This document shows, in pieces, positions 1-59,829 of a DNA stretch of 59,829 bases (within the stretch, counting starts at the first letter, position 1; each line of letters opens with the position of its first letter). Under the pieces are notes generated by a model. The model was given only the letters and a program-made list of their open reading frames with translations, ran no database searches and was not told the origin of the DNA. Origin of the DNA: Deltaproteobacteria bacterium (GTDB taxonomy: Bacteria > UBA10199 > DSSB01 > JACPFA01). Made by a program: the position numbers and the translations under genes. The DNA is taken from positions 1 through 59,829 of the forward strand of contig JACPFA010000011.1 in assembly GCA_016183235.1 (NCBI GenBank), read 5' to 3'.

Positions 1-56
1 CTCTTATTGGGCTAACCAGCGCCCGGTGGCAAGTGCTGAGGTCATCCATATCTTCT

Positions 57-137
57 CATGGGGCTAGCCGGCACGGAAGCCTTCCGCGTTCCCGCCTGCG
101 GCGGGCCTCGGCTTTCCATGCCGGCTAGCCCGCATGG
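57..137. repeat. intergenic inverted repeat (long hairpin)
   Basis: Two arms with the shared core GGCTAGCCGGCA / TGCCGGCTAGCC face each other. They enclose a smaller GC-rich hairpin (CCCGCC...GGCGGG near 91-105). The rest of the first 265 bases holds no convincing gene. Same general architecture as the other long palindromes of this window, but with its own sequence. Confidence 0.75.
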
Positions 138-265
138 GGGCGCCCCGCCGCTTCCGCGATGGCTTCCTCAACAACCCAAGCGCTCTCCCTGCAAGACTGA
201 AGCATTACATGAAGTACAAAAACCATGTTGACGGTCTGTACGATTAGCAGTAAGGGCATCCATCT

Positions 266-886
266 ATGCATATGAATAACCCGAACACTTTTTTTTCTAC
301 CTTTATTGAAGAGGTAGTAGGGCAAGAACATACCCATTTTTTTTGGCTTCGGGCCTTAAGCTATTTAGAATATATTGGTTATCGTAAAATGGTGAAGGCC
401 TTGCCCTTCGATGCCGTTAGCACTTCAGAGGTTCATCACTTGGGCGATGAGATTCAGCATAGTCTGATGCTAAAACAAATGGCTCATAGGGTGTTTGGCC
501 ACTTAAATTTGGCCGAACCCATTCGTGCTAAGATTTGTGGTATTTCAGAAGAGTATTTTCAATCCCTCGATAGTTCTATTAATGATTACCTTCAAAAGCT
601 CAGCGGCTATTACGATCCCTATCGCACTTATGCCTATGTGAGTTACATTATCGAATTGCGTGCCATGCAGACTTACCCTGCCTATTTGCAATGTTTGGGG
701 GCTTCACCGATTAAAATCATCGTTCAAAAGATCATCCAAGATGAATCCGATCATTTGCGTCATGTAAAAAAGTTGATTGGCAGTTTTGAACCACCACCGG
801 GTTTAACCGATAGTGATATGTTAGCTTTAGAAGATGGGTGTTTTAAGAATTTTATCAAGGCCTTTCGGACCCACCTGTTGCAGTAA
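266..886 (+). CDS. ferritin-like diiron four-helix-bundle protein
   Basis: 206 residues, all-helical in character. The sequence shows the metal-ligand pattern of ferritin-like diiron proteins: Glu35 in helix 1, E62-x-x-H65 in helix 2, Glu130 in helix 3 and E160-x-x-H163 in helix 4. This supports a carboxylate-bridged diiron site with oxidase, oxygenase or iron-handling chemistry; the substrate cannot be inferred. No signal peptide, so cytoplasmic. ATG at 266 is followed by another ATG at 272, and a weak AAGGG lies about 10 bases upstream. pheA starts 5 bases after the stop, so the genes may be cotranscribed, although no functional link to aromatic synthesis is obvious. Confidence 0.72.
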   Translation: MHMNNPNTFFSTFIEEVVGQEHTHFFWLRALSYLEYIGYRKMVKALPFDAVSTSEVHHLGDEIQHSLMLKQMAHRVFGHLNLAEPIRAKICGISEEYFQSLDSSINDYLQKLSGYYDPYRTYAYVSYIIELRAMQTYPAYLQCLGASPIKIIVQKIIQDESDHLRHVKKLIGSFEPPPGLTDSDMLALEDGCFKNFIKAFRTHLLQ

Positions 887-890
887 ATGA

Positions 891-2003
891 TTGACGTTGG
901 TTAACCTAAAATCTATATCTCCCTTCATGGTTACCCCTGCCTCGCAACCGGTTCGCCAAGCCATTGATGCCATCGATGACAAAATGCTTCATTTACTGCA
1001 GGAGCGAGGCGATTTAGTTCAGCAAATTGCTAAAATAAAGCAAGCAGCCAAAGGCGCGTTTCATGTTCCCGAGCGGGAGGCACTGCTGCTGCGTCGACTC
1101 ATTGCTAAGAATAAAGGGCCCTATCCCGATCGTGCCATCGAAGTAATTTTTCGTGAAATTTTATCGGCATCGCTTGCTTTAGAGTCTACTTTAAAGGTTG
1201 CTTATTTAGGGCCCGAAGGCACATTTTCCCATGCTGCCGCCGCAGCTAAATTTGGTTCTTCCGTGTTATTTCTTGATCGTCCTTCGATTCGTAGCATCTT
1301 TGAAGAAGTCGAAGCTGGGCGTGCGCACTATGGGGTCGTGCCGGTTGAAAATTCTACCGAAGGGGTGATCAACATTACCTTCGATTTATTCATGGAATTT
1401 GGCTTACAAATTTCGGGCGAATTGCTTTTGCCCATTCATCATCATTTAGTTGCAGTGACAAAAGATCTTAAAAAGATCAAAAAATTATATTCCCATGAAC
1501 AGGCCTTGGCACAATGTCGGCAGTGGATCGAACAAAAACTGCCTCAGGTTAAAGTGATCAGTGCCCCCAGCACAGCACAGGCCGCACTTTTGGCCAAAAA
1601 AGATAAACAAGCGGCAGCCATTAGCAGTGCCTTTGCGGCTGAAAAATATAAATTAAAAATCTTAGCTTCAAATATTGAAGATATTTCTCAAAACTTCACC
1701 CGTTTTTGGGTGATTGGTCAATATGCCCCCCAACCCAGTGGCCACGATAAAACCTCGATCATGTTTGTGGCCAAAGATGAGGTGGGGATTTTGGCCAAAG
1801 TTTTGCAGGTGTTTGCCGAGGCTAATATCAATCTTACCAAGATCGAGTCACGCCCTAGCCGCCAAGAGGCCTGGGAATATGTATTTTTTATCGATCTCGA
1901 TGGGCATCGCCAAGATCCTAAAGTGGCGGCAGCTTTAGAAAAAATGGAATCGCTTTGTCATCAGCTCAAAATTTTGGGTTCTTACCCCAAGGGCAATCCA
2001 TGA
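891..2003 (+). CDS. pheA: bifunctional chorismate mutase/prephenate dehydratase (P-protein)
   Basis: Converts chorismate to prephenate and then phenylpyruvate for phenylalanine synthesis. Residues about 18-100 form an AroQ chorismate mutase domain. Residues about 103-280 form the dehydratase, with YLGPEGTFSHAA, NSTEGVINITFDL and the catalytic-threonine motif NFTRFWVIG. Residues about 285-365 form an ACT domain (DEVGILAKVLQVF, IESRPSRQEAWEY) that normally gives phenylalanine feedback control. 370 residues is the usual P-protein length. The start taken is TTG at 891; ATG at 927 would trim 12 residues without touching the mutase domain, and neither has a clear Shine-Dalgarno. The stop overlaps the tyrA start. 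Confidence 0.95.
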   Translation: MTLVNLKSISPFMVTPASQPVRQAIDAIDDKMLHLLQERGDLVQQIAKIKQAAKGAFHVPEREALLLRRLIAKNKGPYPDRAIEVIFREILSASLALESTLKVAYLGPEGTFSHAAAAAKFGSSVLFLDRPSIRSIFEEVEAGRAHYGVVPVENSTEGVINITFDLFMEFGLQISGELLLPIHHHLVAVTKDLKKIKKLYSHEQALAQCRQWIEQKLPQVKVISAPSTAQAALLAKKDKQAAAISSAFAAEKYKLKILASNIEDISQNFTRFWVIGQYAPQPSGHDKTSIMFVAKDEVGILAKVLQVFAEANINLTKIESRPSRQEAWEYVFFIDLDGHRQDPKVAAALEKMESLCHQLKILGSYPKGNP

Positions 2004-2845
2004 AAAAGTCCCCACTCTTTTCCAAGGTGGCTATTTTGGGTTTGGGGCAAATGGGGGGGTCGCTAGCTTGGGCTTTAAAAAAGGTTCATGCAGTCGATAA
2101 AATTTTAGCTTACAATCGTAAGGCCTTTCCTAGGCGCCATGCCCTTAAAAAAGGTTTTGTCGATCAGGCCCATGCCCAATTGGGGCCTTGGTTGAAAGAA
2201 GCCGATTTGATTGTGTTGTGTTTACCGATTCGGGTGATCATAGAGGTATTGCCTCGGCTTAAAAAATGGGTTCGCCCATCTTGTTTGATTATCGATGTGG
2301 GTAGCACCAAAGCTGAAATTTTAAAAGTAGCCAAGCGCTACAAAATTTCTCAGTTTGTGGGTTCGCACCCTATGGCGGGCAATGAAATCGAGGGTATTTT
2401 AGGGGCAAAGGTAGATCTTTTTTTTGGGCGAGCATGGTTTGTGTTGAATAATGAACATTCGCAGGGGAAAAAATTAATTACCTTGTTAAAAGTTCTAGGC
2501 GCTGATGTTCATCTCATCAATGCTTCCGCTCATGATCAAATGGTGGCTTTTTTAAGCCATCTGCCGCATGCCGTGGCTTATTCGTTAGTGTATGTCGTTT
2601 CAAAAGTTCAGCAAGGTCGTCTGTTTCCTTATGCAGGGAGCAGTTTTCGTGATTTTACTCGGGTGGCGGCCAGTTCTCCCAAAATGTGGCAAGATATTTT
2701 TTTAACCAATCGCGAGCCTATTCTTGATAGCATTGATTTAATGATTGGCAGGTTACAGTTTTTAAAATCACTCTTAAGAAAAAAAAATGCCAGTGCCTTG
2801 TTAAAGTTTTTTCAATTAGGGTCTCGCTTGCGTCGTAAATTATGA
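2000..2845 (+). CDS. tyrA: prephenate dehydrogenase
   Basis: NAD(P)-dependent oxidative decarboxylation of prephenate to 4-hydroxyphenylpyruvate for tyrosine synthesis. About 281 residues. An N-terminal Rossmann domain begins with VAILGLGQMGGSLA. The motif GSHPMAGNEIEG and the helical C-terminal half (HDQMVAFLSHLPHAVAY, SSFRDFTRVA) match the family. ATG at 2000 is chosen because it overlaps the pheA stop as ATGA, typical of translational coupling; an upstream in-frame start would overlap pheA by almost 50 bases. No ACT or mutase domain is fused here. The stop overlaps the aroA start in the same way. Confidence 0.94.
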   Translation: MKKSPLFSKVAILGLGQMGGSLAWALKKVHAVDKILAYNRKAFPRRHALKKGFVDQAHAQLGPWLKEADLIVLCLPIRVIIEVLPRLKKWVRPSCLIIDVGSTKAEILKVAKRYKISQFVGSHPMAGNEIEGILGAKVDLFFGRAWFVLNNEHSQGKKLITLLKVLGADVHLINASAHDQMVAFLSHLPHAVAYSLVYVVSKVQQGRLFPYAGSSFRDFTRVAASSPKMWQDIFLTNREPILDSIDLMIGRLQFLKSLLRKKNASALLKFFQLGSRLRRKL

Positions 2846-4149
2846 AGTCTGTTTCTATTCAACCCACTCAAAATTTGTCGGGAAAAATAAAAATTCCAGG
2901 GGATAAATCCATTTCGCATCGCGCGGTGATGTTCTCGGCCATTTCGGAGGGAAAAAGTATTATTAACAATTTGCTGCTCGGCGAAGATGTTAAGGCTACG
3001 ATGCAGTGTTTTCAGGCATTGGGTGTTCCCATCCAAGTGCAAGGCCAACAAGTCATCATCGAAGGGCAGGGTTTGCAAGGTCTTAAGGCCCCCACGCAAG
3101 TTTTAGATTGTGAAAATTCAGGCACAACCTTGCGATTGATGATGGGCATTTTAGCAGGCCAAAGCTTTGCTTCAGTCTTAACCGGCGATGCCTCGTTGAA
3201 TCGTCGCCCCATGGATCGTGTCATGCAGCCTTTAGTTCAAATGGGGGCCAAGATTCGAGAAGAGCGTTTGTCGCCTACGCAACGCTTTATTCATATTGAC
3301 CCAAGCCCTGGCTTAAAGGCTATTCATTATATTTCTCCCATTGCCAGTGCCCAGGTCAAAAGTTGCCTTGCCTTAGCCGGGCTTTATGCCCAAGGCGAAA
3401 CCGTGGTTGAAGAACCCTCGCTTTCTCGAAATCACACCGAAATTTTATTTAAGGCCAAAGGAGTTGATATTGAAAGCAAAGGTACTAAGTTAAAATTACG
3501 TTCTTCTCGTTTAACTCCTTTAAATTTAACGGTTCCGGGCGACATTAGTTCAGCGGCATTTTTTTTGGTAGCAGGTTCGATTGTTGCGAAGGCCGAGATC
3601 GAGTTAGAACAGATTGGGGTTAACCCCACTCGTACCGGCATTATCGACGTTTTAAAATCAATGGGGGCAAAAGTGCTTGTTAGCCCGCTTCCTACCCAAG
3701 GCGGGGAAGCCGTGGCGACGCTTGTCGTGCGGCATAGTCAATTAAAACCCTGCCACGTCAAAGGGCGTTTGGTGCCACGGCTCATTGACGAAATTCCAGT
3801 CTTGGCAGTTGCAGCAGCGAAGGCTTTGGGGCGTTCAGAGTTTCGAGATGTAGGTGAACTGCGGGTTAAAGAATCCGATCGTATTGCCACGCTGGCCAAT
3901 GAATTGCAAAAGCTGGGGGTCACCGTAACGCCAAAGCCCGAAGCCTTTTGGGTGCAAGGGGGTGGGCCCTTGCAGGGGGCACATTTTCATAGCCATGGGG
4001 ATCATCGTATTGCCATGAGCATGGCAGTGGCCGCTCTGATTGCGCAAGGGCCCAGTTGTATTGATGATGTGGAATGTGTGGGGACAAGCTACCCTGAGTT
4101 TTGGAACCACTTATCGGCCATAGGTGTGCCGGTATCCCTTGACAGCTAA
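2842..4149 (+). CDS. aroA: 3-phosphoshikimate 1-carboxyvinyltransferase (EPSP synthase)
   Basis: Sixth step of the shikimate pathway: joins shikimate-3-phosphate and phosphoenolpyruvate. 435 residues, normal length. The N-terminal GDKSISHR carries Lys22, Ser23 and Arg27 of the substrate site. ENSGTTLRLMMG is the PEP/glyphosate-site loop. DASLNRRPMDRV, RVKESDRI and GDHRIAMSMAVAA are conserved family motifs. It overlaps the end of tyrA by ATGA, making a pheA-tyrA-aroA unit. In many deltaproteobacteria cmk and ispH follow before rpsA; both are absent here and a long palindrome occupies the gap. Confidence 0.96.
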   Translation: MKSVSIQPTQNLSGKIKIPGDKSISHRAVMFSAISEGKSIINNLLLGEDVKATMQCFQALGVPIQVQGQQVIIEGQGLQGLKAPTQVLDCENSGTTLRLMMGILAGQSFASVLTGDASLNRRPMDRVMQPLVQMGAKIREERLSPTQRFIHIDPSPGLKAIHYISPIASAQVKSCLALAGLYAQGETVVEEPSLSRNHTEILFKAKGVDIESKGTKLKLRSSRLTPLNLTVPGDISSAAFFLVAGSIVAKAEIELEQIGVNPTRTGIIDVLKSMGAKVLVSPLPTQGGEAVATLVVRHSQLKPCHVKGRLVPRLIDEIPVLAVAAAKALGRSEFRDVGELRVKESDRIATLANELQKLGVTVTPKPEAFWVQGGGPLQGAHFHSHGDHRIAMSMAVAALIAQGPSCIDDVECVGTSYPEFWNHLSAIGVPVSLDS

Positions 4150-4180
4150 GGTCAAAGTCTCTATATTCCGCCAGCTTAAA

Positions 4181-4325
4181 TGGACCTCTTGCATAACCTA
4201 CTGCGCGACCCAATGACTGCGTTGGGTCACCCCAAAATCCTCACGTATTTTCATATACGCTCCGGTTTTGGGGCCCCGACCCGCCTTGTCCTTGGGTCGC
4301 TCGCTACGGTTGTGCAAGAGGTCCA
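4181..4325. repeat. long palindromic element with conserved apex (family A, copy 1)
   Basis: Outer arms TGGACCTCTTGCA and TGCAAGAGGTCCA are perfectly complementary over 13 bp and continue with mismatches. The inner stem CCCCAAAA/TTTTGGGG carries a 28-nt apex at 4238-4265 that begins TCCTCACGTATT and ends TACGCTCCGG. The same apex, with one base changed, sits on unrelated stems at 25820-25847 and 28174-28201. It fills the aroA-rpsA gap. Confidence 0.88.
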
Positions 4326-4369
4326 TAATTTAAAAAGTTGCAGTTGAAAGGAGTTTTAAAAACAAAGTT

Positions 4370-6022
4370 ATGACGTATACGACAGAAGAATTTGGGGCCT
4401 TATTTGAAGAGAGTCTCAAAACAAAAAAAATTGAAACGGGGAGTTTGGTCAAGGGAAAGATTGTCAAGGTGAGCCGCGATTATGTGTTTGTTGACATCGG
4501 TTTTAAATCAGAGGGGCAAATTCCTATCCACGAATTTAAAAATATGGATGGCGAAGTAGTTGTCACCGAAGGCGACCCAGTTGATGTGGTTTTTGAATCG
4601 GTTGAAAATGCAGAAGGTTTGGTTGAGCTCAGTAAAGAAAAGGCCGATGCCTTACATGCCTGGGACGAATTAGAAGTAGCCGAACGAGAGAATCGCGACG
4701 TTGAAGGTGTGGTGATTAGTAAAATCAAAGGCGGCATGGTTGTTAATGTGGGCGGGGTACGTGCCTTTTTACCTGGTTCACAAATTGATCTTAAACCCGT
4801 TAAAAGTTTAGATCGGCTATTGGGCAAAAAATTTAATTTTAAAATTCTTAAACTCAATAAACAAAAGAGTAATGTGGTGCTATCACGCCGCGCCATTTTA
4901 GAAAAAGAACGTGAGGCCGCCAAAACAGAATTGCTCAAGAACATTAAAGAAGGCCAAGTGGTAGAAGGTCATGTGAAGAATGTGACCGATTACGGCGCCT
5001 TTATCGACTTAGGCGGGGTGGATGGCTTGTTGCATATCACCGACATGACCTGGGGGCGCATTGCCCACCCTTCTGAAGTTGTTTCGGTGGGTCAACAAAT
5101 TAAAGTAGTGGTTTTAAAATTCGACGAAAACTCGCACAAAGTTTCGTTGGGTTTAAAACAATTGCTGCAAGATCCTTGGGAAAAGGTGTTGGAAAAATTC
5201 CCCGTAGGCACTCGCGTGCAAGGCCGAGTGGTGAATGTGACCGACTATGGTGCCTTTATTGAAATTGAAGAAGGCTTTGAAGGTTTGGTTCATATTTCCG
5301 AAATGACCTGGTCGAAAAAGGTGAAACACCCTTCCAAGATTGTCTCGGTGGGCGATCGAGTAACTGCCATGGTATTGAGTGTCGATGTAGAAAATCGGCG
5401 GATTTCCTTGGGCATGAAACAAATCGAGCCCAATCCTTGGGATTCACTGGCTGAAAAATACCCCATTGGCCAAAAGGTCAAAGGTGTTGCTAAAAACATC
5501 ACCGATTTTGGTGTGTTTGTGGGCATTGAAGAAGACATCGATGGTTTAGTGCATATTTCCGATTTCTCTTGGAATCAAAAATTCAAGCATCCCAACGACC
5601 TTTACAAAAAGGGTGACGAAATCGAAGCTGTTATTCTGAACATCGACAAAGAAAATGAAAGAATTTCTTTAGGTATTAAACAATTGCCCGAGGATCTGTG
5701 GCAGGTGATCAATAAAAAGTTCGAAATCGATAATCAAGTTAAAGGTAAAGTGGCGGCCATTGATTCTAAGGGTTTTACCATCGATTTAGGTGATCCCGTC
5801 GATGCCTTTATCCCTATGAATCAGTTCGATGGCGATGCCCCCAAGGTGGGTGACGAAATCGACATGCAAGTGATTCAAATCGATGAAAAAGAACGTAAGA
5901 TCATCTTAAGCGTCAGGGCGTTGAGCAAATTTAACCAAAAGAAGGCATTTGCTGATTTTAAATCCAAACAGTCAGAAGTAAAAGCAACGTTTTCTGACAT
6001 CATGAAGCCTAAAAACGAATAG
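4370..6022 (+). CDS. rpsA: 30S ribosomal protein S1
   Basis: RNA-binding ribosomal protein that helps unfold and recruit mRNA. 550 residues with six S1/OB repeats at roughly 22-90, 105-175, 190-262, 275-348, 362-435 and 450-518. The central repeats show the family signature (VTDYGAFIDLGGVDGLLHI, VTDYGAFIEIEEGFEGLVHI, ITDFGVFVGIEE). Length and repeat number match proteobacterial S1. AAAGGAG lies about 16 bases upstream of the ATG, a long spacing. The sixth repeat is the most divergent. Confidence 0.96.
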   Translation: MTYTTEEFGALFEESLKTKKIETGSLVKGKIVKVSRDYVFVDIGFKSEGQIPIHEFKNMDGEVVVTEGDPVDVVFESVENAEGLVELSKEKADALHAWDELEVAERENRDVEGVVISKIKGGMVVNVGGVRAFLPGSQIDLKPVKSLDRLLGKKFNFKILKLNKQKSNVVLSRRAILEKEREAAKTELLKNIKEGQVVEGHVKNVTDYGAFIDLGGVDGLLHITDMTWGRIAHPSEVVSVGQQIKVVVLKFDENSHKVSLGLKQLLQDPWEKVLEKFPVGTRVQGRVVNVTDYGAFIEIEEGFEGLVHISEMTWSKKVKHPSKIVSVGDRVTAMVLSVDVENRRISLGMKQIEPNPWDSLAEKYPIGQKVKGVAKNITDFGVFVGIEEDIDGLVHISDFSWNQKFKHPNDLYKKGDEIEAVILNIDKENERISLGIKQLPEDLWQVINKKFEIDNQVKGKVAAIDSKGFTIDLGDPVDAFIPMNQFDGDAPKVGDEIDMQVIQIDEKERKIILSVRALSKFNQKKAFADFKSKQSEVKATFSDIMKPKNE

Positions 6023-6029
6023 CCCTTAC

Positions 6030-6062
6030 GTCATCCCGGGCGCAGACCCGGGATCCATGGTG
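6030..6062. repeat. GTCATCCCGGG...GGATCCATGG intergenic repeat
   Basis: Short palindromic unit (CCCGGG...CCCGGG) beginning GTCATCC and ending CCATGGTGG. Related units occur at 14580, 23432, 24060, 26360, 36450 and 43280. This copy lies directly before the ribosome-binding site of sppA. Confidence 0.7.
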
Positions 6063-6070
6063 GAGTTCAT

Positions 6071-6970
6071 GTGAAAAAAAGAGGTTGGTGGATTTTAAGC
6101 GGTGTTCTGCTGTTCTTCCTAGCTTCGCTTACCGTCTTCATTGTCGCTATCTTTTTCTTGCTCAGTCGTTCCGATAATTTAGAGTATACGGGCGCTGATG
6201 TCGCCGTGGTCGAGATCGAAGGCACGATCATGGAGGCCAAAGACACGCTCGAAACCCTCGAAAAGGTAGAAAAAAACAAATCCATTAAAGCCGTCGTTTT
6301 ACGCATCGATTCCCCAGGTGGTGCCGTCGGCCCTTCCCAAGAAATCTACGAAGCCGTCAAAAAACTGAAATTAAAGAAAAAAGTCGTTGTGTCTATGGGG
6401 TCGGTGGCGGCCAGTGGCGGATATTATATCGCTGTAGCCTCCGACAAAATCTTGGCCATGCCGGGCACTATTACGGGTAGCATTGGGGTATTGATGGATC
6501 ACGTGAATATTGAAGGCTTCTTGGGCATATTTAAAGTAAAAGCTGAAATCTTAAAGGCCGGGGCCAGGAAAGATATTGGCAGTTCACTTCGCCCCATGAC
6601 CGAAGAAGAACGGGCTTTTTTGCAAAGTCTTTTGGGCAATATGCACGCCCAATTTAAGCGTGCCGTTCAAGAAGGTCGAGGCTTTACCGACGACCAAATC
6701 AATGCACTTGCCGATGGCCGGGTATTTACGGGCGAGCAAGCCCTGCAAGAAAAGTTAGTCGACCAATTGGGTGGGCTGCGCGACGCCATTAAAGTGGCCG
6801 GAGAGCTAGCCGGCATTAAAGGCGAACCCGATGTCTCTTATCCGGGTCGTAAGAAAAAAAGTTTTGTAGAATTATTATTAACCGAAGATGCAGAAACCAC
6901 TTTGCTAAAAATGTTTTATCATCTAAAGCAGAGGCAGTTTTTATATTTGATGAAAGGGGATGCCGTATGA
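6071..6970 (+). CDS. sppA: signal peptide peptidase SppA, short form
   Basis: Membrane serine protease (family S49) that degrades leftover signal peptides and other membrane peptides. 299 residues: one N-terminal transmembrane segment at about 7-31, then a single protease domain facing the periplasm. The Ser/Lys dyad is visible as Ser115 in SVAASGGYY and Lys167 in GARKDIGSS. DSPGGAVGPS and TITGSIGVLM are family motifs. The start is GTG at 6071, with TGGAG 6-10 bases upstream; the nearby ATG at 6068 runs straight into a stop. The stop overlaps ihfB as ATGA. Confidence 0.93.
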   Translation: MKKRGWWILSGVLLFFLASLTVFIVAIFFLLSRSDNLEYTGADVAVVEIEGTIMEAKDTLETLEKVEKNKSIKAVVLRIDSPGGAVGPSQEIYEAVKKLKLKKKVVVSMGSVAASGGYYIAVASDKILAMPGTITGSIGVLMDHVNIEGFLGIFKVKAEILKAGARKDIGSSLRPMTEEERAFLQSLLGNMHAQFKRAVQEGRGFTDDQINALADGRVFTGEQALQEKLVDQLGGLRDAIKVAGELAGIKGEPDVSYPGRKKKSFVELLLTEDAETTLLKMFYHLKQRQFLYLMKGDAV

Positions 6971-7266
6971 ATAAAAGCGAACTGGTTGATATTGTAGCTG
7001 GCAGGGTGCAGAATTTATCGCACAAAGATGTTGATATGATCATCGAAACCGTTTTTGATAAAATGGTTGAAGCCTTAGCTAAAGGCAATCGCATTGAAAT
7101 CAGAGGGTTTGGTAGTTTTGAAATTCGCAGTCGCCCGGCACGCAATGGGCGTAACCCCAAGTCGGGTGAATCGGTTTTTGTAGGCAGTCGCAGAATCCCT
7201 TTTTTCAAGGTAGGTAAAGAATTAAAAGAGCGCATCAATCAAGACGATGCGCCTGCCAAGGCATAG
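6967..7266 (+). CDS. ihfB: integration host factor subunit beta
   Basis: DNA-bending nucleoid protein that pairs with IHF-alpha (encoded at 23136). 99 residues of the HU/IHF fold. IEIRGFGSFEIRSRPARNG and the intercalating-proline arm (GRNPKSGESV) are intact. KSELVDIVA at the N-terminus and the ATGA overlap with sppA support the start. The position after rpsA/sppA is the classic location of the beta subunit. The C-terminal tail after KERIN is short and disordered. Confidence 0.92.
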   Translation: MNKSELVDIVAGRVQNLSHKDVDMIIETVFDKMVEALAKGNRIEIRGFGSFEIRSRPARNGRNPKSGESVFVGSRRIPFFKVGKELKERINQDDAPAKA

Positions 7267-7273
7267 GTCATCC

Positions 7274-7765
7274 ATGAAAAATCTCTGGGCTCCGTGGAGA
7301 ATCCATTATCTCTTAGGTCACCAAGAAAAAGGCTGTATCTTTTGTAAGTATCCCAAGCAAAGTAAAAAAAAAGATAAAGCCAATCTCATTTTGTGGCGGG
7401 GCGAGCACACTTTTATTATTCTCAACAAATACCCTTATTCTAATGGCCACCTCATGGTTGTGCCTTATCGGCACACCAATGAATTAGGTGGTCTATCCAC
7501 CGAAGAAAATCAAGAATTGATGGCATTTTCCGGCCTTTGTACCCGCCTTTTAAAAAAGGCCGTTTATGCGCAAGGGTGTAATGTAGGTATGAACTTGGGG
7601 TTAGCGGCTGGTGCGGGTATCAAAGAACATTTGCACATGCATGTTGTGCCGCGTTGGTTGGGTGATACCAACTTTATGCCCATTTTTAAGGGCGATCGAG
7701 TTATTGTAGAATATTTAACCAAAACTTATGATCGCTTGCTTCGAGCCCTCAAAAAGATTGTTTAA
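7274..7765 (+). CDS. HIT family nucleotide hydrolase/phosphorylase
   Basis: 163 residues. It starts MKNLWAPWRIHYLLG, typical of the AP4A-phosphorylase-like HIT branch, and holds the catalytic histidine triad H119-L-H121-M-H123. CIFC at 21-24 may be half of a structural metal site. Acts on nucleoside 5'-phosphate derivatives such as diadenosine polyphosphates; the precise substrate is not determined by sequence. ATG at 7274 is chosen because homologues begin at MKNLW and because 7247 would lie inside ihfB. Confidence 0.88.
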   Translation: MKNLWAPWRIHYLLGHQEKGCIFCKYPKQSKKKDKANLILWRGEHTFIILNKYPYSNGHLMVVPYRHTNELGGLSTEENQELMAFSGLCTRLLKKAVYAQGCNVGMNLGLAAGAGIKEHLHMHVVPRWLGDTNFMPIFKGDRVIVEYLTKTYDRLLRALKKIV

Positions 7766-7813
7766 CTATTGTGTCAAGTTTTGGTAAAAGGCCCTTAAGA
7801 AAGGGGAGTTGTC

Positions 7814-8194
7814 ATGGCCCTATGGAGATTCATTAAAATTTTTTTAGTCACGTTGGTTATTTTTATTATTTTTAATTTCTTGCTTTCTAACTTTAACAGC
7901 CAAACCCTTGGTTATAAAATAAGCTTTCATTTCGATATTCCACCTTTTATCTATTTAGAATCGGTTGATTTTCCCGTTGGGCTCTTATTGATTTCGGCTT
8001 TTTGTATCGGGATGATTACGGCGGGTTTGATGGGTTCGTTTAGTGTGTTTTATAAACAAAAAGACCTCAAGGCTAAAAACCGCATCATTCGTGAATTAGA
8101 AGCCGAAATGGAAGACTTACGCAGCCACTTACACCGCGAACACTATGTTCCGCCCGAACAAAAAATTAAAGATGAGTTGGATCGGCTTTCGTAA
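7814..8194 (+). CDS. LapA-like (DUF1049) inner-membrane protein
   Basis: 126 residues. Two hydrophobic segments (about 6-26 and 54-80) are followed by a charged coiled-coil tail (DLKAKNRIIRELEAEMEDLRS). This is the architecture of LapA/DUF1049 proteins, which in enterobacteria act with LapB to tune lipopolysaccharide synthesis. No lapB is next to it here. GAAAGGGGAG before ATG 7814 is a good ribosome-binding site. Confidence 0.72.
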   Translation: MALWRFIKIFLVTLVIFIIFNFLLSNFNSQTLGYKISFHFDIPPFIYLESVDFPVGLLLISAFCIGMITAGLMGSFSVFYKQKDLKAKNRIIRELEAEMEDLRSHLHREHYVPPEQKIKDELDRLS

Positions 8195-8200
8195 TTTAAT

Positions 8201-8296
8201 TGTCATTGCGATGGTATGAGATTGCTTCGGCAGGCTTGCCTCGCAATGACGAGGTCTCTGTCATTGCGAGCGCAGCGAAGCAATCTCACAATGACA
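8201..8296. repeat. TCATTGCGAG-type intergenic palindrome
   Basis: Paired inverted halves: GTCATTGCGA...GAGATTGCTTCG against CGAAGCAATCTCACAATGAC. Related units are at 11100, 20620, 26346, 36437, 39018 and 43264. The right end supplies the last three codons and the stop of the minus-strand gene that ends at 8286. Confidence 0.85.
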
Positions 8297-9323
8297 TTTG
8301 TCTAGTAACCTCGTCATAATCTTTTCCATATTTGCTAATGATACGTCGAAGGTTAGTAGAATTAACATCCACAAATTCCGAATCTGAGCGAAATTCTTTC
8401 ATGAGGCCCTCAATACTTAAACCCAACAATTCAGCAAGTTTGATAAAATGGCTCTCGGGTGCATAATCAATTTTGTATTTGCCACATAGGCGATCAAAGA
8501 TACTGGCCTGAGGGGGCTTTTTAAAAATGGGAAGGACAATATTCTTGGAGAGTTTTTCTAATTGAGCAAGGTTGATATGGGCCCATTGGTTCTGAGTTTG
8601 TAGCTCGGTGATCAGGTCTTCCAGACAAGTATTGCCAGCCCCTCGCCCAACCCCCATCAGGCTTGCATCGACCCAATCGACCCCTAGGGTAATCGCCGCA
8701 TAGGCATTGGTGTTGGCCAGTCCCAAATGGTTGTGGCCATGAAATCCAACTTGCGCATGATCAAGCTTTGATTTCATTTCTTCAATATAGGGTTTTAATT
8801 CTTCAGGTTTAAAACTTCCGTAGGTATCGACTAAATAAACAATATCGACCCCCATCAACTCAGCGCGGCGAGCCATATGCCCTACAAATTGCGGATCGCG
8901 GGCATGAGAGCGCACAAGCTGTAGTGAAACTTTTTTTGAAAACTTTTTTAACCGCTCGATAAATTTTTGAGCCAACTTGATTTCGTGAACATTCGCCCCC
9001 ACCCGGCCGATCTCAAAATAATCTTTCAATTGGTCAATCAGATCAAGGGTTGGATCATTAGGTGAAATAAACACGCTCAGCTTCAAATCAGGGGCAGCCT
9101 CTTTGACAGCCTGGAGTAATGCTTCATCTTTGGCAAGTGAGGGTATGCCTAACAAATAACTGCCAATGCCGCAGCCATGGCTGACCTCGGCATATGCAAT
9201 GCCAGCCTCATAAAGCCCCTTGCCTATTTTAGCCACATCTTCAGGTTTATATTGATGATTTAAAAGATAACTACCATCGCGAACCGTGACATCTAAGATG
9301 TTAAAGTTTTTAGACATAGTCAT
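8286..9323 (-). CDS. DmpG/MhpE-like aldolase (HMGL-like TIM barrel)
   Basis: 345 residues, DRE-TIM metallolyase superfamily. DVTVRDG (11-17) supplies the expected Arg15 and metal-ligand Asp16. GFHGHNHLGL gives metal ligands His195 and His197. EVSHGCG and VGRGAGNTCLE align with 4-hydroxy-2-oxovalerate aldolase (DmpG). The position of the DmpG catalytic His (RDGSH) is Tyr19 here. No acylating aldehyde dehydrogenase partner is nearby, so a classic meta-cleavage role is unlikely; a C-C lyase or synthase in another pathway is more plausible. It overlaps the upstream dehydrogenase-like gene by 14 bases. The last residues (MSL) are encoded inside an intergenic repeat. Confidence 0.8.
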   Translation of the reverse strand: MTMSKNFNILDVTVRDGSYLLNHQYKPEDVAKIGKGLYEAGIAYAEVSHGCGIGSYLLGIPSLAKDEALLQAVKEAAPDLKLSVFISPNDPTLDLIDQLKDYFEIGRVGANVHEIKLAQKFIERLKKFSKKVSLQLVRSHARDPQFVGHMARRAELMGVDIVYLVDTYGSFKPEELKPYIEEMKSKLDHAQVGFHGHNHLGLANTNAYAAITLGVDWVDASLMGVGRGAGNTCLEDLITELQTQNQWAHINLAQLEKLSKNIVLPIFKKPPQASIFDRLCGKYKIDYAPESHFIKLAELLGLSIEGLMKEFRSDSEFVDVNSTNLRRIISKYGKDYDEVTRQMSL

Positions 9324-10287
9324 AGTTTGGAATAGGATCGATCAGGGTTTCCCCAGCCAAATAGCGAGTTAAATTCATTCGAAAATGAGTGATGAGTTTT
9401 GTTAAAACATATTGATCATAACACGCAACATGAGGTGTGATGAGAAGATTGTCGAGTTCAAAAAAGGGATGAATGGGAGGCAAGGGTTGCATTTGAAAAC
9501 TATCCAGCACCGCAGCCGCAATGTCTTTGTATTTTAACATATTATAAAGATAAATTTCATCGAGCACCTGACCTAGGGATAAATTAATAAGACAAGCGGT
9601 TTCTTTCATTTGGGCTAATAGTTTGTCGCTAATGATCCCTTGAGTAGATGGGCAAAGCGGCAGCGCAATTAAGACATAATCGCTGTTCACAAAGATGGGT
9701 TTTAAATCGTCCAAATAAAATTCATCGAGTAAGGCAGTGTTGAGTGTTGGATTGATGTCACTGGCAATAACTTTCATGCCAAACATTTTTGCCTTTTTGG
9801 CGGTGGACTGACCCATGGCCCCAAACCCCACAATTCCTAACGTTTGGCCCATCAGCGAACGAATGCGATGTTTTTCAGGGAATTGACTCAAACTAAGCCA
9901 AGTCTTTTGTTGTTGCGCTGTGTACAGGGTGACAAATTGTTTGGCAAAGATTAACAAATAAGCCATCACCATTTCAGAGGCATTTTCAGCATAAACCGAG
10001 CGATTGTTTGTTAAAAAGACGCTTGAACGAAAGGCGGTTTCAGGAATTTGCCCACCCGTATGGGTTGTGGTTGTATGAAACCATTTTAACTGAAGGGTAT
10101 TTTGGGGAAAGCCCACTGGGAAGACATTGCTCCAAATAATTTCAGCACGACTCAGGTGATTAAAATATTCATCGACACTGCTAGCAATGACGAACTCCAT
10201 TTTGGAAAATTCTTTTTGAAGATCGGCCAACATCGATGGTGCAATGGTCACACTAGGGTCGGACTTTTGATGAAAGACAAGAATCAT
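9310..10287 (-). CDS. D-2-hydroxyacid dehydrogenase homologue lacking catalytic Arg and Glu
   Basis: 325 residues with the fold of NAD-dependent D-2-hydroxyacid dehydrogenases. The nucleotide loop GFGAMG is at 154-159, and the C-terminal ITPHV keeps the catalytic His286. The usual ARG motif, however, reads NLSLG, placing Leu238 where the substrate-binding Arg should be. The usual xEPLP reads MQPLP, placing Gln267 where the catalytic Glu should be. Normal hydroxyacid oxidation is therefore doubtful, and the protein may have a changed reaction or a binding role. It sits in the middle of a three-gene minus-strand operon with overlaps on both sides (4 bases upstream, 14 downstream). Confidence 0.8.
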   Translation of the reverse strand: MILVFHQKSDPSVTIAPSMLADLQKEFSKMEFVIASSVDEYFNHLSRAEIIWSNVFPVGFPQNTLQLKWFHTTTTHTGGQIPETAFRSSVFLTNNRSVYAENASEMVMAYLLIFAKQFVTLYTAQQQKTWLSLSQFPEKHRIRSLMGQTLGIVGFGAMGQSTAKKAKMFGMKVIASDINPTLNTALLDEFYLDDLKPIFVNSDYVLIALPLCPSTQGIISDKLLAQMKETACLINLSLGQVLDEIYLYNMLKYKDIAAAVLDSFQMQPLPPIHPFFELDNLLITPHVACYDQYVLTKLITHFRMNLTRYLAGETLIDPIPNYDYV

Positions 10288-11042
10288 ATTTTGCCAGGTT
10301 TGGGTTTTTTTAATTTTTTGATATCGATTACTTCACCTTTACCCTGGCGATGGGGATCTGCAATAGCTTCTTTAGTTTTAACAAGTACATCCTTTAAACT
10401 CTTGACCGTGGCTTTTTTAATATCCGTTTTATGGGTGAATTGACTTAGCTCTGGATTTTGATGAATTTTGACATTTTCTTGAACTTCTTGAGCACGCAGT
10501 GACTCTACATCTAATTCCAGCCTACGACGCGGTGAGGGGTAGAGTTCAAGGGTCTTGGCAAGGCTACGTAGCATCTCTTCGGTAAACTCGATTTCCCCTC
10601 TAGAGTTAGCTTTGGACATAATCGTGGTGTTGAATTGATTCCAAATAAATTTTGGATCCAGCGAGGTAGAGGGGATGAGACTATTTTCAAATATCCGTCT
10701 TAGACGTTCTAGCGTATATTTCCCTCGCCGCATTTTAAGGGGATCAAAGGGTTTGCCTACAATCTTGTGGTAACGGTATTTGCCTAATTCAATAATTTTT
10801 TTATGGTCAACATAAAAGGCACCATCTGGGCCCCGCAACGGTTCGAAGAATTCGTTGAGTGCTTTTAAGCTTACCCGTTCGGTATCGATGAGGCCTGATT
10901 GATAAAGGTAAGGGATATCATCGGGCAGGTAACGAATATAGTCTTTGCCTTCGCGCTTAACTTTTTGGACCTTTCGCCAAATATACTCCATGGCGAGCCG
11001 GTTAATAGCAATATAATCCTTCTCGGTAGGTTCTTTAGGCAT
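10284..11042 (-). CDS. protein of unknown function, first gene of a three-gene operon
   Basis: 252 residues, not recognised. Soluble, very basic and charged throughout, with no signal peptide or membrane segment. Helical stretches rich in Lys/Arg/Glu alternate with hydrophobic turns (YIRYLPDDIPYLYQSGLI, FFEPLRGPDG). The C-terminal 40 residues are low-complexity and Lys-rich (DIKKLKKPKPGKI). It overlaps the dehydrogenase homologue by ATGA, so its product is probably needed with it. It could bind nucleic acid or act as a scaffold; this is a guess from charge only. Confidence 0.65.
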   Translation of the reverse strand: MPKEPTEKDYIAINRLAMEYIWRKVQKVKREGKDYIRYLPDDIPYLYQSGLIDTERVSLKALNEFFEPLRGPDGAFYVDHKKIIELGKYRYHKIVGKPFDPLKMRRGKYTLERLRRIFENSLIPSTSLDPKFIWNQFNTTIMSKANSRGEIEFTEEMLRSLAKTLELYPSPRRRLELDVESLRAQEVQENVKIHQNPELSQFTHKTDIKKATVKSLKDVLVKTKEAIADPHRQGKGEVIDIKKLKKPKPGKI

Positions 11043-11099
11043 AGTAGGCTAATTTTGGCTGGAAAGGGTCCACGAAGCAAGGAAAAAGCTAATTCGATA

Positions 11100-11135
11100 T
11101 CATTGCGATCCGCCTTTGGCGGAGAAGCAATCTGA
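11100..11135. repeat. short TCATTGCGA...GAAGCAATCT repeat
   Basis: Compact copy of the TCATTGCGAG family with its own inner stem CCGCC/GGCGG. It lies between the 11042 operon promoter side and the first of the three tandem small genes. Confidence 0.6.
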
Positions 11136-11136
11136 T

Positions 11137-11562
11137 TTAGCTCAACACAACATCACCCGAGCTATCGTAATTGGCATCTACTCCCTCAAAACCATAATCA
11201 TACTCTTCGTTAGTCACAGCAAATTCGGTTGTTTCAGGGGTATAATAGGTTTGAAGCAAGGCCCATTGGGCGGCGTCGATTTCTCTTTCGCTGGCCAACT
11301 CTTTTTCAAACTCTTGTTCATCTCGGGCGAGGATCATGGCTTCCGTCTCTTTATCGATATCATAGCCATGTCTTTCCGCATCGGCCTGCTGTTTAGACGC
11401 TTCAACTTGGGCGATTCGAGCTTGATCAGCCGTATATTTTTGGGCCTCAGCATTGATTCTAGCAGTTTCTTTAGAAGCTTCTGAGACTACGACTGCTACT
11501 ACGGTGCCAGCAACGGCTACGACAGCAACAACGGTAATAAGGACAGCAGCACTGATAACCAT
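11137..11562 (-). CDS. tandem paralogue 1: membrane-anchored small protein, unknown function
   Basis: 141 residues. The N-terminal hydrophobic segment (about 2-27) has no positive charge before it. An Ala/Glu/Gln-rich helical region follows (ASKETARINAEAQKYTADQA, then DEQEFEKELASER), and the acidic aromatic C-terminus contains AAQWALLQTYYTPET, EEYDYGFEGVDA and YDSSGDV. The start is ATG 11562, with AAAGGAG 8 bases upstream. The two neighbours share the whole region after the membrane segment almost residue for residue, whereas the membrane segments differ. The function is not recognised; a membrane-tethered structural, sensor or substrate protein is possible. Confidence 0.75.
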   Translation of the reverse strand: MVISAAVLITVVAVVAVAGTVVAVVVSEASKETARINAEAQKYTADQARIAQVEASKQQADAERHGYDIDKETEAMILARDEQEFEKELASEREIDAAQWALLQTYYTPETTEFAVTNEEYDYGFEGVDANYDSSGDVVLS

Positions 11563-11641
11563 AGGAAGACTCCTTTTACAAAGTCCCCCCATAATTAAGT
11601 TCTAAATGGATTATCTTCGATTTTAGCAGGTAGAGTTGCGT

Positions 11642-12097
11642 TTAGCCTAAAATCACATCGCCATCGCTATCATAACTGGCATCAACACCTTCAAAACCGT
11701 AGTCGTATTCTTCGTTAATAGCTGAAAATTCAGCGGTTTCTGGGGTGTAATAGGTTTGAAGCAAGGCCCATTGAGCGGCATCGATTTCTTTTTCGCTAGC
11801 CAATTCTTTTTCGAATTCTTGTTCATCTCGGGCGAGGATCATTCCTTCAGTGTCTTTGTCGATATTGTAGCCATGTTTTTCCGCATCGGCCTGCTTGGTA
11901 GCGGCTTCAACTTGGGCGATTCTAGCTTGATCGGCAGTGTGTTTTTGGGCCTCGGCGTTGGTTTCAGCCGTTTCTTTTGAAGCCTCAGTGACAACAACAG
12001 CAGTGGCAATCCCAGCGATTGCCACAACAGTCACACCAGCAGCAATAACGCTGGCCGTAAGAGTTGCGGTAGTAGAGACAGCAATGAAAACAACCAT
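11642..12097 (-). CDS. tandem paralogue 2: membrane-anchored small protein, unknown function
   Basis: 151 residues and the longest hydrophobic N-terminus of the three (about 1-38). After ASKETAETNAEA it matches paralogues 1 and 3: DQARIAQVEA, QADAEKHGYNIDKDTEGMI, EIDAAQWALLQTYYTPET and an acidic tail ending GDVILG. ATG 12097 is preceded by AGGAAGGA. The tail YDSDGDVIL resembles Asp-rich calcium loops, but not closely enough to call one. Gaps of about 80 and 60 bases separate the three genes, so they could form one transcript or have separate promoters. Confidence 0.75.
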   Translation of the reverse strand: MVVFIAVSTTATLTASVIAAGVTVVAIAGIATAVVVTEASKETAETNAEAQKHTADQARIAQVEAATKQADAEKHGYNIDKDTEGMILARDEQEFEKELASEKEIDAAQWALLQTYYTPETAEFSAINEEYDYGFEGVDASYDSDGDVILG

Positions 12098-12158
12098 AGG
12101 GTCCTTCCTAGGGGTCAGACCCCTTTGAATTCCATCCTATACTGACACACGATCAAAA

Positions 12159-12572
12159 TTAGCCTAAAATCACATCGCCCTCGCTATCATAACTGGCCTC
12201 AACACCTTCGAAACCATAGTCGTATTCTTCGCTAATAGCTGAAAATTCAGCGGTTTCTGGGGTGTAATAGGTTTGAAGCAAGGCCCATTGGGCGGCATCA
12301 ATTTCTTTTTCGCTGGCCAGTTCTTTTTCAAATTCTCGTTCGTCTTGGGCGAGGATCATTCCTTCAGTTTCTTTGTCGATATTGTAGCCATGTTTTTCCG
12401 CATCGGCCTGCTTGGTAGCGGCTTCAACTTGGGCGATTCTAGCTTGATCAGCCGTGTATTTTTGGGCCTCGGCGTTAGTTTTGGCGGTTTCTTTGCTGGC
12501 TTCAGTAACAATGACAGTTGTAACGATCGCACCAACCACAACAATAGCAGCAACAGCGATATAAATGACCAT
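12159..12572 (-). CDS. tandem paralogue 3: membrane-anchored small protein, unknown function
   Basis: 137 residues. One membrane segment (about 2-22), then the shared helical domain and the C-terminal block AAQWALLQTYYTPET ... EEYDYGFEGVEASYD ... GDVILG. It is closer to paralogue 2 than to paralogue 1, so the tandem array probably grew by duplication. ATG 12572 has GGGGGG 4 bases upstream; an upstream in-frame ATG at 12608 would add 12 residues of unlikely sequence. Divergent from the radical SAM gene, whose start lies about 160-240 bases away. Confidence 0.75.
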   Translation of the reverse strand: MVIYIAVAAIVVVGAIVTTVIVTEASKETAKTNAEAQKYTADQARIAQVEAATKQADAEKHGYNIDKETEGMILAQDEREFEKELASEKEIDAAQWALLQTYYTPETAEFSAISEEYDYGFEGVEASYDSEGDVILG

Positions 12573-12814
12573 AATTCCCCCCAATTCTAGATCCAAATAA
12601 CAAAACAAACTCTAAGGGAGTTATCTTTAGTTCAGCGACTTGAAGTTGCTTCAAATGACCTTATTTTGAGCACACTAGACGCTTTATTTAAAAAGAAGAG
12701 CCAGCATCAAACTAGTATGACGGAGGAACAAATTTGCTAGTAATTTCAAATAATTATAACCTAGCAACTCTACCCCAAGCCAGACCCGAAAACCTCAAGG
12801 GAGTCATGTATCTT

Positions 12815-14173
12815 ATGAAAATAGGGTTTATTACCGCCATTCGCGAAGATCATACCAAGCCCTTTGAGAGGGTCATCAAAAGGTATTCCACCAATTTAGG
12901 GCCCATGTATTTAGCGGCCTATTTAGAAAAGACTCATCCTGAAGTTGAAGTGCAGATTAAAGATCGGTTGGCAGATTTTGGTCAGTTTAATCCTGATGTC
13001 TTAGGGGTTTCGTCTGTTACTGAGAATTTTGAATATGCCAAGTGGTTGGCCCGTAAGGCCAAGGCCAAGTGGGGTTGTTTGACGGTTCTGGGTGGAGTGC
13101 ATTTAACCAGTTTGCCCCATACTTTACCTGCGGAATTTGATCTTGGGGTCATCGGTGAGGGTGAAGAAACTTTTTCCCAGTTGGTTGGTTTGTTAAAACA
13201 AAAACCTCTATTACAAATTGATTTTTCTAATTTCCCCGGAGTGGTTTATCGCAAGGCCGGTAAAGTAATCGTCAATCCCAAACGATCGGCCATTGCTTGT
13301 TTAGACGACATTCCCCGTCCTAAACGAGAAAAATTTGTTCAAACCATGGGGATGCCTTACATGATGACCTCGCGGGGTTGCCCTTATAATTGTTCATTTT
13401 GTGTCATTCCCAATGTTACCAGTGGTTATCGGGTGCATTCACCCGAATATGTGGTGGAAGAAATTAAGGCCATTCAAAACCACTTCCCAGAGGTTAAGCA
13501 TATTCGGTTTTTTGATGATCTTTTTATTGTGCAACGCGGGCGGGTTGAAAAGATTGCAGAGTTGATCCACGCTGAGGGTCTGGATAAAAAACTATCGTTT
13601 AGTTGCTGGGGCCGCGCCAATCTCATTGATGATGCGATGGTCAAAACCTTTAAAAAGATGAATATGAAGTATGTCGCCTTTGGGGCTGAGTCGGGCTCCA
13701 GCCGCATGATGGCGCAAATTAAACCGGGCTCTAGTGTTGAGCTCAATCAAAAAGCCATTGATTATTTGTATGATGAAGGCATTCATCCGGCTTGTTCAAT
13801 CTTAATGGGTCATCCCTTGGAACAAGAAGAAGACTTGCGAGCCACCCATGAATTTTTAACTCATAATCTGGCTAAACTTTCTCAGGTTGAATTGAATGTA
13901 TCCATCCCTTGGCCAGGCACCGCTTTATGGCAAGAGGGTAAAAAGTTAGGCCTCGTTCATGATTTTATGGATTTTAGTATCTTAAAAGAAGCGGCTTTCT
14001 TTCCCAATTATAACACTGAAGAATTTCCCTATTTGAATCGAAATATTAACCCCAAACGATTCATGGAAATCATGGGCGAATTTAAAACCCTTTACAATGT
14101 GATTTATCAACGACCTGGTTCAAATCAGGTATTCACAGAGATGAATCCTACAGGCGAGGCCAAGTATTTATAG
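12815..14173 (+). CDS. B12-binding-domain radical SAM protein
   Basis: 452 residues from ATG 12815. The N-terminal ~150 residues resemble a cobalamin-binding domain (NLGPMYLAAYLEKTHP, DVLGVSSVTENFEYAKWLA, VLGGVHLTSLP, GVIGEGEETF). The radical SAM core has the [4Fe-4S] motif SRGCPYNCSFC (Cys189, Cys193, Cys196) and FGAESGSSRMM. Members of this class catalyse methylations, ring closures or rearrangements on small molecules or peptides; the substrate is unknown. A TTG at 12734 with a strong GGAGGA 7 bases upstream would add 27 residues and is a real alternative. Neighbours (three tandem small proteins, a Gly/Ala-rich small protein) make a substrate relationship worth testing. Confidence 0.88.
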   Translation: MKIGFITAIREDHTKPFERVIKRYSTNLGPMYLAAYLEKTHPEVEVQIKDRLADFGQFNPDVLGVSSVTENFEYAKWLARKAKAKWGCLTVLGGVHLTSLPHTLPAEFDLGVIGEGEETFSQLVGLLKQKPLLQIDFSNFPGVVYRKAGKVIVNPKRSAIACLDDIPRPKREKFVQTMGMPYMMTSRGCPYNCSFCVIPNVTSGYRVHSPEYVVEEIKAIQNHFPEVKHIRFFDDLFIVQRGRVEKIAELIHAEGLDKKLSFSCWGRANLIDDAMVKTFKKMNMKYVAFGAESGSSRMMAQIKPGSSVELNQKAIDYLYDEGIHPACSILMGHPLEQEEDLRATHEFLTHNLAKLSQVELNVSIPWPGTALWQEGKKLGLVHDFMDFSILKEAAFFPNYNTEEFPYLNRNINPKRFMEIMGEFKTLYNVIYQRPGSNQVFTEMNPTGEAKYL

Positions 14174-14230
14174 CAACTTCGAACTCAAAGGGTGACGATA
14201 CAACCTTTAGAAACTATTGAGGAGGATTTT

Positions 14231-14572
14231 ATGCCAGGACCAGCTTTAGCAGGAATTATAGGTGCAGTAGCCCCAGAAGTAGCCAATACATTAGGTTTAG
14301 GTGGTGCAGCTGAAGGTGCCGGGGCTGCCGCCAAGACAAAGGGTGTTAAACCAGAAGGCGGAGGAGATGCAGCTGCGAAGAAGGTATCGGGTGAGGCTTT
14401 AAAGACGGCACAGGCTTCAATGGATAAAAGTGTTGATCAAGCCTGGGCTGGCCTGAATGGAGAAGTTGAAAAATCGCGCGGTGCCATGGCCAATCCCAAA
14501 TCCAGTGCCCCCGAAAAAGACAATGGTGCCTTCGCTGCCACCATGGATTCTGCAGGCGCTAAACCCGCTTAA
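14231..14572 (+). CDS. small Gly/Ala-rich protein, unknown function
   Basis: 113 residues. ATG 14231 has an excellent GAGGAGG 6 bases upstream. The hydrophobic Gly/Ala-rich N-terminus (PALAGIIGAVAPEVANTLGL) is followed by a low-complexity hydrophilic region (EGAGAAAKTKGVKPEGGG, EKSRGAMANPKSSAPEKD). No recognisable domain. It follows the radical SAM gene by 57 bases and is closed by a rho-independent terminator, so the two probably form one transcription unit. It could be a structural or secreted small protein, or a substrate for the radical SAM enzyme; neither is shown by sequence. Confidence 0.65.
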   Translation: MPGPALAGIIGAVAPEVANTLGLGGAAEGAGAAAKTKGVKPEGGGDAAAKKVSGEALKTAQASMDKSVDQAWAGLNGEVEKSRGAMANPKSSAPEKDNGAFAATMDSAGAKPA

Positions 14573-14610
14573 TTAAGCGTCATCCGGGATCCATTAAAAA
14601 GATTTTCAAG

Positions 14611-14647
14611 CCCCTTCTACGATCCGTTTGTGGAAGGGGTTTTTTTA
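14611..14647 (+). terminator. rho-independent terminator
   Basis: Stem CCCCTTC / GAAGGGG with a 15-nt loop, followed by TTTTTTT. It ends the radical SAM/small-protein unit before the GTPase gene. Confidence 0.85.
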
Positions 14648-14677
14648 TTGCGTCGTTAGAGCTTGGTTTGTTAGGGA

Positions 14678-15622
14678 ATGCGTTCCATGGACGCACTTCT
14701 AAAAAAGTTTTTAAAGCACGATCGCTTAGCCTTGTCACGGTTGGTTTCTGTGGTTGAAAATCGCTCTGATCAATTGGCAAAGATCATGGATGCCATTCAT
14801 GATCGGGTTCGTAATACCTCGGTGTTAGGTATTACCGGGCCACCGGGGGCAGGCAAATCGACCCTGGTTAATCAGCTTATCCTCCAAATTCGCAAAAAAG
14901 GTCAAAAAGTAGGTGTTATTGCGATTGATCCATCAAGCCCTTTTTCTGGCGGGGCGGTGTTAGGGGATCGTATTCGCATGCAAGACCATGTGGGTGATGA
15001 GGGGGTGTTTATTCGCAGCCTAGGCAGCCGTGGAGCTCATGGTGGGCTTTCTAGGGCCACACAAGATATTGTACGGTTGTTTGATGCCTTTGGTATGGAT
15101 TGGGTGATTGTAGAAACCGTGGGGGTGGGGCAAACCGAGTTTGATATTATGGAAATTGCCAGTACCACGGTCGTGGTTTTGACTCCAGAATCGGGGGATA
15201 CCGTTCAAACCATGAAGGCCGGGCTTTTAGAAGTGGCGGACATCTTTGTGGTGAATAAGGCCGACCGTGAAGGAGCTGATAAAATTGTTTTAGAATTGAA
15301 AAGCATGGTTCACATGGGGTCGGGTCAACAAAACAATAGTTGGGAAGTTCCTGTTTTGTCAATGCAGGCGGTGAATGGTGTTGGCATATCAGAACTCTTT
15401 GAACAAATCGAAAAACATGAAGAAACTGTTAGGACAGGTGGTCAATATACAGAGCGAATCTCTAAAATTCGTTGCCAGGAGTTCAAAGACATTTTGCTGG
15501 AAAACTTCAATAAACAATTAGAAGAAAAATTTCAAAAAGATCCCCGTTACCTTCAATTAAAACAGCAAGTAGAGTCCGGGGAAATGAGCCCTTATACGGC
15601 TGCTAGCCAACTTAAAGTTTGA
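14678..15622 (+). CDS. meaB: MeaB/ArgK-type GTPase (B12-enzyme chaperone)
   Basis: 314 residues. G3E-family P-loop GTPase: Walker A GPPGAGKST, DPSSPFSGGAVLGDRIRM, ETVGVGQTE (switch region) and NKAD for guanine recognition. Family members load and protect adenosylcobalamin-dependent mutases such as methylmalonyl-CoA mutase. No mutase subunit is encoded in this window, but a B12-binding radical SAM protein is the upstream neighbour, separated by a terminator. ATG 14678 or ATG 14687 could be the start. The 3' end overlaps the convergent gene by 11 bases. Confidence 0.9.
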   Translation: MRSMDALLKKFLKHDRLALSRLVSVVENRSDQLAKIMDAIHDRVRNTSVLGITGPPGAGKSTLVNQLILQIRKKGQKVGVIAIDPSSPFSGGAVLGDRIRMQDHVGDEGVFIRSLGSRGAHGGLSRATQDIVRLFDAFGMDWVIVETVGVGQTEFDIMEIASTTVVVLTPESGDTVQTMKAGLLEVADIFVVNKADREGADKIVLELKSMVHMGSGQQNNSWEVPVLSMQAVNGVGISELFEQIEKHEETVRTGGQYTERISKIRCQEFKDILLENFNKQLEEKFQKDPRYLQLKQQVESGEMSPYTAASQLKV

Positions 15623-15908
15623 AAATTGCCTGATTGAAAGAGCCCTTATCTAGAGAAAGGGCAAAAAATACCAACCAAAACTGGAGGGCCTGAGGAAACC
15701 AGCAACCCCTTTGAGGCGAGGTAACCGCTGCTTTGATGGCTTCTTCTCCATAAAATTGATAACACCACCGCACCGCATCCCATACCCCCCGATTCAAAAT
15801 AGCAGTGATCACTTGGTGCTGTTCTTTTTTTAGATCAATGACCTTAGGGTTAGCAAACCAAAGGCTAGCTTGCACATAATCAGGGATTTCGTTTTGCTTT
15901 AATTTCAT
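15612..15908 (-). CDS. small DUF6922-like protein
   Basis: About 98 residues from ATG 15908; an in-frame start at 16007 would add 33 basic residues. The pattern YVQASLWFANPKVIDLKKEQ, ITAILNRGVWDAVRWCYQFYG and a C-terminal FWL segment fits the DUF6922 family as I remember it, whose members often sit beside nucleotidyltransferase or toxin-antitoxin genes. The function is unknown. Convergent with meaB, overlapping its last codons. There is no strong ribosome-binding site for either start, so the exact N-terminus is uncertain. Confidence 0.55.
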   Translation of the reverse strand: MKLKQNEIPDYVQASLWFANPKVIDLKKEQHQVITAILNRGVWDAVRWCYQFYGEEAIKAAVTSPQRGCWFPQALQFWLVFFALSLDKGSFNQAIFKL

Positions 15909-16096
15909 AACCAAATTTTTGCTAAATGTACGGTTTCCTTTTCGAAGAGGATTTCTTTTCTTGCTGAATCTAAAATTTTCCAATGCATATCGGGCTAACC
16001 CTATCATAGTTACTCATTTCCTACAATAAACTCCTCTTGCGAGGATATAAAAACCTTGACCCTATGGGGCTTTTACAATAGCTGAACAAATCTAAT

Positions 16097-16170
16097 GGGT
16101 CCGTAGCTCAGCTGGTTAGAGTGCTTGCTTGACATGCAAGAGGTCACTGGTTCGATCCCAGTCGGACCCA
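16097..16170 (+). tRNA. tRNA-Val (anticodon GAC)
   Basis: Acceptor GGGTCCG pairs with CGGACCC. The D-loop is AGCTCAGCTGGTTAGAG. The anticodon stem CTTGC/GCAAG encloses loop TTGACAT, giving anticodon GAC. T-arm ACTGG-TTCGATC-CCAGT. Discriminator A; CCA is not encoded. The DUF4160 gene starts only 8 bases after the tRNA end. Confidence 0.97.
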
Positions 16171-16177
16171 CTATAAA

Positions 16178-16420
16178 ATGCCAACAGTATTAAGAAAATT
16201 TGGTTATCGGTTTCATTTTTATTCCAATGAGGGTAAGGAGCCACCTCATATTCATGTCACTGGAAAAGGTGGAGAAATGAAGGTATGGCTTCCAAAGATA
16301 ATGGTTGAGTTTTCCTATGGTCTTTCCCCTACCGAGCAACGTAAAATAATAGGCGTGATTAAAGAAAATACTAAACTGTTTATGGAGGCATGGAATGAAT
16401 TTAGCAGTAAGAAAAAATAA
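16178..16420 (+). CDS. DUF4160 protein (toxin-antitoxin-like pair, first gene)
   Basis: 80 residues with the family signature FGYRFHFYSNEGKEPPHIHV and the Gly/Trp stretch GEMKVWLP. DUF4160 genes are typically coupled to a DUF2442 gene, as here (26-base overlap), and such pairs are suspected toxin-antitoxin or regulatory modules. There is no Shine-Dalgarno: the ATG lies 8 bases after the tRNA-Val 3' end, so after tRNA processing the message would have only a 7-nt leader. It was probably acquired, splitting the tRNA from thrS. Confidence 0.8.
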   Translation: MPTVLRKFGYRFHFYSNEGKEPPHIHVTGKGGEMKVWLPKIMVEFSYGLSPTEQRKIIGVIKENTKLFMEAWNEFSSKKK

Positions 16421-16637
16421 TCCTTATCCAGCCATTCTGAAGGTTAAGGTGAGTAAAGAGAAGATTTCTTCCCTTATGAGCGATGGTAGAGAAGTTTCTA
16501 TACCAACAGCATGGTTTGCTCGCTTAGCAAGTGCGTCTTTAAAACAACTTGAAAATTTCGAAATTTCTCCTGGTGGCTATGGTATTCATTGGCCTGATAT
16601 CGATGAAGATATTAGCGTCAAGGCCTTCTTCGATTAA
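16395..16637 (+). CDS. DUF2442 protein (toxin-antitoxin-like pair, second gene)
   Basis: 80 residues. SDGREVSIPTAWFARLASAS, NFEISPGGYGIHWPDIDEDI and the final FF are the hallmark of DUF2442, a small domain usually found with DUF4160 and thought to be the antitoxin-like partner. It starts inside the DUF4160 gene, suggesting translational coupling, and ends 13 bases before the thrS start, so readthrough from this module could feed thrS. Confidence 0.8.
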   Translation: MNLAVRKNNPYPAILKVKVSKEKISSLMSDGREVSIPTAWFARLASASLKQLENFEISPGGYGIHWPDIDEDISVKAFFD

Positions 16638-16650
16638 CCCCGTAAAAATT

Positions 16651-18417
16651 ATGAACGAACATAACATTTCCCAGCAAGCACTTGACGAAACGCTTAATTA
16701 TTCTCCGTTGCAGCGGTTGCGGCATTCTGCGGCGCACATTATGGCAGATGCGGTACAGCAGCTCTTCAAAGGCACGCGGCTTACTATTGGCCCAGCCATT
16801 GATATGGGGTTTTATTACGATTTTGATGCTTCGCATTCTTTTTCTGAAGAAGATTTAAATAAAATCGAAGCGAAGATGAAAGAAATCATCCAGCAAGATT
16901 TGCCTTTCAAGCGTTTTGAAATGACGCGCAGTGAAGCCCTTGAGCGATTTAAAAAATTGGGTGAAAATTATAAAATTGAAATCATTCAAGCCTTACCCGC
17001 TGATGCAGTCATTACCTGTTATCAGCATGGTGACTTTATTGATTTGTGCCGCGGCCCTCATGTCAAATCTACTGGTGAGGTTAAGGCGATTAAGTTGTTA
17101 AGTGTCGCTGGGGCTTATTGGCGGGGCGATGAAAAAAACAAGATGCTGCAACGTATCTACGGGACTGCCTTTGCTAGTCAACCGGCCCTCGATGAACATC
17201 TAGATTTTTTGCGTGAAGCCGAAGCCCGTGATCATCGCAAGCTAGGTAAAGATTTAGAACTGTTTGCCAGTATGGAGGCCGAGGGGCCAGGTCTTATTTT
17301 GTGGTTACCCAAGGGGGCGCGCATTCGGCGGGTGTTAGAAGATTTTTGGCGCGATCGTCATGCCCAAGAGGGCTACGAGCTTGTCTTTACCCCGCACATG
17401 GCTAAGCTTGATCTTTGGAAAACCAGCGGCCATGTCGAATTTTATAAAGAAAACATGTTTGCCCCCATGCCGGTCGAAGGCCAAGATTATGAAATCAAGC
17501 CCATGAATTGCCCCTTCCATGTGCTCATGGTTAATAGGCTGGTGCAGAGCTATCGTGATCTTCCCGTGCGTTTGGCAGAATTGGGCACGGTTTATCGTTA
17601 TGAACGCTCCGGGGTTTTGCATGGGTTGCTAAGGGTACGTGGCTTTACCCAAGACGATGCCCATCTCTTTTGCACCCCTGAGCAATTACAAAATGAAGTG
17701 ATTAAGGTTCTCAATTTTGTATTTAGTTTTTTGCGTACTTTTGGTTTTGAAGATTTTGAGGTTTTTCTTTCCACCCGGCCTCAAAAATCGGTGGGCAGTG
17801 ATGAGCACTGGGAGTTAGCCACCGCCAGTTTAAAAGGGGCTTTAGAAGATCAAAAAATTGCCTATAAAATAGACCCTGGCGAGGGGGTTTTTTACGGGCC
17901 CAAAATCGATATTAAAATCAAAGATGTTTTAAATCGTTCTTGGCAGTGTTCGACCATTCAAGTCGATTTTAACAATCCTGAACGTTTCGACATGCAATAT
18001 GTGGCCGAAGATGGCAGCCGAAAGCGGCCCATCATGATTCACCGGGCTCTCATGGGCTCGCTCGAGCGTTTTTTTGGTATTTTGATCGAGCACTATGCCG
18101 GGGCGTTTCCACTGTGGTTAGCCCCCCATCAGGTCAAGATCTTGGCAATTAATACCCAAGTGCATGATTATGCACTTGAAATTCGTGATCTTTTGTTACA
18201 AGAGAACATGCGCTTAGGCCTTGATTTGAGGGAAGAAAAATTAGGCTTGAAGATTCGCCAGGCTCAGTTAGAAAAGGTGCCTTACATGATCGTGTTGGGC
18301 GAAAAAGAAAAGGCCGCGCGTGAGGTAAGCTTTCGCACCTTAAAAGGTGAGCAAGGCCGCTTGGCTTTAAATGATTTTATTTTGAAATTGAAGCAAGAGA
18401 TAGGTAAAAGACAATAA
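16651..18417 (+). CDS. thrS: threonine--tRNA ligase without the TGS domain
   Basis: Charges tRNA-Thr. 588 residues. It begins directly with the editing (N2) domain (RLRHSAAHIM: His25 and His29 of the HxxxH site; DLCRGPHV supplies Cys/His). It continues with the class II catalytic core (PMNCPFH zinc Cys, motif 2 RYERSGVLHGLLRVRGF, motif 3 HRALMGSLERFFG) and a C-terminal anticodon-binding domain. The ~60-residue N-terminal TGS domain of E. coli-type ThrRS is missing: upstream in-frame codons to 16549 lie inside DUF2442 and do not encode one. No strong ribosome-binding site precedes ATG 16651. Confidence 0.95.
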   Translation: MNEHNISQQALDETLNYSPLQRLRHSAAHIMADAVQQLFKGTRLTIGPAIDMGFYYDFDASHSFSEEDLNKIEAKMKEIIQQDLPFKRFEMTRSEALERFKKLGENYKIEIIQALPADAVITCYQHGDFIDLCRGPHVKSTGEVKAIKLLSVAGAYWRGDEKNKMLQRIYGTAFASQPALDEHLDFLREAEARDHRKLGKDLELFASMEAEGPGLILWLPKGARIRRVLEDFWRDRHAQEGYELVFTPHMAKLDLWKTSGHVEFYKENMFAPMPVEGQDYEIKPMNCPFHVLMVNRLVQSYRDLPVRLAELGTVYRYERSGVLHGLLRVRGFTQDDAHLFCTPEQLQNEVIKVLNFVFSFLRTFGFEDFEVFLSTRPQKSVGSDEHWELATASLKGALEDQKIAYKIDPGEGVFYGPKIDIKIKDVLNRSWQCSTIQVDFNNPERFDMQYVAEDGSRKRPIMIHRALMGSLERFFGILIEHYAGAFPLWLAPHQVKILAINTQVHDYALEIRDLLLQENMRLGLDLREEKLGLKIRQAQLEKVPYMIVLGEKEKAAREVSFRTLKGEQGRLALNDFILKLKQEIGKRQ

Positions 18418-18427
18418 GGAGGTTCGT

Positions 18428-18964
18428 ATCGAAAGGGATTTACGCATCAACCACCGCATCCGAGTCCGAGAAGTTCGGCTCATTTCTTCTACCGGAGAAC
18501 AATTGGGGGTGGTGAAAACAGAAGAGGCCATGAAAAGTGCTCAAGAAGAAGGTTTGGATTTAGTTGAAATATCACCCACCGCTAAACCGCCGGTATGTAA
18601 AATTTTAGATTATGGCAAATATAAATATCAAGAAAACCGCAAAAAGCATGAGGCCAAAAAGAAACAAATCATAGTTCACTTAAAAGAGATTCGGTTTCGG
18701 CCCACAACCGATACGCATGATGTTGAGTTTAAAGTTAAGAATATTTTAAAATTTTTAGAACACGGCGACAAAGTTAAAATTACCGTAGTGTTTCGAGGGC
18801 GCGAAATGGCTTATAAACAAAAAGGGGCAGAGTTGCTCAATCGAGTGGTTCATGAAATTGGCGAACATGGTGTGTTAGAAGCCCCCATGTCTTCAGAAGG
18901 TCGGCAACTCTATATGATTATCTTGCCACCGGCATTGGCGCCCAAGGCACCTAAAAAGAAATAG
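18428..18964 (+). CDS. infC: translation initiation factor IF-3 with an AUC start codon
   Basis: 178 residues when read from ATC at 18428, five bases after a consensus AAGGAGG. The protein then begins IERDLRINHRIRVREVRL, exactly the usual IF-3 N-terminus. Starting at the first ordinary codon (GTG 18503) would delete half of the N-terminal domain. E. coli infC uses the rare AUU start so that IF-3 represses its own translation; the AUC here suggests the same autoregulation. The C-terminal domain motif RGREMAYKQKGAELL is intact. Followed by rpmI and rplT, the classic operon. Confidence 0.93.
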   Translation: MERDLRINHRIRVREVRLISSTGEQLGVVKTEEAMKSAQEEGLDLVEISPTAKPPVCKILDYGKYKYQENRKKHEAKKKQIIVHLKEIRFRPTTDTHDVEFKVKNILKFLEHGDKVKITVVFRGREMAYKQKGAELLNRVVHEIGEHGVLEAPMSSEGRQLYMIILPPALAPKAPKKK

Positions 18965-18978
18965 TAAAGGAATTTATT

Positions 18979-19182
18979 ATGGGAAAGTTAAAAACTCACA
19001 AAGGTACTCAAAAACGATTTAAAGTTTCTAAAACTGGAAAGGTAAAAGTTCGTAAAGCCATGCGGGCTCATATCCTGACTAATAAACCCACTAAACAAAA
19101 GAGGCAGGCGCGTAATGACATTGTTCTCAATGACAGCGATGCTAAGCGCATTCGAGCGCTCTTGCCTTATGTAGGTCGATAG
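18979..19182 (+). CDS. rpmI: 50S ribosomal protein L35
   Basis: 67 residues, highly basic. [20 protein letters not shown] and [16 protein letters not shown] are the L35 family pattern. AAAGGA precedes the ATG by 8 bases. It sits between infC and rplT as in most bacteria. Confidence 0.96.
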
Positions 19183-19190
19183 GAGTTGTT

Positions 19191-19538
19191 ATGCCACGAG
19201 TAAAAAGGGGTTTTAAAGCCCGACGTCGTCGCAATAAAGTTTTAAAATTAGCCAAGGGTGGCCGTGGAGGTCGTTCTAAATTGTTTCGTACGGCGGTTGA
19301 AGCGGTCAAGAAAAATTTAAGCTACGCCTATGTGGGCCGGCGCTTGAAAAAACGCGATTATCGAAGCCTATGGATCAACCGTATCGGGGCCGCTCTCGAT
19401 GGTTATGGTGTTTCTTACAGCGCTTTCATGGGGCTACTTTCCAAAGCTGGGATTATTCTCAATCGAAAGATTTTAGCTGATTTAGCGGTGAGCGATCCTA
19501 AAGGGTTTGAATCCGTTGTCAAACAAGTTAGGGCCTAA
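19191..19538 (+). CDS. rplT: 50S ribosomal protein L20
   Basis: 115 residues. [20 protein letters not shown] at the N-terminus and [20 protein letters not shown] are L20 signatures. It binds 23S rRNA early in 50S assembly and in several bacteria represses its own operon. AGGAG is 6 bases before the ATG. Confidence 0.97.
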
Positions 19539-19553
19539 ATTCATGAGGTAGTT

Positions 19554-20591
19554 TTGGAGCGGGAACATCCCTTAGTTCTTAAGCTAAAAGCCTTTCAAAA
19601 AGAGGCGAGCCTTGAACTTGAGCACACTGAACAAATCCAGGGACTCCAAGAATTAAAGGTTAAATTTTTGGGGAAAAAGGGGCCCGTCACCGAAATCATG
19701 AAGGGCTTGGGCAAGCTCGATGTACCTGAGCGTGCTGCGGTTGGGCAAGTAGCCAACCAGGTAAAAGAGCAGTTGCAACAGGCCTTACAACAAAAATTAG
19801 AAAAACTCGAAATACAATCGTTAAGCGAAGCCTTAGCAAAAGATAGCTTTGATGTTACCTTGCCAGGGTTGCCTCCGACTCGCGGTTCCAAACATCCTAT
19901 CACTCAAACCTTAGCCGAAGTAGAACTCATCTTTTTGGGGCTTGGTTTTAAAAGCTATCAAGGCCCACAAATCGAAACCGATTATTATAATTTTGAGGCC
20001 TTGAATATCCCCGCCCATCATCCGGCTCGGGATATGCAAGATACCTTTTATCTAGAAAATTCCCAATATTTACTGCGCACTCACACTTCACCCGTACAAA
20101 TCCGTGCCATGGAAAAAGACGGAGTCCCCATTCGCATGATTGCCCCGGGCGCGGTTTATCGTCACGATCATGATGTAACTCACACCCCCATGTTTCACCA
20201 ACTAGAAGGTTTGTGGGTCGATGAAAATATTACTTTTGCCCATTTGAAAGGGGTGTTGACCCTGTTTGTGCAGCGGGTGTTTGGCGATCAAACTCCCGTG
20301 CGGTTTCGGCCTAGCTTTTTTCCGTTTACCGAACCTAGTGCAGAAATGGATATTGGCTGTGTGTTGTGCCAACAACAGGGCTGCCGGGTTTGCAAACAAA
20401 GTGGGTGGTTAGAGATTATGGGTTGCGGCATGGTCGACCCAGCCGTGTTTACCCATGTGGGCGTGGATGCTGAACGTTATACGGGTTTTGCCTTTGGGAT
20501 GGGGATTGAGCGCATTGCCATGCTAAAGTTGGGCATTCCCGACATACGGTTATTTTTTGAAAACGATTTGAGATTTTTGCAGCAGTTTTGA
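19554..20591 (+). CDS. pheS: phenylalanine--tRNA ligase alpha subunit
   Basis: 345 residues, catalytic subunit of the alpha2-beta2 PheRS. An N-terminal coiled coil (about 1-90) is followed by the class II core: HTSPVQIRAM, GAVYRHDHDVTHTPMFHQLEG (motif 2) and GFAFGMGIERIAMLK (motif 3). CVLC...CRVC at about 264-275 may bind a metal, as in some bacterial PheS. The start is TTG at 19554 with GAGGT upstream. Between pheS and pheT lies a 147-base repeat region instead of the usual tight junction. Confidence 0.95.
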   Translation: MEREHPLVLKLKAFQKEASLELEHTEQIQGLQELKVKFLGKKGPVTEIMKGLGKLDVPERAAVGQVANQVKEQLQQALQQKLEKLEIQSLSEALAKDSFDVTLPGLPPTRGSKHPITQTLAEVELIFLGLGFKSYQGPQIETDYYNFEALNIPAHHPARDMQDTFYLENSQYLLRTHTSPVQIRAMEKDGVPIRMIAPGAVYRHDHDVTHTPMFHQLEGLWVDENITFAHLKGVLTLFVQRVFGDQTPVRFRPSFFPFTEPSAEMDIGCVLCQQQGCRVCKQSGWLEIMGCGMVDPAVFTHVGVDAERYTGFAFGMGIERIAMLKLGIPDIRLFFENDLRFLQQF

Positions 20592-20592
20592 G

Positions 20593-20728
20593 GTGTCATC
20601 GCGAGCCAGAAACTATGCTTATTTGTCATTGCGAACCCAGAGGTCCTTCGGTAAGCCTCAGGATAAATTCCGCAATCTCTTCTGCTTAATCGATGGGATT
20701 GCTTCGGCCTGCTGGCCTCGCAATGACA
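20593..20728. repeat. TCATTGCGA-type composite repeat between pheS and pheT
   Basis: Contains a TCATCGCGAG fragment at 20595 and a larger palindrome: GTCATTGCGAAC near 20625 against CCTCGCAATGAC ending near 20727. An embedded AAGCCTCAGGATAAA segment lies between. It splits two genes that normally are directly coupled. Confidence 0.78.
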
Positions 20729-20738
20729 GGGATAATTT

Positions 20739-23114
20739 ATGAAAGTTCTTCTTTCTTGGTTACAAGAATTTTTTCAGCAGCCGTTGGTTGCAGAAGAAAT
20801 TGCTAAACGGTTGACCTTTGCCGGGCTAGAAGTGGAATTAATTACCAAGCTAGCAGCGGGGTGGTCTGATGTTTATGCGGCCAAACTTTTGGAGGTGAAT
20901 AAACACCCCAATGCCGATCGCCTCTCCCTTTGCCAAGTGCAATGGCAAAATCAAATTTTAGAAGTAGTTTGTGGGGCCAGCAATATGAAGGCTGGAGATG
21001 TTGTGGCGCTAGCTATCGTAGGGGCAAAGTTGCCGGGTGGTATGGAAATCAAAAAAAGCAAAATTCGTGGGGCAGAAAGTTTTGGCATGCTTTGTTCAGA
21101 AAAAGAATTGGGCCTGGCCGATACGAGCGCAGGGATTATGATCCTTCCGCCTCCAACTCCGCTGGGTGAACCTTTAAGTGATATTTTGAAGATGCAAGAG
21201 GCCATTTTAGAAATCAATGTTACCCCCAATCGTGGTGATTGCCTCTCCATGCGAGGCATAGCCCGTGAAGTCGCAGCCCTATTGGATCAGCCCCTACAAA
21301 GAGTGGGTGGGGCATTTCCATTGAAAAATCAAATTGCCAATCCAACGAATGTTTCAATTCAAGCGCCAAACCAAGGTTTGCGTTATGCCACCCGGCTCAT
21401 CAAAAATTTAGCTATAAAATCTTCACCCCTGTGGGTGCAGCAACGTTTGCAACGTGCGGGTTTGCGCCCTATCAATCAAGTCGTTGATGCCACTAATTAT
21501 GTGATGCTGGAATTAGGGCATCCCTTGCATGCCTTTGACCTTTCAACCATCGAAGGTGGTGAAATCAAAGTGCGCATAGCAAAATCCGGTGAATCATTGC
21601 TTGCCCTTGATGATAAAACCTATGCTTTAACCACCGAAGATTTGGTGATTGCCGATACTAAAAAAGTTTTAGCTTTAGCTGGGGTCATGGGTGGGGCATT
21701 TTCTAGCGTAAAAGAAGGCACAAAAGATTTACTTTTAGAAAGTGCATGTTTTTTGCCCGAGAGCATTCGCAAAACTTCGCGGCGTTTAAATTTAGCGAGT
21801 GAATCCAGCTATCGCTTTGAACGTTGGGTCGATCCCAATACCGTGGTTGAAGCGTTGGATCGTTTAACCGAACTTATTGTTCAATGGTCAGAGGGTTCAG
21901 CTTTAGAAGTAAGCGCTGTGGTTGATCGTTACCCTCAAAAAATAGAATCACCCCGCGTATCGTTGCGAAACGCTCGAGTCGAAAAAGTTTTGGGTACTCA
22001 ACTCAATGTAAAAAAATTTTTACCCCAATTGCAACATTTGGGGCTGGATTTTTCAGAACAGCCCGAGGGCTATACCGTAAGCATCCCAACCTTTCGATCC
22101 GATCTTACCCGCGAGATCGATTTGATTGAAGAAGTAGTGCGCTTAGCCGGCTATGATACTGTACCGGCACATTTCCCAAAAATTGCCTTAAACCAGCTGC
22201 CTCAAGTCGAATTGAATCACGCAAAAATGGCTCGTGAATATTTAATGCAAAAAGGCTTTGCCGAAGCCGTTAATTTTAGTTTTATCTCAGAGGCTGAACT
22301 TAAAACTTGGGGTGGGCAAGGGGTTCGTTTGGCAAATCCAATCAGCGATAGTTGGAGTTATTTACGCACAAGTATTTTGCCAGGGCTTATTCAAAATATG
22401 CGTTGGAACTTGGCTCGTGGCCAAAAAGACATCAAGCTTTTTGAAATAGGTAACATTTTTTACCAACAATCCAAAGTGCCAGGTGAGCGAAATGCCCTTG
22501 GCATGGTTGCTTGTGGAAATAGGGGCCAACTCCATTTTTCTCAAGCCCCGGTGGAGGTTGATTTTTATTTTCTCAAAGGGGTTCTTCAGGGTTTGCTATC
22601 CGATACCTTGCAACAAGATTTTTCAATAAAATCAAGTAATATCAATATGTTACACCCTAAGCGGCAAGTGTCGGTCGAAGTGGATGGGCAAAAGATAGGC
22701 TTTTTGGGTGAAATCCATCCCAGCCTTGTCCAAAAGGAAGAATTACCAACAAAAACAATTCTTTGCGAAATTTATTTAGATGAGATAAAGTTAAAACATA
22801 AAGGTAAGGTGGTTTTTCAAGCACTTTCACCTTTCCCTTCTGTGTGGCGGGATCTCAATCTTATCTTAGATGAGAAAGTCCAACATGCCGAGGTGGAAAA
22901 GGTGATTGAAACTGCCCAAAATCCTTGGATTCGCAAGCTAGAGTTATTTGACATTTATCGCGGTAAGCCTTTAACAGAAGGGCAAAAGGCCTTAACCTAC
23001 TCCATCGAATACGGCACCCAAGATCGAACCTTAACCGATGAAGAGGTCAATGAGGCGCATCATCGACTGATTGAAAAATTACAGGTAACGTTAAAAGCAA
23101 GTTTGAGAACTTAA
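20739..23114 (+). CDS. pheT: phenylalanine--tRNA ligase beta subunit
   Basis: 791 residues, long bacterial form. The EMAP-type tRNA-binding domain is at about 40-150 (NADRLSLCQV, VCGASNMKAGD), followed by the B3/B4 editing domain (about 205-380; LGHPLHAFDLS), the B5 domain (about 395-470), the catalytic-like core (about 480-680) and the C-terminal FDX-ACB domain (about 698-791; FPSVWRDLNLILDE) that binds the anticodon stem. The ATG follows a TCATTGCGA repeat with only a weak GGGATAAT ribosome-binding site. Confidence 0.96.
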   Translation: MKVLLSWLQEFFQQPLVAEEIAKRLTFAGLEVELITKLAAGWSDVYAAKLLEVNKHPNADRLSLCQVQWQNQILEVVCGASNMKAGDVVALAIVGAKLPGGMEIKKSKIRGAESFGMLCSEKELGLADTSAGIMILPPPTPLGEPLSDILKMQEAILEINVTPNRGDCLSMRGIAREVAALLDQPLQRVGGAFPLKNQIANPTNVSIQAPNQGLRYATRLIKNLAIKSSPLWVQQRLQRAGLRPINQVVDATNYVMLELGHPLHAFDLSTIEGGEIKVRIAKSGESLLALDDKTYALTTEDLVIADTKKVLALAGVMGGAFSSVKEGTKDLLLESACFLPESIRKTSRRLNLASESSYRFERWVDPNTVVEALDRLTELIVQWSEGSALEVSAVVDRYPQKIESPRVSLRNARVEKVLGTQLNVKKFLPQLQHLGLDFSEQPEGYTVSIPTFRSDLTREIDLIEEVVRLAGYDTVPAHFPKIALNQLPQVELNHAKMAREYLMQKGFAEAVNFSFISEAELKTWGGQGVRLANPISDSWSYLRTSILPGLIQNMRWNLARGQKDIKLFEIGNIFYQQSKVPGERNALGMVACGNRGQLHFSQAPVEVDFYFLKGVLQGLLSDTLQQDFSIKSSNINMLHPKRQVSVEVDGQKIGFLGEIHPSLVQKEELPTKTILCEIYLDEIKLKHKGKVVFQALSPFPSVWRDLNLILDEKVQHAEVEKVIETAQNPWIRKLELFDIYRGKPLTEGQKALTYSIEYGTQDRTLTDEEVNEAHHRLIEKLQVTLKASLRT

Positions 23115-23135
23115 TTTTAATTCGTGAGGAGAGCT

Positions 23136-23411
23136 ATGACAAAGGCTGAAATAATCGAAGCAGTTTATCAGAAAATTGGTTTTTCTAAAAAAGAATCTGC
23201 CGATATCGTCGAGATGGTTTTTGATATTATTAAAGAGACCCTAGAGCGTGGTGATAAAATCAAGATAAGCGGTTTTGGTAATTTTGTCGTGCGTAACAAA
23301 CGTTCACGATTAGGGCGTAACCCTCAAACCGGAGAAGAAATTACGATTTCAGCACGAAAGGTATTAACTTTTCGGCCATCACAAGTTCTTAAAGCGCGTT
23401 TAAATTCCTAA
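23136..23411 (+). CDS. ihfA: integration host factor subunit alpha
   Basis: 91 residues of the HU/IHF fold. KAEIIEAVYQKIGFSKKES, KISGFGNFVVRNKRSRLGRN and the proline arm RNPQTGEEITI match IHF-alpha. GAGGAG is 3-8 bases upstream of ATG 23136. The pheT-ihfA-merR order is the conserved proteobacterial context for the alpha subunit, so together with the gene at 6967 a full IHF heterodimer is encoded in this window. Confidence 0.93.
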   Translation: MTKAEIIEAVYQKIGFSKKESADIVEMVFDIIKETLERGDKIKISGFGNFVVRNKRSRLGRNPQTGEEITISARKVLTFRPSQVLKARLNS

Positions 23412-23431
23412 ATAGTTGTCATTGTAAAGGG

Positions 23432-23526
23432 GTGTCATCCCTGCCCCTGCCTGCGCAGGGGTAAACTCCGGCAGGGATCCAGTGATTTTAAGCATTTCTA
23501 GATTCCCGCCTCCGCGGGAATGACAT
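23432..23526. repeat. GTCATCCCTGCC...GGGAATGACA repeat (forward copy)
   Basis: A ~95-base unit with GC-rich inner stems (CCCCTGCCTGCGCAGGGG and CCCGCCTCCGCGGG). A second copy lies in reverse orientation at 24061-24158, so the two flank the merR-family gene as inverted repeats. Confidence 0.82.
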
Positions 23527-23621
23527 TAATAAAAAGTTGATTTGTTTTTAAATAAGTTTTAGTAGCTTGTTTAGAATTGTTAATGGTTTGGTTTAAACTT
23601 ATTTAAAAGAGGGTTTTAGCC

Positions 23622-24029
23622 TTGGAAAAAGCAGCCTTAAAAAAAGAAGTTTTTTCGACTCCCCAAATCCCAGATAAACTTTATTTTAAAATTGGTGAGG
23701 TAGCCAAGATTATCGGTGTTAAGCCTTATGTCTTGCGTTATTGGGAAACAGAATTTACCGAAATTACTCCCACGAAGAGTAAGAAAGGGCAAAGGCTTTA
23801 CAAAAAACGAGATGTCGAAACTATCTTGAAAATTCGAGATTTGCTCTATAAAGAAAAATTCACCATTGATGGTGCTCGCAAGAAACTGGTTGAGAAACCT
23901 AAAAAAGATAAAGCAGGTGAAACCGAAGGCCAAATTTCACTTGGTTTACCCATGGCAGAATCAACCCAACACTTGCTTAAAAAAATCCGCGATGGGTTAG
24001 CAGATATTTTAAAAGAAGTTGCTTCTTGA
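23622..24029 (+). CDS. MerR-family transcriptional regulator
   Basis: 135 residues. The N-terminal winged helix-turn-helix LYFKIGEVAKIIGVKPYVLR then YWETEF, and RLYKKRDVETILKIRDLLY, are MerR-type; a short C-terminal helical region has no effector-binding cysteines. A MerR-like gene directly after ihfA is conserved in many deltaproteobacteria, with unknown regulon. The start is TTG 23622. It is flanked on both sides by inverted copies of a ~95-base repeat, and a small transposon-like element begins right after the stop codon. Confidence 0.85.
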   Translation: MEKAALKKEVFSTPQIPDKLYFKIGEVAKIIGVKPYVLRYWETEFTEITPTKSKKGQRLYKKRDVETILKIRDLLYKEKFTIDGARKKLVEKPKKDKAGETEGQISLGLPMAESTQHLLKKIRDGLADILKEVAS

Positions 24030-24031
24030 TA

Positions 24032-24200
24032 AAGGAAAGCCTGCATATGCACTTGATGCCACCGTTGTCATTCCCGCGAAAGCGGGAATCTAGAAGTGTT
24101 TGAAAAGACTGGATCCCTGCCGGAGTTTACCCCTGCGCAGGCAGGGGCAGGGATGACAAGAAAGAGTGAGTGGAGTCAAGTGCATATGCAGGAAGGAAAG
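24032..24200. mobile_element. MITE-like element with 17-bp terminal inverted repeats and 8-bp target duplication
   Basis: Terminal inverted repeats CCTGCATATGCACTTGA (24040-24056) and its exact complement (24176-24192) are directly bordered by the exact direct repeat AAGGAAAG at 24032-24039 and 24193-24200. Inside lies the reverse copy of the ~95-base GTCATCCCTGCC repeat. It has no coding capacity, so it would be a non-autonomous element. Confidence 0.72.
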
Positions 24201-24226
24201 GATTGGGGTAGTGGGAATTCGAAGAT

Positions 24227-24300
24227 CGGGACGTAGCGCAGCCCGGTAGCGCACTCCCTTGGGGTGGGAGTGGTCGGAGGTTCAAATCCTCTCGTCCCGA
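24227..24300 (+). tRNA. tRNA-Pro (anticodon GGG)
   Basis: Acceptor CGGGACG pairs with CGTCCCG. The anticodon stem CTCCC/GGGAG encloses loop TTGGGGT, giving anticodon GGG. T-arm CGGAG-GTTCAAAT-CCTCT. CCA is not encoded. A tRNA-Pro after ihfA-merR is the usual deltaproteobacterial arrangement. Confidence 0.97.
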
Positions 24301-24330
24301 CATTTTACGTTTTATGGTTGGAGGTGAAAA

Positions 24331-24588
24331 TTGTTTCAATTTTTTAAATTCCTCCTTGGTTTAGGTATATCTTCGATTGCGATTTATTATTGGATGCAGT
24401 TTGGCCAAACCGTGCCAACTAAGGCCCTGCCGCCCTTATTTAAATTTGGGTTTCGGCTTTTGCCCCATCTTGATTACCTTGTAACGGTTTTAGGTGCTTA
24501 CCTGTTTTTGAGTGGGGCATTGAACAGTTATCGCCGGTTAATTTTGTATTTAAATCGCCCCAACCGTAGGCGAGATGAAGATGATTGA
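24331..24588 (+). CDS. small two-TM membrane protein, paralogue of the N-terminus of the 25081 gene
   Basis: 85 residues with two hydrophobic segments (about 5-25 and 45-65) and a basic tail (YLNRPNRRRDEDD). The start is TTG at 24331, with GGAGG 7 bases upstream. The pattern IYYWMQFG ... LPPLFKFGFRLLPHLDYLVTVLG aligns with LYYWVNFS ... [23 protein letters not shown] of the gene at 25081, so the two share an ancestral domain. The stop overlaps the ogt start. The function is unknown. Confidence 0.72.
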   Translation: MFQFFKFLLGLGISSIAIYYWMQFGQTVPTKALPPLFKFGFRLLPHLDYLVTVLGAYLFLSGALNSYRRLILYLNRPNRRRDEDD

Positions 24589-25081
24589 GACGGCTTATTA
24601 TTCCTCTAAGCTCGGTTTAATAAAAATCGAAGCGGTTCATCAAACCATCCTTTCCATTCAATTTGTAAATTCAAAGAGCGGCCATGTCATCCTCGCGAAG
24701 CATGCCCTCGACCCCGATCGGGGGGCGGGGATCCATAATGGGGTTCTTAAAAAATGTGTGAATCAACTCGATGAATATTTTAAAGGCAAACGCAAAAGAT
24801 TTTCTTTGCCATTAGCCAAGCAGGGTACGGCCTTTCAACAAAAGGTTTGGTCAGCCTTACAAAAAATTTCTTTTGGTAGCACTGAATCTTATGCTCAAAT
24901 CGCCCAATGGGTGCGTAATCCAAAGGCCATGCGGGCGGTAGGGATGGCCAATAAAAAAAATCCTTGGGTGATTGTGGTGCCATGTCATAGGGTAATTAAT
25001 AAAGATGGGCAATTGGGTGGTTATGCTTGTGGTCAGCGTAAGAAAGGATGGTTATTAAAACATGAAAGGAGCAGATCTTGA
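24575..25081 (+). CDS. ogt: methylated-DNA--protein-cysteine methyltransferase
   Basis: 168 residues. Direct-reversal repair of O6-alkylguanine: the acceptor Cys137 is in VVPCHRVI. FQQKVWSALQKISFGSTESY and AVGMANKKNPW are the usual DNA-binding and active-site surroundings, and LGGYACGQRKKGWLLKHE closes the domain. The N-terminal RNase H-like half is poorly conserved, as is common. It overlaps both neighbours (ATG 24575 or 24581 inside the upstream gene; TGA overlapping the downstream ATG), so the three genes form one unit. Confidence 0.93.
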   Translation: MKMIETAYYSSKLGLIKIEAVHQTILSIQFVNSKSGHVILAKHALDPDRGAGIHNGVLKKCVNQLDEYFKGKRKRFSLPLAKQGTAFQQKVWSALQKISFGSTESYAQIAQWVRNPKAMRAVGMANKKNPWVIVVPCHRVINKDGQLGGYACGQRKKGWLLKHERSRS

Positions 25082-25746
25082 TGGGGAAGCTAATATCTTT
25101 ATTGGGTATTCTTTGGATTGGGTCTGCCCTCTATTACTGGGTCAATTTTAGCCGGGAGGTTTTGCTTGTCCGCATGCCTCTCTTTTTTCGTTACACCTTT
25201 CGTCTTACGCCGCAATTAGATGTCATCCTAACTTTCTTAGGGATGTTGCTTTTGATCATAGGGATCAAAACGACTCACTATAAACCTGAGCGTGATGAAT
25301 TAAAACGCTTCGTTCTTAAACGACGTTATTGGGAAATCGTGGTTTTATGGTTTTTGACACTCACCTTTGGGTTTGCAAGCGTCATGGGGCCTTTGCTCAA
25401 ATGGACCCTCATCACCACGGCATGGCAAGAAGCCACTTATACAAGTTATTCTAATAAATATTTGCTCAACCCTCTTTGGCTCATGTGGGTGGTTTTCCCT
25501 TGGGCTGTGGCGTTGATTAACTTATTAAGTGTCATCATTCGATCACGAAGTTCACTATTCATGCTAGTTATGGCGGGAATATTTTTATTTACCTGGGCAA
25601 ATTATGAAGTGAACATCAAAACAGGTTTTCAATATCAAGGGGTGATGTTAACTTTTATAGGCGTGATTGGGCTTGCGGTCTTATCACTGGTTGATCATCT
25701 TTGGTATAAGTGGAACCAACGTCGCTATGAGGTAAAAATAACATGA
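25081..25746 (+). CDS. multi-pass membrane protein of unknown function
   Basis: 222 residues with about six hydrophobic segments (near 4-24, 43-63, 79-100, 135-156, 164-180, 188-207). The first two resemble the small membrane protein encoded at 24331. ATG 25081 overlaps the ogt stop, and AGGAG is 9 bases upstream. No transporter or enzyme motif was recognised. The polar part [15 protein letters not shown] between helices 3 and 4 may be exposed outside the membrane. The stop is directly followed by a long palindrome. Confidence 0.7.
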
Positions 25747-25895
25747 GGGGACCTCTAAAAAGGGCCCATCTGCGGAGCCTGTCCAGAGCGCAAGCGAAGG
25801 ATCACCCGCAAAGCCGCGATCCTCACGTATTTCCATATACGCTCCGGTCGCGTCTTTGCGGGCGCCTTGCATCTGGACCCTTTTTAGAGGTCCCC
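25747..25895. repeat. long palindromic element with conserved apex (family A, copy 2)
   Basis: Arms GGGGACCTCTAAAAAGGG / CCCTTTTTAGAGGTCCCC. The inner stem CCCGCAAAG.CGCGA / TCGCG.CTTTGCGGG carries the conserved 28-nt apex at 25820-25847. It begins one base after the stop of the membrane-protein gene. A CATCTG/GCATCTGG segment is also present in copy 3. Confidence 0.9.
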
Positions 25896-25921
25896 CCAAA
25901 TCCAAGTTGTTAGAGGTGCCA

Positions 25922-26341
25922 ATGAAATCTTATCGCAAAGAATTATGGTTTAATATTCCAAAGCGTTTGGCTTTTATGAACATTACCCATGAAGTTGAAA
26001 AGGCGCTTGCCGAAAGTCATATCAAAGAAGGATTGGTATTAGTGAATGCCATGCATATTTCGGCATCGGTTTTTATTAACGATGACGAACGTGGTTTGCA
26101 TCAAGATTTTGAAACCTTTTTAGAAAAGTTAGTTCCCCATGCGCCTATTGAACAATATCGTCACAACGATACCGGCGAAGACAATGCCGACGCGCATCTC
26201 AAAAGGCAGTTATTTGGCCGTGAAGTCGTGGTGGCGGTGACGGAAGGGAGGCTTGATTTTGGGCCTTGGGAGCAGATTTTTTATGGGGAGTTTGATGGGA
26301 GGCGCAAAAAACGCGTTTTAGTCAAGATTATTGGATCGTAA
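25922..26341 (+). CDS. YjbQ family protein (UPF0047)
   Basis: 139 residues. [39 protein letters not shown] and the final [15 protein letters not shown] are the YjbQ signature. Some members have weak thiamin-phosphate-synthase activity, but the physiological role is open. ATG 25922 with AGAGGT 6 bases upstream is chosen over an upstream in-frame start at 25856 that lies in the palindrome. Confidence 0.88.
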
Positions 26342-26345
26342 TCGA

Positions 26346-26400
26346 TGTCATTGCGAGCAATGTCATCCCCGCGAAGGCGGGGACCCATGATGGTGAAGAA
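26346..26400. repeat. TCATTGCGAG / GTCATCCCCGCG composite repeat
   Basis: GTCATTGCGAGCA is followed by a GTCATCCCCGCGAAGGCGGGG unit ending CCATGATGG, then GAAGAATCTTCC. The same composite order recurs at 36437. Confidence 0.75.
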
Positions 26401-26441
26401 TCTTCCATTTTATTCTTCAATTCATCTGCAATTATCTCCAC

Positions 26442-26645
26442 GTCTTTTCGAAGTAGGCTCAAGGCCAATTGAGAACCCGCGCCCAGTCGGCCTAGTCGGG
26501 CTAAAAAATTCTTTGTTTTTTGTGAGTTGGAGTACTCCTCTGTCGTCCTCCAACTCACAAAAACAATAGAATTTTTGTAGCCCTCCTACGTCCTCCTTCC
26601 TGCGCTACAGGTTCTCAATTGGCCTTGAGCCTACTTCGAAAAGAC
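26442..26645. repeat. long palindromic element (family B, copy 1) with perfect 36-bp arms
   Basis: The arms at 26442-26477 and 26610-26645 are perfect 36-bp complements (GTCTTTTCGAAGTAGG ... and its reverse). The 132-base centre (26478-26609) contains a second long stem, TGTGAGTTGGAG/CTCCAACTCACA. It is identical at 130 of 132 positions to the centre of the element at 31645, but the middle of each arm differs completely between the two copies while remaining self-complementary. It lies upstream of surE. Confidence 0.92.
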
Positions 26646-26718
26646 TTCGCACAAATAGCCCAACTTCAATCACTATCGTTTTTTCAATAATCGTGTTACA
26701 ATTCAACTCGGTACAAAT

Positions 26719-27477
26719 ATGAGCAAGCTAATTTTGGTGAGTAATGATGATGGGGTGTTGAGCAAGGGGATTCGCACATTGGCGCGGTTTTTGAAGAATA
26801 TTCCTCATGCGCGGGTGGTGGTGGTGGCGCCGGATCGGGAAAAGAGTGCGGCGAGTCATTCTTTAACGTTGCATCGTCCCATTCGTTACGAACGCATTGC
26901 GAAAGATGTTTATTCGGTAGAAGGTACTCCCACCGATTGTGTGGTGGTGGCGGTGCATGAAATCTTGAAACGTAAACCCGATGTGGTGGTTTCGGGGATT
27001 AATCGGGGAGGAAATTTGGGAGAAGATGTTCATTATTCGGGTACGGTATCAGCGGCTATGGAGGGAGTTATTGCTGGGATTCCGGGAGTTGCCATTTCTC
27101 TGGTTACCGCCAATGGGCGAAAACCCGTTTATACGGCAGGGGCTAAATTCGCGGTTAAATTAGTGAAACAGGTATTAAACCAAGGGTTGCCCCATGGTGT
27201 GGTGCTCAATGTCAATGTCCCTAATGTATTAGAGCGTGAACTTAAGGGAGTTGAAATTGTTAAGTTAGGCAAACGCAATTATGGTTCTTTGATTGTCGAA
27301 AAGTTGGACCCCAAGAAAAGAAAATATTATTGGATCACGGGCGATGATTCAGGGTTTGAAAATATTCCACATAGCGATTGCAATGCCATTTTAGCCAAGA
27401 AAATTTCGATAACTCCGATTTATGTTGATATGACCCATCATGAGATGATCGAAACCATGAAGCAATGGAAATTATGA
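26719..27477 (+). CDS. surE: 5'-nucleotidase SurE
   Basis: 252 residues. Metal-dependent nucleoside 5'-monophosphate phosphatase. The N-terminal ILVSNDDG (Asp10, Asp11), VVAPDREKSAASHSLT and SGINRGGNLGEDVHYSGTVSAA are the metal and phosphate site of the family. It is paired with pcm, the classic stationary-phase survival operon, and the stop overlaps pcm as ATGA. There is no strong ribosome-binding site before ATG 26719. Confidence 0.94.
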   Translation: MSKLILVSNDDGVLSKGIRTLARFLKNIPHARVVVVAPDREKSAASHSLTLHRPIRYERIAKDVYSVEGTPTDCVVVAVHEILKRKPDVVVSGINRGGNLGEDVHYSGTVSAAMEGVIAGIPGVAISLVTANGRKPVYTAGAKFAVKLVKQVLNQGLPHGVVLNVNVPNVLERELKGVEIVKLGKRNYGSLIVEKLDPKKRKYYWITGDDSGFENIPHSDCNAILAKKISITPIYVDMTHHEMIETMKQWKL

Positions 27478-28118
27478 GTTTTAATATCGCCCGCAAAAGA
27501 ATGGTGGCTGAACAATTGGTGGGCCGGGAGATTAAAGATCAGCGGGTGCTGCAAGTGATGAGTGAGGTGCCAAGGCATCACTTTGTTGATTCAGGATTAT
27601 GGATTAGGGCTTACGAAGATGGGCCAATTAATATCGGTTGGGGGGCGACGATTAGTCAGCCCTACATTGTTGCTTTTATGTTAGAAGCATTAGAGCTACA
27701 AACAACTGATAAGGTTTTAGAAATTGGTACGGGTTGTGGTTATCAAACCGCTCTCTTGGCCCATTTAGCAAAAACCATTTATACGATTGAACGAGTTAAA
27801 GAATTATTTTTTAAAGCTCGACAAAATTTGAAAAGTTTAGGCCTGCGTAACATCGTTTTAAAATTGGGCGATGGTTCCTTAGGTTGGAAAGATTATGCCC
27901 CCTACGATGCCATCGTTGTTGCAGCATCGGCACCTTTGATTCCAAAACCTTTACTAGAACAATTGGCCGAAGGTGGTAGAATGATTTTACCGGTTGGAGG
28001 CGAAGAATCTCAAGACCTGGTTTTGGTTAAAAAGGTTCAAGGAAGGGTTTTGGAAAAGACTTTACTGCCCTGTCGATTTGTTAAGCTAAAAGGGCAGTAT
28101 GGCTATATGAAGGAATAA
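27474..28118 (+). CDS. pcm: protein-L-isoaspartate O-methyltransferase
   Basis: 214 residues. Repairs isoaspartyl residues using S-adenosylmethionine: motif I VLEIGTGCGYQTALLA, the substrate-loop sequence GWGATISQPYIVAFM, and MILPVGGEESQDLVLVKK. ATG 27474 overlaps the surE stop; an alternative start at 27465 would add three residues. Directly followed by a family A palindrome. Confidence 0.94.
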   Translation: MSFNIARKRMVAEQLVGREIKDQRVLQVMSEVPRHHFVDSGLWIRAYEDGPINIGWGATISQPYIVAFMLEALELQTTDKVLEIGTGCGYQTALLAHLAKTIYTIERVKELFFKARQNLKSLGLRNIVLKLGDGSLGWKDYAPYDAIVVAASAPLIPKPLLEQLAEGGRMILPVGGEESQDLVLVKKVQGRVLEKTLLPCRFVKLKGQYGYMKE

Positions 28119-28123
28119 CCTTG

Positions 28124-28250
28124 TGTGGACCTCTAAAAACGACCCATCTGCCGCGTTGCCCGCAAAGCCGCGATCCTCACGTATTTCCATATACGCTCCG
28201 GTCGCGTCTTTGCGGGCGCCTTGCATCTGGGCCCTTTTTAGAGGTCCACA
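28124..28250. repeat. long palindromic element with conserved apex (family A, copy 3)
   Basis: Outer arms TGTGGACCTCTAAAAA / TTTTTAGAGGTCCACA. The inner stem and the 28-nt apex (28174-28201) are as in the element at 25747. Its outermost base pairs differ from copy 2 (GTGG instead of GGGG) on both arms together. Confidence 0.9.
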
Positions 28251-28277
28251 AAAAATCGAGTTGTTAGAGGGTCTATT

Positions 28278-28823
28278 GTGCCGATAGGCAAGACGGCTAT
28301 CATTTGTATTATTACGGTGCTGCTGGTTGAAAGTGGCTGTGCTTCTTTTAAGGGTATTTTTGTTGGGGGCCCTGATTTAGCGCCTAATTCTACTAAACGC
28401 GTCCCTAAAGAATATAAAAAACATAAAAGAAAAAAGTTGAACATTGAAAAAGGTTATTTTCAATGGCCCTATGATGGTACGGTAACCAGCCTTTATGGCA
28501 AAAGGTGGGGGAGGTTTCATCAAGGTATTGACATTCAGGCTGAAAAAGGTACCAAGGTGAAGGTAGCAGCCCCGGGTGAGGTGGTTTATGCTGGGGATTT
28601 GAGTGGTTATGGAGAATTAGTCGTGGTGGAACATAAAAATAATTTATTTACAGCTTATGCTCACAATTCTAAAATTTTAACCAAAGAAGGCAAAAAAGTA
28701 AAAAGGGGTCAGGTCATTGCTAAGTCAGGTTCTACAGGGCGTTCCACCGGGCCACATATTCATTTTGAGATAAGATATGGCAAAGAGCCTGTAGATCCTT
28801 TACTATATTTGCCCGGGCGTTGA
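28278..28823 (+). CDS. M23-family (LytM) peptidase, probable lipoprotein
   Basis: 181 residues. The start is GTG 28278. The N-terminal hydrophobic segment ends in VESGC, a lipobox-like site with Cys21. A basic linker (PKEYKKHKRKKLN) leads to one LytM domain with intact zinc ligands (HQGID, HIHFE), so an active peptidoglycan endopeptidase is likely. In many proteobacteria the surE-pcm pair is followed by nlpD, a LysM-LytM lipoprotein; this protein sits in that place but has no LysM domain. Confidence 0.86.
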   Translation: MPIGKTAIICIITVLLVESGCASFKGIFVGGPDLAPNSTKRVPKEYKKHKRKKLNIEKGYFQWPYDGTVTSLYGKRWGRFHQGIDIQAEKGTKVKVAAPGEVVYAGDLSGYGELVVVEHKNNLFTAYAHNSKILTKEGKKVKRGQVIAKSGSTGRSTGPHIHFEIRYGKEPVDPLLYLPGR

Positions 28824-28842
28824 GCCAATAAGGAGAGAAACT

Positions 28843-29358
28843 ATGGATTTGAAGCAATATATTCGCGATGTTCCGGATTTTCCAAAACCTGGGATTGTTT
28901 TTAAAGACATAACCCCCTTATTGTTAACCCCCAAGGTGTTTAGCCACATTGTGCAAACATTTGTCGATCGATATAAAAATTCAAGGTTAGATAAAATTGT
29001 GGGCATAGAATCTCGCGGGTTTTTATTTGGGGCGGTATTGGCAGAGCGCTTAAGTGTGGGTTTTGCCTTGGCTCGTAAAAAGGGCAAATTGCCCTACAAA
29101 ACGCGCGAGGTTACCTACGAATTGGAATATGGCACTGATACGATTGAAATGCATGTCGATGCGTTGAATCCGGGGGATCGAGTATTGGTCATCGATGATT
29201 TGCTGGCTACCGGGGGGACGGCTTTGGCTGCGGCTCAGCTCGTTGAAAAATTTGGTGCTACCGTAGTGGGGCTCTCTTTCGTTGTGCAGTTAGGTGCCTT
29301 GGGAGGAGCCAAACGATTAAAAGATTACGAGATTTTTTCACAAGTGGTATACAATTAG
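28843..29358 (+). CDS. apt: adenine phosphoribosyltransferase
   Basis: 171 residues. Salvages adenine to AMP using PRPP. FPKPGIVFKDITPLL at the N-terminus, GIESRGFLFGAVLAERL and the PRPP loop VLVIDDLLATGGTA are diagnostic. AAGGAGAG precedes the ATG. The stop is immediately followed by the trpE ATG with no gap, so it probably shares a transcript with the trp genes, both of which use PRPP-derived chemistry. Confidence 0.96.
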   Translation: MDLKQYIRDVPDFPKPGIVFKDITPLLLTPKVFSHIVQTFVDRYKNSRLDKIVGIESRGFLFGAVLAERLSVGFALARKKGKLPYKTREVTYELEYGTDTIEMHVDALNPGDRVLVIDDLLATGGTALAAAQLVEKFGATVVGLSFVVQLGALGGAKRLKDYEIFSQVVYN

Positions 29359-30813
29359 ATGAAATTCCCTTCCTTTTCGGATTTTAAGCGTCTTGCCAAT
29401 CAGGGCAATTTAGTACCTTTAGTGATGAACCTTTCTGCCGACACCGAAACGCCGGTGAGTGCCTATCTTAAATTAACCCAAGGTTCCCATCGGTTTTTAT
29501 TTGAAAGTATGGAAGGTGGCCAGGCCTGGGGTCGCTATTCTTTTTTGGGTTCAGAACCTAGCCTTATTCTAGAAAGCCAAGGTCAACACATTCGTTTAAC
29601 TCAAGGGAAAAAGATTGAAAATCTTCAAGGCGATCCTTTGGAATTTATTCAATCCATGTTGGCCAAGTATCACCCCGTAGCCGTGGAGGGATTGCCGCGG
29701 TTTTCAGGGGGCTGGGTTGGCTATTTGTCTTACGACATGGTTCGTTTCATGGAAAAATTGCCTAAGGCGATCGAGCAAGCTTCACCTTTTCCCGATGCGC
29801 GTTTAATGTTGCAAGATTCGGTTATTGCCTTTGATAATTTGGAACAGAAATTAAGTTTTATTGTGCAAGTGCACCTCGATGCTCATTTGAGCCTCGCTAA
29901 ACAATACGAGAAAGGCAAAGTGCGCCTCATGCAAATGGTTAAGCGTTTAAAGCGTTCCTTGCCAGCTTCGCCACCGGTTTCTAAAAAAAATCTTCGTTTA
30001 ACGGCCAATACCAGCAAGGCACAATACATTGACAATGTTCGGCAAGCCCAAGAATACATTCGAGCGGGGGATATTTTTCAAGTTGTTTTGTCGTTGCGAA
30101 TGGAAGGCAAGCAGCGGGTAGATCCCTTTCAAGTGTATCGGCGGTTGCGGCAAATCAATCCTTCGCCTTATTTGTTTTGTTTGCAAATGGGTGAAGATGC
30201 CCTGGCAGGGTCTTCGCCTGAAGTGATGGTGCGGTTAGAAGGTCGGCAAATGACCCTGCGCCCGATTGCAGGTACCAGGCGGCGTGGTAAAACTTTAGAA
30301 CACGATTTGGCCATGGAGCAAGAAATGTTAGCTGACCCCAAAGAACGGGCCGAACATATTATGTTGGTTGATCTGGCTCGCAATGATTTGGGGCGAGTGG
30401 CCGAAACGGGTTCGGTGAGGGTTACCCGGCAAATGGTGGTAGAGCGCTATTCCCACGTGATGCATCTTGTTTCTAATGTGGAGGGAGTGGCTCGAAAAGA
30501 AATGAATGCCATGGATGTGCTCAAAGCAACCTTTCCAGCTGGCACGCTTACGGGAGCGCCTAAGATTCGGGCGATGGAGATCATTGAAGGTTTAGAAAAA
30601 GATCGGCGTGGGCCTTATGGGGGCTGTGTGGGATATTTTGATTTTTTTGGTAATATGGATATGGCCATTACCATTCGAACTTTGGCCTTTCATAAGAATC
30701 GCATTTTTGCGCAATCGGGCGCGGGGATTGTGCTCGATTCGATTCCGGAGCGTGAATATTTAGAATGCGAAAATAAAGCCAAGGTGATGATGGAGGCGTT
30801 GAAGCAAATATAA
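29359..30813 (+). CDS. trpE: anthranilate synthase component I
   Basis: 484 residues. Converts chorismate plus ammonia (from TrpG) to anthranilate. The N-terminal lobe has the LLESM-like region [19 protein letters not shown] next to the tryptophan feedback site. The C-terminal chorismate-binding core shows [10 protein letters not shown]-type ([12 protein letters not shown]), [26 protein letters not shown] and [19 protein letters not shown] long palindrome separates it from trpG. Confidence 0.95.
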
Positions 30814-30823
30814 AAGTTTAATT

Positions 30824-30986
30824 AGTGGTAAAACAGAAACGGGCAGAGGCTTTCCGGGGTCCGTGTCGCCTGGGGGTTACGGCCCCCAGGCGCACTCAAA
30901 GTCTCGGCTTCCACGGCTTTATAGCCATGGATGTGTAAGCCTCCGACAAACCCCTACAAGCCTCTTCCCGTTTCTGTTTTACCACT
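30824..30986. repeat. long palindromic element between trpE and trpG
   Basis: Arms of 29 nt (30824-30852 and 30958-30986; AGTGGTAAAACAGAAACGGG ... ) are complementary at 28 positions. The interior has its own hairpin CGCCTGGGGG/CCCCCAGGCG. Its sequence is not shared with the other palindromes in the window. A potential terminator or processing hairpin within the trp operon. Confidence 0.85.
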
Positions 30987-31009
30987 CAAGTAGGGTTATT
31001 AGTTTTATT

Positions 31010-31579
31010 ATGTTATTAATGATCGACAATTATGATTCTTTTACGTTTAACCTGGTTCAATATTTGGGTGAATTAGGGCAAGAGGTTTTGGTGTATCGCA
31101 ACGATGAAATTACGGTCGATCAAATTAAAGCCAAGGCCCCACGGGCCCTCGTGATGTCACCAGGCCCTTGCACGCCTAATGAGGCGGGAATTTGTTTGGA
31201 GGTCGTAAAAAAATTAACCGGGGTTATTCCTTTGTTGGGGGTTTGTTTGGGGCATCAAACGATTGCTCAGGCTTTGGGGGGCAAGGTTATTCGCGCTCAA
31301 CATGTGATGCATGGTAAAACCTCAGCGATTCATCACGATAGTAAAACCATCTATCAAAATCTCCCCAATCCCTTTACCGCAACTCGATATCATTCGCTTA
31401 TTGTAGAACGCGAATCATTGCCAGCGTCGTTAGAAGTGAGCAGTTGGACCGAAGCCGGTGAGATCATGGGGATTCGGCATCGGCATCTTCTTGTAGAGGG
31501 GGTGCAATTTCATCCCGAATCGATTTTGACAACGGTGGGGAAAGAGCTGCTCAAAAATTTTTTGAAGTTGCTTACATAA
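31010..31579 (+). CDS. trpG: anthranilate synthase glutamine amidotransferase component
   Basis: 189 residues. Class I amidotransferase that feeds ammonia to TrpE (and possibly to PabB). [20 protein letters not shown] is the family start. The nucleophile Cys79 is in [15 protein letters not shown], and the catalytic HPE motif is in [11 protein letters not shown] 31010 or 31019; longer in-frame readings would start inside the palindrome. No phosphoribosyltransferase fusion. Confidence 0.94.
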
Positions 31580-31644
31580 TATAATGTCATTCAGAGCCCA
31601 ACAGGGCGAAGAATCTTCCATTTTATCTGCCAATTCTTCGTCAC

Positions 31645-31846
31645 GTCTTTTCGGGGAGGGTAGAGGTAACTTGAGAACCCGCGCCCAGTCGGCCTAGTCG
31701 GGCTAAAAAATTCTTTGTTTTTTGTGAGTTGGAGTACTCCTCTGTCGTCCTCCAACTCACAAAAACAATAGAATTTTTATAGCCCTCCTACGGCCTCCTT
31801 CCTGCGCTACAGGTTCTCAAGTTACCTCTACCCTCCCCGAAAAGAC
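31645..31846. repeat. long palindromic element (family B, copy 2) with perfect 35-bp arms
   Basis: The arms at 31645-31679 and 31812-31846 are perfect 35-bp complements. They keep the family ends GTCTTTTCG and TGAGAACC but have GGGAGGGTAGAGG in the part where copy 1 has AAGTAGGCTCAAGG. The centre matches copy 1 at 130 of 132 bases. It lies between trpG and trpD. Confidence 0.92.
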
Positions 31847-31864
31847 TTCTTCGCAAATTTAGTT

Positions 31865-32848
31865 ATGAGAAATAATTTTAAAACAACAGAAGATCTGGCG
31901 CAATTTGTAGCGCAGTGTTTTGCGGGTGCTGTGACAGATCAAGAGATTGAATCTTTTCTCACTGCTATTGCTTCCCGTAAAATTAATGAGCAAGATTTAA
32001 CAGCCCTTGCTCGGTTGATGCTGCAACACGCTAAAAAGATCGATTTTAAAAGTGAACTCTTACTTGACACCTGTGGAACGGGTGGAGATCAAAGTCATTC
32101 GTTTAATTTGTCTACGGCAGCAGCTTTGTTGGTAGCGAGTTTTGGAGTAAAAGTGGCCAAGCATGGTAATCGCGCCTTAACTTCTCAATCAGGGAGTGCC
32201 GATTTATTAGAGGCTTTGAGAATCCCAATTCAATTAAATCCACTAGCGGCCGCTCAAGTTTTAAAAGAAGAGGGTTTTGTTTTTTTATTTGCCCCCCTTT
32301 ATCATGGGGCCACTGCTCAGGTGCAAAAAGTACGACGCCAGCTAAAAATACGCACTATCTTTAATTTGCTGGGGCCACTCACCAATCCAGCCCCGATTAC
32401 CCACCAATTGGTGGGGATTTATGATCAGGCATTACTCATGCCGGTAGCTAAAACCCTACAAGCGTTGAGGCGCAAACGGGCTTGGGTCGTATGGGGAGAG
32501 GGTAATCTTGATGAAGTTTCTCTTTTAGGAAAAACTTTTGTGGCAGAAGTAACCCCTAAAAAAATTCGCGAATTTTCTTTCACTGTAGAAGATGCTGGTC
32601 TAAAACCAGCCCTAGCCAGCGACTTACGAGGCGATACCGCACAAAAAAATGCCGACCGTTTAGAAAAAATTTTTCAAGGTCAAGAACAAGATACCCCTTT
32701 AGTCAATGCGATTGCCCTCAATGTAGCCGCGGCCTTAATGGTAGTTGGCAAAGTTGAAGATTTAAAATCAGGGGTGCGGTTGGCTAAAACTCAAATGGCA
32801 TCAGGGCTAGCCTTTGAATATTTGAATAAAATTAGGCAAAGCAATTAA
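31865..32848 (+). CDS. trpD: anthranilate phosphoribosyltransferase
   Basis: 327 residues. Transfers PRPP ribose phosphate to anthranilate. DTCGTGGDQSHSFNLSTAAA is the PRPP-binding loop; KHGNRALTSQSGSADLLEAL, FLFAPLYHGA and RTIFNLLGPLTNP are conserved. A separate gene here, not fused to trpG. ATG 31865 has no clear Shine-Dalgarno, following the palindrome by only 18 bases. Followed by trpC with a 1-base gap. Confidence 0.95.
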   Translation: MRNNFKTTEDLAQFVAQCFAGAVTDQEIESFLTAIASRKINEQDLTALARLMLQHAKKIDFKSELLLDTCGTGGDQSHSFNLSTAAALLVASFGVKVAKHGNRALTSQSGSADLLEALRIPIQLNPLAAAQVLKEEGFVFLFAPLYHGATAQVQKVRRQLKIRTIFNLLGPLTNPAPITHQLVGIYDQALLMPVAKTLQALRRKRAWVVWGEGNLDEVSLLGKTFVAEVTPKKIREFSFTVEDAGLKPALASDLRGDTAQKNADRLEKIFQGQEQDTPLVNAIALNVAAALMVVGKVEDLKSGVRLAKTQMASGLAFEYLNKIRQSN

Positions 32849-32849
32849 C

Positions 32850-33638
32850 ATGGCTAAAACAATTCTCGATACTATTTACGAATATAAGCAAGAGGAATTG
32901 GCCCATTTTAAGCATCAAGTCTCTCTTGCTGAACTTCAAGCTCAAGCTAAAGATATTGACATGGCACCTTCATTGGTAAAAGCCTTTTCTCAAAAAAATC
33001 CAGCTTTGAAAATTATTGCCGAGGTTAAACATCGTTCTCCCTCTAAAGGGATTTTGCGAAAAAATTTTAACCCCGTTGAAATTGCCGTGGCCTATGCCAA
33101 GGCCGGGGCCGTGGCCATTTCGGTATTAACAGACGAGCATTTTTTTGGCGGGAGCCTTGAGCATTTAAAACAAATAAAAAATAAAGTAACGCTGCCACTC
33201 TTACGCAAAGATTTCGTTTTTGATGAGTATCAAGTTTATGAAACCAAAGTGGCTGGTGCCAGTGCCATTTTACTCATTGCTAAAATGCTCTCTAAGCTGC
33301 AAATCCAGGATTTACAAGGTTTAGCTAGCGAAGTAGGCATGGATGTCTTAGTAGAAGTTTATGATCCACAAGAATTAGCCAAAACTTCTAACCCTAAATT
33401 ATTAGGGGTTAACAATCGTGATTTAAATACTTTTGAAGTGGATTTAAGTAAGACAGAAGCAATTTTGCCGTTAGTTAGTAAAAATGTGCCATTGATTAGC
33501 GAGAGTGGCCTTGACCGTCATCAGCAATTGGTTGATTTAAACAAGAAAGGCGTCGCAGGTTTTCTGATTGGAGAGAGCCTGGTTATTAAGCCTGATCCAG
33601 GCCGTGCTTTAGAGGAACTGATTCATGGTGCTCGTTAA
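32850..33638 (+). CDS. trpC: indole-3-glycerol phosphate synthase
   Basis: 262 residues, TIM barrel. AEVKHRSPSKGIL contains the catalytic Lys/phosphate region. LLRKDFVFDEYQVYE, LLGVNNRDLNTFEVD and ISESGLD are family motifs. It overlaps trpF by 14 bases, consistent with coupled translation. Confidence 0.95.
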   Translation: MAKTILDTIYEYKQEELAHFKHQVSLAELQAQAKDIDMAPSLVKAFSQKNPALKIIAEVKHRSPSKGILRKNFNPVEIAVAYAKAGAVAISVLTDEHFFGGSLEHLKQIKNKVTLPLLRKDFVFDEYQVYETKVAGASAILLIAKMLSKLQIQDLQGLASEVGMDVLVEVYDPQELAKTSNPKLLGVNNRDLNTFEVDLSKTEAILPLVSKNVPLISESGLDRHQQLVDLNKKGVAGFLIGESLVIKPDPGRALEELIHGAR

Positions 33639-34242
33639 AATTTGTGGGCTTACTAATTTAGAAGATTGTTTAAATGCCATTGAAGCCGGTGCTGACTATT
33701 TGGGGTTTAACTTTTATCCAAAGTCTCCCCGTTATTTAAATCCAGAAATGGCTGCGGCGATTTTTCCGGATTTGCCTGGTGGTATTCCGAAGGTGGGGGT
33801 GTTTGTTAATGAGCCTCTGCATAAGGTCGTTGATTTGGCCATTCAATTAGAATTAGATTATCTTCAGTTTCATGGTGATGAAACGGCCGAAGAGCTCAAT
33901 GAGTTGGGGCGCCCCTGGTATAAGGCCATTCGCTTGCATCATGAAGCAGACTTAGAAAAAATTGCTAGCTACGATTGTGAATGGATCATGCTCGATGCTT
34001 ATAGTGCTAACCATTATGGTGGCACGGGGCAGGTTTGCGATTGGAATTTAGTGAATCAAGCAAAAAAGTTTGGCAAACCCATTATTTTAGCAGGTGGTTT
34101 AACGCCCGATAATGTAGAAAATGCCATTCAACAAACGCATCCCATGATGGTGGATGTGGCCAGTGGAGTTGAAGTGAGCCCGGGTGTTAAATTAAAAATC
34201 CGCATGCTTGATTTTATTAATCATGTTAAAGGGACGGGCTAA
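33625..34242 (+). CDS. trpF: phosphoribosylanthranilate isomerase
   Basis: 205 residues, TIM barrel. VKICGLTN with catalytic Cys7, YLGFNFYPKSPRYL, LQFHGDE, and MLDAYSANHYGGTGQVCDW (Asp general acid) identify it. The C-terminal DVASGVEVSPGVK binds phosphate. The stop codon coincides with the first base of the long palindrome that separates trpF from trpB. Confidence 0.95.
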   Translation: MVLVKICGLTNLEDCLNAIEAGADYLGFNFYPKSPRYLNPEMAAAIFPDLPGGIPKVGVFVNEPLHKVVDLAIQLELDYLQFHGDETAEELNELGRPWYKAIRLHHEADLEKIASYDCEWIMLDAYSANHYGGTGQVCDWNLVNQAKKFGKPIILAGGLTPDNVENAIQQTHPMMVDVASGVEVSPGVKLKIRMLDFINHVKGTG

Positions 34243-34420
34243 CTAAGAAGGACATAATCTACTACACATCTGACTTCGGCTCATGGCCTGCGACTTACGT
34301 CAGATTTCACAAAAAATTCATCGACGTAGCTTAGGCTACGCCTCCGAATTTTTTGCTCATCTTCCTTGTCTCGGCTCATGATCCTGTGTCATATGTGCAG
34401 TAGATTATGTCCTCCTTAGT
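34242..34420. repeat. long palindromic element (family C, copy 1) between trpF and trpB
   Basis: Arms of 22 nt (34242-34263, 34399-34420; ACTAAGAAGGACATAATC ...) are complementary at 21 positions. The inner part CTCATGGCCTGCGACTT, the stem AAAAAATTC/GAATTTTTT and TTGTCTCGGCTCATGATC are related to the element at 44870 read on the other strand, whose arms and inner stem differ but are again self-complementary. Confidence 0.9.
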
Positions 34421-34432
34421 ACGGGTGATCAA

Positions 34433-35623
34433 ATGAATCCTGACAAACATGGTCATTTTGGTGAATTTGGTGGCAAATTTGTGGCCGAAACTCTCATGCC
34501 GGCCTTGGCAGAATTAGAAGCGGCTTACCGGCGCTTTTCCAAAGATGCTGCTTTTAAAAAAACCTTTGCAGATTATGCTCGCCATTATGTGGGGCGGCCA
34601 ACTCCGCTGTATTTTGCAAAAAATTTAAGTGAACATTTAAAAGGCCCAAAAATTTATTTAAAGCGCGAAGACCTCTGTCACACCGGGGCGCACAAAGTTA
34701 ATAATACTTTAGGTCAAGTCTTGTTGGCCAAGCGCATGGGGAAAAAGCGCGTGATCGCTGAAACTGGTGCTGGCCAGCATGGGGTGGCTACCGCTACGAT
34801 GTGCGCCTTGCTCGACATCCCTTGTGAAGTTTATATGGGGGAAGAAGACATTCATCGCCAATCGTTGAACGTCTTTCGCATGAAACTTTTAGGGGCTAAG
34901 GTATTATCGGTTACCAGTGGAACACGCACCCTCAAAGACGCGCTCAATGAGGCCTTGCGTGATTGGATCACTAACATTCAAACCACTTATTATTGTTTAG
35001 GCACGGTCGCTGGCCCCCATCCTTATCCTGTGATGGTGCGCGATTTTCAAGCGGTGATTGGTCGTGAAGTCAAAAAACAACTTTTACAACAAGAAGGTCG
35101 CTTGCCCAATGCCCTCGTAGCCTGCGTGGGCGGTGGTTCTAATGCGATGGGGATTTTTTATCCTTTTATTAAAGATACCAAGGTCAAATTCATTGGTGTT
35201 GAAGCCGCGGGTTTGGGTTTGCACACCAAGCAACATGCAGCTACCTTGGTAAAAGGTGAAGTGGGCGTGTTGCATGGCAGTAAATCTTATCTATTACAAG
35301 ATGCCGATGGGCAGATTTTACCCACCCATTCTATTTCAGCGGGCCTTGATTACCCTGGCGTTGGGCCGGAGCATAGCTACCTTAAACAAACCGGCCGTGC
35401 TCAATATGTAGCCGTAACCGATGATGAAGCCATGGAAGGCTTTGATCTGCTCACTCGACTAGAAGGCATTTTGCCGGCCCTCGAATCGTCGCACGCCTTA
35501 GGTTATCTTAAAAAATTAGCCAAACAATTAGATAGGCGTGCGGTGGTGGTGGTGAATTTATCGGGAAGGGGAGACAAAGACATGGGAACTGTGGCTGAGT
35601 ATAAAAAAATTACTCTCGAATAA
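34433..35623 (+). CDS. trpB: tryptophan synthase beta chain
   Basis: 396 residues, PLP enzyme joining indole and serine. [13 protein letters not shown] contains the PLP lysine; [26 protein letters not shown] (phosphate cup) and [13 protein letters not shown] are diagnostic of the TrpB1 type. Normal length. It forms a tight pair with trpA (7-base gap). Confidence 0.97.
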
Positions 35624-35630
35624 TATTAAT

Positions 35631-36416
35631 ATGAATCGCATCGAAAAATTATTTTCTCAAAAAAAGAAAAAAGGCCAAAAAATTTTAGCAGGTTTTTTAA
35701 CTGCGGGCGATCCTCATCCTTCGGCGACTCTCAAATTTGTAGAAGCCTTAGAAAAAGGGGGGGTGGATCTTATTGAATTGGGCATGCCATTTTCTGATCC
35801 CATGGCCGATGGCCCGGTAATTCAACGGGCTGATGAGCGCGCCCTGAAGGCAAAGACTCATTTAAAAACGATTTTAGGTTTAGTGCAAAAAATTCGAGTT
35901 CTATCGCAGATTCCCATTCTTTTGATGGGTTACTATAATCCCATCTTCAAATTTGGCGTTAAGCATTTTGTGGCTAGTGCAAAAAAAGTTGGAGTGGATG
36001 GTTTGTTGATTGTGGATTTGCCCCCTGATGAAGCAAAAATTTTACACCAAGAATGTCGGCGCCACAACATCAACCTTATTTTTCTTTTAGCACCCACCAG
36101 TGACGAATCACGTATGCAGCAAGTTGCCAAGTTGGCTTCGGGTTTTATTTATTTTGTTTCACTCACCGGGATTACGGGCGCAAAACTTACCCAATCCGCA
36201 AAAATTTTTAGTTTAGTTCCCAAAATAAAAAAAATGTCGAAGTTACCGGTAATGGTGGGTTTTGGTATTAAAGATGTGGTTACGGCTAAGAAGTTGGCGA
36301 GGGTTGGGGATGGCATTGTAGTGGGGAGCGCCTTGGTGCAAATCATCGAAAAATTTTCTCCTAAAATAGCCGCCAAAAAGTTACAAACTTTCGCCCATCG
36401 TCTTAGTAAGGTCTGA
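35631..36416 (+). CDS. trpA: tryptophan synthase alpha chain
   Basis: 261 residues, TIM barrel that cleaves indole-3-glycerol phosphate. LIELGMPFSDPMADGPVIQ carries the catalytic Glu, and DLPPDEA, YFVSLTGITGAK and VGFGIKD are family motifs. Last gene of the trp set, which has the order trpE-G-D-C-F-B-A and is complete. Confidence 0.96.
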   Translation: MNRIEKLFSQKKKKGQKILAGFLTAGDPHPSATLKFVEALEKGGVDLIELGMPFSDPMADGPVIQRADERALKAKTHLKTILGLVQKIRVLSQIPILLMGYYNPIFKFGVKHFVASAKKVGVDGLLIVDLPPDEAKILHQECRRHNINLIFLLAPTSDESRMQQVAKLASGFIYFVSLTGITGAKLTQSAKIFSLVPKIKKMSKLPVMVGFGIKDVVTAKKLARVGDGIVVGSALVQIIEKFSPKIAAKKLQTFAHRLSKV

Positions 36417-36436
36417 ACCCAGCAGGGTTTCCCCTG

Positions 36437-36548
36437 TCATTGCGAGCGGTGTCATCCCCGCGAAGGCGGGGACCCATGATAACGAGCGTGGCAATCTCCA
36501 ACATTTTAAAATTGAAGATTGCTTCACCCTGCTGGGTTCGCAATGACA
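36437..36548. repeat. nested repeat: GTCATCC unit inside a TCATTGCGAG unit
   Basis: GTCATTGCGAGCG is interrupted at 36449-36482 by a GTCATCCCCGCGAAGGCGGGG unit. CGAGCG is present on both sides of that unit (36443-36448 and 36483-36488), after which the outer repeat resumes (TGGCAATCTCC...GGTTCGCAATGACA). This looks like insertion with a 6-bp target duplication. Confidence 0.72.
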
Positions 36549-36560
36549 GAAACTATCATA

Positions 36561-36617
36561 GGCCTCCCTTCTGCGCTACAGGTTCTCTATTGGCTTTGAG
36601 CCTACTTCGAAAAGACT
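36561..36617. repeat. half copy of the family B palindrome
   Basis: GCCTCCCTTCTGCGCTACAG followed by GGTTCTCTATTGGCTTTGAG and CTACTTCGAAAAGACTTCG matches the right end of the element at 26442 with a few changes. The left arm and centre are missing. The remaining ~200 bases up to the sigma-factor gene are AT-rich, with no gene and no promoter I can call with confidence. Confidence 0.8.
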
Positions 36618-36811
36618 TCGGGTAAATAGGTTATTTATAAAATACTTAATAATTACATATAATTATGTCATATTCTGACAAAAGCCTTTTGTACATAGAA
36701 TGGCTTGGGGCCAGGTCGAAATATTTTTAACTTCTTAAAACTTTTCAATACCTTAGCTCGTATTAACAGTAAGCTTGACGGCCTTGGGCTTGAAGCATAA
36801 GACATGAGGGT

Positions 36812-37408
36812 ATGAATGTGGAGCCAAGTGATGAAAGTCTTATGTTGGCCTTTCAAGCCGGCAAGCAAGAGGCCTTTGAAATTTTAGTTAAGCGGCATCA
36901 GCATAGCGTTTTCAATTTTATCTTTCGATTTATTGGTAACCGCGAAGAAGCCGAAGAGTTATTGCAAGAAGTCTTTGTTAGAATTTTTAAAAGTGTTGCT
37001 GAATATTCACCAGTAGGGAAGTTTAAGACTTGGTTGTTCACGGTAACACGTAATCTTTGTGTAGATCATTATCGAAAGAAACGGATCCGCAAAGTGCAAT
37101 CGCTCGATGAGGTGCAAGAAGATGGAGAGACACCGAGGTTAGAACAGGTTGAAAGTAAGAGCGTAGGGCCAGAAGTACAGAGCAGTGCCAATGAGTTAGA
37201 AAGAGTTTTAGAATGGGCATTAGCTCAGGTGAGTGAAGATCAACGCGAGGTTTTTTTGTTACGAGAAAAGTTTGGGTTTAAATTTGAAGAAATTGCCGAC
37301 ATGACAAAAGTTTCAGTTAATACGGTGAAGAGCCGGATGCGGTATGCCTTAGAGGGTTTAAAAAGAGCGATTGAAACAACTAAGTTCAAAGATTTAGTAA
37401 GAATATGA
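36812..37408 (+). CDS. ECF-type RNA polymerase sigma factor
   Basis: 198 residues. Region 2 (AFQAGKQEAFEILVKRHQ, EEAEELLQEVFVRIFKSV, FKTWLFTVTRNLCVDHYRK) and region 4 (QREVFLLREKFGFKFEEIA, VSVNTVKSRMRYALEGLKR) are linked by an acidic linker. This is the standard two-domain extracytoplasmic-function sigma. The stop overlaps the next gene, a membrane protein of anti-sigma type, by ATGA, so it is probably held inactive by that protein until an envelope signal arrives. Confidence 0.92.
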   Translation: MNVEPSDESLMLAFQAGKQEAFEILVKRHQHSVFNFIFRFIGNREEAEELLQEVFVRIFKSVAEYSPVGKFKTWLFTVTRNLCVDHYRKKRIRKVQSLDEVQEDGETPRLEQVESKSVGPEVQSSANELERVLEWALAQVSEDQREVFLLREKFGFKFEEIADMTKVSVNTVKSRMRYALEGLKRAIETTKFKDLVRI

Positions 37409-38094
37409 ATGATCGAATAGACGAACAACTAATTCAAGAAATGAGCAAGGTAGGTGCGTTATTTCACCAATTGCCAGATGTTGCGGTTTCTCCTTATTTA
37501 CATGTCAAAATTTTAGCCAAAGCAACCCGCCAGGCCTCTTTTGTAAAAAGAACCATGCGTTATGTTTTGCCCATTGCGGCGGCTGTGTTGTTGACCTTGG
37601 GCCTGCAAAATTTTCGTGCGCTGTTTAATAATACAACATCGACGACCCACGTGAGCGAAAATACCACGCATAAGGTTGTTAGCGCGTTACCAACGCCGGT
37701 GAGTAATCAAGATTTAAATTTTGTAGTGCCGAATAGGGGGATTTCTCTAGCCAGCTTTGGAGACCAAGAAGACCCTATTGATACTATGGCGATGGATCCC
37801 CAATTGACCGCTCGAGATTTAAACCCCATGGTCATGGAATATATGGCGACCTTTAAATTTCAGCAGGCCTTACGGTTCAGGGCCAAGGGTGATTATGAAG
37901 GTGTGGCTGAGTTATTAGAAAGAATTTTAAAAGAACATCCAACTTATTCACGCAATGCCGATGTTTTAACGATTCGCATTGATGCCTTGTTTCGCTTGGG
38001 CAAAAATTATGAAGCCTTGCAAGAATTTTCCTACCTAAAAAGCGTGGACTCCCAACGAGCTCAAATATTACAAGAACGCTGGTTAAAAAATTAA
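37405..38094 (+). CDS. anti-sigma-factor-like membrane protein with periplasmic helical-repeat domain
   Basis: 229 residues. A cytoplasmic N-terminus of ~50 residues (EQLIQEMSKVGALFHQLPDV) is followed by one transmembrane helix (about 53-68, VLPIAAAVLLTLGLQNF), a Thr/Ser-rich linker and a periplasmic domain with TPR-like helices (FQQALRFRAKGDYEGVAELL, LFRLGKNYEALQEF). No zinc-binding HxxxCxxC anti-sigma motif is visible. The role is inferred from coupling with the sigma gene. Its stop codon lies inside the arm of a long palindrome. Confidence 0.75.
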   Translation: MNDRIDEQLIQEMSKVGALFHQLPDVAVSPYLHVKILAKATRQASFVKRTMRYVLPIAAAVLLTLGLQNFRALFNNTTSTTHVSENTTHKVVSALPTPVSNQDLNFVVPNRGISLASFGDQEDPIDTMAMDPQLTARDLNPMVMEYMATFKFQQALRFRAKGDYEGVAELLERILKEHPTYSRNADVLTIRIDALFRLGKNYEALQEFSYLKSVDSQRAQILQERWLKN

Positions 38095-38327
38095 AGAGAA
38101 GAGTTGGGGGTAGGCCTTCATGAAACCCGTGCGGAGTTTATCCTGAGCATAGCGAAGGACTCCTCGTATCCGCATCAAAAAAATGTTGGTTTGTTTAGGA
38201 GTTAGTGTATTCCCTCTGGTCATACCCTAACTCCTACAAACCATACATTTTTTTGATGCTCATGACTCGTCGCTCTCGCACAAAGGGTTTCGTGAAGGCC
38301 TGCCCCCAACTCTTCTCTTTAATTTTT
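38086..38327. repeat. long palindrome spanning the gap between two convergent genes
   Basis: Arms of 43 nt (38086-38128 and 38285-38327) are complementary at 41 positions; both mismatches would be G-U pairs in RNA. The left arm contains the stop codon of the anti-sigma-like gene, and the right arm ends at the stop of the convergent gene. Inside are smaller stems (AGGAGTTAG/CTAACTCCT; GCATCAAAAAAATG/CATTTTTTTGATGC). Confidence 0.9.
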
Positions 38328-38989
38328 CAAATACGGCTAGCACTACGAGGATGGGAATGGAGAAATTCTAACTCAGCAGGGGTCAGGTCGAGTGGGTCTT
38401 GGCCTTGAATGTGCATTTCAAGGTAGGTAAGTTGATCATTACCCCAAAATAGTTCCCCATCTATTATAAACGTTGGTACTCCAAATACGCCCTGGGCAAT
38501 GGCATCTGAGGTTTCGGATTTTAGTTTTTCTTTAATAGCCGGGTCTTGGATCTTTTCTAATAATTTTGAAGTAGGCAATTGAGCTTCGTCTAAAATTTTG
38601 GTCAGTTCTTCTACCGTGCTAATATCGCGGCCTTGGCCCCAACTGGCTTGCCAAAGCGTGTTGATCACTTGCGTCTGCTGATCGCCCGCCGTTTCTTTTA
38701 AAGAAAGTCGCAAAGGCATGAGCGGATTAAAAGGGTGACTCTTGGGCAATCGAAAGGGGATGTTATGGGTTTTTGCAAAGCGATAGGTGTCTTTAAAGAC
38801 AAACTCCCGCTTGGGCGGAATTTCTGCCGGCCCCAATTGTTTCCAGTGGTTCAGTAGACCCGCTAACAGAATGGGGTGATTTTTAAGATTGCAACCATAT
38901 TGGTTACAAAGTTTCTGCACCCGCAACCAAGCCAGATAAGCGTAGGGAGATAAGTAATCAAAATAAAAATTAATTTCTGCTTTACGCAT
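38327..38989 (-). CDS. 2-hydroxychromene-2-carboxylate isomerase / DsbA-like thioredoxin-fold protein
   Basis: 220 residues. FYFDYLSPYAYLAWLR at the N-terminus has the active-site Ser (SPYAY) of the glutathione-dependent HCCA isomerase/kappa-GST group. The helical insertion and VFGVPTFIIDGELFWGNDQL at the C-terminal thioredoxin part fit as well. The substrate is uncertain: outside naphthalene pathways these proteins have unknown roles. No signal peptide. Confidence 0.83.
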   Translation of the reverse strand: MRKAEINFYFDYLSPYAYLAWLRVQKLCNQYGCNLKNHPILLAGLLNHWKQLGPAEIPPKREFVFKDTYRFAKTHNIPFRLPKSHPFNPLMPLRLSLKETAGDQQTQVINTLWQASWGQGRDISTVEELTKILDEAQLPTSKLLEKIQDPAIKEKLKSETSDAIAQGVFGVPTFIIDGELFWGNDQLTYLEMHIQGQDPLDLTPAELEFLHSHPRSASRI

Positions 38990-39017
38990 AAGCCTCAGTT
39001 ACAGGATAATGCTATAT

Positions 39018-39107
39018 GTTGTCATTGCGAGTCCAGCAGGGCGAAGCAATCTTCAGTTTTATAAAATTGAAGATCGCCACGGGCCTGAAGGCCCTCGCGA
39101 TGACGGC
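39018..39107. repeat. TCATTGCGAG-type palindrome
   Basis: GTCATTGCGAGTCCAGCAGG ... GCAATCTTCAGTTTTA faces TAAAATTGAAGATCGC ... CTCGCGATGAC. Lies between the divergent isomerase and TPR lipoprotein genes. Confidence 0.82.
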
Positions 39108-39124
39108 AATCTTAGGGGGCATTT

Positions 39125-39790
39125 ATGAAAATTGTAAATAGTTTTTTAATTCTTTTTATTTTTAGCTTAGGCTGTTCTGGCAAATCAAATGAAAACTTTT
39201 CTTCTCAAACTGCCAAACTCGATCCGGTGCAAGCCAAACAACACTATGATGTGGGCAGGAAATTTCAATCGGAGGCCTTGGCCGGGAAATCAGATTTAAT
39301 GGAAAAGGCCTTGGCCGAATTTAATTCGGCGATTCAACTCGATCCCAGTCAAGTCGATTATTACTTTGCCAGGGGTGTGGCCTATCGTGAAAAACAAGCC
39401 TGGGACCAGGCCTTGGCCGATTTTGAAAAGACCATTGCCATGGATCCAAAACATTTTAAAGGGGTCTATAATTTGGGTCGAGTATGGGATGAAAAGGGCA
39501 ACACCGACAAGGCCTTGGAATATTATCAAAAAGCAGCCCTTGTTAAACCCGACCTCGCCCCGGCTTATTACAGCATGGGTTTGATGTACGGCAAAAAGGG
39601 CATGACCGAGCAAGAAGGCGAGGCCTACAAAAAGGCCATCAAACTGGATGGCACAGTCGTAGAGGCTCACTATAATTTAGGGCTTTGGTATATTAAAAAG
39701 GGCCAACATGCGGAAGCCAAAAAAGAGCTTGAGGCATTAGAGCATCTTGAATCGGCCTATGCCGATCGGTTGAGGGGTATGATTAAATAA
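39125..39790 (+). CDS. TPR-repeat lipoprotein
   Basis: 221 residues. The signal peptide ends in FSLGC, a good lipobox with Cys17, so it is probably anchored in the outer membrane. From about residue 58 there are four to five tetratricopeptide repeats (ALAEFNSAIQLDPSQVDYYF, ALADFEKTIAMDPKHFKGVY, ALEYYQKAALVKPDLAPAYY, GEAYKKAIKLDGTVVEAHY). A scaffold for protein-protein contacts; the partner is unknown. Confidence 0.87.
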   Translation: MKIVNSFLILFIFSLGCSGKSNENFSSQTAKLDPVQAKQHYDVGRKFQSEALAGKSDLMEKALAEFNSAIQLDPSQVDYYFARGVAYREKQAWDQALADFEKTIAMDPKHFKGVYNLGRVWDEKGNTDKALEYYQKAALVKPDLAPAYYSMGLMYGKKGMTEQEGEAYKKAIKLDGTVVEAHYNLGLWYIKKGQHAEAKKELEALEHLESAYADRLRGMIK

Positions 39791-39844
39791 ATGGGTTTTA
39801 AAATATCACTTGATGATTTGTCATTCCTTTTCTAATGCTTTTGC

Positions 39845-42319
39845 ATGAGTTTACCCAAAGACTACCAGCCACAAACGATCGAATCCAAATGGCAAAAATT
39901 TTGGCAACAAAATAACACTTTTGCGGTTAAGGCAGATCCCAAAAAACCTAAGTACTATTTATTAGAAATGTTTCCCTATCCCTCGGGGAAAATTCACATG
40001 GGCCATGTGCGCAATTATTCCATTGGCGACGTGATGGCGCGCTTTCTTACCATGCGGGGTTATAATGTGTTGCACCCCATGGGATGGGATGCCTTTGGCA
40101 TGCCGGCTGAAAACGCGGCTATTGAACGAAAGATTCACCCTGCGGAGTGGACCGAATCCAACATTGCTTATATGCGACAGCAATTAACCGCCATGGGGTT
40201 TAGCTATGATTGGCAACGGGAGGTTACGACCTTTGCTCCCGACTATTATCGTTGGGAACAGGCTTTTTTTATTCAAATGGTTGAAAAGGGCTTGGCGTAT
40301 AAAAAGAAGAGCTTGGTCAATTGGTGTGAAAAGTGCGAAACGGTTTTGGCCAATGAGCAAGTGGAGCAGGGCCGCTGTTGGCGCTGCGAAACGACCATTA
40401 TGCTCAAACCACTAGCGCAATGGTTTTTTAAAATTACCCACTATGCCGAAGAATTGTTGCAAAAAACCTATGAGCTAAAAGGTTGGCCCGAGCGGGTCTT
40501 GACCATGCAACGGGAATGGATTGGCAAATCGCAGGGGGCCAATGTTTTTTTTACGGTTGAAGGCAGCGATGAGAAAATCGAGATTTTTACAACCCGCCCC
40601 GACACCCTTTATGGCGTGACTTTTTTATCTTTGGCAGCAAGCCATCCCTTAATCGACCGTTGGTTGCCAGACCTTAAGTCAGCCCAAGAGATCAAAATTT
40701 TTCGTGAGCGGGCCGCCTCGATCGACCGCGACAAACGCCTGTCTGATGATTATGAAAAAGAAGGGATTTTTCTCGACCGCTATGCAATTCACCCTTTGAC
40801 GGGTGAAAAAGTCCCCATCTATGCAGCGAATTTTGTATTGATGGACTATGGTACGGGGGCCGTGATGGCCGTGCCAGCTCATGACCAGCGCGATTTTGAG
40901 TTTGCTAAAAAATATAACTTACCCATCAAGGTGGTTATTGAACAACCCAATAACCCCCAAAATTTAACGGCTGCCTATGAAGAACCTGGCACCATGGTCA
41001 ACTCTCAAGAATTTGACGATCTTCCTAGTGAAGAGGGCAAGAAAAAGATTGTTGAAAAATTAGAACAGCAAAAAGTTGGGGCAGGCACCGTTACCTATAA
41101 ACTACGTGACTGGGGCATTTCCCGGCAGCGTTATTGGGGGACCCCCATCCCTATGTTAGAGTGCCCCCACTGTGGGGTGGTGCCAGAAAAGCTTGAAAAC
41201 CTTCCGGTCAAATTACCGCTGGATGTTGAATTTACCGGTGAAGGTGGGTCGCCTCTTGCCAAACACCAAAGTTTTGTTCAAGCCCAATGCCCGCAATGTC
41301 AAGGGCTAGCGCGTCGCGATACCGACACGATGGATACCTTTATTAATTCTTCCTGGTATTTTTTGCGTTACTGTTCGCCAAGCGAAACTCAAAGCCCCTT
41401 TGATCCCAAACAAGTTCAATATTGGATGCCGGTGGATCAATACATTGGGGGCATTGAACATGCGGTGTTGCATCTTTTGTATGCGCGGTTTTTTACCAAA
41501 GTATTGCGCGATTTAGGTTACGTTAAAATCGATGAACCTTTTCAAAATTTACTCACCCAAGGGATGGTGATCAAAGATGGTGCCAAGATGAGCAAGAGTA
41601 AAGGCAACGTGGTCGACCCTCAATATTTAATTGAAAAATATGGGGCCGATACCGCGCGACTTTTTTCTTTATTTGCTGCACCCCCCGAGCGTGATCTGGA
41701 TTGGAACGACCAAGGGGTCGAGGGTTCGTTTCGTTTTTTGAATCGGGTATGGCGGCTTTATGGCGAATTGATTCCCTTGGCGGTGAAGAGTGACAATACG
41801 GCCCATCCCAGTAACCCGGCGTTGCATGAGTTATATCAACAAATGCATATCACCATCAAAAAAGTGACCGAAGATTTAGAGAAAAATTTTCATTTTAATA
41901 CGGCCATTTCAGCCATCATGATTTTAGTGAATACCTTGCAAAGCCTTTCGCCATCGTTGTTGGTGAGCCCACAAGATAAAAAATTTTTATTCACTCTCCT
42001 CAAAAATCTTTGCCTTTTATTGTCGCCTTTTGTGCCTCACTTTGCTGAAGAACTTTGGACAACCCTAACCGGTGATGAAAGTTTAAGCGGAGTGGCTTGG
42101 CCCACCCATGATGATCAAGCCACGGTAAAAGACCAAATCACGGTGGTCGTGCAAGTTAATGGCAAGGTGCGAGCCAAGCTAGAAGTAAAACGGGGTATTG
42201 TCGAATCAGAAATTGTTGCCCTGGCCAAATCGAATCCAAAAGTCCGGCCTTACTTGGAAGGTAAGGTTCTTAAAAAGGCCATTTATGTACCCGAGAAACT
42301 AGTAAGCTTGGTGGTTTAA
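39845..42319 (+). CDS. leuS: leucine--tRNA ligase
   Basis: 824 residues, bacterial LeuRS. HIGH-type motif [20 protein letters not shown]; zinc ligands CEKC...CWRC; the editing domain with TTRPDTLYG and [25 protein letters not shown] in [15 protein letters not shown]; and the C-terminal [18 protein letters not shown] overlap with holA, a frequent leuS neighbour (lptE, often between them, is absent). Confidence 0.97.
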
Positions 42320-43257
42320 TGTCTACTTTAAAACCAGTCTACCTCTTAGAAGGCTCCGAAAGTTACTTGCGGGAGCAATGGATTTTGCAATTAAAAGCCA
42401 AAGTATTACCTAAAGGGATGGAAAGTTTAAATTTTGGCCGATGGGTAAAAGGGGATAATACTTTGGAAGAAGTTTTGCGTGAGGCCAAAGACTACCCTTG
42501 TATGGCTACTTATCGGGTATGCTTATTATCTAGTGTCGACAGGGCAGACAAAAAAGAATCAGCATTGATCATAGAATATCTTAAACGCCCGGTGCCCACT
42601 ACGGTATGTATTTTAGTGAGTGAAGGTTTAGATAAACGCACCAGCCTTGCCAAAACCATCTATCAAACGGCAGAAGTTATTGCCTGCACGCCCTTAAGTG
42701 AGGCAGAAATACTAAAATTTATTCAAGCCGAGTTTAAACAACAGGGTAGGTCCGTGAGCGCCGATGCGGTTCAACTGATTATCGAGCAAATGGGCAATCA
42801 TTTGTGGGCCATTAAAAATTTTATTGCTCAAGTGATTACTTATGCTGGCCAAGTTAACGCCATTACCGCTTCGTATGTGGGGGAATTAATCTTTCAAGTT
42901 AAAGAAGAAAACATTTTTGACTTTGTCGAAGCCGTTACCATGGGTGAGGCATTAAAGATTGAGCAACGCTTAAAAGCCTTAGTCGCCAGTGGCGAAGCCT
43001 ATGTAAAAATTTTAAGCCTGTTACTGAGGCATTTTAATATTTTATTATTTTTGAAAAAAGAAGGGGCAAGTGAAGTGCAGCGGTTTTTCCCCATGCCTCA
43101 TGCAGCGTTAAGCCGCTACCAACAACAGCTGCAGCAATTAGGGGCGCGCTTACAACCAAGCGTGATTACAAAATTACAACGTTTAGATCAAATCTTAAAA
43201 AGTGAACGAGAAGGGGAGCGGCGATTTCGCCTTGAACTCAAGAGCCTATCTAATTAA
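42319..43257 (+). CDS. holA: DNA polymerase III subunit delta
   Basis: 312 residues. Clamp-loader delta subunit: an N-terminal AAA-like domain without a nucleotide-binding site (VYLLEGSESYLREQWILQLK, YRVCLLSSVDRADK) and a C-terminal helical collar (EENIFDFVEAVTMGEALKIE, ILSLLLRHFNILLFLK, RRFRLELKSLS). The start overlaps the leuS stop. Confidence 0.88.
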   Translation: MSTLKPVYLLEGSESYLREQWILQLKAKVLPKGMESLNFGRWVKGDNTLEEVLREAKDYPCMATYRVCLLSSVDRADKKESALIIEYLKRPVPTTVCILVSEGLDKRTSLAKTIYQTAEVIACTPLSEAEILKFIQAEFKQQGRSVSADAVQLIIEQMGNHLWAIKNFIAQVITYAGQVNAITASYVGELIFQVKEENIFDFVEAVTMGEALKIEQRLKALVASGEAYVKILSLLLRHFNILLFLKKEGASEVQRFFPMPHAALSRYQQQLQQLGARLQPSVITKLQRLDQILKSEREGERRFRLELKSLSN

Positions 43258-43263
43258 TTTCCC

Positions 43264-43332
43264 TGTCATTGCGGTCCACGTCATCCCGGGCCAAGACCTG
43301 AGGATCCATGATGGCGAAGCAATCTCTATTTG
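43264..43332. repeat. nested GTCATTGCG / GTCATCCCGGG repeat
   Basis: GTCATTGCGGTCCAC is followed by GTCATCCCGGGCC ... GATCCATGATGG and then GCGAAGCAATCTC. This is the same order as at 26346 and 36437: a GTCATCC unit placed inside a TCATTGCG...GAAGCAATCTC unit. Confidence 0.75.
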
Positions 43333-43446
43333 TTTCAGGTTTTGTCATTTTTCTCACTAAAAACAAAAAACTTGATTTAGTGTGGCTTTTTGGGTAATCA
43401 TAAACCTACACCAAAAAAGAATTTATGGATTTGGTGTGGAATAAAA

Positions 43447-44877
43447 ATGACCCATTTTGTCGGCAGAAAAGAAGAGATGGAGGGGCTTCGGGCCCTTATG
43501 GAAAAAAGGAGCGCCAGCCTTGCCGTGATCAAAGGAAGGCGTCGTATTGGTAAAAGCCGTCTGGGAGAGGAGTTTTCGCGTTTTTTTCAACAGGCCTTCT
43601 TTTTTTCCGGTCTTCCACCGACAAAAGGAATAATGGCACAACACCAGAGAGATGAATTCCAAAGAAAAATGCACCACTATCGCATTCCTTCTCTCGGCAG
43701 TCAGGACTGGGGAGATCTTTTTGAGGCTGTTGCGCAAAAATGTCATGCCGGAAGGATCCTTGTCGTTTTCGATGAAATCTCATGGATGGGGATGAAAGAC
43801 CCCACTTTTTTGGGGAAATTAAAAACTGTCTGGGATAACGACTTCAAAAAAAATCAGAAGCTTATTTTGATTTTGTCAGGGTCGCAATCGACATGGATTG
43901 AAAAAAACATCTTAAGTAGCTCAGGTTTTGTCGGGCGGATTTCTTACATCCTTACTCTCGAAGAACTTTCTTTGCCAGAATGCAATCAATTTTGGTTCAA
44001 ACAAAAACTCCTGGTTTCGGCTTATGAAAAATTGAAAATTTTGAACATCACGGGGGGTGTTCCACGTTACTTGGAAGAAATCCAACCGCAAAAAACTGCT
44101 GAAGAAAATATCAAGCATCTTTGTTTTCGGCCAGAAGGGTTCTTGTTTAACGAATTTGAACAAATATTTTCAGACTTATTCTCTAAAAGAAGCGATAAAT
44201 ACAAAAAAATCGTTGGGCTTCTGTGCGAAAAAAAAGCATCCATTGAAGTCATCGCAAAGGTTCTTGGACGAAAAAAGGGAGGAGATATCAGTCACTGCCT
44301 GGATGATCTATGCAAAACTGGTTTTATCACGCGGGATTATACATGGGACATTAAGACCGCATCTCCTTCCAAACTGAGTCGTTATCGACTCAGTGATAAT
44401 TACGTTAGATTTTATTTGAAATACATCGAGCCTGCAAAAAAGAAAATTCTTCGCGGCGCGGCAGGAGAGTTGCCCTCTTCCTGGCTTTCCATTATGGGAT
44501 TGCAGTTTGAAAATCTAGTGCTTGGGCGAAAAAACAGGCCTCTTCTTTTTAAACGTCTTGGCATTGCCTCGCATGAGGTTTTGTGGTCTGACCCTTATTT
44601 TCAAACAAAAGCGGGGGCAAGAGAGGGGTGCCAAATTGATTTTTTGATCCAAACGAAGTTCAATACACTTTATCTTTGTGAGATTAAGTTTCACGGCCGG
44701 CCCGTACAGAAGGAAGTCGTTCGTCAAGTCGAAGACAAAATAAGAAGATTACAAATTCCGCGCGGCTTTTCCGTTCGGCCTGTTCTCATTCATGTCAATG
44801 GAGTTGATGATTCCGTTTTGGAGAGCGATTTTTTTTCTAACATTATCGATTTCTCCACGCTCTTGAGTGCTTACTAA
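43447..44877 (+). CDS. AAA-type ATPase with C-terminal nuclease-like (DUF234-like) domain
   Basis: 476 residues. FVGRKEEMEGLR leads to Walker A KGRRRIGKSRL, Walker B ILVVFDEIS and sensor-like LILSGSQS, a pattern of the archaeal-type ATPase family (PF01637). A winged-helix region follows (about 280-350), then a C-terminal part with CQIDFLIQ...LYLCEIKF, resembling a PD-(D/E)xK fold as in DUF234. The family spreads horizontally and its role is unclear. ATG 43447 is chosen from family start VGRKEE. Codon use and Phe/Lys-rich style differ from neighbours. Its last codons lie in a palindrome arm. Confidence 0.83.
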   Translation: MTHFVGRKEEMEGLRALMEKRSASLAVIKGRRRIGKSRLGEEFSRFFQQAFFFSGLPPTKGIMAQHQRDEFQRKMHHYRIPSLGSQDWGDLFEAVAQKCHAGRILVVFDEISWMGMKDPTFLGKLKTVWDNDFKKNQKLILILSGSQSTWIEKNILSSSGFVGRISYILTLEELSLPECNQFWFKQKLLVSAYEKLKILNITGGVPRYLEEIQPQKTAEENIKHLCFRPEGFLFNEFEQIFSDLFSKRSDKYKKIVGLLCEKKASIEVIAKVLGRKKGGDISHCLDDLCKTGFITRDYTWDIKTASPSKLSRYRLSDNYVRFYLKYIEPAKKKILRGAAGELPSSWLSIMGLQFENLVLGRKNRPLLFKRLGIASHEVLWSDPYFQTKAGAREGCQIDFLIQTKFNTLYLCEIKFHGRPVQKEVVRQVEDKIRRLQIPRGFSVRPVLIHVNGVDDSVLESDFFSNIIDFSTLLSAY

Positions 44878-45054
44878 GGAGTTCATAAGTTTCTACACAT
44901 ATTGCACAAGATTATGAGCCGAGACAAGGACGATGAGCAAAAAGCCCGGAGGTGTAGCCAAAGTGCTACATCGAGGACTTTTTGTGAAATCGGACGAAGT
45001 CGTAGGCCATAAGCTGAAGCAAGATGTGTAGAAACTTATGAAGTCCTTAGTAAG
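44870..45054. repeat. long palindromic element (family C, copy 2)
   Basis: Arms of 31 nt (44870-44900 and 45024-45054) are complementary at 30 positions; the left arm includes the last codon and stop of the ATPase gene. Read on the minus strand, its interior matches the trpF-trpB element (CTTATGGCCTACGACTT, TTGTCTCGGCTCATAATC), with a different but self-complementary inner stem. Confidence 0.9.
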
Positions 45055-45066
45055 GAGTTGGGTTTG

Positions 45067-45369
45067 TTAAGCGGCGAGTTTGGCTAATTTCTTAGCTAAG
45101 CGGCTAATCTTACGGGCAGCATTATTTTTGTGGAGTATGCCCTTGGTGACAGCCTTTTGAATGATACGGCTGGCACTTTGAAAAGCTGCGGTGGCCTGGG
45201 CCTTATCTTTTTGTTCAATGCTATGCACAACCTTTTTAATAAAAGTTTTTACCTGCGAACGAACCGTGAGGTTACGGGCTTGTTGTTTTAGGTTTTGCCG
45301 TTGCCTTTTAATTTGCGAAGTGTGTCGCCCTTTGGGCAACTTGCGTTTAACTGCTTTTGCGTCAGCCAT
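45067..45369 (-). CDS. rpsT: 30S ribosomal protein S20
   Basis: 100 residues, very basic. MADAKAVKRKLPKGRHTSQI, SQVKTFIKKVVHSIEQKD and IQKAVTKGILHKNNAARKIS are typical S20. ATG 45369 has AGAGGA 6 bases upstream; the longer in-frame reading is not S20-like. S20 usually regulates its own translation. Confidence 0.93.
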   Translation of the reverse strand: MADAKAVKRKLPKGRHTSQIKRQRQNLKQQARNLTVRSQVKTFIKKVVHSIEQKDKAQATAAFQSASRIIQKAVTKGILHKNNAARKISRLAKKLAKLAA

Positions 45370-45457
45370 AAATCCTCTGTAACATTTAAGGGCCCCTTCC
45401 GTAACAAAGCCTGAACCCTTTGTCAATGGACCATCCATAAGGTGTGCGTTTGTGTAG

Positions 45458-45478
45458 GAATGTATACAGAATGTATAC
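45458..45478. promoter_or_regulatory. tandem GAATGTATAC motif, possible operator
   Basis: GAATGTATAC occurs twice with starts 11 bases apart (45458, 45469), one helical turn; each contains the palindrome GTATAC. Lies between divergent rpsT and the 45562 gene. No regulator can be assigned. Confidence 0.35.
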
Positions 45479-45561
45479 GAAGTTTCTAGTTTCTAGGAAC
45501 CAAATTTCTATTTTTCCCGAAAAAACTAATTAAGGGGCAGGGTTTTTTAAAGGAGAACCAA

Positions 45562-46431
45562 ATGGCTGATTTCCTTAAAGGTTTGATTGATACTGCAAGA
45601 CATGAAGCTACTGGTCTTGGATACGAAGTCAATAAACTTCTTGTGGAGGGTGGTACAGGTAGAGTTGCCAATGCCCTTCGGGCTTTGTTTGACTCTCTTG
45701 AATCATCCAGTAAAACCCGTGATTTTCGAGACAGGTTCATAAAATACATGGTTGAAAGGTCCACCGTAGAAGAAGTAGAGGTGCTTTTTCGAGAGGCTAC
45801 TCAATATTTAACCCGCGCATCTCGAGCAGTTCGTGGAATAAGCCCCTACTCAAAGGATAATTTGGCAACTTACATTGTAGAACAAGCCCTGCCAGGTATT
45901 AGAAATAGACTAGGTGCGGCATCTTAAGAATTTAGCCAGTCTGTTGAAACAATAGAGGAGTTATTAAAGAAAGCTCAAACTGCAAGATCTGTTTACGATA
46001 AATACTGGGAGAGTTCTTTTTTTAATAGATTGCTAAATATCAGAGATTGGACACGATCCATTATTGCTCGAAGGGGAAAAGAAACAGCAGTTGCCGCAAC
46101 TGTAACCACTTCCAGTGCTGTTGTTGCTTATGAAATTGGTACTACAAGCGTAGGCACACTTCTAGCAGAAGGGGGTGCAGCTGGCGCAGCACTCGTGGGT
46201 ACTGCAGTGGCTATAGGTGGGACAGTAGGCACTGGTATGGGCTGTGGAATAAATTTAGTTATCGGTGAACCGTGTTTAGGTGATTGGGGTATCGTAACAA
46301 GATCAAGGGGAGAAATAGAGCAAAATAACGTTACGGAATACGCTCGTCAATTTGGCGAAGAACGATATGTTCCGGGCATGACGAAAGGGCGTTTGTTTGG
46401 CTCTATACCTCTAAACCGAAAGTTTCGGTAG
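45562..46431 (+). pseudogene. gene of unknown function interrupted by an in-frame TAA
   Basis: AAAGGAG precedes ATG 45562. The first 121 residues (MADFLKGLIDTARHEATGLG ... LPGIRNRLGAAS) end at TAA 45925-45927. The same frame then stays open for 168 further codons (EFSQSVETIEELLKKAQTAR ... PLNRKFR), with no usable start until TTG 46030, which lacks a ribosome-binding site. The second part has a Gly/Ala-rich hydrophobic hairpin (TVTTSSAVVAYEIG, GGAAGAALVGTAVAIGGTVG), suggesting membrane insertion. It could be a pseudogene, a recoded stop, or two genes. Nothing recognisable by family. Confidence 0.6.
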
Positions 46432-46469
46432 GGTATGGGGGGTACCATGACCGTTCTGGTGGAACAATT

Positions 46470-46976
46470 ATGGTACAGACTATGGATGGCCGGCATGCGG
46501 AAACTGTTCGACTTTCAACCCTAGGCGCCAATCTGCTACCGGCACGAGAGTCACCCCATTTGGTTCAGGCTTATCGAACGCAAAGGTTTTCCACAGGTGT
46601 TCCTCGTCGCGAGGCAGACGAGCTTTTCGGTGCTGTCTCCGCACAAAATATGGCAGCTGGAAGATTGGTAGACGACATAAAAGCTGAACCTCGGCACTAT
46701 CACAATGAAGCAAGGCAAGAAACGCGTTTTCTTAATGGGCTGATGAGAGATCGAGAGGTATTAGTAAGGCAAGATGATATTTCAGGCAGTAGAACCGCAC
46801 AATTAGATTGGGGGGTCGTAGAAAACGTAGACTACAACCTATATGGTGGAGCCAATGGCAAACCAGCTATTTTTATTCGATTAAAAAAAGATGAACTTGG
46901 CGAAGCACGCACTATTGTCATTGCTGCCCATGAAGAGCACACTATTCGTGTATTCAAAACTAGGGAAATTTTATGA
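46470..46976 (+). CDS. protein of unknown function
   Basis: 168 residues from ATG 46470, with GGTGGA upstream. Soluble, Arg-rich. Segments include PRREADELFGAVSAQNM, RHYHNEARQETRFLNG and GKPAIFIRLKKDELGEARTI. No family recognised. The frame is open upstream of the ATG (KPKVSVGYGGYHDRSGGT), overlapping the end of the interrupted gene in another frame, so this could be the continuation of the same gene after a frameshift. The stop codon is part of a repeated leader sequence (46966-47008). Confidence 0.5.
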   Translation: MVQTMDGRHAETVRLSTLGANLLPARESPHLVQAYRTQRFSTGVPRREADELFGAVSAQNMAAGRLVDDIKAEPRHYHNEARQETRFLNGLMRDREVLVRQDDISGSRTAQLDWGVVENVDYNLYGGANGKPAIFIRLKKDELGEARTIVIAAHEEHTIRVFKTREIL

Positions 46977-47008
46977 CGGAGGAAAATTAACTCATTGAAA
47001 TTATTTAA
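46966..47008. repeat. repeated gene-start sequence, copy 1
   Basis: 43 bases containing TTTTATGACGGAGGAAAATT followed by AAATTATTT. 40 of 43 bases match copy 2 at 57243, and the first 25 bases are identical in copy 3 at 57763, where the unit provides the ribosome-binding site and first codons of a secreted-protein gene. Here only a nine-codon stub follows (LKLFKADFY then stop). Confidence 0.8.
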
Positions 47009-47020
47009 AGCAGATTTTTA

Positions 47021-48322
47021 CTAGAAGAGTTTTGAGAGTTGTTTTTTAATTTGTATTAGAACGGTTGTAATGAGCTGTGCCGGCACAAACTTGTTGAAGT
47101 TGTGGACTACAGCCTCCATGAGCTGCCCCCGCTCTCGCAATTCTTCCAACAAATGCTCAAGGTCTCGTGCTGGAAAACCCGTCGCTTTGGCTGTCTGTTC
47201 CCAATGTCGTCTTTGGATCTGCCCGAGGTGATAATGTTTTCTGTTTCCGATGGCCATGGCCTGTTTGGCTTGTTTTGGTTCGATCTGTCGCGCTACCAGG
47301 GCAGGCCATACTGTCACGACATCGTAAATCGGTGTGAGATAAAAACCGGTTGATAGCAAGTTGATGCTGAAATTTTTGGCGTGTCCGTCAATGGCCCCCA
47401 GCAGAAAAAAAACCAGTTGTGCCCGCATAAATTCTGAGCGATCCCGTTCACGCTGGTCGGAGGCGTTGAGGAAACTCATAATCTGTGCGATCCCCGGCCC
47501 CCCATCCGATTCATACTTTTGTGCCCAAGGAATGCCCAAGGCCTGACACAGGTCTTCCTGGGGTATGCGGGAAATGTCTTTCTTATTTTGGGACCAAAGT
47601 CGGTCGAAACGCTCAACGACAAGGCAATTGATGCCGCCAAAATTTTTTATATCTACTTTTGCAACCCTAAGACCAAAATGTTCAGCCAACTTCAGGCATA
47701 ACCATTCGTTTTGAACGCTCGCGCTCATATCGATTCCATTCGACAGTTTGCCCATAGCCGGCTTTAGAATATGGGTCGTTGGTGTACTTCCTTTGGGCCG
47801 GTGCCAGCGCCCCTTCCAGTACAAAAGAGCAGTTTTTTCCTGAACCCCGGCGATAGAAATTCGAAATTCTTTCTCGCGGTCGAGCCCCAACGGAGCGGTT
47901 TTTAGGTGGCGTAGCAGGTCGCCGATCTCCTGTTCGGAAAGTACCTCGCCCTGAATAGGCCCTGGCGGCGACACCGGCTCGCCTTCAGGGATGAATTGCA
48001 GTGCACCAATACAATCACGTCCCACGGCTGCTAACAGATCAACCGCCTTGTTGCTATTGGTTGCCATTCGTTCTGCCAATCTGCGGCGAATCTCATCATT
48101 GTCGGGGAGCAGGTTGTCAAAATAAGCCTCGACGGTTGCACCTTGATAAGGTGATTCCCGCAGAGGCATTGATTGTGAGACAGGCAAGGATCCGGTTGTT
48201 TGTAACCACTTGTCGGTATAGGCAAAGGCCACATTCCCGGAAGCGCTTCGTGTCAGCGTGCCAACTTGTTGACCATTCAGTAACACCTGAAGACGAAGCT
48301 GTTTTCTTTTTCGTCCCATCAA
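47021..48322 (-). CDS. hipA: HipA serine/threonine kinase toxin (module 1)
   Basis: 433 residues, close to the E. coli HipA pattern. An N-terminal domain (about 8-110) is followed by the autophosphorylation-loop sequence RISIAGVQEKTALL (Ser156), the catalytic FFLLGAIDGHAKNFSI and the metal-binding PIYDVVT. HipA phosphorylates glutamyl-tRNA synthetase in E. coli and causes growth arrest. It is preceded by its HTH antitoxin with an 11-base gap. All key residues are present, so an active toxin is expected. Its C-terminal part has a degenerate duplicate at 54952-55270. Confidence 0.93.
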   Translation of the reverse strand: MMGRKRKQLRLQVLLNGQQVGTLTRSASGNVAFAYTDKWLQTTGSLPVSQSMPLRESPYQGATVEAYFDNLLPDNDEIRRRLAERMATNSNKAVDLLAAVGRDCIGALQFIPEGEPVSPPGPIQGEVLSEQEIGDLLRHLKTAPLGLDREKEFRISIAGVQEKTALLYWKGRWHRPKGSTPTTHILKPAMGKLSNGIDMSASVQNEWLCLKLAEHFGLRVAKVDIKNFGGINCLVVERFDRLWSQNKKDISRIPQEDLCQALGIPWAQKYESDGGPGIAQIMSFLNASDQRERDRSEFMRAQLVFFLLGAIDGHAKNFSINLLSTGFYLTPIYDVVTVWPALVARQIEPKQAKQAMAIGNRKHYHLGQIQRRHWEQTAKATGFPARDLEHLLEELRERGQLMEAVVHNFNKFVPAQLITTVLIQIKKQLSKLF

Positions 48323-48333
48323 AGCTCCTTATT

Positions 48334-48591
48334 TTAAGGCATGGTTTTTTTTCGATTTCTCAAAACAAGTTCTAGATCGAGACCGGCTGTGAGCTTAAAG
48401 AGCGTGCCGAGTTGGGTGCCGGGTGCCCCTGATTCGATTAGCGATACGATGGATTGTTTGATGCCAGACTTCAGGCCTGCCTGTTGCTGGGTCCATTTTG
48501 CCTGTTTGCGAAAGCGGAGCAAGGCTGTCCCCAACTGAGCCGAATTGCGCACCACCGGTTCCAGTGCATGGGTTTTGGAATGTTTTGTCAT
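48334..48591 (-). CDS. hipB: HipB-like HTH antitoxin (module 1)
   Basis: 85 residues. XRE helix-turn-helix: LGTALLRFRKQAKWTQQQAG, LKSGIKQSIVSLIESGAPG, then TQLGTLFKLTAGLDLELVLR, which forms the HipB dimer-strand region. First gene of the hipBA operon. Three operator-like sites of the HipB consensus lie just upstream, so it should repress its own operon together with HipA. Confidence 0.9.
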   Translation of the reverse strand: MTKHSKTHALEPVVRNSAQLGTALLRFRKQAKWTQQQAGLKSGIKQSIVSLIESGAPGTQLGTLFKLTAGLDLELVLRNRKKTMP

Positions 48592-48603
48592 GACAGCCCT
48601 TTC

Positions 48604-48675
48604 TAGCCCTTATAAGGGATAAATAATTTTTATCCTTTTTAAAGGATAAGTCAAGTTTATCCTTTTGAGAGGATA
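48604..48675 (-). promoter_or_regulatory. three HipB-type operators (TATCC-N8-GGATA)
   Basis: TATCC, 8 bases, GGATA occurs exactly at 48631-48648 and 48658-48675. A third with one mismatch (TAGCC-N8-GGATA) is at 48604-48621. This is the published E. coli HipB operator consensus. The sites start 13 bases upstream of the hipB ATG at 48591. The spacing between sites is 27 bases each. Confidence 0.85.
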
Positions 48676-48676
48676 G

Positions 48677-48714
48677 TATTTCCCATAAAAATAAGCTGTA
48701 TTGATTGCCGGTCA
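48677..48714 (-). repeat. displaced copy of the 3' end of the MBOAT gene
   Basis: 34 of 38 bases match 50328-50365, the end of the acyltransferase gene. Read on the minus strand it encodes TGNQYSLFLWEI, against TGNQWSLFLWEI in the intact gene. The two copies bracket the second hip module. Confidence 0.8.
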
Positions 48715-48807
48715 GACATAATAGATATTATATTATCTATAATTATAAAATTATCAATTTATATATAATATATTGTCCTTTATTTACATTCATGATAGTT
48801 TGTTAAT

Positions 48808-49113
48808 ATGGTTTCAGGGGCCTTGTCGTTGCAAACACCCGAGGAAGTTAAGCAATCTATCGCCAAGCGATTCAAGGGGTTTCGTCTGCGAAAAGGCTGG
48901 AAGCAGATGACCTTGGCTGCTCGGTCGGGGGTCACGCTTGGTTCTCTAAAGCGGTTTGAAAGTTCGGGTGAAGTTTCTCTTGCTTCTTTATTGCGGCTTG
49001 CCCATGCCTTAGGGTGTTTAGATGAATTCAACAGGCTGGCCGAACGTCCCTCCGCCAATAGTCTGGCTGAACTGGAAAGGGAAGCGGCCTTTCCCAAAAG
49101 GGGAAGAGAATGA
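48808..49113 (+). CDS. XRE-family HTH antitoxin (hip module 2)
   Basis: 101 residues. An HTH domain at about 16-68 (FKGFRLRKGWKQMTLAARSG, SLKRFESSGEVSLASLLRLA), then a tail (LAELEREAAFPKRGRE). It overlaps the following HipA gene by ATGA. Divergent from hip module 1. The intervening DNA (48715-48807) is AT-rich (TATAATATATTG near 48762-48773) and probably contains its promoter. Confidence 0.85.
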   Translation: MVSGALSLQTPEEVKQSIAKRFKGFRLRKGWKQMTLAARSGVTLGSLKRFESSGEVSLASLLRLAHALGCLDEFNRLAERPSANSLAELEREAAFPKRGRE

Positions 49114-50312
49114 AAAAAATCCAAGTCCGTTTCACCCGTACTCCAAAAGAGTCGTTTGAAGTTGGAACCCTGGCGGAAGAAAGTGGGCGCATTTTTTTTG
49201 AATATGCCCCCGAGTGGTTAAGCCGGGGGTTCAATCTTTCTCCCTTCCGATTACCCTTTGAACCAAATTTGTTTGAACACAAGGATTTATCCTTTGGCCC
49301 TTTGCCGGGGCTTTTTGAAGACTCCCTGCCCGACGGTTGGGGTTTGTTATTAATGAATCGTCACTTTCAAAAGTTGAGGCTGGCTGCTTCCCCTCTGGAT
49401 CGTTTGGCTTGGTTGGGTATGCGTACTATGGGCGCATTGACCTATCATCCGCCATCTGAAAAGGTGGAGCAAAAAGCAGGTCCTTTTGATTTATCAATAC
49501 TGGCAACACACGCACAGGCGCTGCTAGCAGGGAGGGCAAGAGAAGTTCTGCCCCAATTATTGCAGGCCGGGGGAAGCCCGGCGGGAGCTAGACCCAAAGT
49601 TGTGGTTGGTATTCAAGGGGATAAAATTGTTTCGGGTGCGCAAGATTTGCCAGAAGGTTTTGATCCTTGGATCATCAAGTTTTGTGCCAAAGAAGATCTG
49701 CCGGATGCGGGGACGATAGAATACGCCTATTCCCTGATGGCGCGGGCGGCAGGCATCACGATGCCGGAAACAAAACTTTTTAAAACAAAGGTCGCCTCTT
49801 TTTTTGGAATCAAACGCTTTGATCGAAGCAAAAACGATCGGTATCACGTGCACACGTTTGGCAATTTGGTTCATTCCAATTTTCGCATTCCCTCCTGTGA
49901 CTATGCCGATCTGCTTCGGGCAACAACGCTTCTTACAAAAAATCAAAAGGATGTGCAGCAAGCTTTTCGTCGTATGGTCTTTAATGGGCTGGCTCATAAT
50001 CGGGATGACCATGTCAAAAATTTTGCCTTTCTTATGGATTTTGAAACCGGGGACTGGAGTCTTTCCCCGGCCTATGACTTAACCTTCAGTTTGGGGCCGG
50101 GGGGTGAGCACCAAATGACGATTGCGGGTGAAGGCAAAAATCCCCAAGCGAAACATTTTTTCGAATTGGGTAAAAAGGCGGGGCTTTCTCAAACCATCAT
50201 GAAAACCATTTTGGAGGAGGTTCGATCGGCTGTGGTGTCATGGAAAAAGTTTGCAAAAAAAGCAGGAGTGAGCCTGTCTGCAACAAAACGAATTTCTGAT
50301 TTTTTCTCTTGA
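49110..50312 (+). CDS. HipA-family kinase (hip module 2)
   Basis: 400 residues. A HipA N-terminal domain (FGPLPGLFEDSLPDGWGLLL), the loop GGSPAGARPKVVVG in place of the usual SIAGxQxK, the catalytic NGLAHNRDDHVKNFAFLMD and the metal-site AYDLTFSLG. This is the branch of HipA-like kinases with a GGSSxGARPK loop, different from module 1, so the phosphorylated target may differ too. The toxin role is inferred from the family and the overlapping antitoxin gene. Confidence 0.9.
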   Translation: MKKIQVRFTRTPKESFEVGTLAEESGRIFFEYAPEWLSRGFNLSPFRLPFEPNLFEHKDLSFGPLPGLFEDSLPDGWGLLLMNRHFQKLRLAASPLDRLAWLGMRTMGALTYHPPSEKVEQKAGPFDLSILATHAQALLAGRAREVLPQLLQAGGSPAGARPKVVVGIQGDKIVSGAQDLPEGFDPWIIKFCAKEDLPDAGTIEYAYSLMARAAGITMPETKLFKTKVASFFGIKRFDRSKNDRYHVHTFGNLVHSNFRIPSCDYADLLRATTLLTKNQKDVQQAFRRMVFNGLAHNRDDHVKNFAFLMDFETGDWSLSPAYDLTFSLGPGGEHQMTIAGEGKNPQAKHFFELGKKAGLSQTIMKTILEEVRSAVVSWKKFAKKAGVSLSATKRISDFFS

Positions 50313-50318
50313 AATCGG

Positions 50319-51623
50319 TTAATTTTTTATTTCCCATAAAAACAAGCTCCATTGGTTGCCGGTCAAAATCCTTAAAATCATGCTCAAGCCCTGGGGGTGG
50401 CCACCCCAAAAGGGCAGCCAGCTTAAGGCGACAAAGTGAAAGGTGAAGAGAGTCGAGAGGCTATAAGTGAAACGGGGCCGTGCCCTCATCCAAAGTTGCA
50501 GGCTTCTTAAGTAACCGGAGTCTTTTGTTTCGATCTTTCTCCAAAAATTTTTCCAGAGCCTTAAAAAACACATCCCCAATCCATGCCACAAACCCCAAAT
50601 GACAAAGGCAAGGCTAGGCACATGCCACAAGGCAATCGCCATAAAAACAACCAGATAGTTGAAATAAACATGACGCTTGCTTCCCCCCAGTGGGATATAA
50701 ACGTAGTCTCTTAAAAAACGGGTGAAGGTCATGTGCCAAGAGCGCCAGAACTCTGCGAGATTTCGTTTGAAATAAGGATAGTTATAATTTTCCTCAAGGT
50801 GAAAGCCGCCTAAACTTGAGAAGCTGATTGCGAAATCGTTGGCCATAGAGGCAAAAAGATAAAAACTGATCGCGCGGGCATACATGCCCCAAAGTAAATA
50901 TAAATAAGAGTATTGCTGGGGGTAATCAAAATAATTTTTCCAATCGAGGGTGAAAAAATAAAGGGCGACCCAACTTTTTAAAAACGCCCCAAGGATTCGC
51001 AAAAAAATTTGGGCCCATGGTTTTGTTGGAAGAGGGGATGAAAGTGCCAGGTTTGGTTTAAATTCTTCTATTCTCTCAATGGGACCCTGAAAAAAAGTGG
51101 GGTAGAAAAAAAGGTAGGTTAAATAATCAAAAAATTTTAGTGGGATTTTTTTGCCATTCCCCACATCAACTACCACCATAAGCAGGCGAATCAGCGAATA
51201 GGCAATGCCAAATTTGTGGATCGTAGGCCCTGTCCAGGGCGAGTGAAGCAATTCAAAATTCATCGCGGCAAAATGGATGAACACGAAGAACGCTGCCAAA
51301 AGGTAGCTTAGGCCTTTGCGATGAGGGCTTTCTTCAAGCCTTCGAAAAATCAGGTAAAGCAGCGAGGTGACACCCACAAAAAGGCCTATGTAGAGCGGAG
51401 AGGTGATGAACATCAGCAAGCCGGCTGAGCCAAGCAAAACAAGAAAATTTCGTGATGAAACGAACAAAAGACCAATAATAATCAAAAAGAGGGAAAAGAG
51501 GGCCACGCGGGTGGGAAGATGAATATGGGCAACAAAAGTGTTTGCGAGAAAGTCCAGCAAGGTACTGTTCATAATCGATTGACGGTAGATAGCCAAGCCA
51601 AGAATGTAATCTTTTTTCATTCC
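50319..51623 (-). CDS. MBOAT-family O-acyltransferase
   Basis: About 434 residues from ATG 51623; a TTG at 51689 and ATGs at 51662 and 51572 are alternatives. A polytopic membrane protein with around ten hydrophobic segments. YPTFFQGPIERIEEF, NLAEFWRSWHMTFTRFLRDY, YIPLGGS and the catalytic-histidine region IWGLWHGLG place it with AlgI/DltB-type acyltransferases that modify cell-surface polymers. No partner acetylation genes are nearby. Its extreme 3' end is duplicated on the far side of hip module 2. Confidence 0.87.
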   Translation of the reverse strand, partial: GMKKDYILGLAIYRQSIMNSTLLDFLANTFVAHIHLPTRVALFSLFLIIIGLLFVSSRNFLVLLGSAGLLMFITSPLYIGLFVGVTSLLYLIFRRLEESPHRKGLSYLLAAFFVFIHFAAMNFELLHSPWTGPTIHKFGIAYSLIRLLMVVVDVGNGKKIPLKFFDYLTYLFFYPTFFQGPIERIEEFKPNLALSSPLPTKPWAQIFLRILGAFLKSWVALYFFTLDWKNYFDYPQQYSYLYLLWGMYARAISFYLFASMANDFAISFSSLGGFHLEENYNYPYFKRNLAEFWRSWHMTFTRFLRDYVYIPLGGSKRHVYFNYLVVFMAIALWHVPSLAFVIWGLWHGLGMCFLRLWKNFWRKIETKDSGYLRSLQLWMRARPRFTYSLSTLFTFHFVALSWLPFWGGHPQGLSMILRILTGNQWSLFLWEIKN

Positions 51624-51681
51624 TCTCTTTTTCTTCTTTGCCTTTGATTCATCTAGTGGCATAAGGCGGGCGAGGTGATTT

Positions 51682-52371
51682 ATGACCAATCAAGAAGATA
51701 TTGCAATTTCCAAACCCCCTCTTAGAAGCTTACGCCAAATCATTTCTGGTTTAAGGCTCTTCCCCAAGACTCATGATTTTTTCATCCACTTTGACCAACT
51801 GGCTGCTAATATTTCGGCAGGTTCCAGATTGTTGTGTCAGATGATTGCGGAAAAAGAGCGAAGAGTCGATCTGCTCAAAGAGCTTAAAGATTGTGAACAT
51901 AAAGGTGATCGCGTTACTCACGAAACCATTAATTTAGTGCGTGAAACCTTTCTTACCCCCTTTGATCGGTCCGACATGCACAATCTCATTGTCCGGATGG
52001 ATGATATCCTAGACAATGTTTATCATATTGGTAATCGCCTTACCCGTTATGATGTTGATGCCATTCCTAGTGAGTTGGTAGAGTTGGCAGACCTGGTTTC
52101 GGCTTCAGCCGATGAGGTGGCTTTAGCGGTTAAAGACCTAAGTCATCCCAAAAGATTTCATGATGTGCTTAAACATTGCATTCAGATTAAATCGTTAGAG
52201 AAAAAAGCGGATGTTGTCTTGAATGCTGCGATTGAACTCATTTTTAGTAATGGTTTAGATGCATTCCAGCTTATTAAACTCAAAGAGTTGGGTGAAAAAT
52301 TAGAAGCAGCTACGGATCAATGCAAAAATGTAGCTAATATTATTGAAGGGATTATTCTCAAGCACGCATAA
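51682..52371 (+). CDS. DUF47/PhoU-like phosphate transport regulator
   Basis: 229 residues, all helical. LFPKTHDFFIHFDQLAANIS, DCEHKGDRVTHETINLV and TPFDRSDMHNLIVRMDDILD carry the conserved E/D-xxxD metal-binding patterns of PhoU-related DUF47 proteins. It ends exactly where the PiT transporter starts (no gap); this pairing is common and the protein is thought to control the transporter. Divergent from the MBOAT gene. Confidence 0.9.
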   Translation: MTNQEDIAISKPPLRSLRQIISGLRLFPKTHDFFIHFDQLAANISAGSRLLCQMIAEKERRVDLLKELKDCEHKGDRVTHETINLVRETFLTPFDRSDMHNLIVRMDDILDNVYHIGNRLTRYDVDAIPSELVELADLVSASADEVALAVKDLSHPKRFHDVLKHCIQIKSLEKKADVVLNAAIELIFSNGLDAFQLIKLKELGEKLEAATDQCKNVANIIEGIILKHA

Positions 52372-53382
52372 ATGACACTTCAATTGTTTCTCATAATTAC
52401 GCTTGTAATTCTAGCCTTGGGTTTTGACTTCATCAATGGTTTTCACGATGCGGCCAACTCGGTGGCCACTATTGTGGGGACGCGAGTTCTTTCGCCCAAA
52501 CAGGCAGTCATCTGGGCAGCCTTTTTTAATTTTGCAGCCGCATTTGTATTTGGTTTGCACGTAGCCGCAACCGTAGGTAAAGGCATCGTAGACCCACACA
52601 TCGTTGACATGTGGGTAGTTTTTGGGGCGCTGATGGGTGCCATCATTTGGGATCTGGTGACTTGGTATTGGGGGCTTCCCACCTCTTCCTCTCATGCACT
52701 CATTGGTGGCCTAGTTGGGGCCGCATTAGCCAAGACACAAACATTTTCTGTGTTGGTGTGGGGCGGCATTATCAAGGTTGGCATTTTTATTCTTATTTCT
52801 CCCTTAGTCGGAATGCTCTTGGGGTTTGTGTTGGGTGCCCTAGTCAATATCTTGTTCGCACGTTCTAAGCCTACGCGTGTGGATAAATATTTTCGACGGC
52901 TTCAACTTTTGTCGGCGGCACTTTATAGTTTGGGGCATGGTGGCAACGATGCCCAGAAAACCATGGGTATCATTGCAATGTTGTTATTTACCGCGGGTTA
53001 CCTAGGGCCAGTTTTCTATGTACCTTTTTGGGTTATTTTCTTTTGCTACTTTTCAATGGCCATAGGGACCATGCTGGGTGGTTGGCGTATCATCAAGACC
53101 ATGAGTGTGCGCATCACAGAGTTGAAGCCTTCTGGAGGCTTTTGCGCAGAAACTTCAGCGGCTTTGTCATTGTTTGGGGCCACGGTATTGGGCGTGCCAG
53201 TTTCGACAACTCACACGATTACGGGCGCCATTATGGGGGTAGGTGCTACTCACGGTTTGGGGGCCGTGCATTGGTCAGTCGCTTCTCGCATTGTGTGGGC
53301 GTGGGTTATCACCATTCCGGCATCTGCTTTAATTGCTGCCCTCACTTACGGTTTGGCGCGACTTATTGCCTATTTGGCTTAA
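52372..53382 (+). CDS. pit: PiT-family inorganic phosphate transporter
   Basis: 336 residues and about ten transmembrane segments. Both halves of the PiT signature are present: FINGFHDAANSVATIV near the N-terminus and SLGHGGNDAQKTMGIIA in the second half, plus PTSSSHALIGGL and PVSTTHTITGAIMGVG. Low-affinity, ion-coupled phosphate uptake. Such transporters also let arsenate in, which is notable given the arsenic operon 2 kb downstream. Confidence 0.94.
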   Translation: MTLQLFLIITLVILALGFDFINGFHDAANSVATIVGTRVLSPKQAVIWAAFFNFAAAFVFGLHVAATVGKGIVDPHIVDMWVVFGALMGAIIWDLVTWYWGLPTSSSHALIGGLVGAALAKTQTFSVLVWGGIIKVGIFILISPLVGMLLGFVLGALVNILFARSKPTRVDKYFRRLQLLSAALYSLGHGGNDAQKTMGIIAMLLFTAGYLGPVFYVPFWVIFFCYFSMAIGTMLGGWRIIKTMSVRITELKPSGGFCAETSAALSLFGATVLGVPVSTTHTITGAIMGVGATHGLGAVHWSVASRIVWAWVITIPASALIAALTYGLARLIAYLA

Positions 53383-53388
53383 ACACTT

Positions 53389-53450
53389 CCCCCTCCGCTT
53401 TTTGCGTTGAAAATAATTTTTAAAACGCAGTACAATTAAAAAAGCGGGGG
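53389..53450. other. nested hairpin between pit and the lipoprotein gene
   Basis: Outer stem CCCCC..CGCTTTTT / AAAAAGCG.GGGG and inner stem GCGTT/AACGC. It begins 7 bases after the pit stop. It may terminate pit transcription, although no T-run follows it. Confidence 0.45.
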
Positions 53451-53495
53451 TACTTAGAGAGTGCTGTGAAAATGGCACGATGATAACCTAACTAT

Positions 53496-54950
53496 ATGAA
53501 AATATTAACAATTGTATGGGGCTTCAGTCTATCTCTCGCATTGCTTGGAAGTGGCATTGAGGGATGTGGCGGCGGGGGAAGTAATAACACAAGTACAACC
53601 GTCTCCTCGGGCCAGGGTTCAGTTACGGCAGCGGTGAAGGCGATTGAAACCTCTCTTCTATCGTCTGCAGTTCATCCCAATGAATTGAATTCTTCGCTAT
53701 CAGCCGAAAACATCTCTACCTCGACAAGTGTCAGCGATTGCGTAGAAAGCATCAACACCGGGTCGACAACAGGCTTTACCATAACCTGCAATTGTACTGT
53801 TGATGGTGAAGCTTCCGGGACCATCACGACGGTTTTTAGTTCTGACAGGACCGAACAGAGCTGTCAAACGACGAATGGAGATAGCGGTTCATCTTCAAGC
53901 ATCAGCGGCAACATCACCATAACTTTCGACCAATGTGTTATTGAAGAATGCGGCGAGAGTTTGACGCTTACGGGCAGCATTCAGGGTACCGTTGAATATA
54001 GCTTCAGTGGATGCACTTCCTCTGAAACTCTGACCGCCACGTTTGGAACTGAAAGTGAATGTTCGGGGTTAGTTACGACTCATGAAGATAGTTCTACGGA
54101 TACGGTTGGGTTTTCAGCAATATGGAGCACGGGGACCAGCGGAGACTCTCAGAGTGGCAGCGCATGTATTAATAATGAAGTGGCGGAGTTGGATGATCTG
54201 GATGATCTGTGCAGTCAGCAATCCGGAGAATCGTGCAACACCGCAACGGTTTCATGCGCCAGCGACTTTGCTTGTCAACTTTTTGCAGACAATAATTCCA
54301 ATGATGCGTTCAATACAGACAATGTTGCCTGTGTGAGTGGTTGCTGTGTTGTTTCCGAAACCGGGCGATGCTCCGACAGTGAAGACAACGACTTTGATGG
54401 CAATACCGATTGCAATGACTCCGATTGTTCAGCTGACCCCTATTGCCAAGTAGGTCCTTGTGGTTCGGGCACAATCTCCTGCACCAGTGATTTTGCCTGT
54501 CAGGTGTTTGCTGATACCGATCTCACCGACCCATTTACGACAAGCAATGTGAGTTGCGTGAGCAACTGTTGCGTTGCCGAGACCCTTTATGAAACCGGAG
54601 AATGCACCGATGGAAGTGATAACGATTTTGATGGAACCACAGACTGTAATGATTCCGATTGTGCAGGGGATCTTGCCTGCGGTGCAAGGCTCCCCTGTAC
54701 CAACGCTTGGCAGTGCCAGGCATTGGCTGCTGGCACGTCACTTGCGGAAGCTACCCCTTCTTGTCTTCGCTACGACACTACTGATTCACGATATCGCTAC
54801 AATGACGGTTCTTGTTTTTATGACTGCACAACCGCTACTAACCCCTCTGATTGTCTAAGCTCATGTTTGGACATAGCAAAACAACAATCTCAAGGTGGAT
54901 TCATTAACTATCAGGATCAAGTTTGTCGATTTTATCCCCCTCCGCATTAA
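53496..54950 (+). CDS. Cys-rich secreted lipoprotein with DNDFDG repeats
   Basis: 484 residues. The signal peptide ends near IEGCGGGG (Cys24, lipobox-like), followed by a Ser/Thr-rich low-complexity region. From about residue 230 there are paired units: a C-x-SDFACQLFAD...VSCVSNCCV block and a C(S/T)D-x-x-DNDFDG-x-TDCNDSDC block, each present twice. The second type resembles the Asp-rich Cys-containing repeats common in deltaproteobacterial surface proteins and probably binds calcium, with disulfides. A final Cys-rich segment follows. The function is unknown; surface location inferred. Confidence 0.78.
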   Translation: MKILTIVWGFSLSLALLGSGIEGCGGGGSNNTSTTVSSGQGSVTAAVKAIETSLLSSAVHPNELNSSLSAENISTSTSVSDCVESINTGSTTGFTITCNCTVDGEASGTITTVFSSDRTEQSCQTTNGDSGSSSSISGNITITFDQCVIEECGESLTLTGSIQGTVEYSFSGCTSSETLTATFGTESECSGLVTTHEDSSTDTVGFSAIWSTGTSGDSQSGSACINNEVAELDDLDDLCSQQSGESCNTATVSCASDFACQLFADNNSNDAFNTDNVACVSGCCVVSETGRCSDSEDNDFDGNTDCNDSDCSADPYCQVGPCGSGTISCTSDFACQVFADTDLTDPFTTSNVSCVSNCCVAETLYETGECTDGSDNDFDGTTDCNDSDCAGDLACGARLPCTNAWQCQALAAGTSLAEATPSCLRYDTTDSRYRYNDGSCFYDCTTATNPSDCLSSCLDIAKQQSQGGFINYQDQVCRFYPPPH

Positions 54951-54951
54951 C

Positions 54952-55310
54952 TTATTGGAGGAGTTTTGAGAGTTGTTTTTTAATCTGTGCGAGAGTGGTC
55001 GTGATGAGCTGTGCCGGCAAAAGCTTATTAAAGTCGCTGACCGCATCCTCCAGATGCCGCCCCCGTTCTTGCAAGTCTTCCAACAAATGTTCAAGGTTTT
55101 GGGTTGGAAAGGCCACTGTTTTGGCTGTTTGTTCCCAATGTCGTTTTTGGATTTGCCCGAGATGACAATGTTTTTTATCTCCGATGGCCCCCAGCAGAAA
55201 AAAAACAAGCTGTGCCCTCATGAATTCCAATCGGTCACGTTCGCGTCGGTCGGAGGCATTCAGAAAATCCCTTAAAGGGGATAAACAATTTTTATCCTTA
55301 TTTTACTTTT
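54952..55310 (-). pseudogene. decayed hipBA remnant (hipA 3' part plus hip promoter fragment)
   Basis: The minus strand encodes LNASDRRERDRLEFMRAQLV FFLLGAI, then directly DKKHCHLGQIQKRHWEQTAK ... IKKQLSKLLQ. Against the intact HipA at 47021 this lacks the first ~280 residues and an internal 47-residue block that holds the catalytic DGHAKN and the metal site. Next to its cut 5' end lies GGGGATAAACAATTTTTATCC, resembling GGGATAAATAATTTTTATCC of the intact hip operator region. So hipB and most of hipA were deleted. Non-functional as kinase. Confidence 0.85.
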
Positions 55311-55353
55311 TATTTTCTCAGTCATAGATATTTTCACCCAAAAAATAGCTTTC

Positions 55354-55377
55354 CTTTATCGTAATTTTACGATAAAG
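55354..55377. promoter_or_regulatory. ArsR operator, perfect 24-bp palindrome
   Basis: CTTTATCGTAA-TT-TTACGATAAAG, a perfect 11-bp inverted repeat with a 2-base centre, ends 7 bases before the arsR ATG. The position fits autorepression of the ars operon. Confidence 0.82.
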
Positions 55378-55384
55378 TAGGCCG

Positions 55385-55720
55385 ATGTCAAAAAAAGAAA
55401 AAGAGTGTTGTCCTGAAAATAACAAGCGCATTCGGCGTAATGTAAATCCAGGCCAAGATCAGGAGAACTTGGCCCGAATTGCCAAGGCATTGGGGCATCC
55501 CATCCGTCTTGAAATCCTTACTATTCTAAAAAAAACTAAGGGCTGCATTTGCGGGGACCTTGTTGATCAGTTGCCGTTGTCGCAGGCAACGGTGTCTCAG
55601 CACCTCAAGGTATTGAAAAAGGTGGGGCTGATTCGCGGTGAAATTAGAGGGCCGTCTACGTGTTATTGTCTTGAACCCATCTCATTACGCCAATTTAAAA
55701 TGTTGGTGAAAAATCTCTAA
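55385..55720 (+). CDS. arsR: ArsR-family arsenic-responsive repressor
   Basis: 111 residues. A winged helix-turn-helix with [15 protein letters not shown] and [19 protein letters not shown]. The thiolate pair Cys54/Cys56 in KGCICGDL corresponds to the CVC arsenite site of E. coli ArsR. Further cysteine pairs are at 8-9 and 93/95, so the sensor may be modified. Only 7 bases separate the palindromic operator from ATG 55385, so the message is probably leaderless or nearly so. First gene of arsR-arsC-arsP. Confidence 0.92.
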
Positions 55721-55734
55721 AGGAGAAACCCACT

Positions 55735-56292
55735 ATGGAAAAATTGAACATATTGTTTTTGTGTACAGGGAATTCGTGCCGAAGCCAGATGGCTGAAGGT
55801 TGGGTTCGACATATGAAAGCCGACAGCATCAATGCGTATTCCGCTGGCATAAACCCCCACGGGCTCGATTCCCGTGCCGTTTTAGTCATGAAGGAGGTGG
55901 GTATAGATATATCCCATCACCAGTCAAAACATGTGGATCATGTGCTGGGCATCCCTTTTGATTACGTCATTACGGTTTGCTCTCATGCCCATGAAACCTG
56001 CCCGGTATTTCCTGGAAAGGCTACGAAGATACACCACCCGTTTGACGATCCACCACGATTGGCAAAAGCCATGGCAGATCGGGGTGCTTCTGAAGAGGAT
56101 CAGCTGAATTGCTACCGAAAGGTTCGAGATGAAATCAAAGCGTTTGTGGACACCTTGCCAGAATCACTGAACAAAGCAAAAAAAGGATTCATCGCAAAAA
56201 TTGTCGATCAACTCGACAAAAAGCTCGAAGATAAAGCCAAAAAAACATCATGCTGCACAGGCAATAAAAAAGGAGGCTCCTCTTGCTGTTAA
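55735..56292 (+). CDS. arsC: arsenate reductase, thioredoxin-coupled type, with Cys-rich tail
   Basis: 185 residues, low-molecular-weight phosphatase fold. The catalytic triad of cysteines is at Cys10 (LCTGNSCRS), Cys82 and Cys89 ([10 protein letters not shown]), the same numbers as in the Gram-positive enzyme. An extra ~45-residue tail is helical and basic and ends [15 protein letters not shown], with four cysteines. The tail could bind As(III) or deliver it to the permease encoded next. AAAGGAGA lies before the ATG. Confidence 0.93.
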
Positions 56293-57242
56293 AATTTGCC
56301 GATTGGCTGACATATGATGTGATGCGTCTTGGCCCCGATACGCACATAGGAGGAGCAGTAAATTTTTTTGTTTATGATTCAATCAAGATTATGCTGCTAC
56401 TCTTCTTTTTGATCGCGATGATCGGCTTTATCAGAACCTATTTGCCACAGCACAAGATAAAACGTTGGATGTCTCGAAAAGGGGGTCTTGGTAACGTATT
56501 TGCATCTCTCTTTGGTGCGGTAACACCATTTTGTTCCTGTTCATCGATACCGCTTTTCTTCGGGTTTCTGGAGGCCGGTGTCCCATTGGGCATAACATTT
56601 TCATTTCTGATCACATCCCCACTGATTAATGAATACCTGGTGGTGATCATGTTGGGTCTGTTTGGTTGGAAAATCACAACACTCTATGTGTTGAGCGGTT
56701 TGGGGATTGGCATTCTCTCGGGAATAATATTGGGTCGCATGAAACTTGATCGCTATCTGGTCACTGATTTTATCACACAAAGTAATGGGTCTAATTACAG
56801 GGAGGTGTATCCCAACATGACAAGCCGACTCAAGTTTGGATATGGCGAAGCGATTTCTATCGTTAAAAAAATATGGTTATGGGTTCTTGTCGGGGTTGGG
56901 GTTGGTGCCTTCATTCACAATTATGTGCCACAAGAAGCGATTCAATCGATCATCAATAAAACCGGGGCTTTTTCGGTCCCGATTGCCACGATTCTTGGTG
57001 TGCCGATGTATGGCAGTTGTGCAGCCATTGTCCCCATAGCTGTGGTTTTATTTCAGAAAGGCATACCGCTTGGCACTGCACTGGCGTTTATGATGGCCAT
57101 TGCCGCGCTGAGTTTGTCCGAAGCCATCATGCTCAGGCGTGCGATGAAATTACAATTGATCACAATCTTCTTTGGTGTGACGACAGCGGCCATTATAGTT
57201 ATTGGGTACCTCTTTAATTTTCTTCAGTTCTTATTGGTGTAA
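56283..57242 (+). CDS. arsP: ArsP-type permease (DUF318)
   Basis: 319 residues and about eight transmembrane segments. [20 protein letters not shown] carries the cysteine pair typical of ArsP, and [20 protein letters not shown] is the repeat in the second half. ArsP exports trivalent organoarsenicals in Campylobacter; with arsC it may also move arsenite. The start is TTG 56283, overlapping the arsC end by 10 bases, with AGGAGG 6-7 bases upstream. It is used here instead of ArsB or Acr3. Confidence 0.86.
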
Positions 57243-57285
57243 AAATTTTATGACGGAGGAAAATTAACTTGTAGAAATTATTTAA
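57243..57285. repeat. repeated gene-start sequence, copy 2
   Basis: Same 43-base unit as at 46966 (40 of 43 identical), including TGACGGAGGAAAATTAAC. The following codons read through KLFNFAF-like sequence without a usable start, so it appears to be a gene start without its gene. Confidence 0.8.
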
Positions 57286-57318
57286 TTTTGCATTTCCTTC
57301 GATTAGTGAACATGAGAA

Positions 57319-57552
57319 CTAGGCAGCTTTCAGACGTTTAATGCCATCTGCTATCAAAAGACGCATGAGGACTTGATAGGGGACGCCTCGCTTGTTGGCG
57401 AGTGACTTTAGCTCATCAAGTAGATCTTTCTCAAGTGCAACACTGGTTGGTTTGCGACGGCTGCCTTTCAAACGGCTCATGCCGGCAATGATTTCTTTGG
57501 GATCAAAATCAATTTTATCATACATTTTCAATCGCTTTACGTAAGTTGGCAT
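57319..57552 (-). CDS. CopG-type antitoxin-like protein 1
   Basis: 77 residues. RKPTSVALEKDLLDELKSLA then NKRGVPYQVLMRLLIADGIK is the ribbon-helix-helix pattern of CopG antitoxins, found usually with BrnT- or RelE-like toxins. No toxin gene is present within 300 bases, so it is an orphan. A paralogue is encoded at 58619. A perfect 7-bp inverted repeat upstream (57607) is a likely self-operator. Confidence 0.75.
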   Translation of the reverse strand: MPTYVKRLKMYDKIDFDPKEIIAGMSRLKGSRRKPTSVALEKDLLDELKSLANKRGVPYQVLMRLLIADGIKRLKAA

Positions 57553-57606
57553 AAATTTTCTTTAAACCAGCCAGAGTATGAATTCAAACTGAGCCATGTA
57601 CAACAA

Positions 57607-57625
57607 TATAGTACACTATACTATA
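57607..57625. promoter_or_regulatory. inverted repeat TATAGTA-N5-TACTATA
   Basis: Perfect 7-bp arms with a 5-base centre, 55 bases upstream of the minus-strand CopG-like gene. It also overlaps promoter-like TATACT/TATAGT elements. The remaining bases up to 57762 show no gene. Confidence 0.55.
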
Positions 57626-57762
57626 AAAGCTTGCAAGGTCGAATTCATCAGGGTTTAGTTTTTAGATTAATTTTTTATTCCTTCGTCATGGGTGTTCTTT
57701 ATTGTAAAATAACTCAGAACCTTATTTTAGTTTCTAAAATAGCCTATGAAGAGAGTGTTATT

Positions 57763-57806
57763 AAATTTTATGACGGAGGAAAATTAATATGATAAAATTA
57801 TTTTAT
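57763..57806. repeat. repeated gene-start sequence, copy 3 (in use)
   Basis: TTTTATGACGGAGGAAAATT followed by AATATGATAAAATTATTTTA: the GGAGG and the ATG at 57789 serve the secreted-protein gene. Copies 1 and 2 show the same leader but no intact gene. Confidence 0.78.
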
Positions 57807-58265
57807 TTTTTGTTTCATCCGTCATGGGTATTCTATTCTGCATTCTGGGTGGTGTTGTTATTCGCAATGCCGTGTTGGGCAGAATCACCCATATTAGATC
57901 GGCTCGAGCTCGACAAAGATTTTCCCTCCGGGTGTGGGTGTATAGTCGGGGATGCAAAGGGCCATTTTCTGGTGGCGAGTGATATTGAAGAGAAGAGCTC
58001 CGCCATTATCAAGATTGCGGGGAAGCGCTATGAGCTCAAGTGGGTATCTTCTACGGAGACATCCGCAAAGCCAAGACTTGGCGCTCGATTTTCAAATGTC
58101 TATGAAAGCGGCCCCATTCGCCTAGAATTGAATCGCAAAACAACATTTGTATGTAGCCCAAGGGATGAGAGTTGCGAAGTAACAGGATATGTCGTTAGGA
58201 TGATTCTAACCATCGAAGGCCAGACCTATCGATGGACAGGCCTTAAAGGGGAGTGTGGGTGTTAG
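57789..58265 (+). CDS. secreted protein of unknown function
   Basis: 158 residues. The signal peptide is long (about 1-31, VFYSAFWVVLLFAMPCWA) with probable cleavage after CWA. The mature part is beta-rich, with Cys pairs near the start (SGCGC), in the middle (VCSPRDESC) and at the end (GECGC), probably disulfides in the periplasm. No family recognised. The ribosome-binding site GGAGG lies in the repeated leader. It converges with an HTH gene whose stop is four bases away on the other strand. Confidence 0.68.
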   Translation: MIKLFYFLFHPSWVFYSAFWVVLLFAMPCWAESPILDRLELDKDFPSGCGCIVGDAKGHFLVASDIEEKSSAIIKIAGKRYELKWVSSTETSAKPRLGARFSNVYESGPIRLELNRKTTFVCSPRDESCEVTGYVVRMILTIEGQTYRWTGLKGECGC

Positions 58266-58489
58266 GCTGCTTTATCAACCACTTTGTAATTAGGAAACAT
58301 GATAACAGCAGGGTGGACTTTGAGTGCTTTGGCTAGTACAAGCGCGCGATTTCTACCAATTTGTTGCCGCCCGGATTCCATGCTGGAAATATTGGCTTGA
58401 GTCATTCCTGTTTCTTTAGCCAACCCGTTTTGAGTGAGCCCCTGTAAATTGCGAAGTGCGGCCAGCATTTCACCTGGTGCGATAGACAC
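58262..58489 (-). CDS. XRE-family HTH protein, probable antitoxin with frameshifted N-terminus
   Basis: 75 residues from GTG 58489. LAALRNLQGLTQNGLAKETG and TQANISSMESGRQQIGRNRA form a typical HTH. A better start would be ATG 58535, giving MKKINKKDFVSARDPVS before the HTH, but an A8 tract (one A too many) puts that ATG out of frame. This could be a sequencing or assembly slip, phase variation, or decay. A truncated gene end lies directly upstream, in the position of a toxin. Confidence 0.72.
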   Translation of the reverse strand: MSIAPGEMLAALRNLQGLTQNGLAKETGMTQANISSMESGRQQIGRNRALVLAKALKVHPAVIMFPNYKVVDKAA

Positions 58490-58531
58490 CGGATCTCGGG
58501 CCGAAACAAAATCTTTTTTGTTAATTTTTTT

Positions 58532-58618
58532 TCATGAATCACCTTGTTGGCCTTCTAGTTCCACAATGTGTTTCCAAAAACCGCCTGCGTCGAAATCATC
58601 CAACCAACAGCCTGGTTT
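58532..58618 (-). pseudogene. 3' remnant of a gene upstream of the HTH gene (probable toxin)
   Basis: The minus strand reads CWLDDFDAGGFWKHIVELEG QQGDS and a stop overlapping the ATG of the HTH gene, a normal toxin-antitoxin junction. The rest of the gene is missing: the neighbouring DNA is the CopG-like gene. The toxin family is not recognisable from this piece. Confidence 0.5.
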
Positions 58619-58861
58619 TCAGGCGGCTTTCTTAAGCCGTTCTAACCCGTCCAAAATAAAAACACGGATTAACACTTGATACGGAATACCTTGTTTTTCA
58701 GCAGTTCGTTTTAGCTCAGAGATAGTAGAATCGTCCAAGGCAACACTAGTTGGCTTTTTGCGAGCATTTTTATATCTTTTCATCGCCTCAAGAATCTTGG
58801 CGGCATCTAATTGAACCGGTTCTTTATACTCCTTTAGAGATTTTGCGTAAGATTTCTTCAT
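58619..58861 (-). CDS. CopG-type antitoxin-like protein 2
   Basis: 80 residues from ATG 58861 (GGAAGGA 6 bases upstream). RKKPTSVALDDSTISELKRT then AEKQGIPYQVLIRVFILDGL aligns with the protein at 57319 over its whole RHH region. No toxin partner: its 3' side abuts a truncated gene and its 5' side (58862-59093) holds no gene I can support. Orphan antitoxin or remains of a module. Confidence 0.75.
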   Translation of the reverse strand: MKKSYAKSLKEYKEPVQLDAAKILEAMKRYKNARKKPTSVALDDSTISELKRTAEKQGIPYQVLIRVFILDGLERLKKAA

Positions 58862-59093
58862 ACTACTTCCTTCCCATGGTCCCATTCAAATTCGAAATGA
58901 GATTTTATATTTCATTTGTCTTGATATTCTCCAAGAAGTCGGATTTCTCTTGGAGTAATTAAGACTTCAGACAAAATTCTGGATTTCATTCTTATTGTCC
59001 TAAAATAAGACCATTTCTCGGGTCTTAATTTTTTCTATCTAGTTGAATTCTCTAAAATCTTTGTTGGCATAAAAATTGCTTTGATTTGGGTGT

Positions 59094-59729
59094 ATGAATA
59101 AAACCCAAAAGACACTTGTTAAAATTCACCTCTCCTCAGACAACTTGTTTCAACGAGTAGTCTCCATCTTAGAGCAGGCCAGGGCTAATGTGGTTCGATC
59201 GGTAAACAGCAACATGGTCGTTGCCTATTGGTTCATTGGACAGGAAATTGTGCAAGAACTGCAAGGTGGGAAAGAACGTGCAAAATATGGCAGAAAGCTT
59301 GTTCATGACCTTTCAGATAAATTAATCCAAAAATATGGAAAAGGATTCTCTACCACCAATCTGTGGTACTTTAGACAGTTCTACCTTGTCTTCGCAGATC
59401 GTTCTCCTGAGATTCTCCACAAGCCTTGTGGAGAATTCAATCCCGATAAAAAACTCCACAAGGCTTGTGGAGTTTTGGATGACATGAGTCTTGCCATTAA
59501 AAATGGTGATTTGATCAAAAGTTTTTCTTCTCGGCTGAGCTGGTCGCATTATCGAACTTTGACCAAAGTTGAGAATAGAAACGAACGTCTGTTTTATGAG
59601 ATTGAAGCTGAAAAAGAGGGTTGGAGTGTTCCTACTCTGGAAAGACAGATTCATTCTTTCCTCTTTGCGCGATTGCTCAAAAGTCGGGACAAAGTAAGCG
59701 ATCAAGCAAGTCCATCTTACAAGCGGTAA
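59094..59729 (+). CDS. DUF1016 (YhcG-type) protein truncated before its nuclease domain
   Basis: 211 residues. An N-terminal DUF1016 helical domain (ARANVVRSVNSNMVVAYWFI, YGRKLVHDLSDKLIQKYGKG, WYFRQFYLVFAD, SRLSWSHYRTL and EKEGWSVPTLERQIHSFLFA). Full-length members continue for another ~150 residues with a PD-(D/E)xK nuclease domain; this one ends in QASPSYKR where the mobile-element sequence begins. Within it, HKPCGEF and HKACGVL are encoded by two near-identical 19-bp DNA palindromes (CTCCACAAG-C/G-CTTGTGGAG). Probably inactive as nuclease. Confidence 0.82.
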   Translation: MNKTQKTLVKIHLSSDNLFQRVVSILEQARANVVRSVNSNMVVAYWFIGQEIVQELQGGKERAKYGRKLVHDLSDKLIQKYGKGFSTTNLWYFRQFYLVFADRSPEILHKPCGEFNPDKKLHKACGVLDDMSLAIKNGDLIKSFSSRLSWSHYRTLTKVENRNERLFYEIEAEKEGWSVPTLERQIHSFLFARLLKSRDKVSDQASPSYKR

Positions 59730-59829
59730 GGAAATGATATAAAAGATCTGCCATAACCAGGAGGTGATGAATGGCAGACATCAATAAGCGTGAGGCGAGG
59801 GAGCGGCATTGGCAGGGGAAGATTGAGGC
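59726..59829 (+). mobile_element. left end of an IS66-type insertion sequence (runs off the window)
   Basis: GTAAGG at 59726 resembles the GTAA terminus of IS66 elements and sits exactly where the DUF1016 gene is cut. From ATG 59771 (AGGAGGTG upstream) the reading frame MADINKREARERHWQGKIEA matches the start of the IS66 accessory protein TnpA. The element continues beyond the window. Confidence 0.68.
59771..59829 (+). CDS. IS66-type accessory protein TnpA (5' part only)
   Basis: The first 19-20 codons, read to the window end, give REARERHWQGKIEA, the characteristic opening of IS66 TnpA-like proteins. The Shine-Dalgarno AGGAGG is 8-9 bases upstream. Identity rests on a short stretch. Confidence 0.6.
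   Translation, partial: MADINKREARERHWQGKIE

Follow-up and report, generated by a model that had tools for sequence, protein, structure and literature searches.

A class-restricted basic protein and its membrane-anchored small proteins share a locus with aldolase, dehydrogenase and B12-radical SAM genes

Do genes that lie side by side but are foreign to the housekeeping blocks around them belong to one system? The question is raised by a 59,829-nucleotide stretch (the window; positions 1 to 59,829 of contig JACPFA010000011.1, assembly GCA_016183235.1) from a Deltaproteobacteria bacterium (GTDB lineage Bacteria; UBA10199; DSSB01; JACPFA01), whose genome comprises 51 contigs and is 98% complete. 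An earlier note took eight of its open reading frames for an undescribed biosynthetic or protein-modification cluster. All eight are present at the positions given below, and the same gene set recurs in relatives, so that it is more than a chance neighbourhood. The locus is built of two layers, a core of a basic protein (Bas) with small proteins (SPs) and a set of accessory enzymes, plus one bystander, the GTPase MeaB. The reading we prefer, at a probability of roughly 0.4, is a class-specific island in which the Bas/SP membrane pair is combined with enzymes that would make or tailor a small molecule of the 2-oxo/2-hydroxy-acid type.

Bas (10284–11042, minus strand) has a pI of 9.7 and finds nothing convincing in Pfam or NCBIfam, in agreement with its description in the note as a basic protein of no known family. 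Its profile matches 39 of the class's 46 genomes; the 339 other genomes searched give no match. In most loci the gene occupies a fixed site directly after rpsA–HIT–LapA, and the gene of the LapA-domain protein (7814–8194 in the window, plus strand) is the island's left border in most of the class. The AlphaFold model of Bas (pLDDT 89, with a less certain C-terminal part) has no match at E ≤ 0.001 in PDB or viral structure libraries, and on this model the fold seems to be new. Assignment to a known fold was rejected, as the top listed matches are loose, mostly EF-hand-like and with TM-scores below 0.4; a phage origin was likewise set aside, with PHROGs giving noise only. Neither Bas nor the small proteins have relatives in the libraries used. 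A divergent paralogue, Bas2, is found in the window genome at C21:75578-76243 (L143:8501-9253) and also in L064 and L144–L147. It lies between dnaJ and dnaK in five relatives from the same order, where small proteins are absent beside it, and for this reason Bas2 is uninformative here.

Most loci carry, immediately upstream of Bas and in the same orientation, one to four genes for small helical proteins; the window has three, SP3 (12159–12572), SP2 (11642–12097) and SP1 (11137–11562), all on the minus strand, with ribosome-binding sites favouring starts at 12572, 12097 and 11562. These small acidic proteins are 70–77% identical and are predicted to have a hydrophobic, membrane-anchoring N-terminus, a long helix and a disordered tail (EYDYGFEG in SP1); the structure model is weak (pLDDT 61) and was used for the helix and the tail only. 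SP sequences drift between loci, and a C-terminal aromatic-x-aromatic-Gly signature recurs. The pattern [YW]x[YW]G occurs in 27 of 264 same-strand upstream reading frames, where shuffling the tails leads one to expect 2.7 (maximum 8 in 300), and in 2 of 186 opposite-strand frames, a contrast that is somewhat inflated because the motif was picked after viewing the tails and related genomes were counted singly. With a profile of the three window SPs, homologues turn up in five of the order's seven other genomes; no other genome in the initial trial yielded any. When the order's SP profile was searched blind to gene position, it picked out neighbours of Bas in two further families (G022, 4e-8; G034, 0.008). 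The charges of the pair are mostly opposite, a basic Bas going with acidic small proteins (Spearman −0.54 between their pI values, p 0.005, 25 loci, uncorrected for relatedness and including the contig-truncated Bas of L121). Bas and the small proteins are thus inherited together, at a site that is mostly fixed.

Such a pair might belong to the non-flagellar type III secretion system of the class, with Bas as a gatekeeper- or chaperone-like protein and the SPs as exported components. The window genome does encode a true SctV (TIGR01399, 783.9 bits, cut-off 692.25), SctJ and an SctY-like chaperone, FHIPEP-family genes occur in 44 of the 46 class genomes, and three of 29 Bas members match T3SS_CopN_3rd weakly. 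The best of these matches (E 0.018) is at noise level, however, and no SctW/CopN-type gatekeeper is among the structural matches listed for Bas. Bas and the secretion genes are on separate contigs, one genome (G033) has Bas and no FHIPEP match, and the joint presence of the two is uninformative because both are near-universal in the class. We regard a role in secretion as quite improbable. The secretion locus itself (C42:80000-95600, L104) holds SctV, SctJ, the SctY-like chaperone and FHA/YscD-type proteins, and adjoins argJ- and secA-like genes.

The enzyme layer starts on the minus strand with AldA (8286–9323; Pfam HMGL-like, 2.6e-37), which the earlier note had rightly described as a DmpG-like aldolase with its catalytic His replaced: RDGSH of DmpG (PDB 1nvm) aligns with RDGSY, and the metal ligands Asp16, His195 and His197 are retained in the same alignment. 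Among AldA relatives the residue after RDGS is always Tyr or Phe and never the catalytic His, and the aligned metal site of every full-length row is Asp or Glu, His and His. AldA thus shares with the 4-hydroxy-2-oxovalerate aldolases (DmpG/BphI, TIGR03217, PDB 1nvm and 8ih7) the DRE-TIM barrel, the RDG loop and the Asp/His/His ligands. Unlike them, it has an aromatic residue for the His throughout, no acetaldehyde dehydrogenase partner is seen, and it scores below the cut-offs of its best NCBIfam models, PRK08195 and 4OH_2_O_val_ald (160.4 bits against a curated 286 for TIGR03217). We infer an aldol chemistry based on the metal and the Tyr. AldA with an RDG/REG-aromatic loop occurs in 18 genomes of the class, with a weak match in G022.

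DH (9310–10287, minus strand) resembles D-2-hydroxyacid dehydrogenases (PF02826; PDB 5mh5, 6bii) in its NAD-binding domain (155.3 bits, Pfam cut-off 25.1) and its catalytic His. It differs from them in that the window copy has lost two members of the catalytic triad, as the note had it, with Arg replaced by Leu (INLSLG) and Glu by Gln (QMQP), and in that its relatives are fused to the aldolase in three genomes. There (G013, G038 and G045), AldA and DH form one protein of 679–760 residues (L060:2653-4935, L121:2119-4158 and L124:2093-4201), and the DH part has a complete Arg/Glu/His triad in G038 and G045. The loci of relatives within the order have no DH; in its place stands AldB, a second aldolase copy that has lost the metal ligands.

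On the opposite strand lies rSAM1 (12815–14173, plus strand, with the start placed by homology; the longest reading frame begins at TTG 12734). The claim that it is a B12-binding radical SAM enzyme holds: it has the CxxxCxxC motif, and both the Radical_SAM domain (7.8e-21, 75.4 bits, cut-off 29.5) and the B12-binding domain (1.6e-12, 47.8 bits, cut-off 32.1) score above their Pfam cut-offs. It shares these features with HpnJ, the TIGR04013 group, OxsB, TokK and CysS. It differs from them in falling below every equivalog cut-off, in forming a subfamily of its own and in adjoining a DmpG-like aldolase; among the named NCBIfam groups (HpnJ, ApyD, BchE, TIGR04013 and others) it belongs to none, with a best score of 125 bits against 577.6. 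Ten class genomes carry rSAM1, and in nine of them it is less than 4 kb from AldA, the tenth (G005) being interrupted by a contig end. Outside the class, rSAM1-like genes occur in 12 of 339 genomes, and AldA is absent from all ten neighbourhoods read; there (L088–L097), the nearest relatives of rSAM1 mostly have glycosyltransferase or membrane-glycan genes as neighbours. In some relatives the enzymes are accompanied by two to four more B12-radical SAM genes (L020:435-6715, L018:14033-16889, L051:11391-15986), and the product of L051:11391-12590 is a radical SAM protein with an HMPTM zinc ribbon. The Gly/Ala-rich small protein GA that follows rSAM1 (14231–14572, plus strand) has an intact reading frame, for which ATG 14231 is the better start. 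It is weakly conserved, and comparable low-complexity frames come after rSAM1 in G007, G004 and G005.

How tightly the two layers are joined depends on the lineage. Within the order of the window genome, the island is present or absent as a whole, with six genomes having it and two lacking it: G002, which is 100% complete, jointly misses the SPs, rSAM1 and AldA, as does the incomplete G006. Loci of relatives in the order consist of one or two SPs, Bas, AldA and AldB, from which rSAM1 and MeaB diverge, and lie upstream of thrS-infC-rpmI-rplT-pheS-pheT. The expected co-occurrence of the small-protein family with this radical SAM subfamily is borne out there, as rSAM1 is nearby in all six genomes with order-type SPs. 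Across the class, AldA is near Bas in 14 of the 15 genomes that hold both, spanning seven families. In 12 of the 15 the two share a contig and are no more than about 12 kb apart; for G005 and G038 the linkage is inferred across contig breaks, because both genes lie near contig ends in matching contexts. The exception is G021. It belongs to a family, f14, in which a DH–rSAM1–AldA trio is either separated from Bas (G021) or found in a genome with no detected Bas (G040). Most genomes with Bas have neither rSAM1 nor AldA. The small proteins are therefore regularly found without the enzymes, an outcome that the earlier note had named as fatal to its cluster, but not without Bas, and the notion of one single pathway is not supported, given the enzyme-free loci of most of the class and the f14 trio.

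The same facts could mean that the layers have no functional link at all, the Bas/SP pair and a small-molecule enzyme module merely occupying one permissive site flanked by LapA and MeaB. The enzyme-free Bas/SP loci that prevail in the class, and the f14 enzymes elsewhere, fit this; nearby housekeeping genes likewise keep their order, and beyond the class the closest relatives of the rSAM1 type are mostly in glycosyltransferase clusters without AldA. The position of the aldolase could be partly inertia, since MeaB, LapA and HIT also stay near Bas by conserved gene order. Against mere co-residence stand the overlapping frames of the minus-strand genes in the window (4 nt for Bas/DH, 14 nt for DH/AldA), the 1-nt overlap of Bas and AldA in G008, the gaps of 2–15 nt in G012 and family f2, the presence of AldA beside Bas on either side of rpsA, and the all-or-none loss in the order. 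We consider an absence of any link somewhat unlikely. The Bas tree follows families, and the aldolase-linked Bas genes are scattered over several clades; the association therefore either is ancient with frequent losses or arose repeatedly. A separate subfamily of aldolase-coupled Bas proteins was considered and is not seen in the tree.

If the layers are linked, the SPs could be substrates. B12-radical SAM enzymes modify peptides in known systems, and in a RiPP-like arrangement rSAM1, with other enzymes, would modify the aromatic/acidic SP tails. In line with this, rSAM1 is present in every genome with order-type SPs, oriented divergently from them, and G004 has a Trp halogenase and Trp in the tail. 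The small proteins next to a B12-radical SAM gene recall RiPP clusters of this kind (ApyD, TIGR03975), but the island SPs differ in being long and membrane-anchored. They also differ in having a tail that is conserved without the enzyme: [YW]x[YW]G-type tails occur beside Bas in seven genomes that lack rSAM1 and AldA (G009, G018, G019, G020, G023, G034 and G044), and a looser form in G014. The tail thus does not track with the modifying enzyme as a precursor core would, and the suggestion that the radical SAM enzyme modifies the aromatic tails is weakened. Moreover, every RiPP radical SAM model scores rSAM1 below its cut-off, f14 has rSAM1 and AldA together away from Bas, and neither a peptidase nor an exporter is seen within the island. 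Modification of the SPs is unlikely overall; in this lineage a protein-modification model is possible, with the tail no longer counted in its support.

MeaB (14678–15622, plus strand; TIGR00750, 332.2 bits, cut-off 240.75) had been proposed as a partner of the B12 enzyme. It neighbours the locus also where the radical SAM and aldolase genes are absent (e.g. L058, L062, L066, L068, L129–L131, L133 and L136). Methylmalonyl-CoA mutase is present in 41 of the 46 class genomes, with three matches in the window genome, and an intrinsic terminator read in the sequence (CCCCTTC...GAAGGGG followed by T7; 14611–14646, plus strand) separates rSAM1–GA from MeaB. On these three grounds we reject MeaB as a partner and judge it to belong to the class-wide surroundings. 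It would serve the mutase, outside the system.

The preferred two-layer reading goes beyond the observed co-occurrence, gene coupling, fusion and residue patterns of the enzymes in the following way. Soluble Bas would bind the membrane-anchored, mostly oppositely charged SPs through their helical part or their aromatic-Gly tail and organise them at the membrane. AldA, as a divalent-metal aldolase with Tyr for His, would make or cleave a 4-hydroxy-2-oxo acid, DH (complete in relatives, degenerate here) would handle the 2-oxo group, and rSAM1 would methylate or rearrange an unactivated carbon. The product may be a small molecule, or a group put on one, and in those lineages the Bas/SP layer would carry, sense or display it. 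This textbook order of reactions may not hold here, because the window DH lacks two catalytic residues and AldB replaces DH in relatives, and the link between the layers is the weakest step. Tailoring-type genes also appear in single loci, such as a carbamoyltransferase (G008), a TylF-like methyltransferase (G012) and the Trp halogenase of G004, as do an HpcH/HpaI aldolase (G015) and further radical SAM genes (G027, G028).

The boldest reading, itself doubtful, is that Bas and the tail-bearing SPs are an undescribed, class-defining membrane system on a new fold, decorated or loaded by lineage-specific tailoring enzymes (aldolase–dehydrogenase, B12-radical SAM, carbamoyltransferase, halogenase, methyltransferase). 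The enzyme families are already known, and the whole may best be called a tailoring cluster yet to be characterised; that the Bas/SP pair is new in kind is less likely. We know of no description of the enzyme combination or of the AldA–DH fusion, and literature searches returned nothing on the combination, the fusion or these proteins. The locus offers a conserved class-wide protein pair without known fold or function, in a lineage known here from metagenome-assembled genomes only, and a natural aldolase–dehydrogenase fusion tied to B12-radical SAM chemistry. Novel enzyme chemistry or a novel membrane assembly could come from either, and with so few genes the whole set could be expressed. Finally, similar short intergenic stretches (of the cattgcga... 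/ agaagcaatct type) flank the Bas–DH–AldA operon at 8205–8290 and 11095–11130 and are possibly a dispersed repeat.
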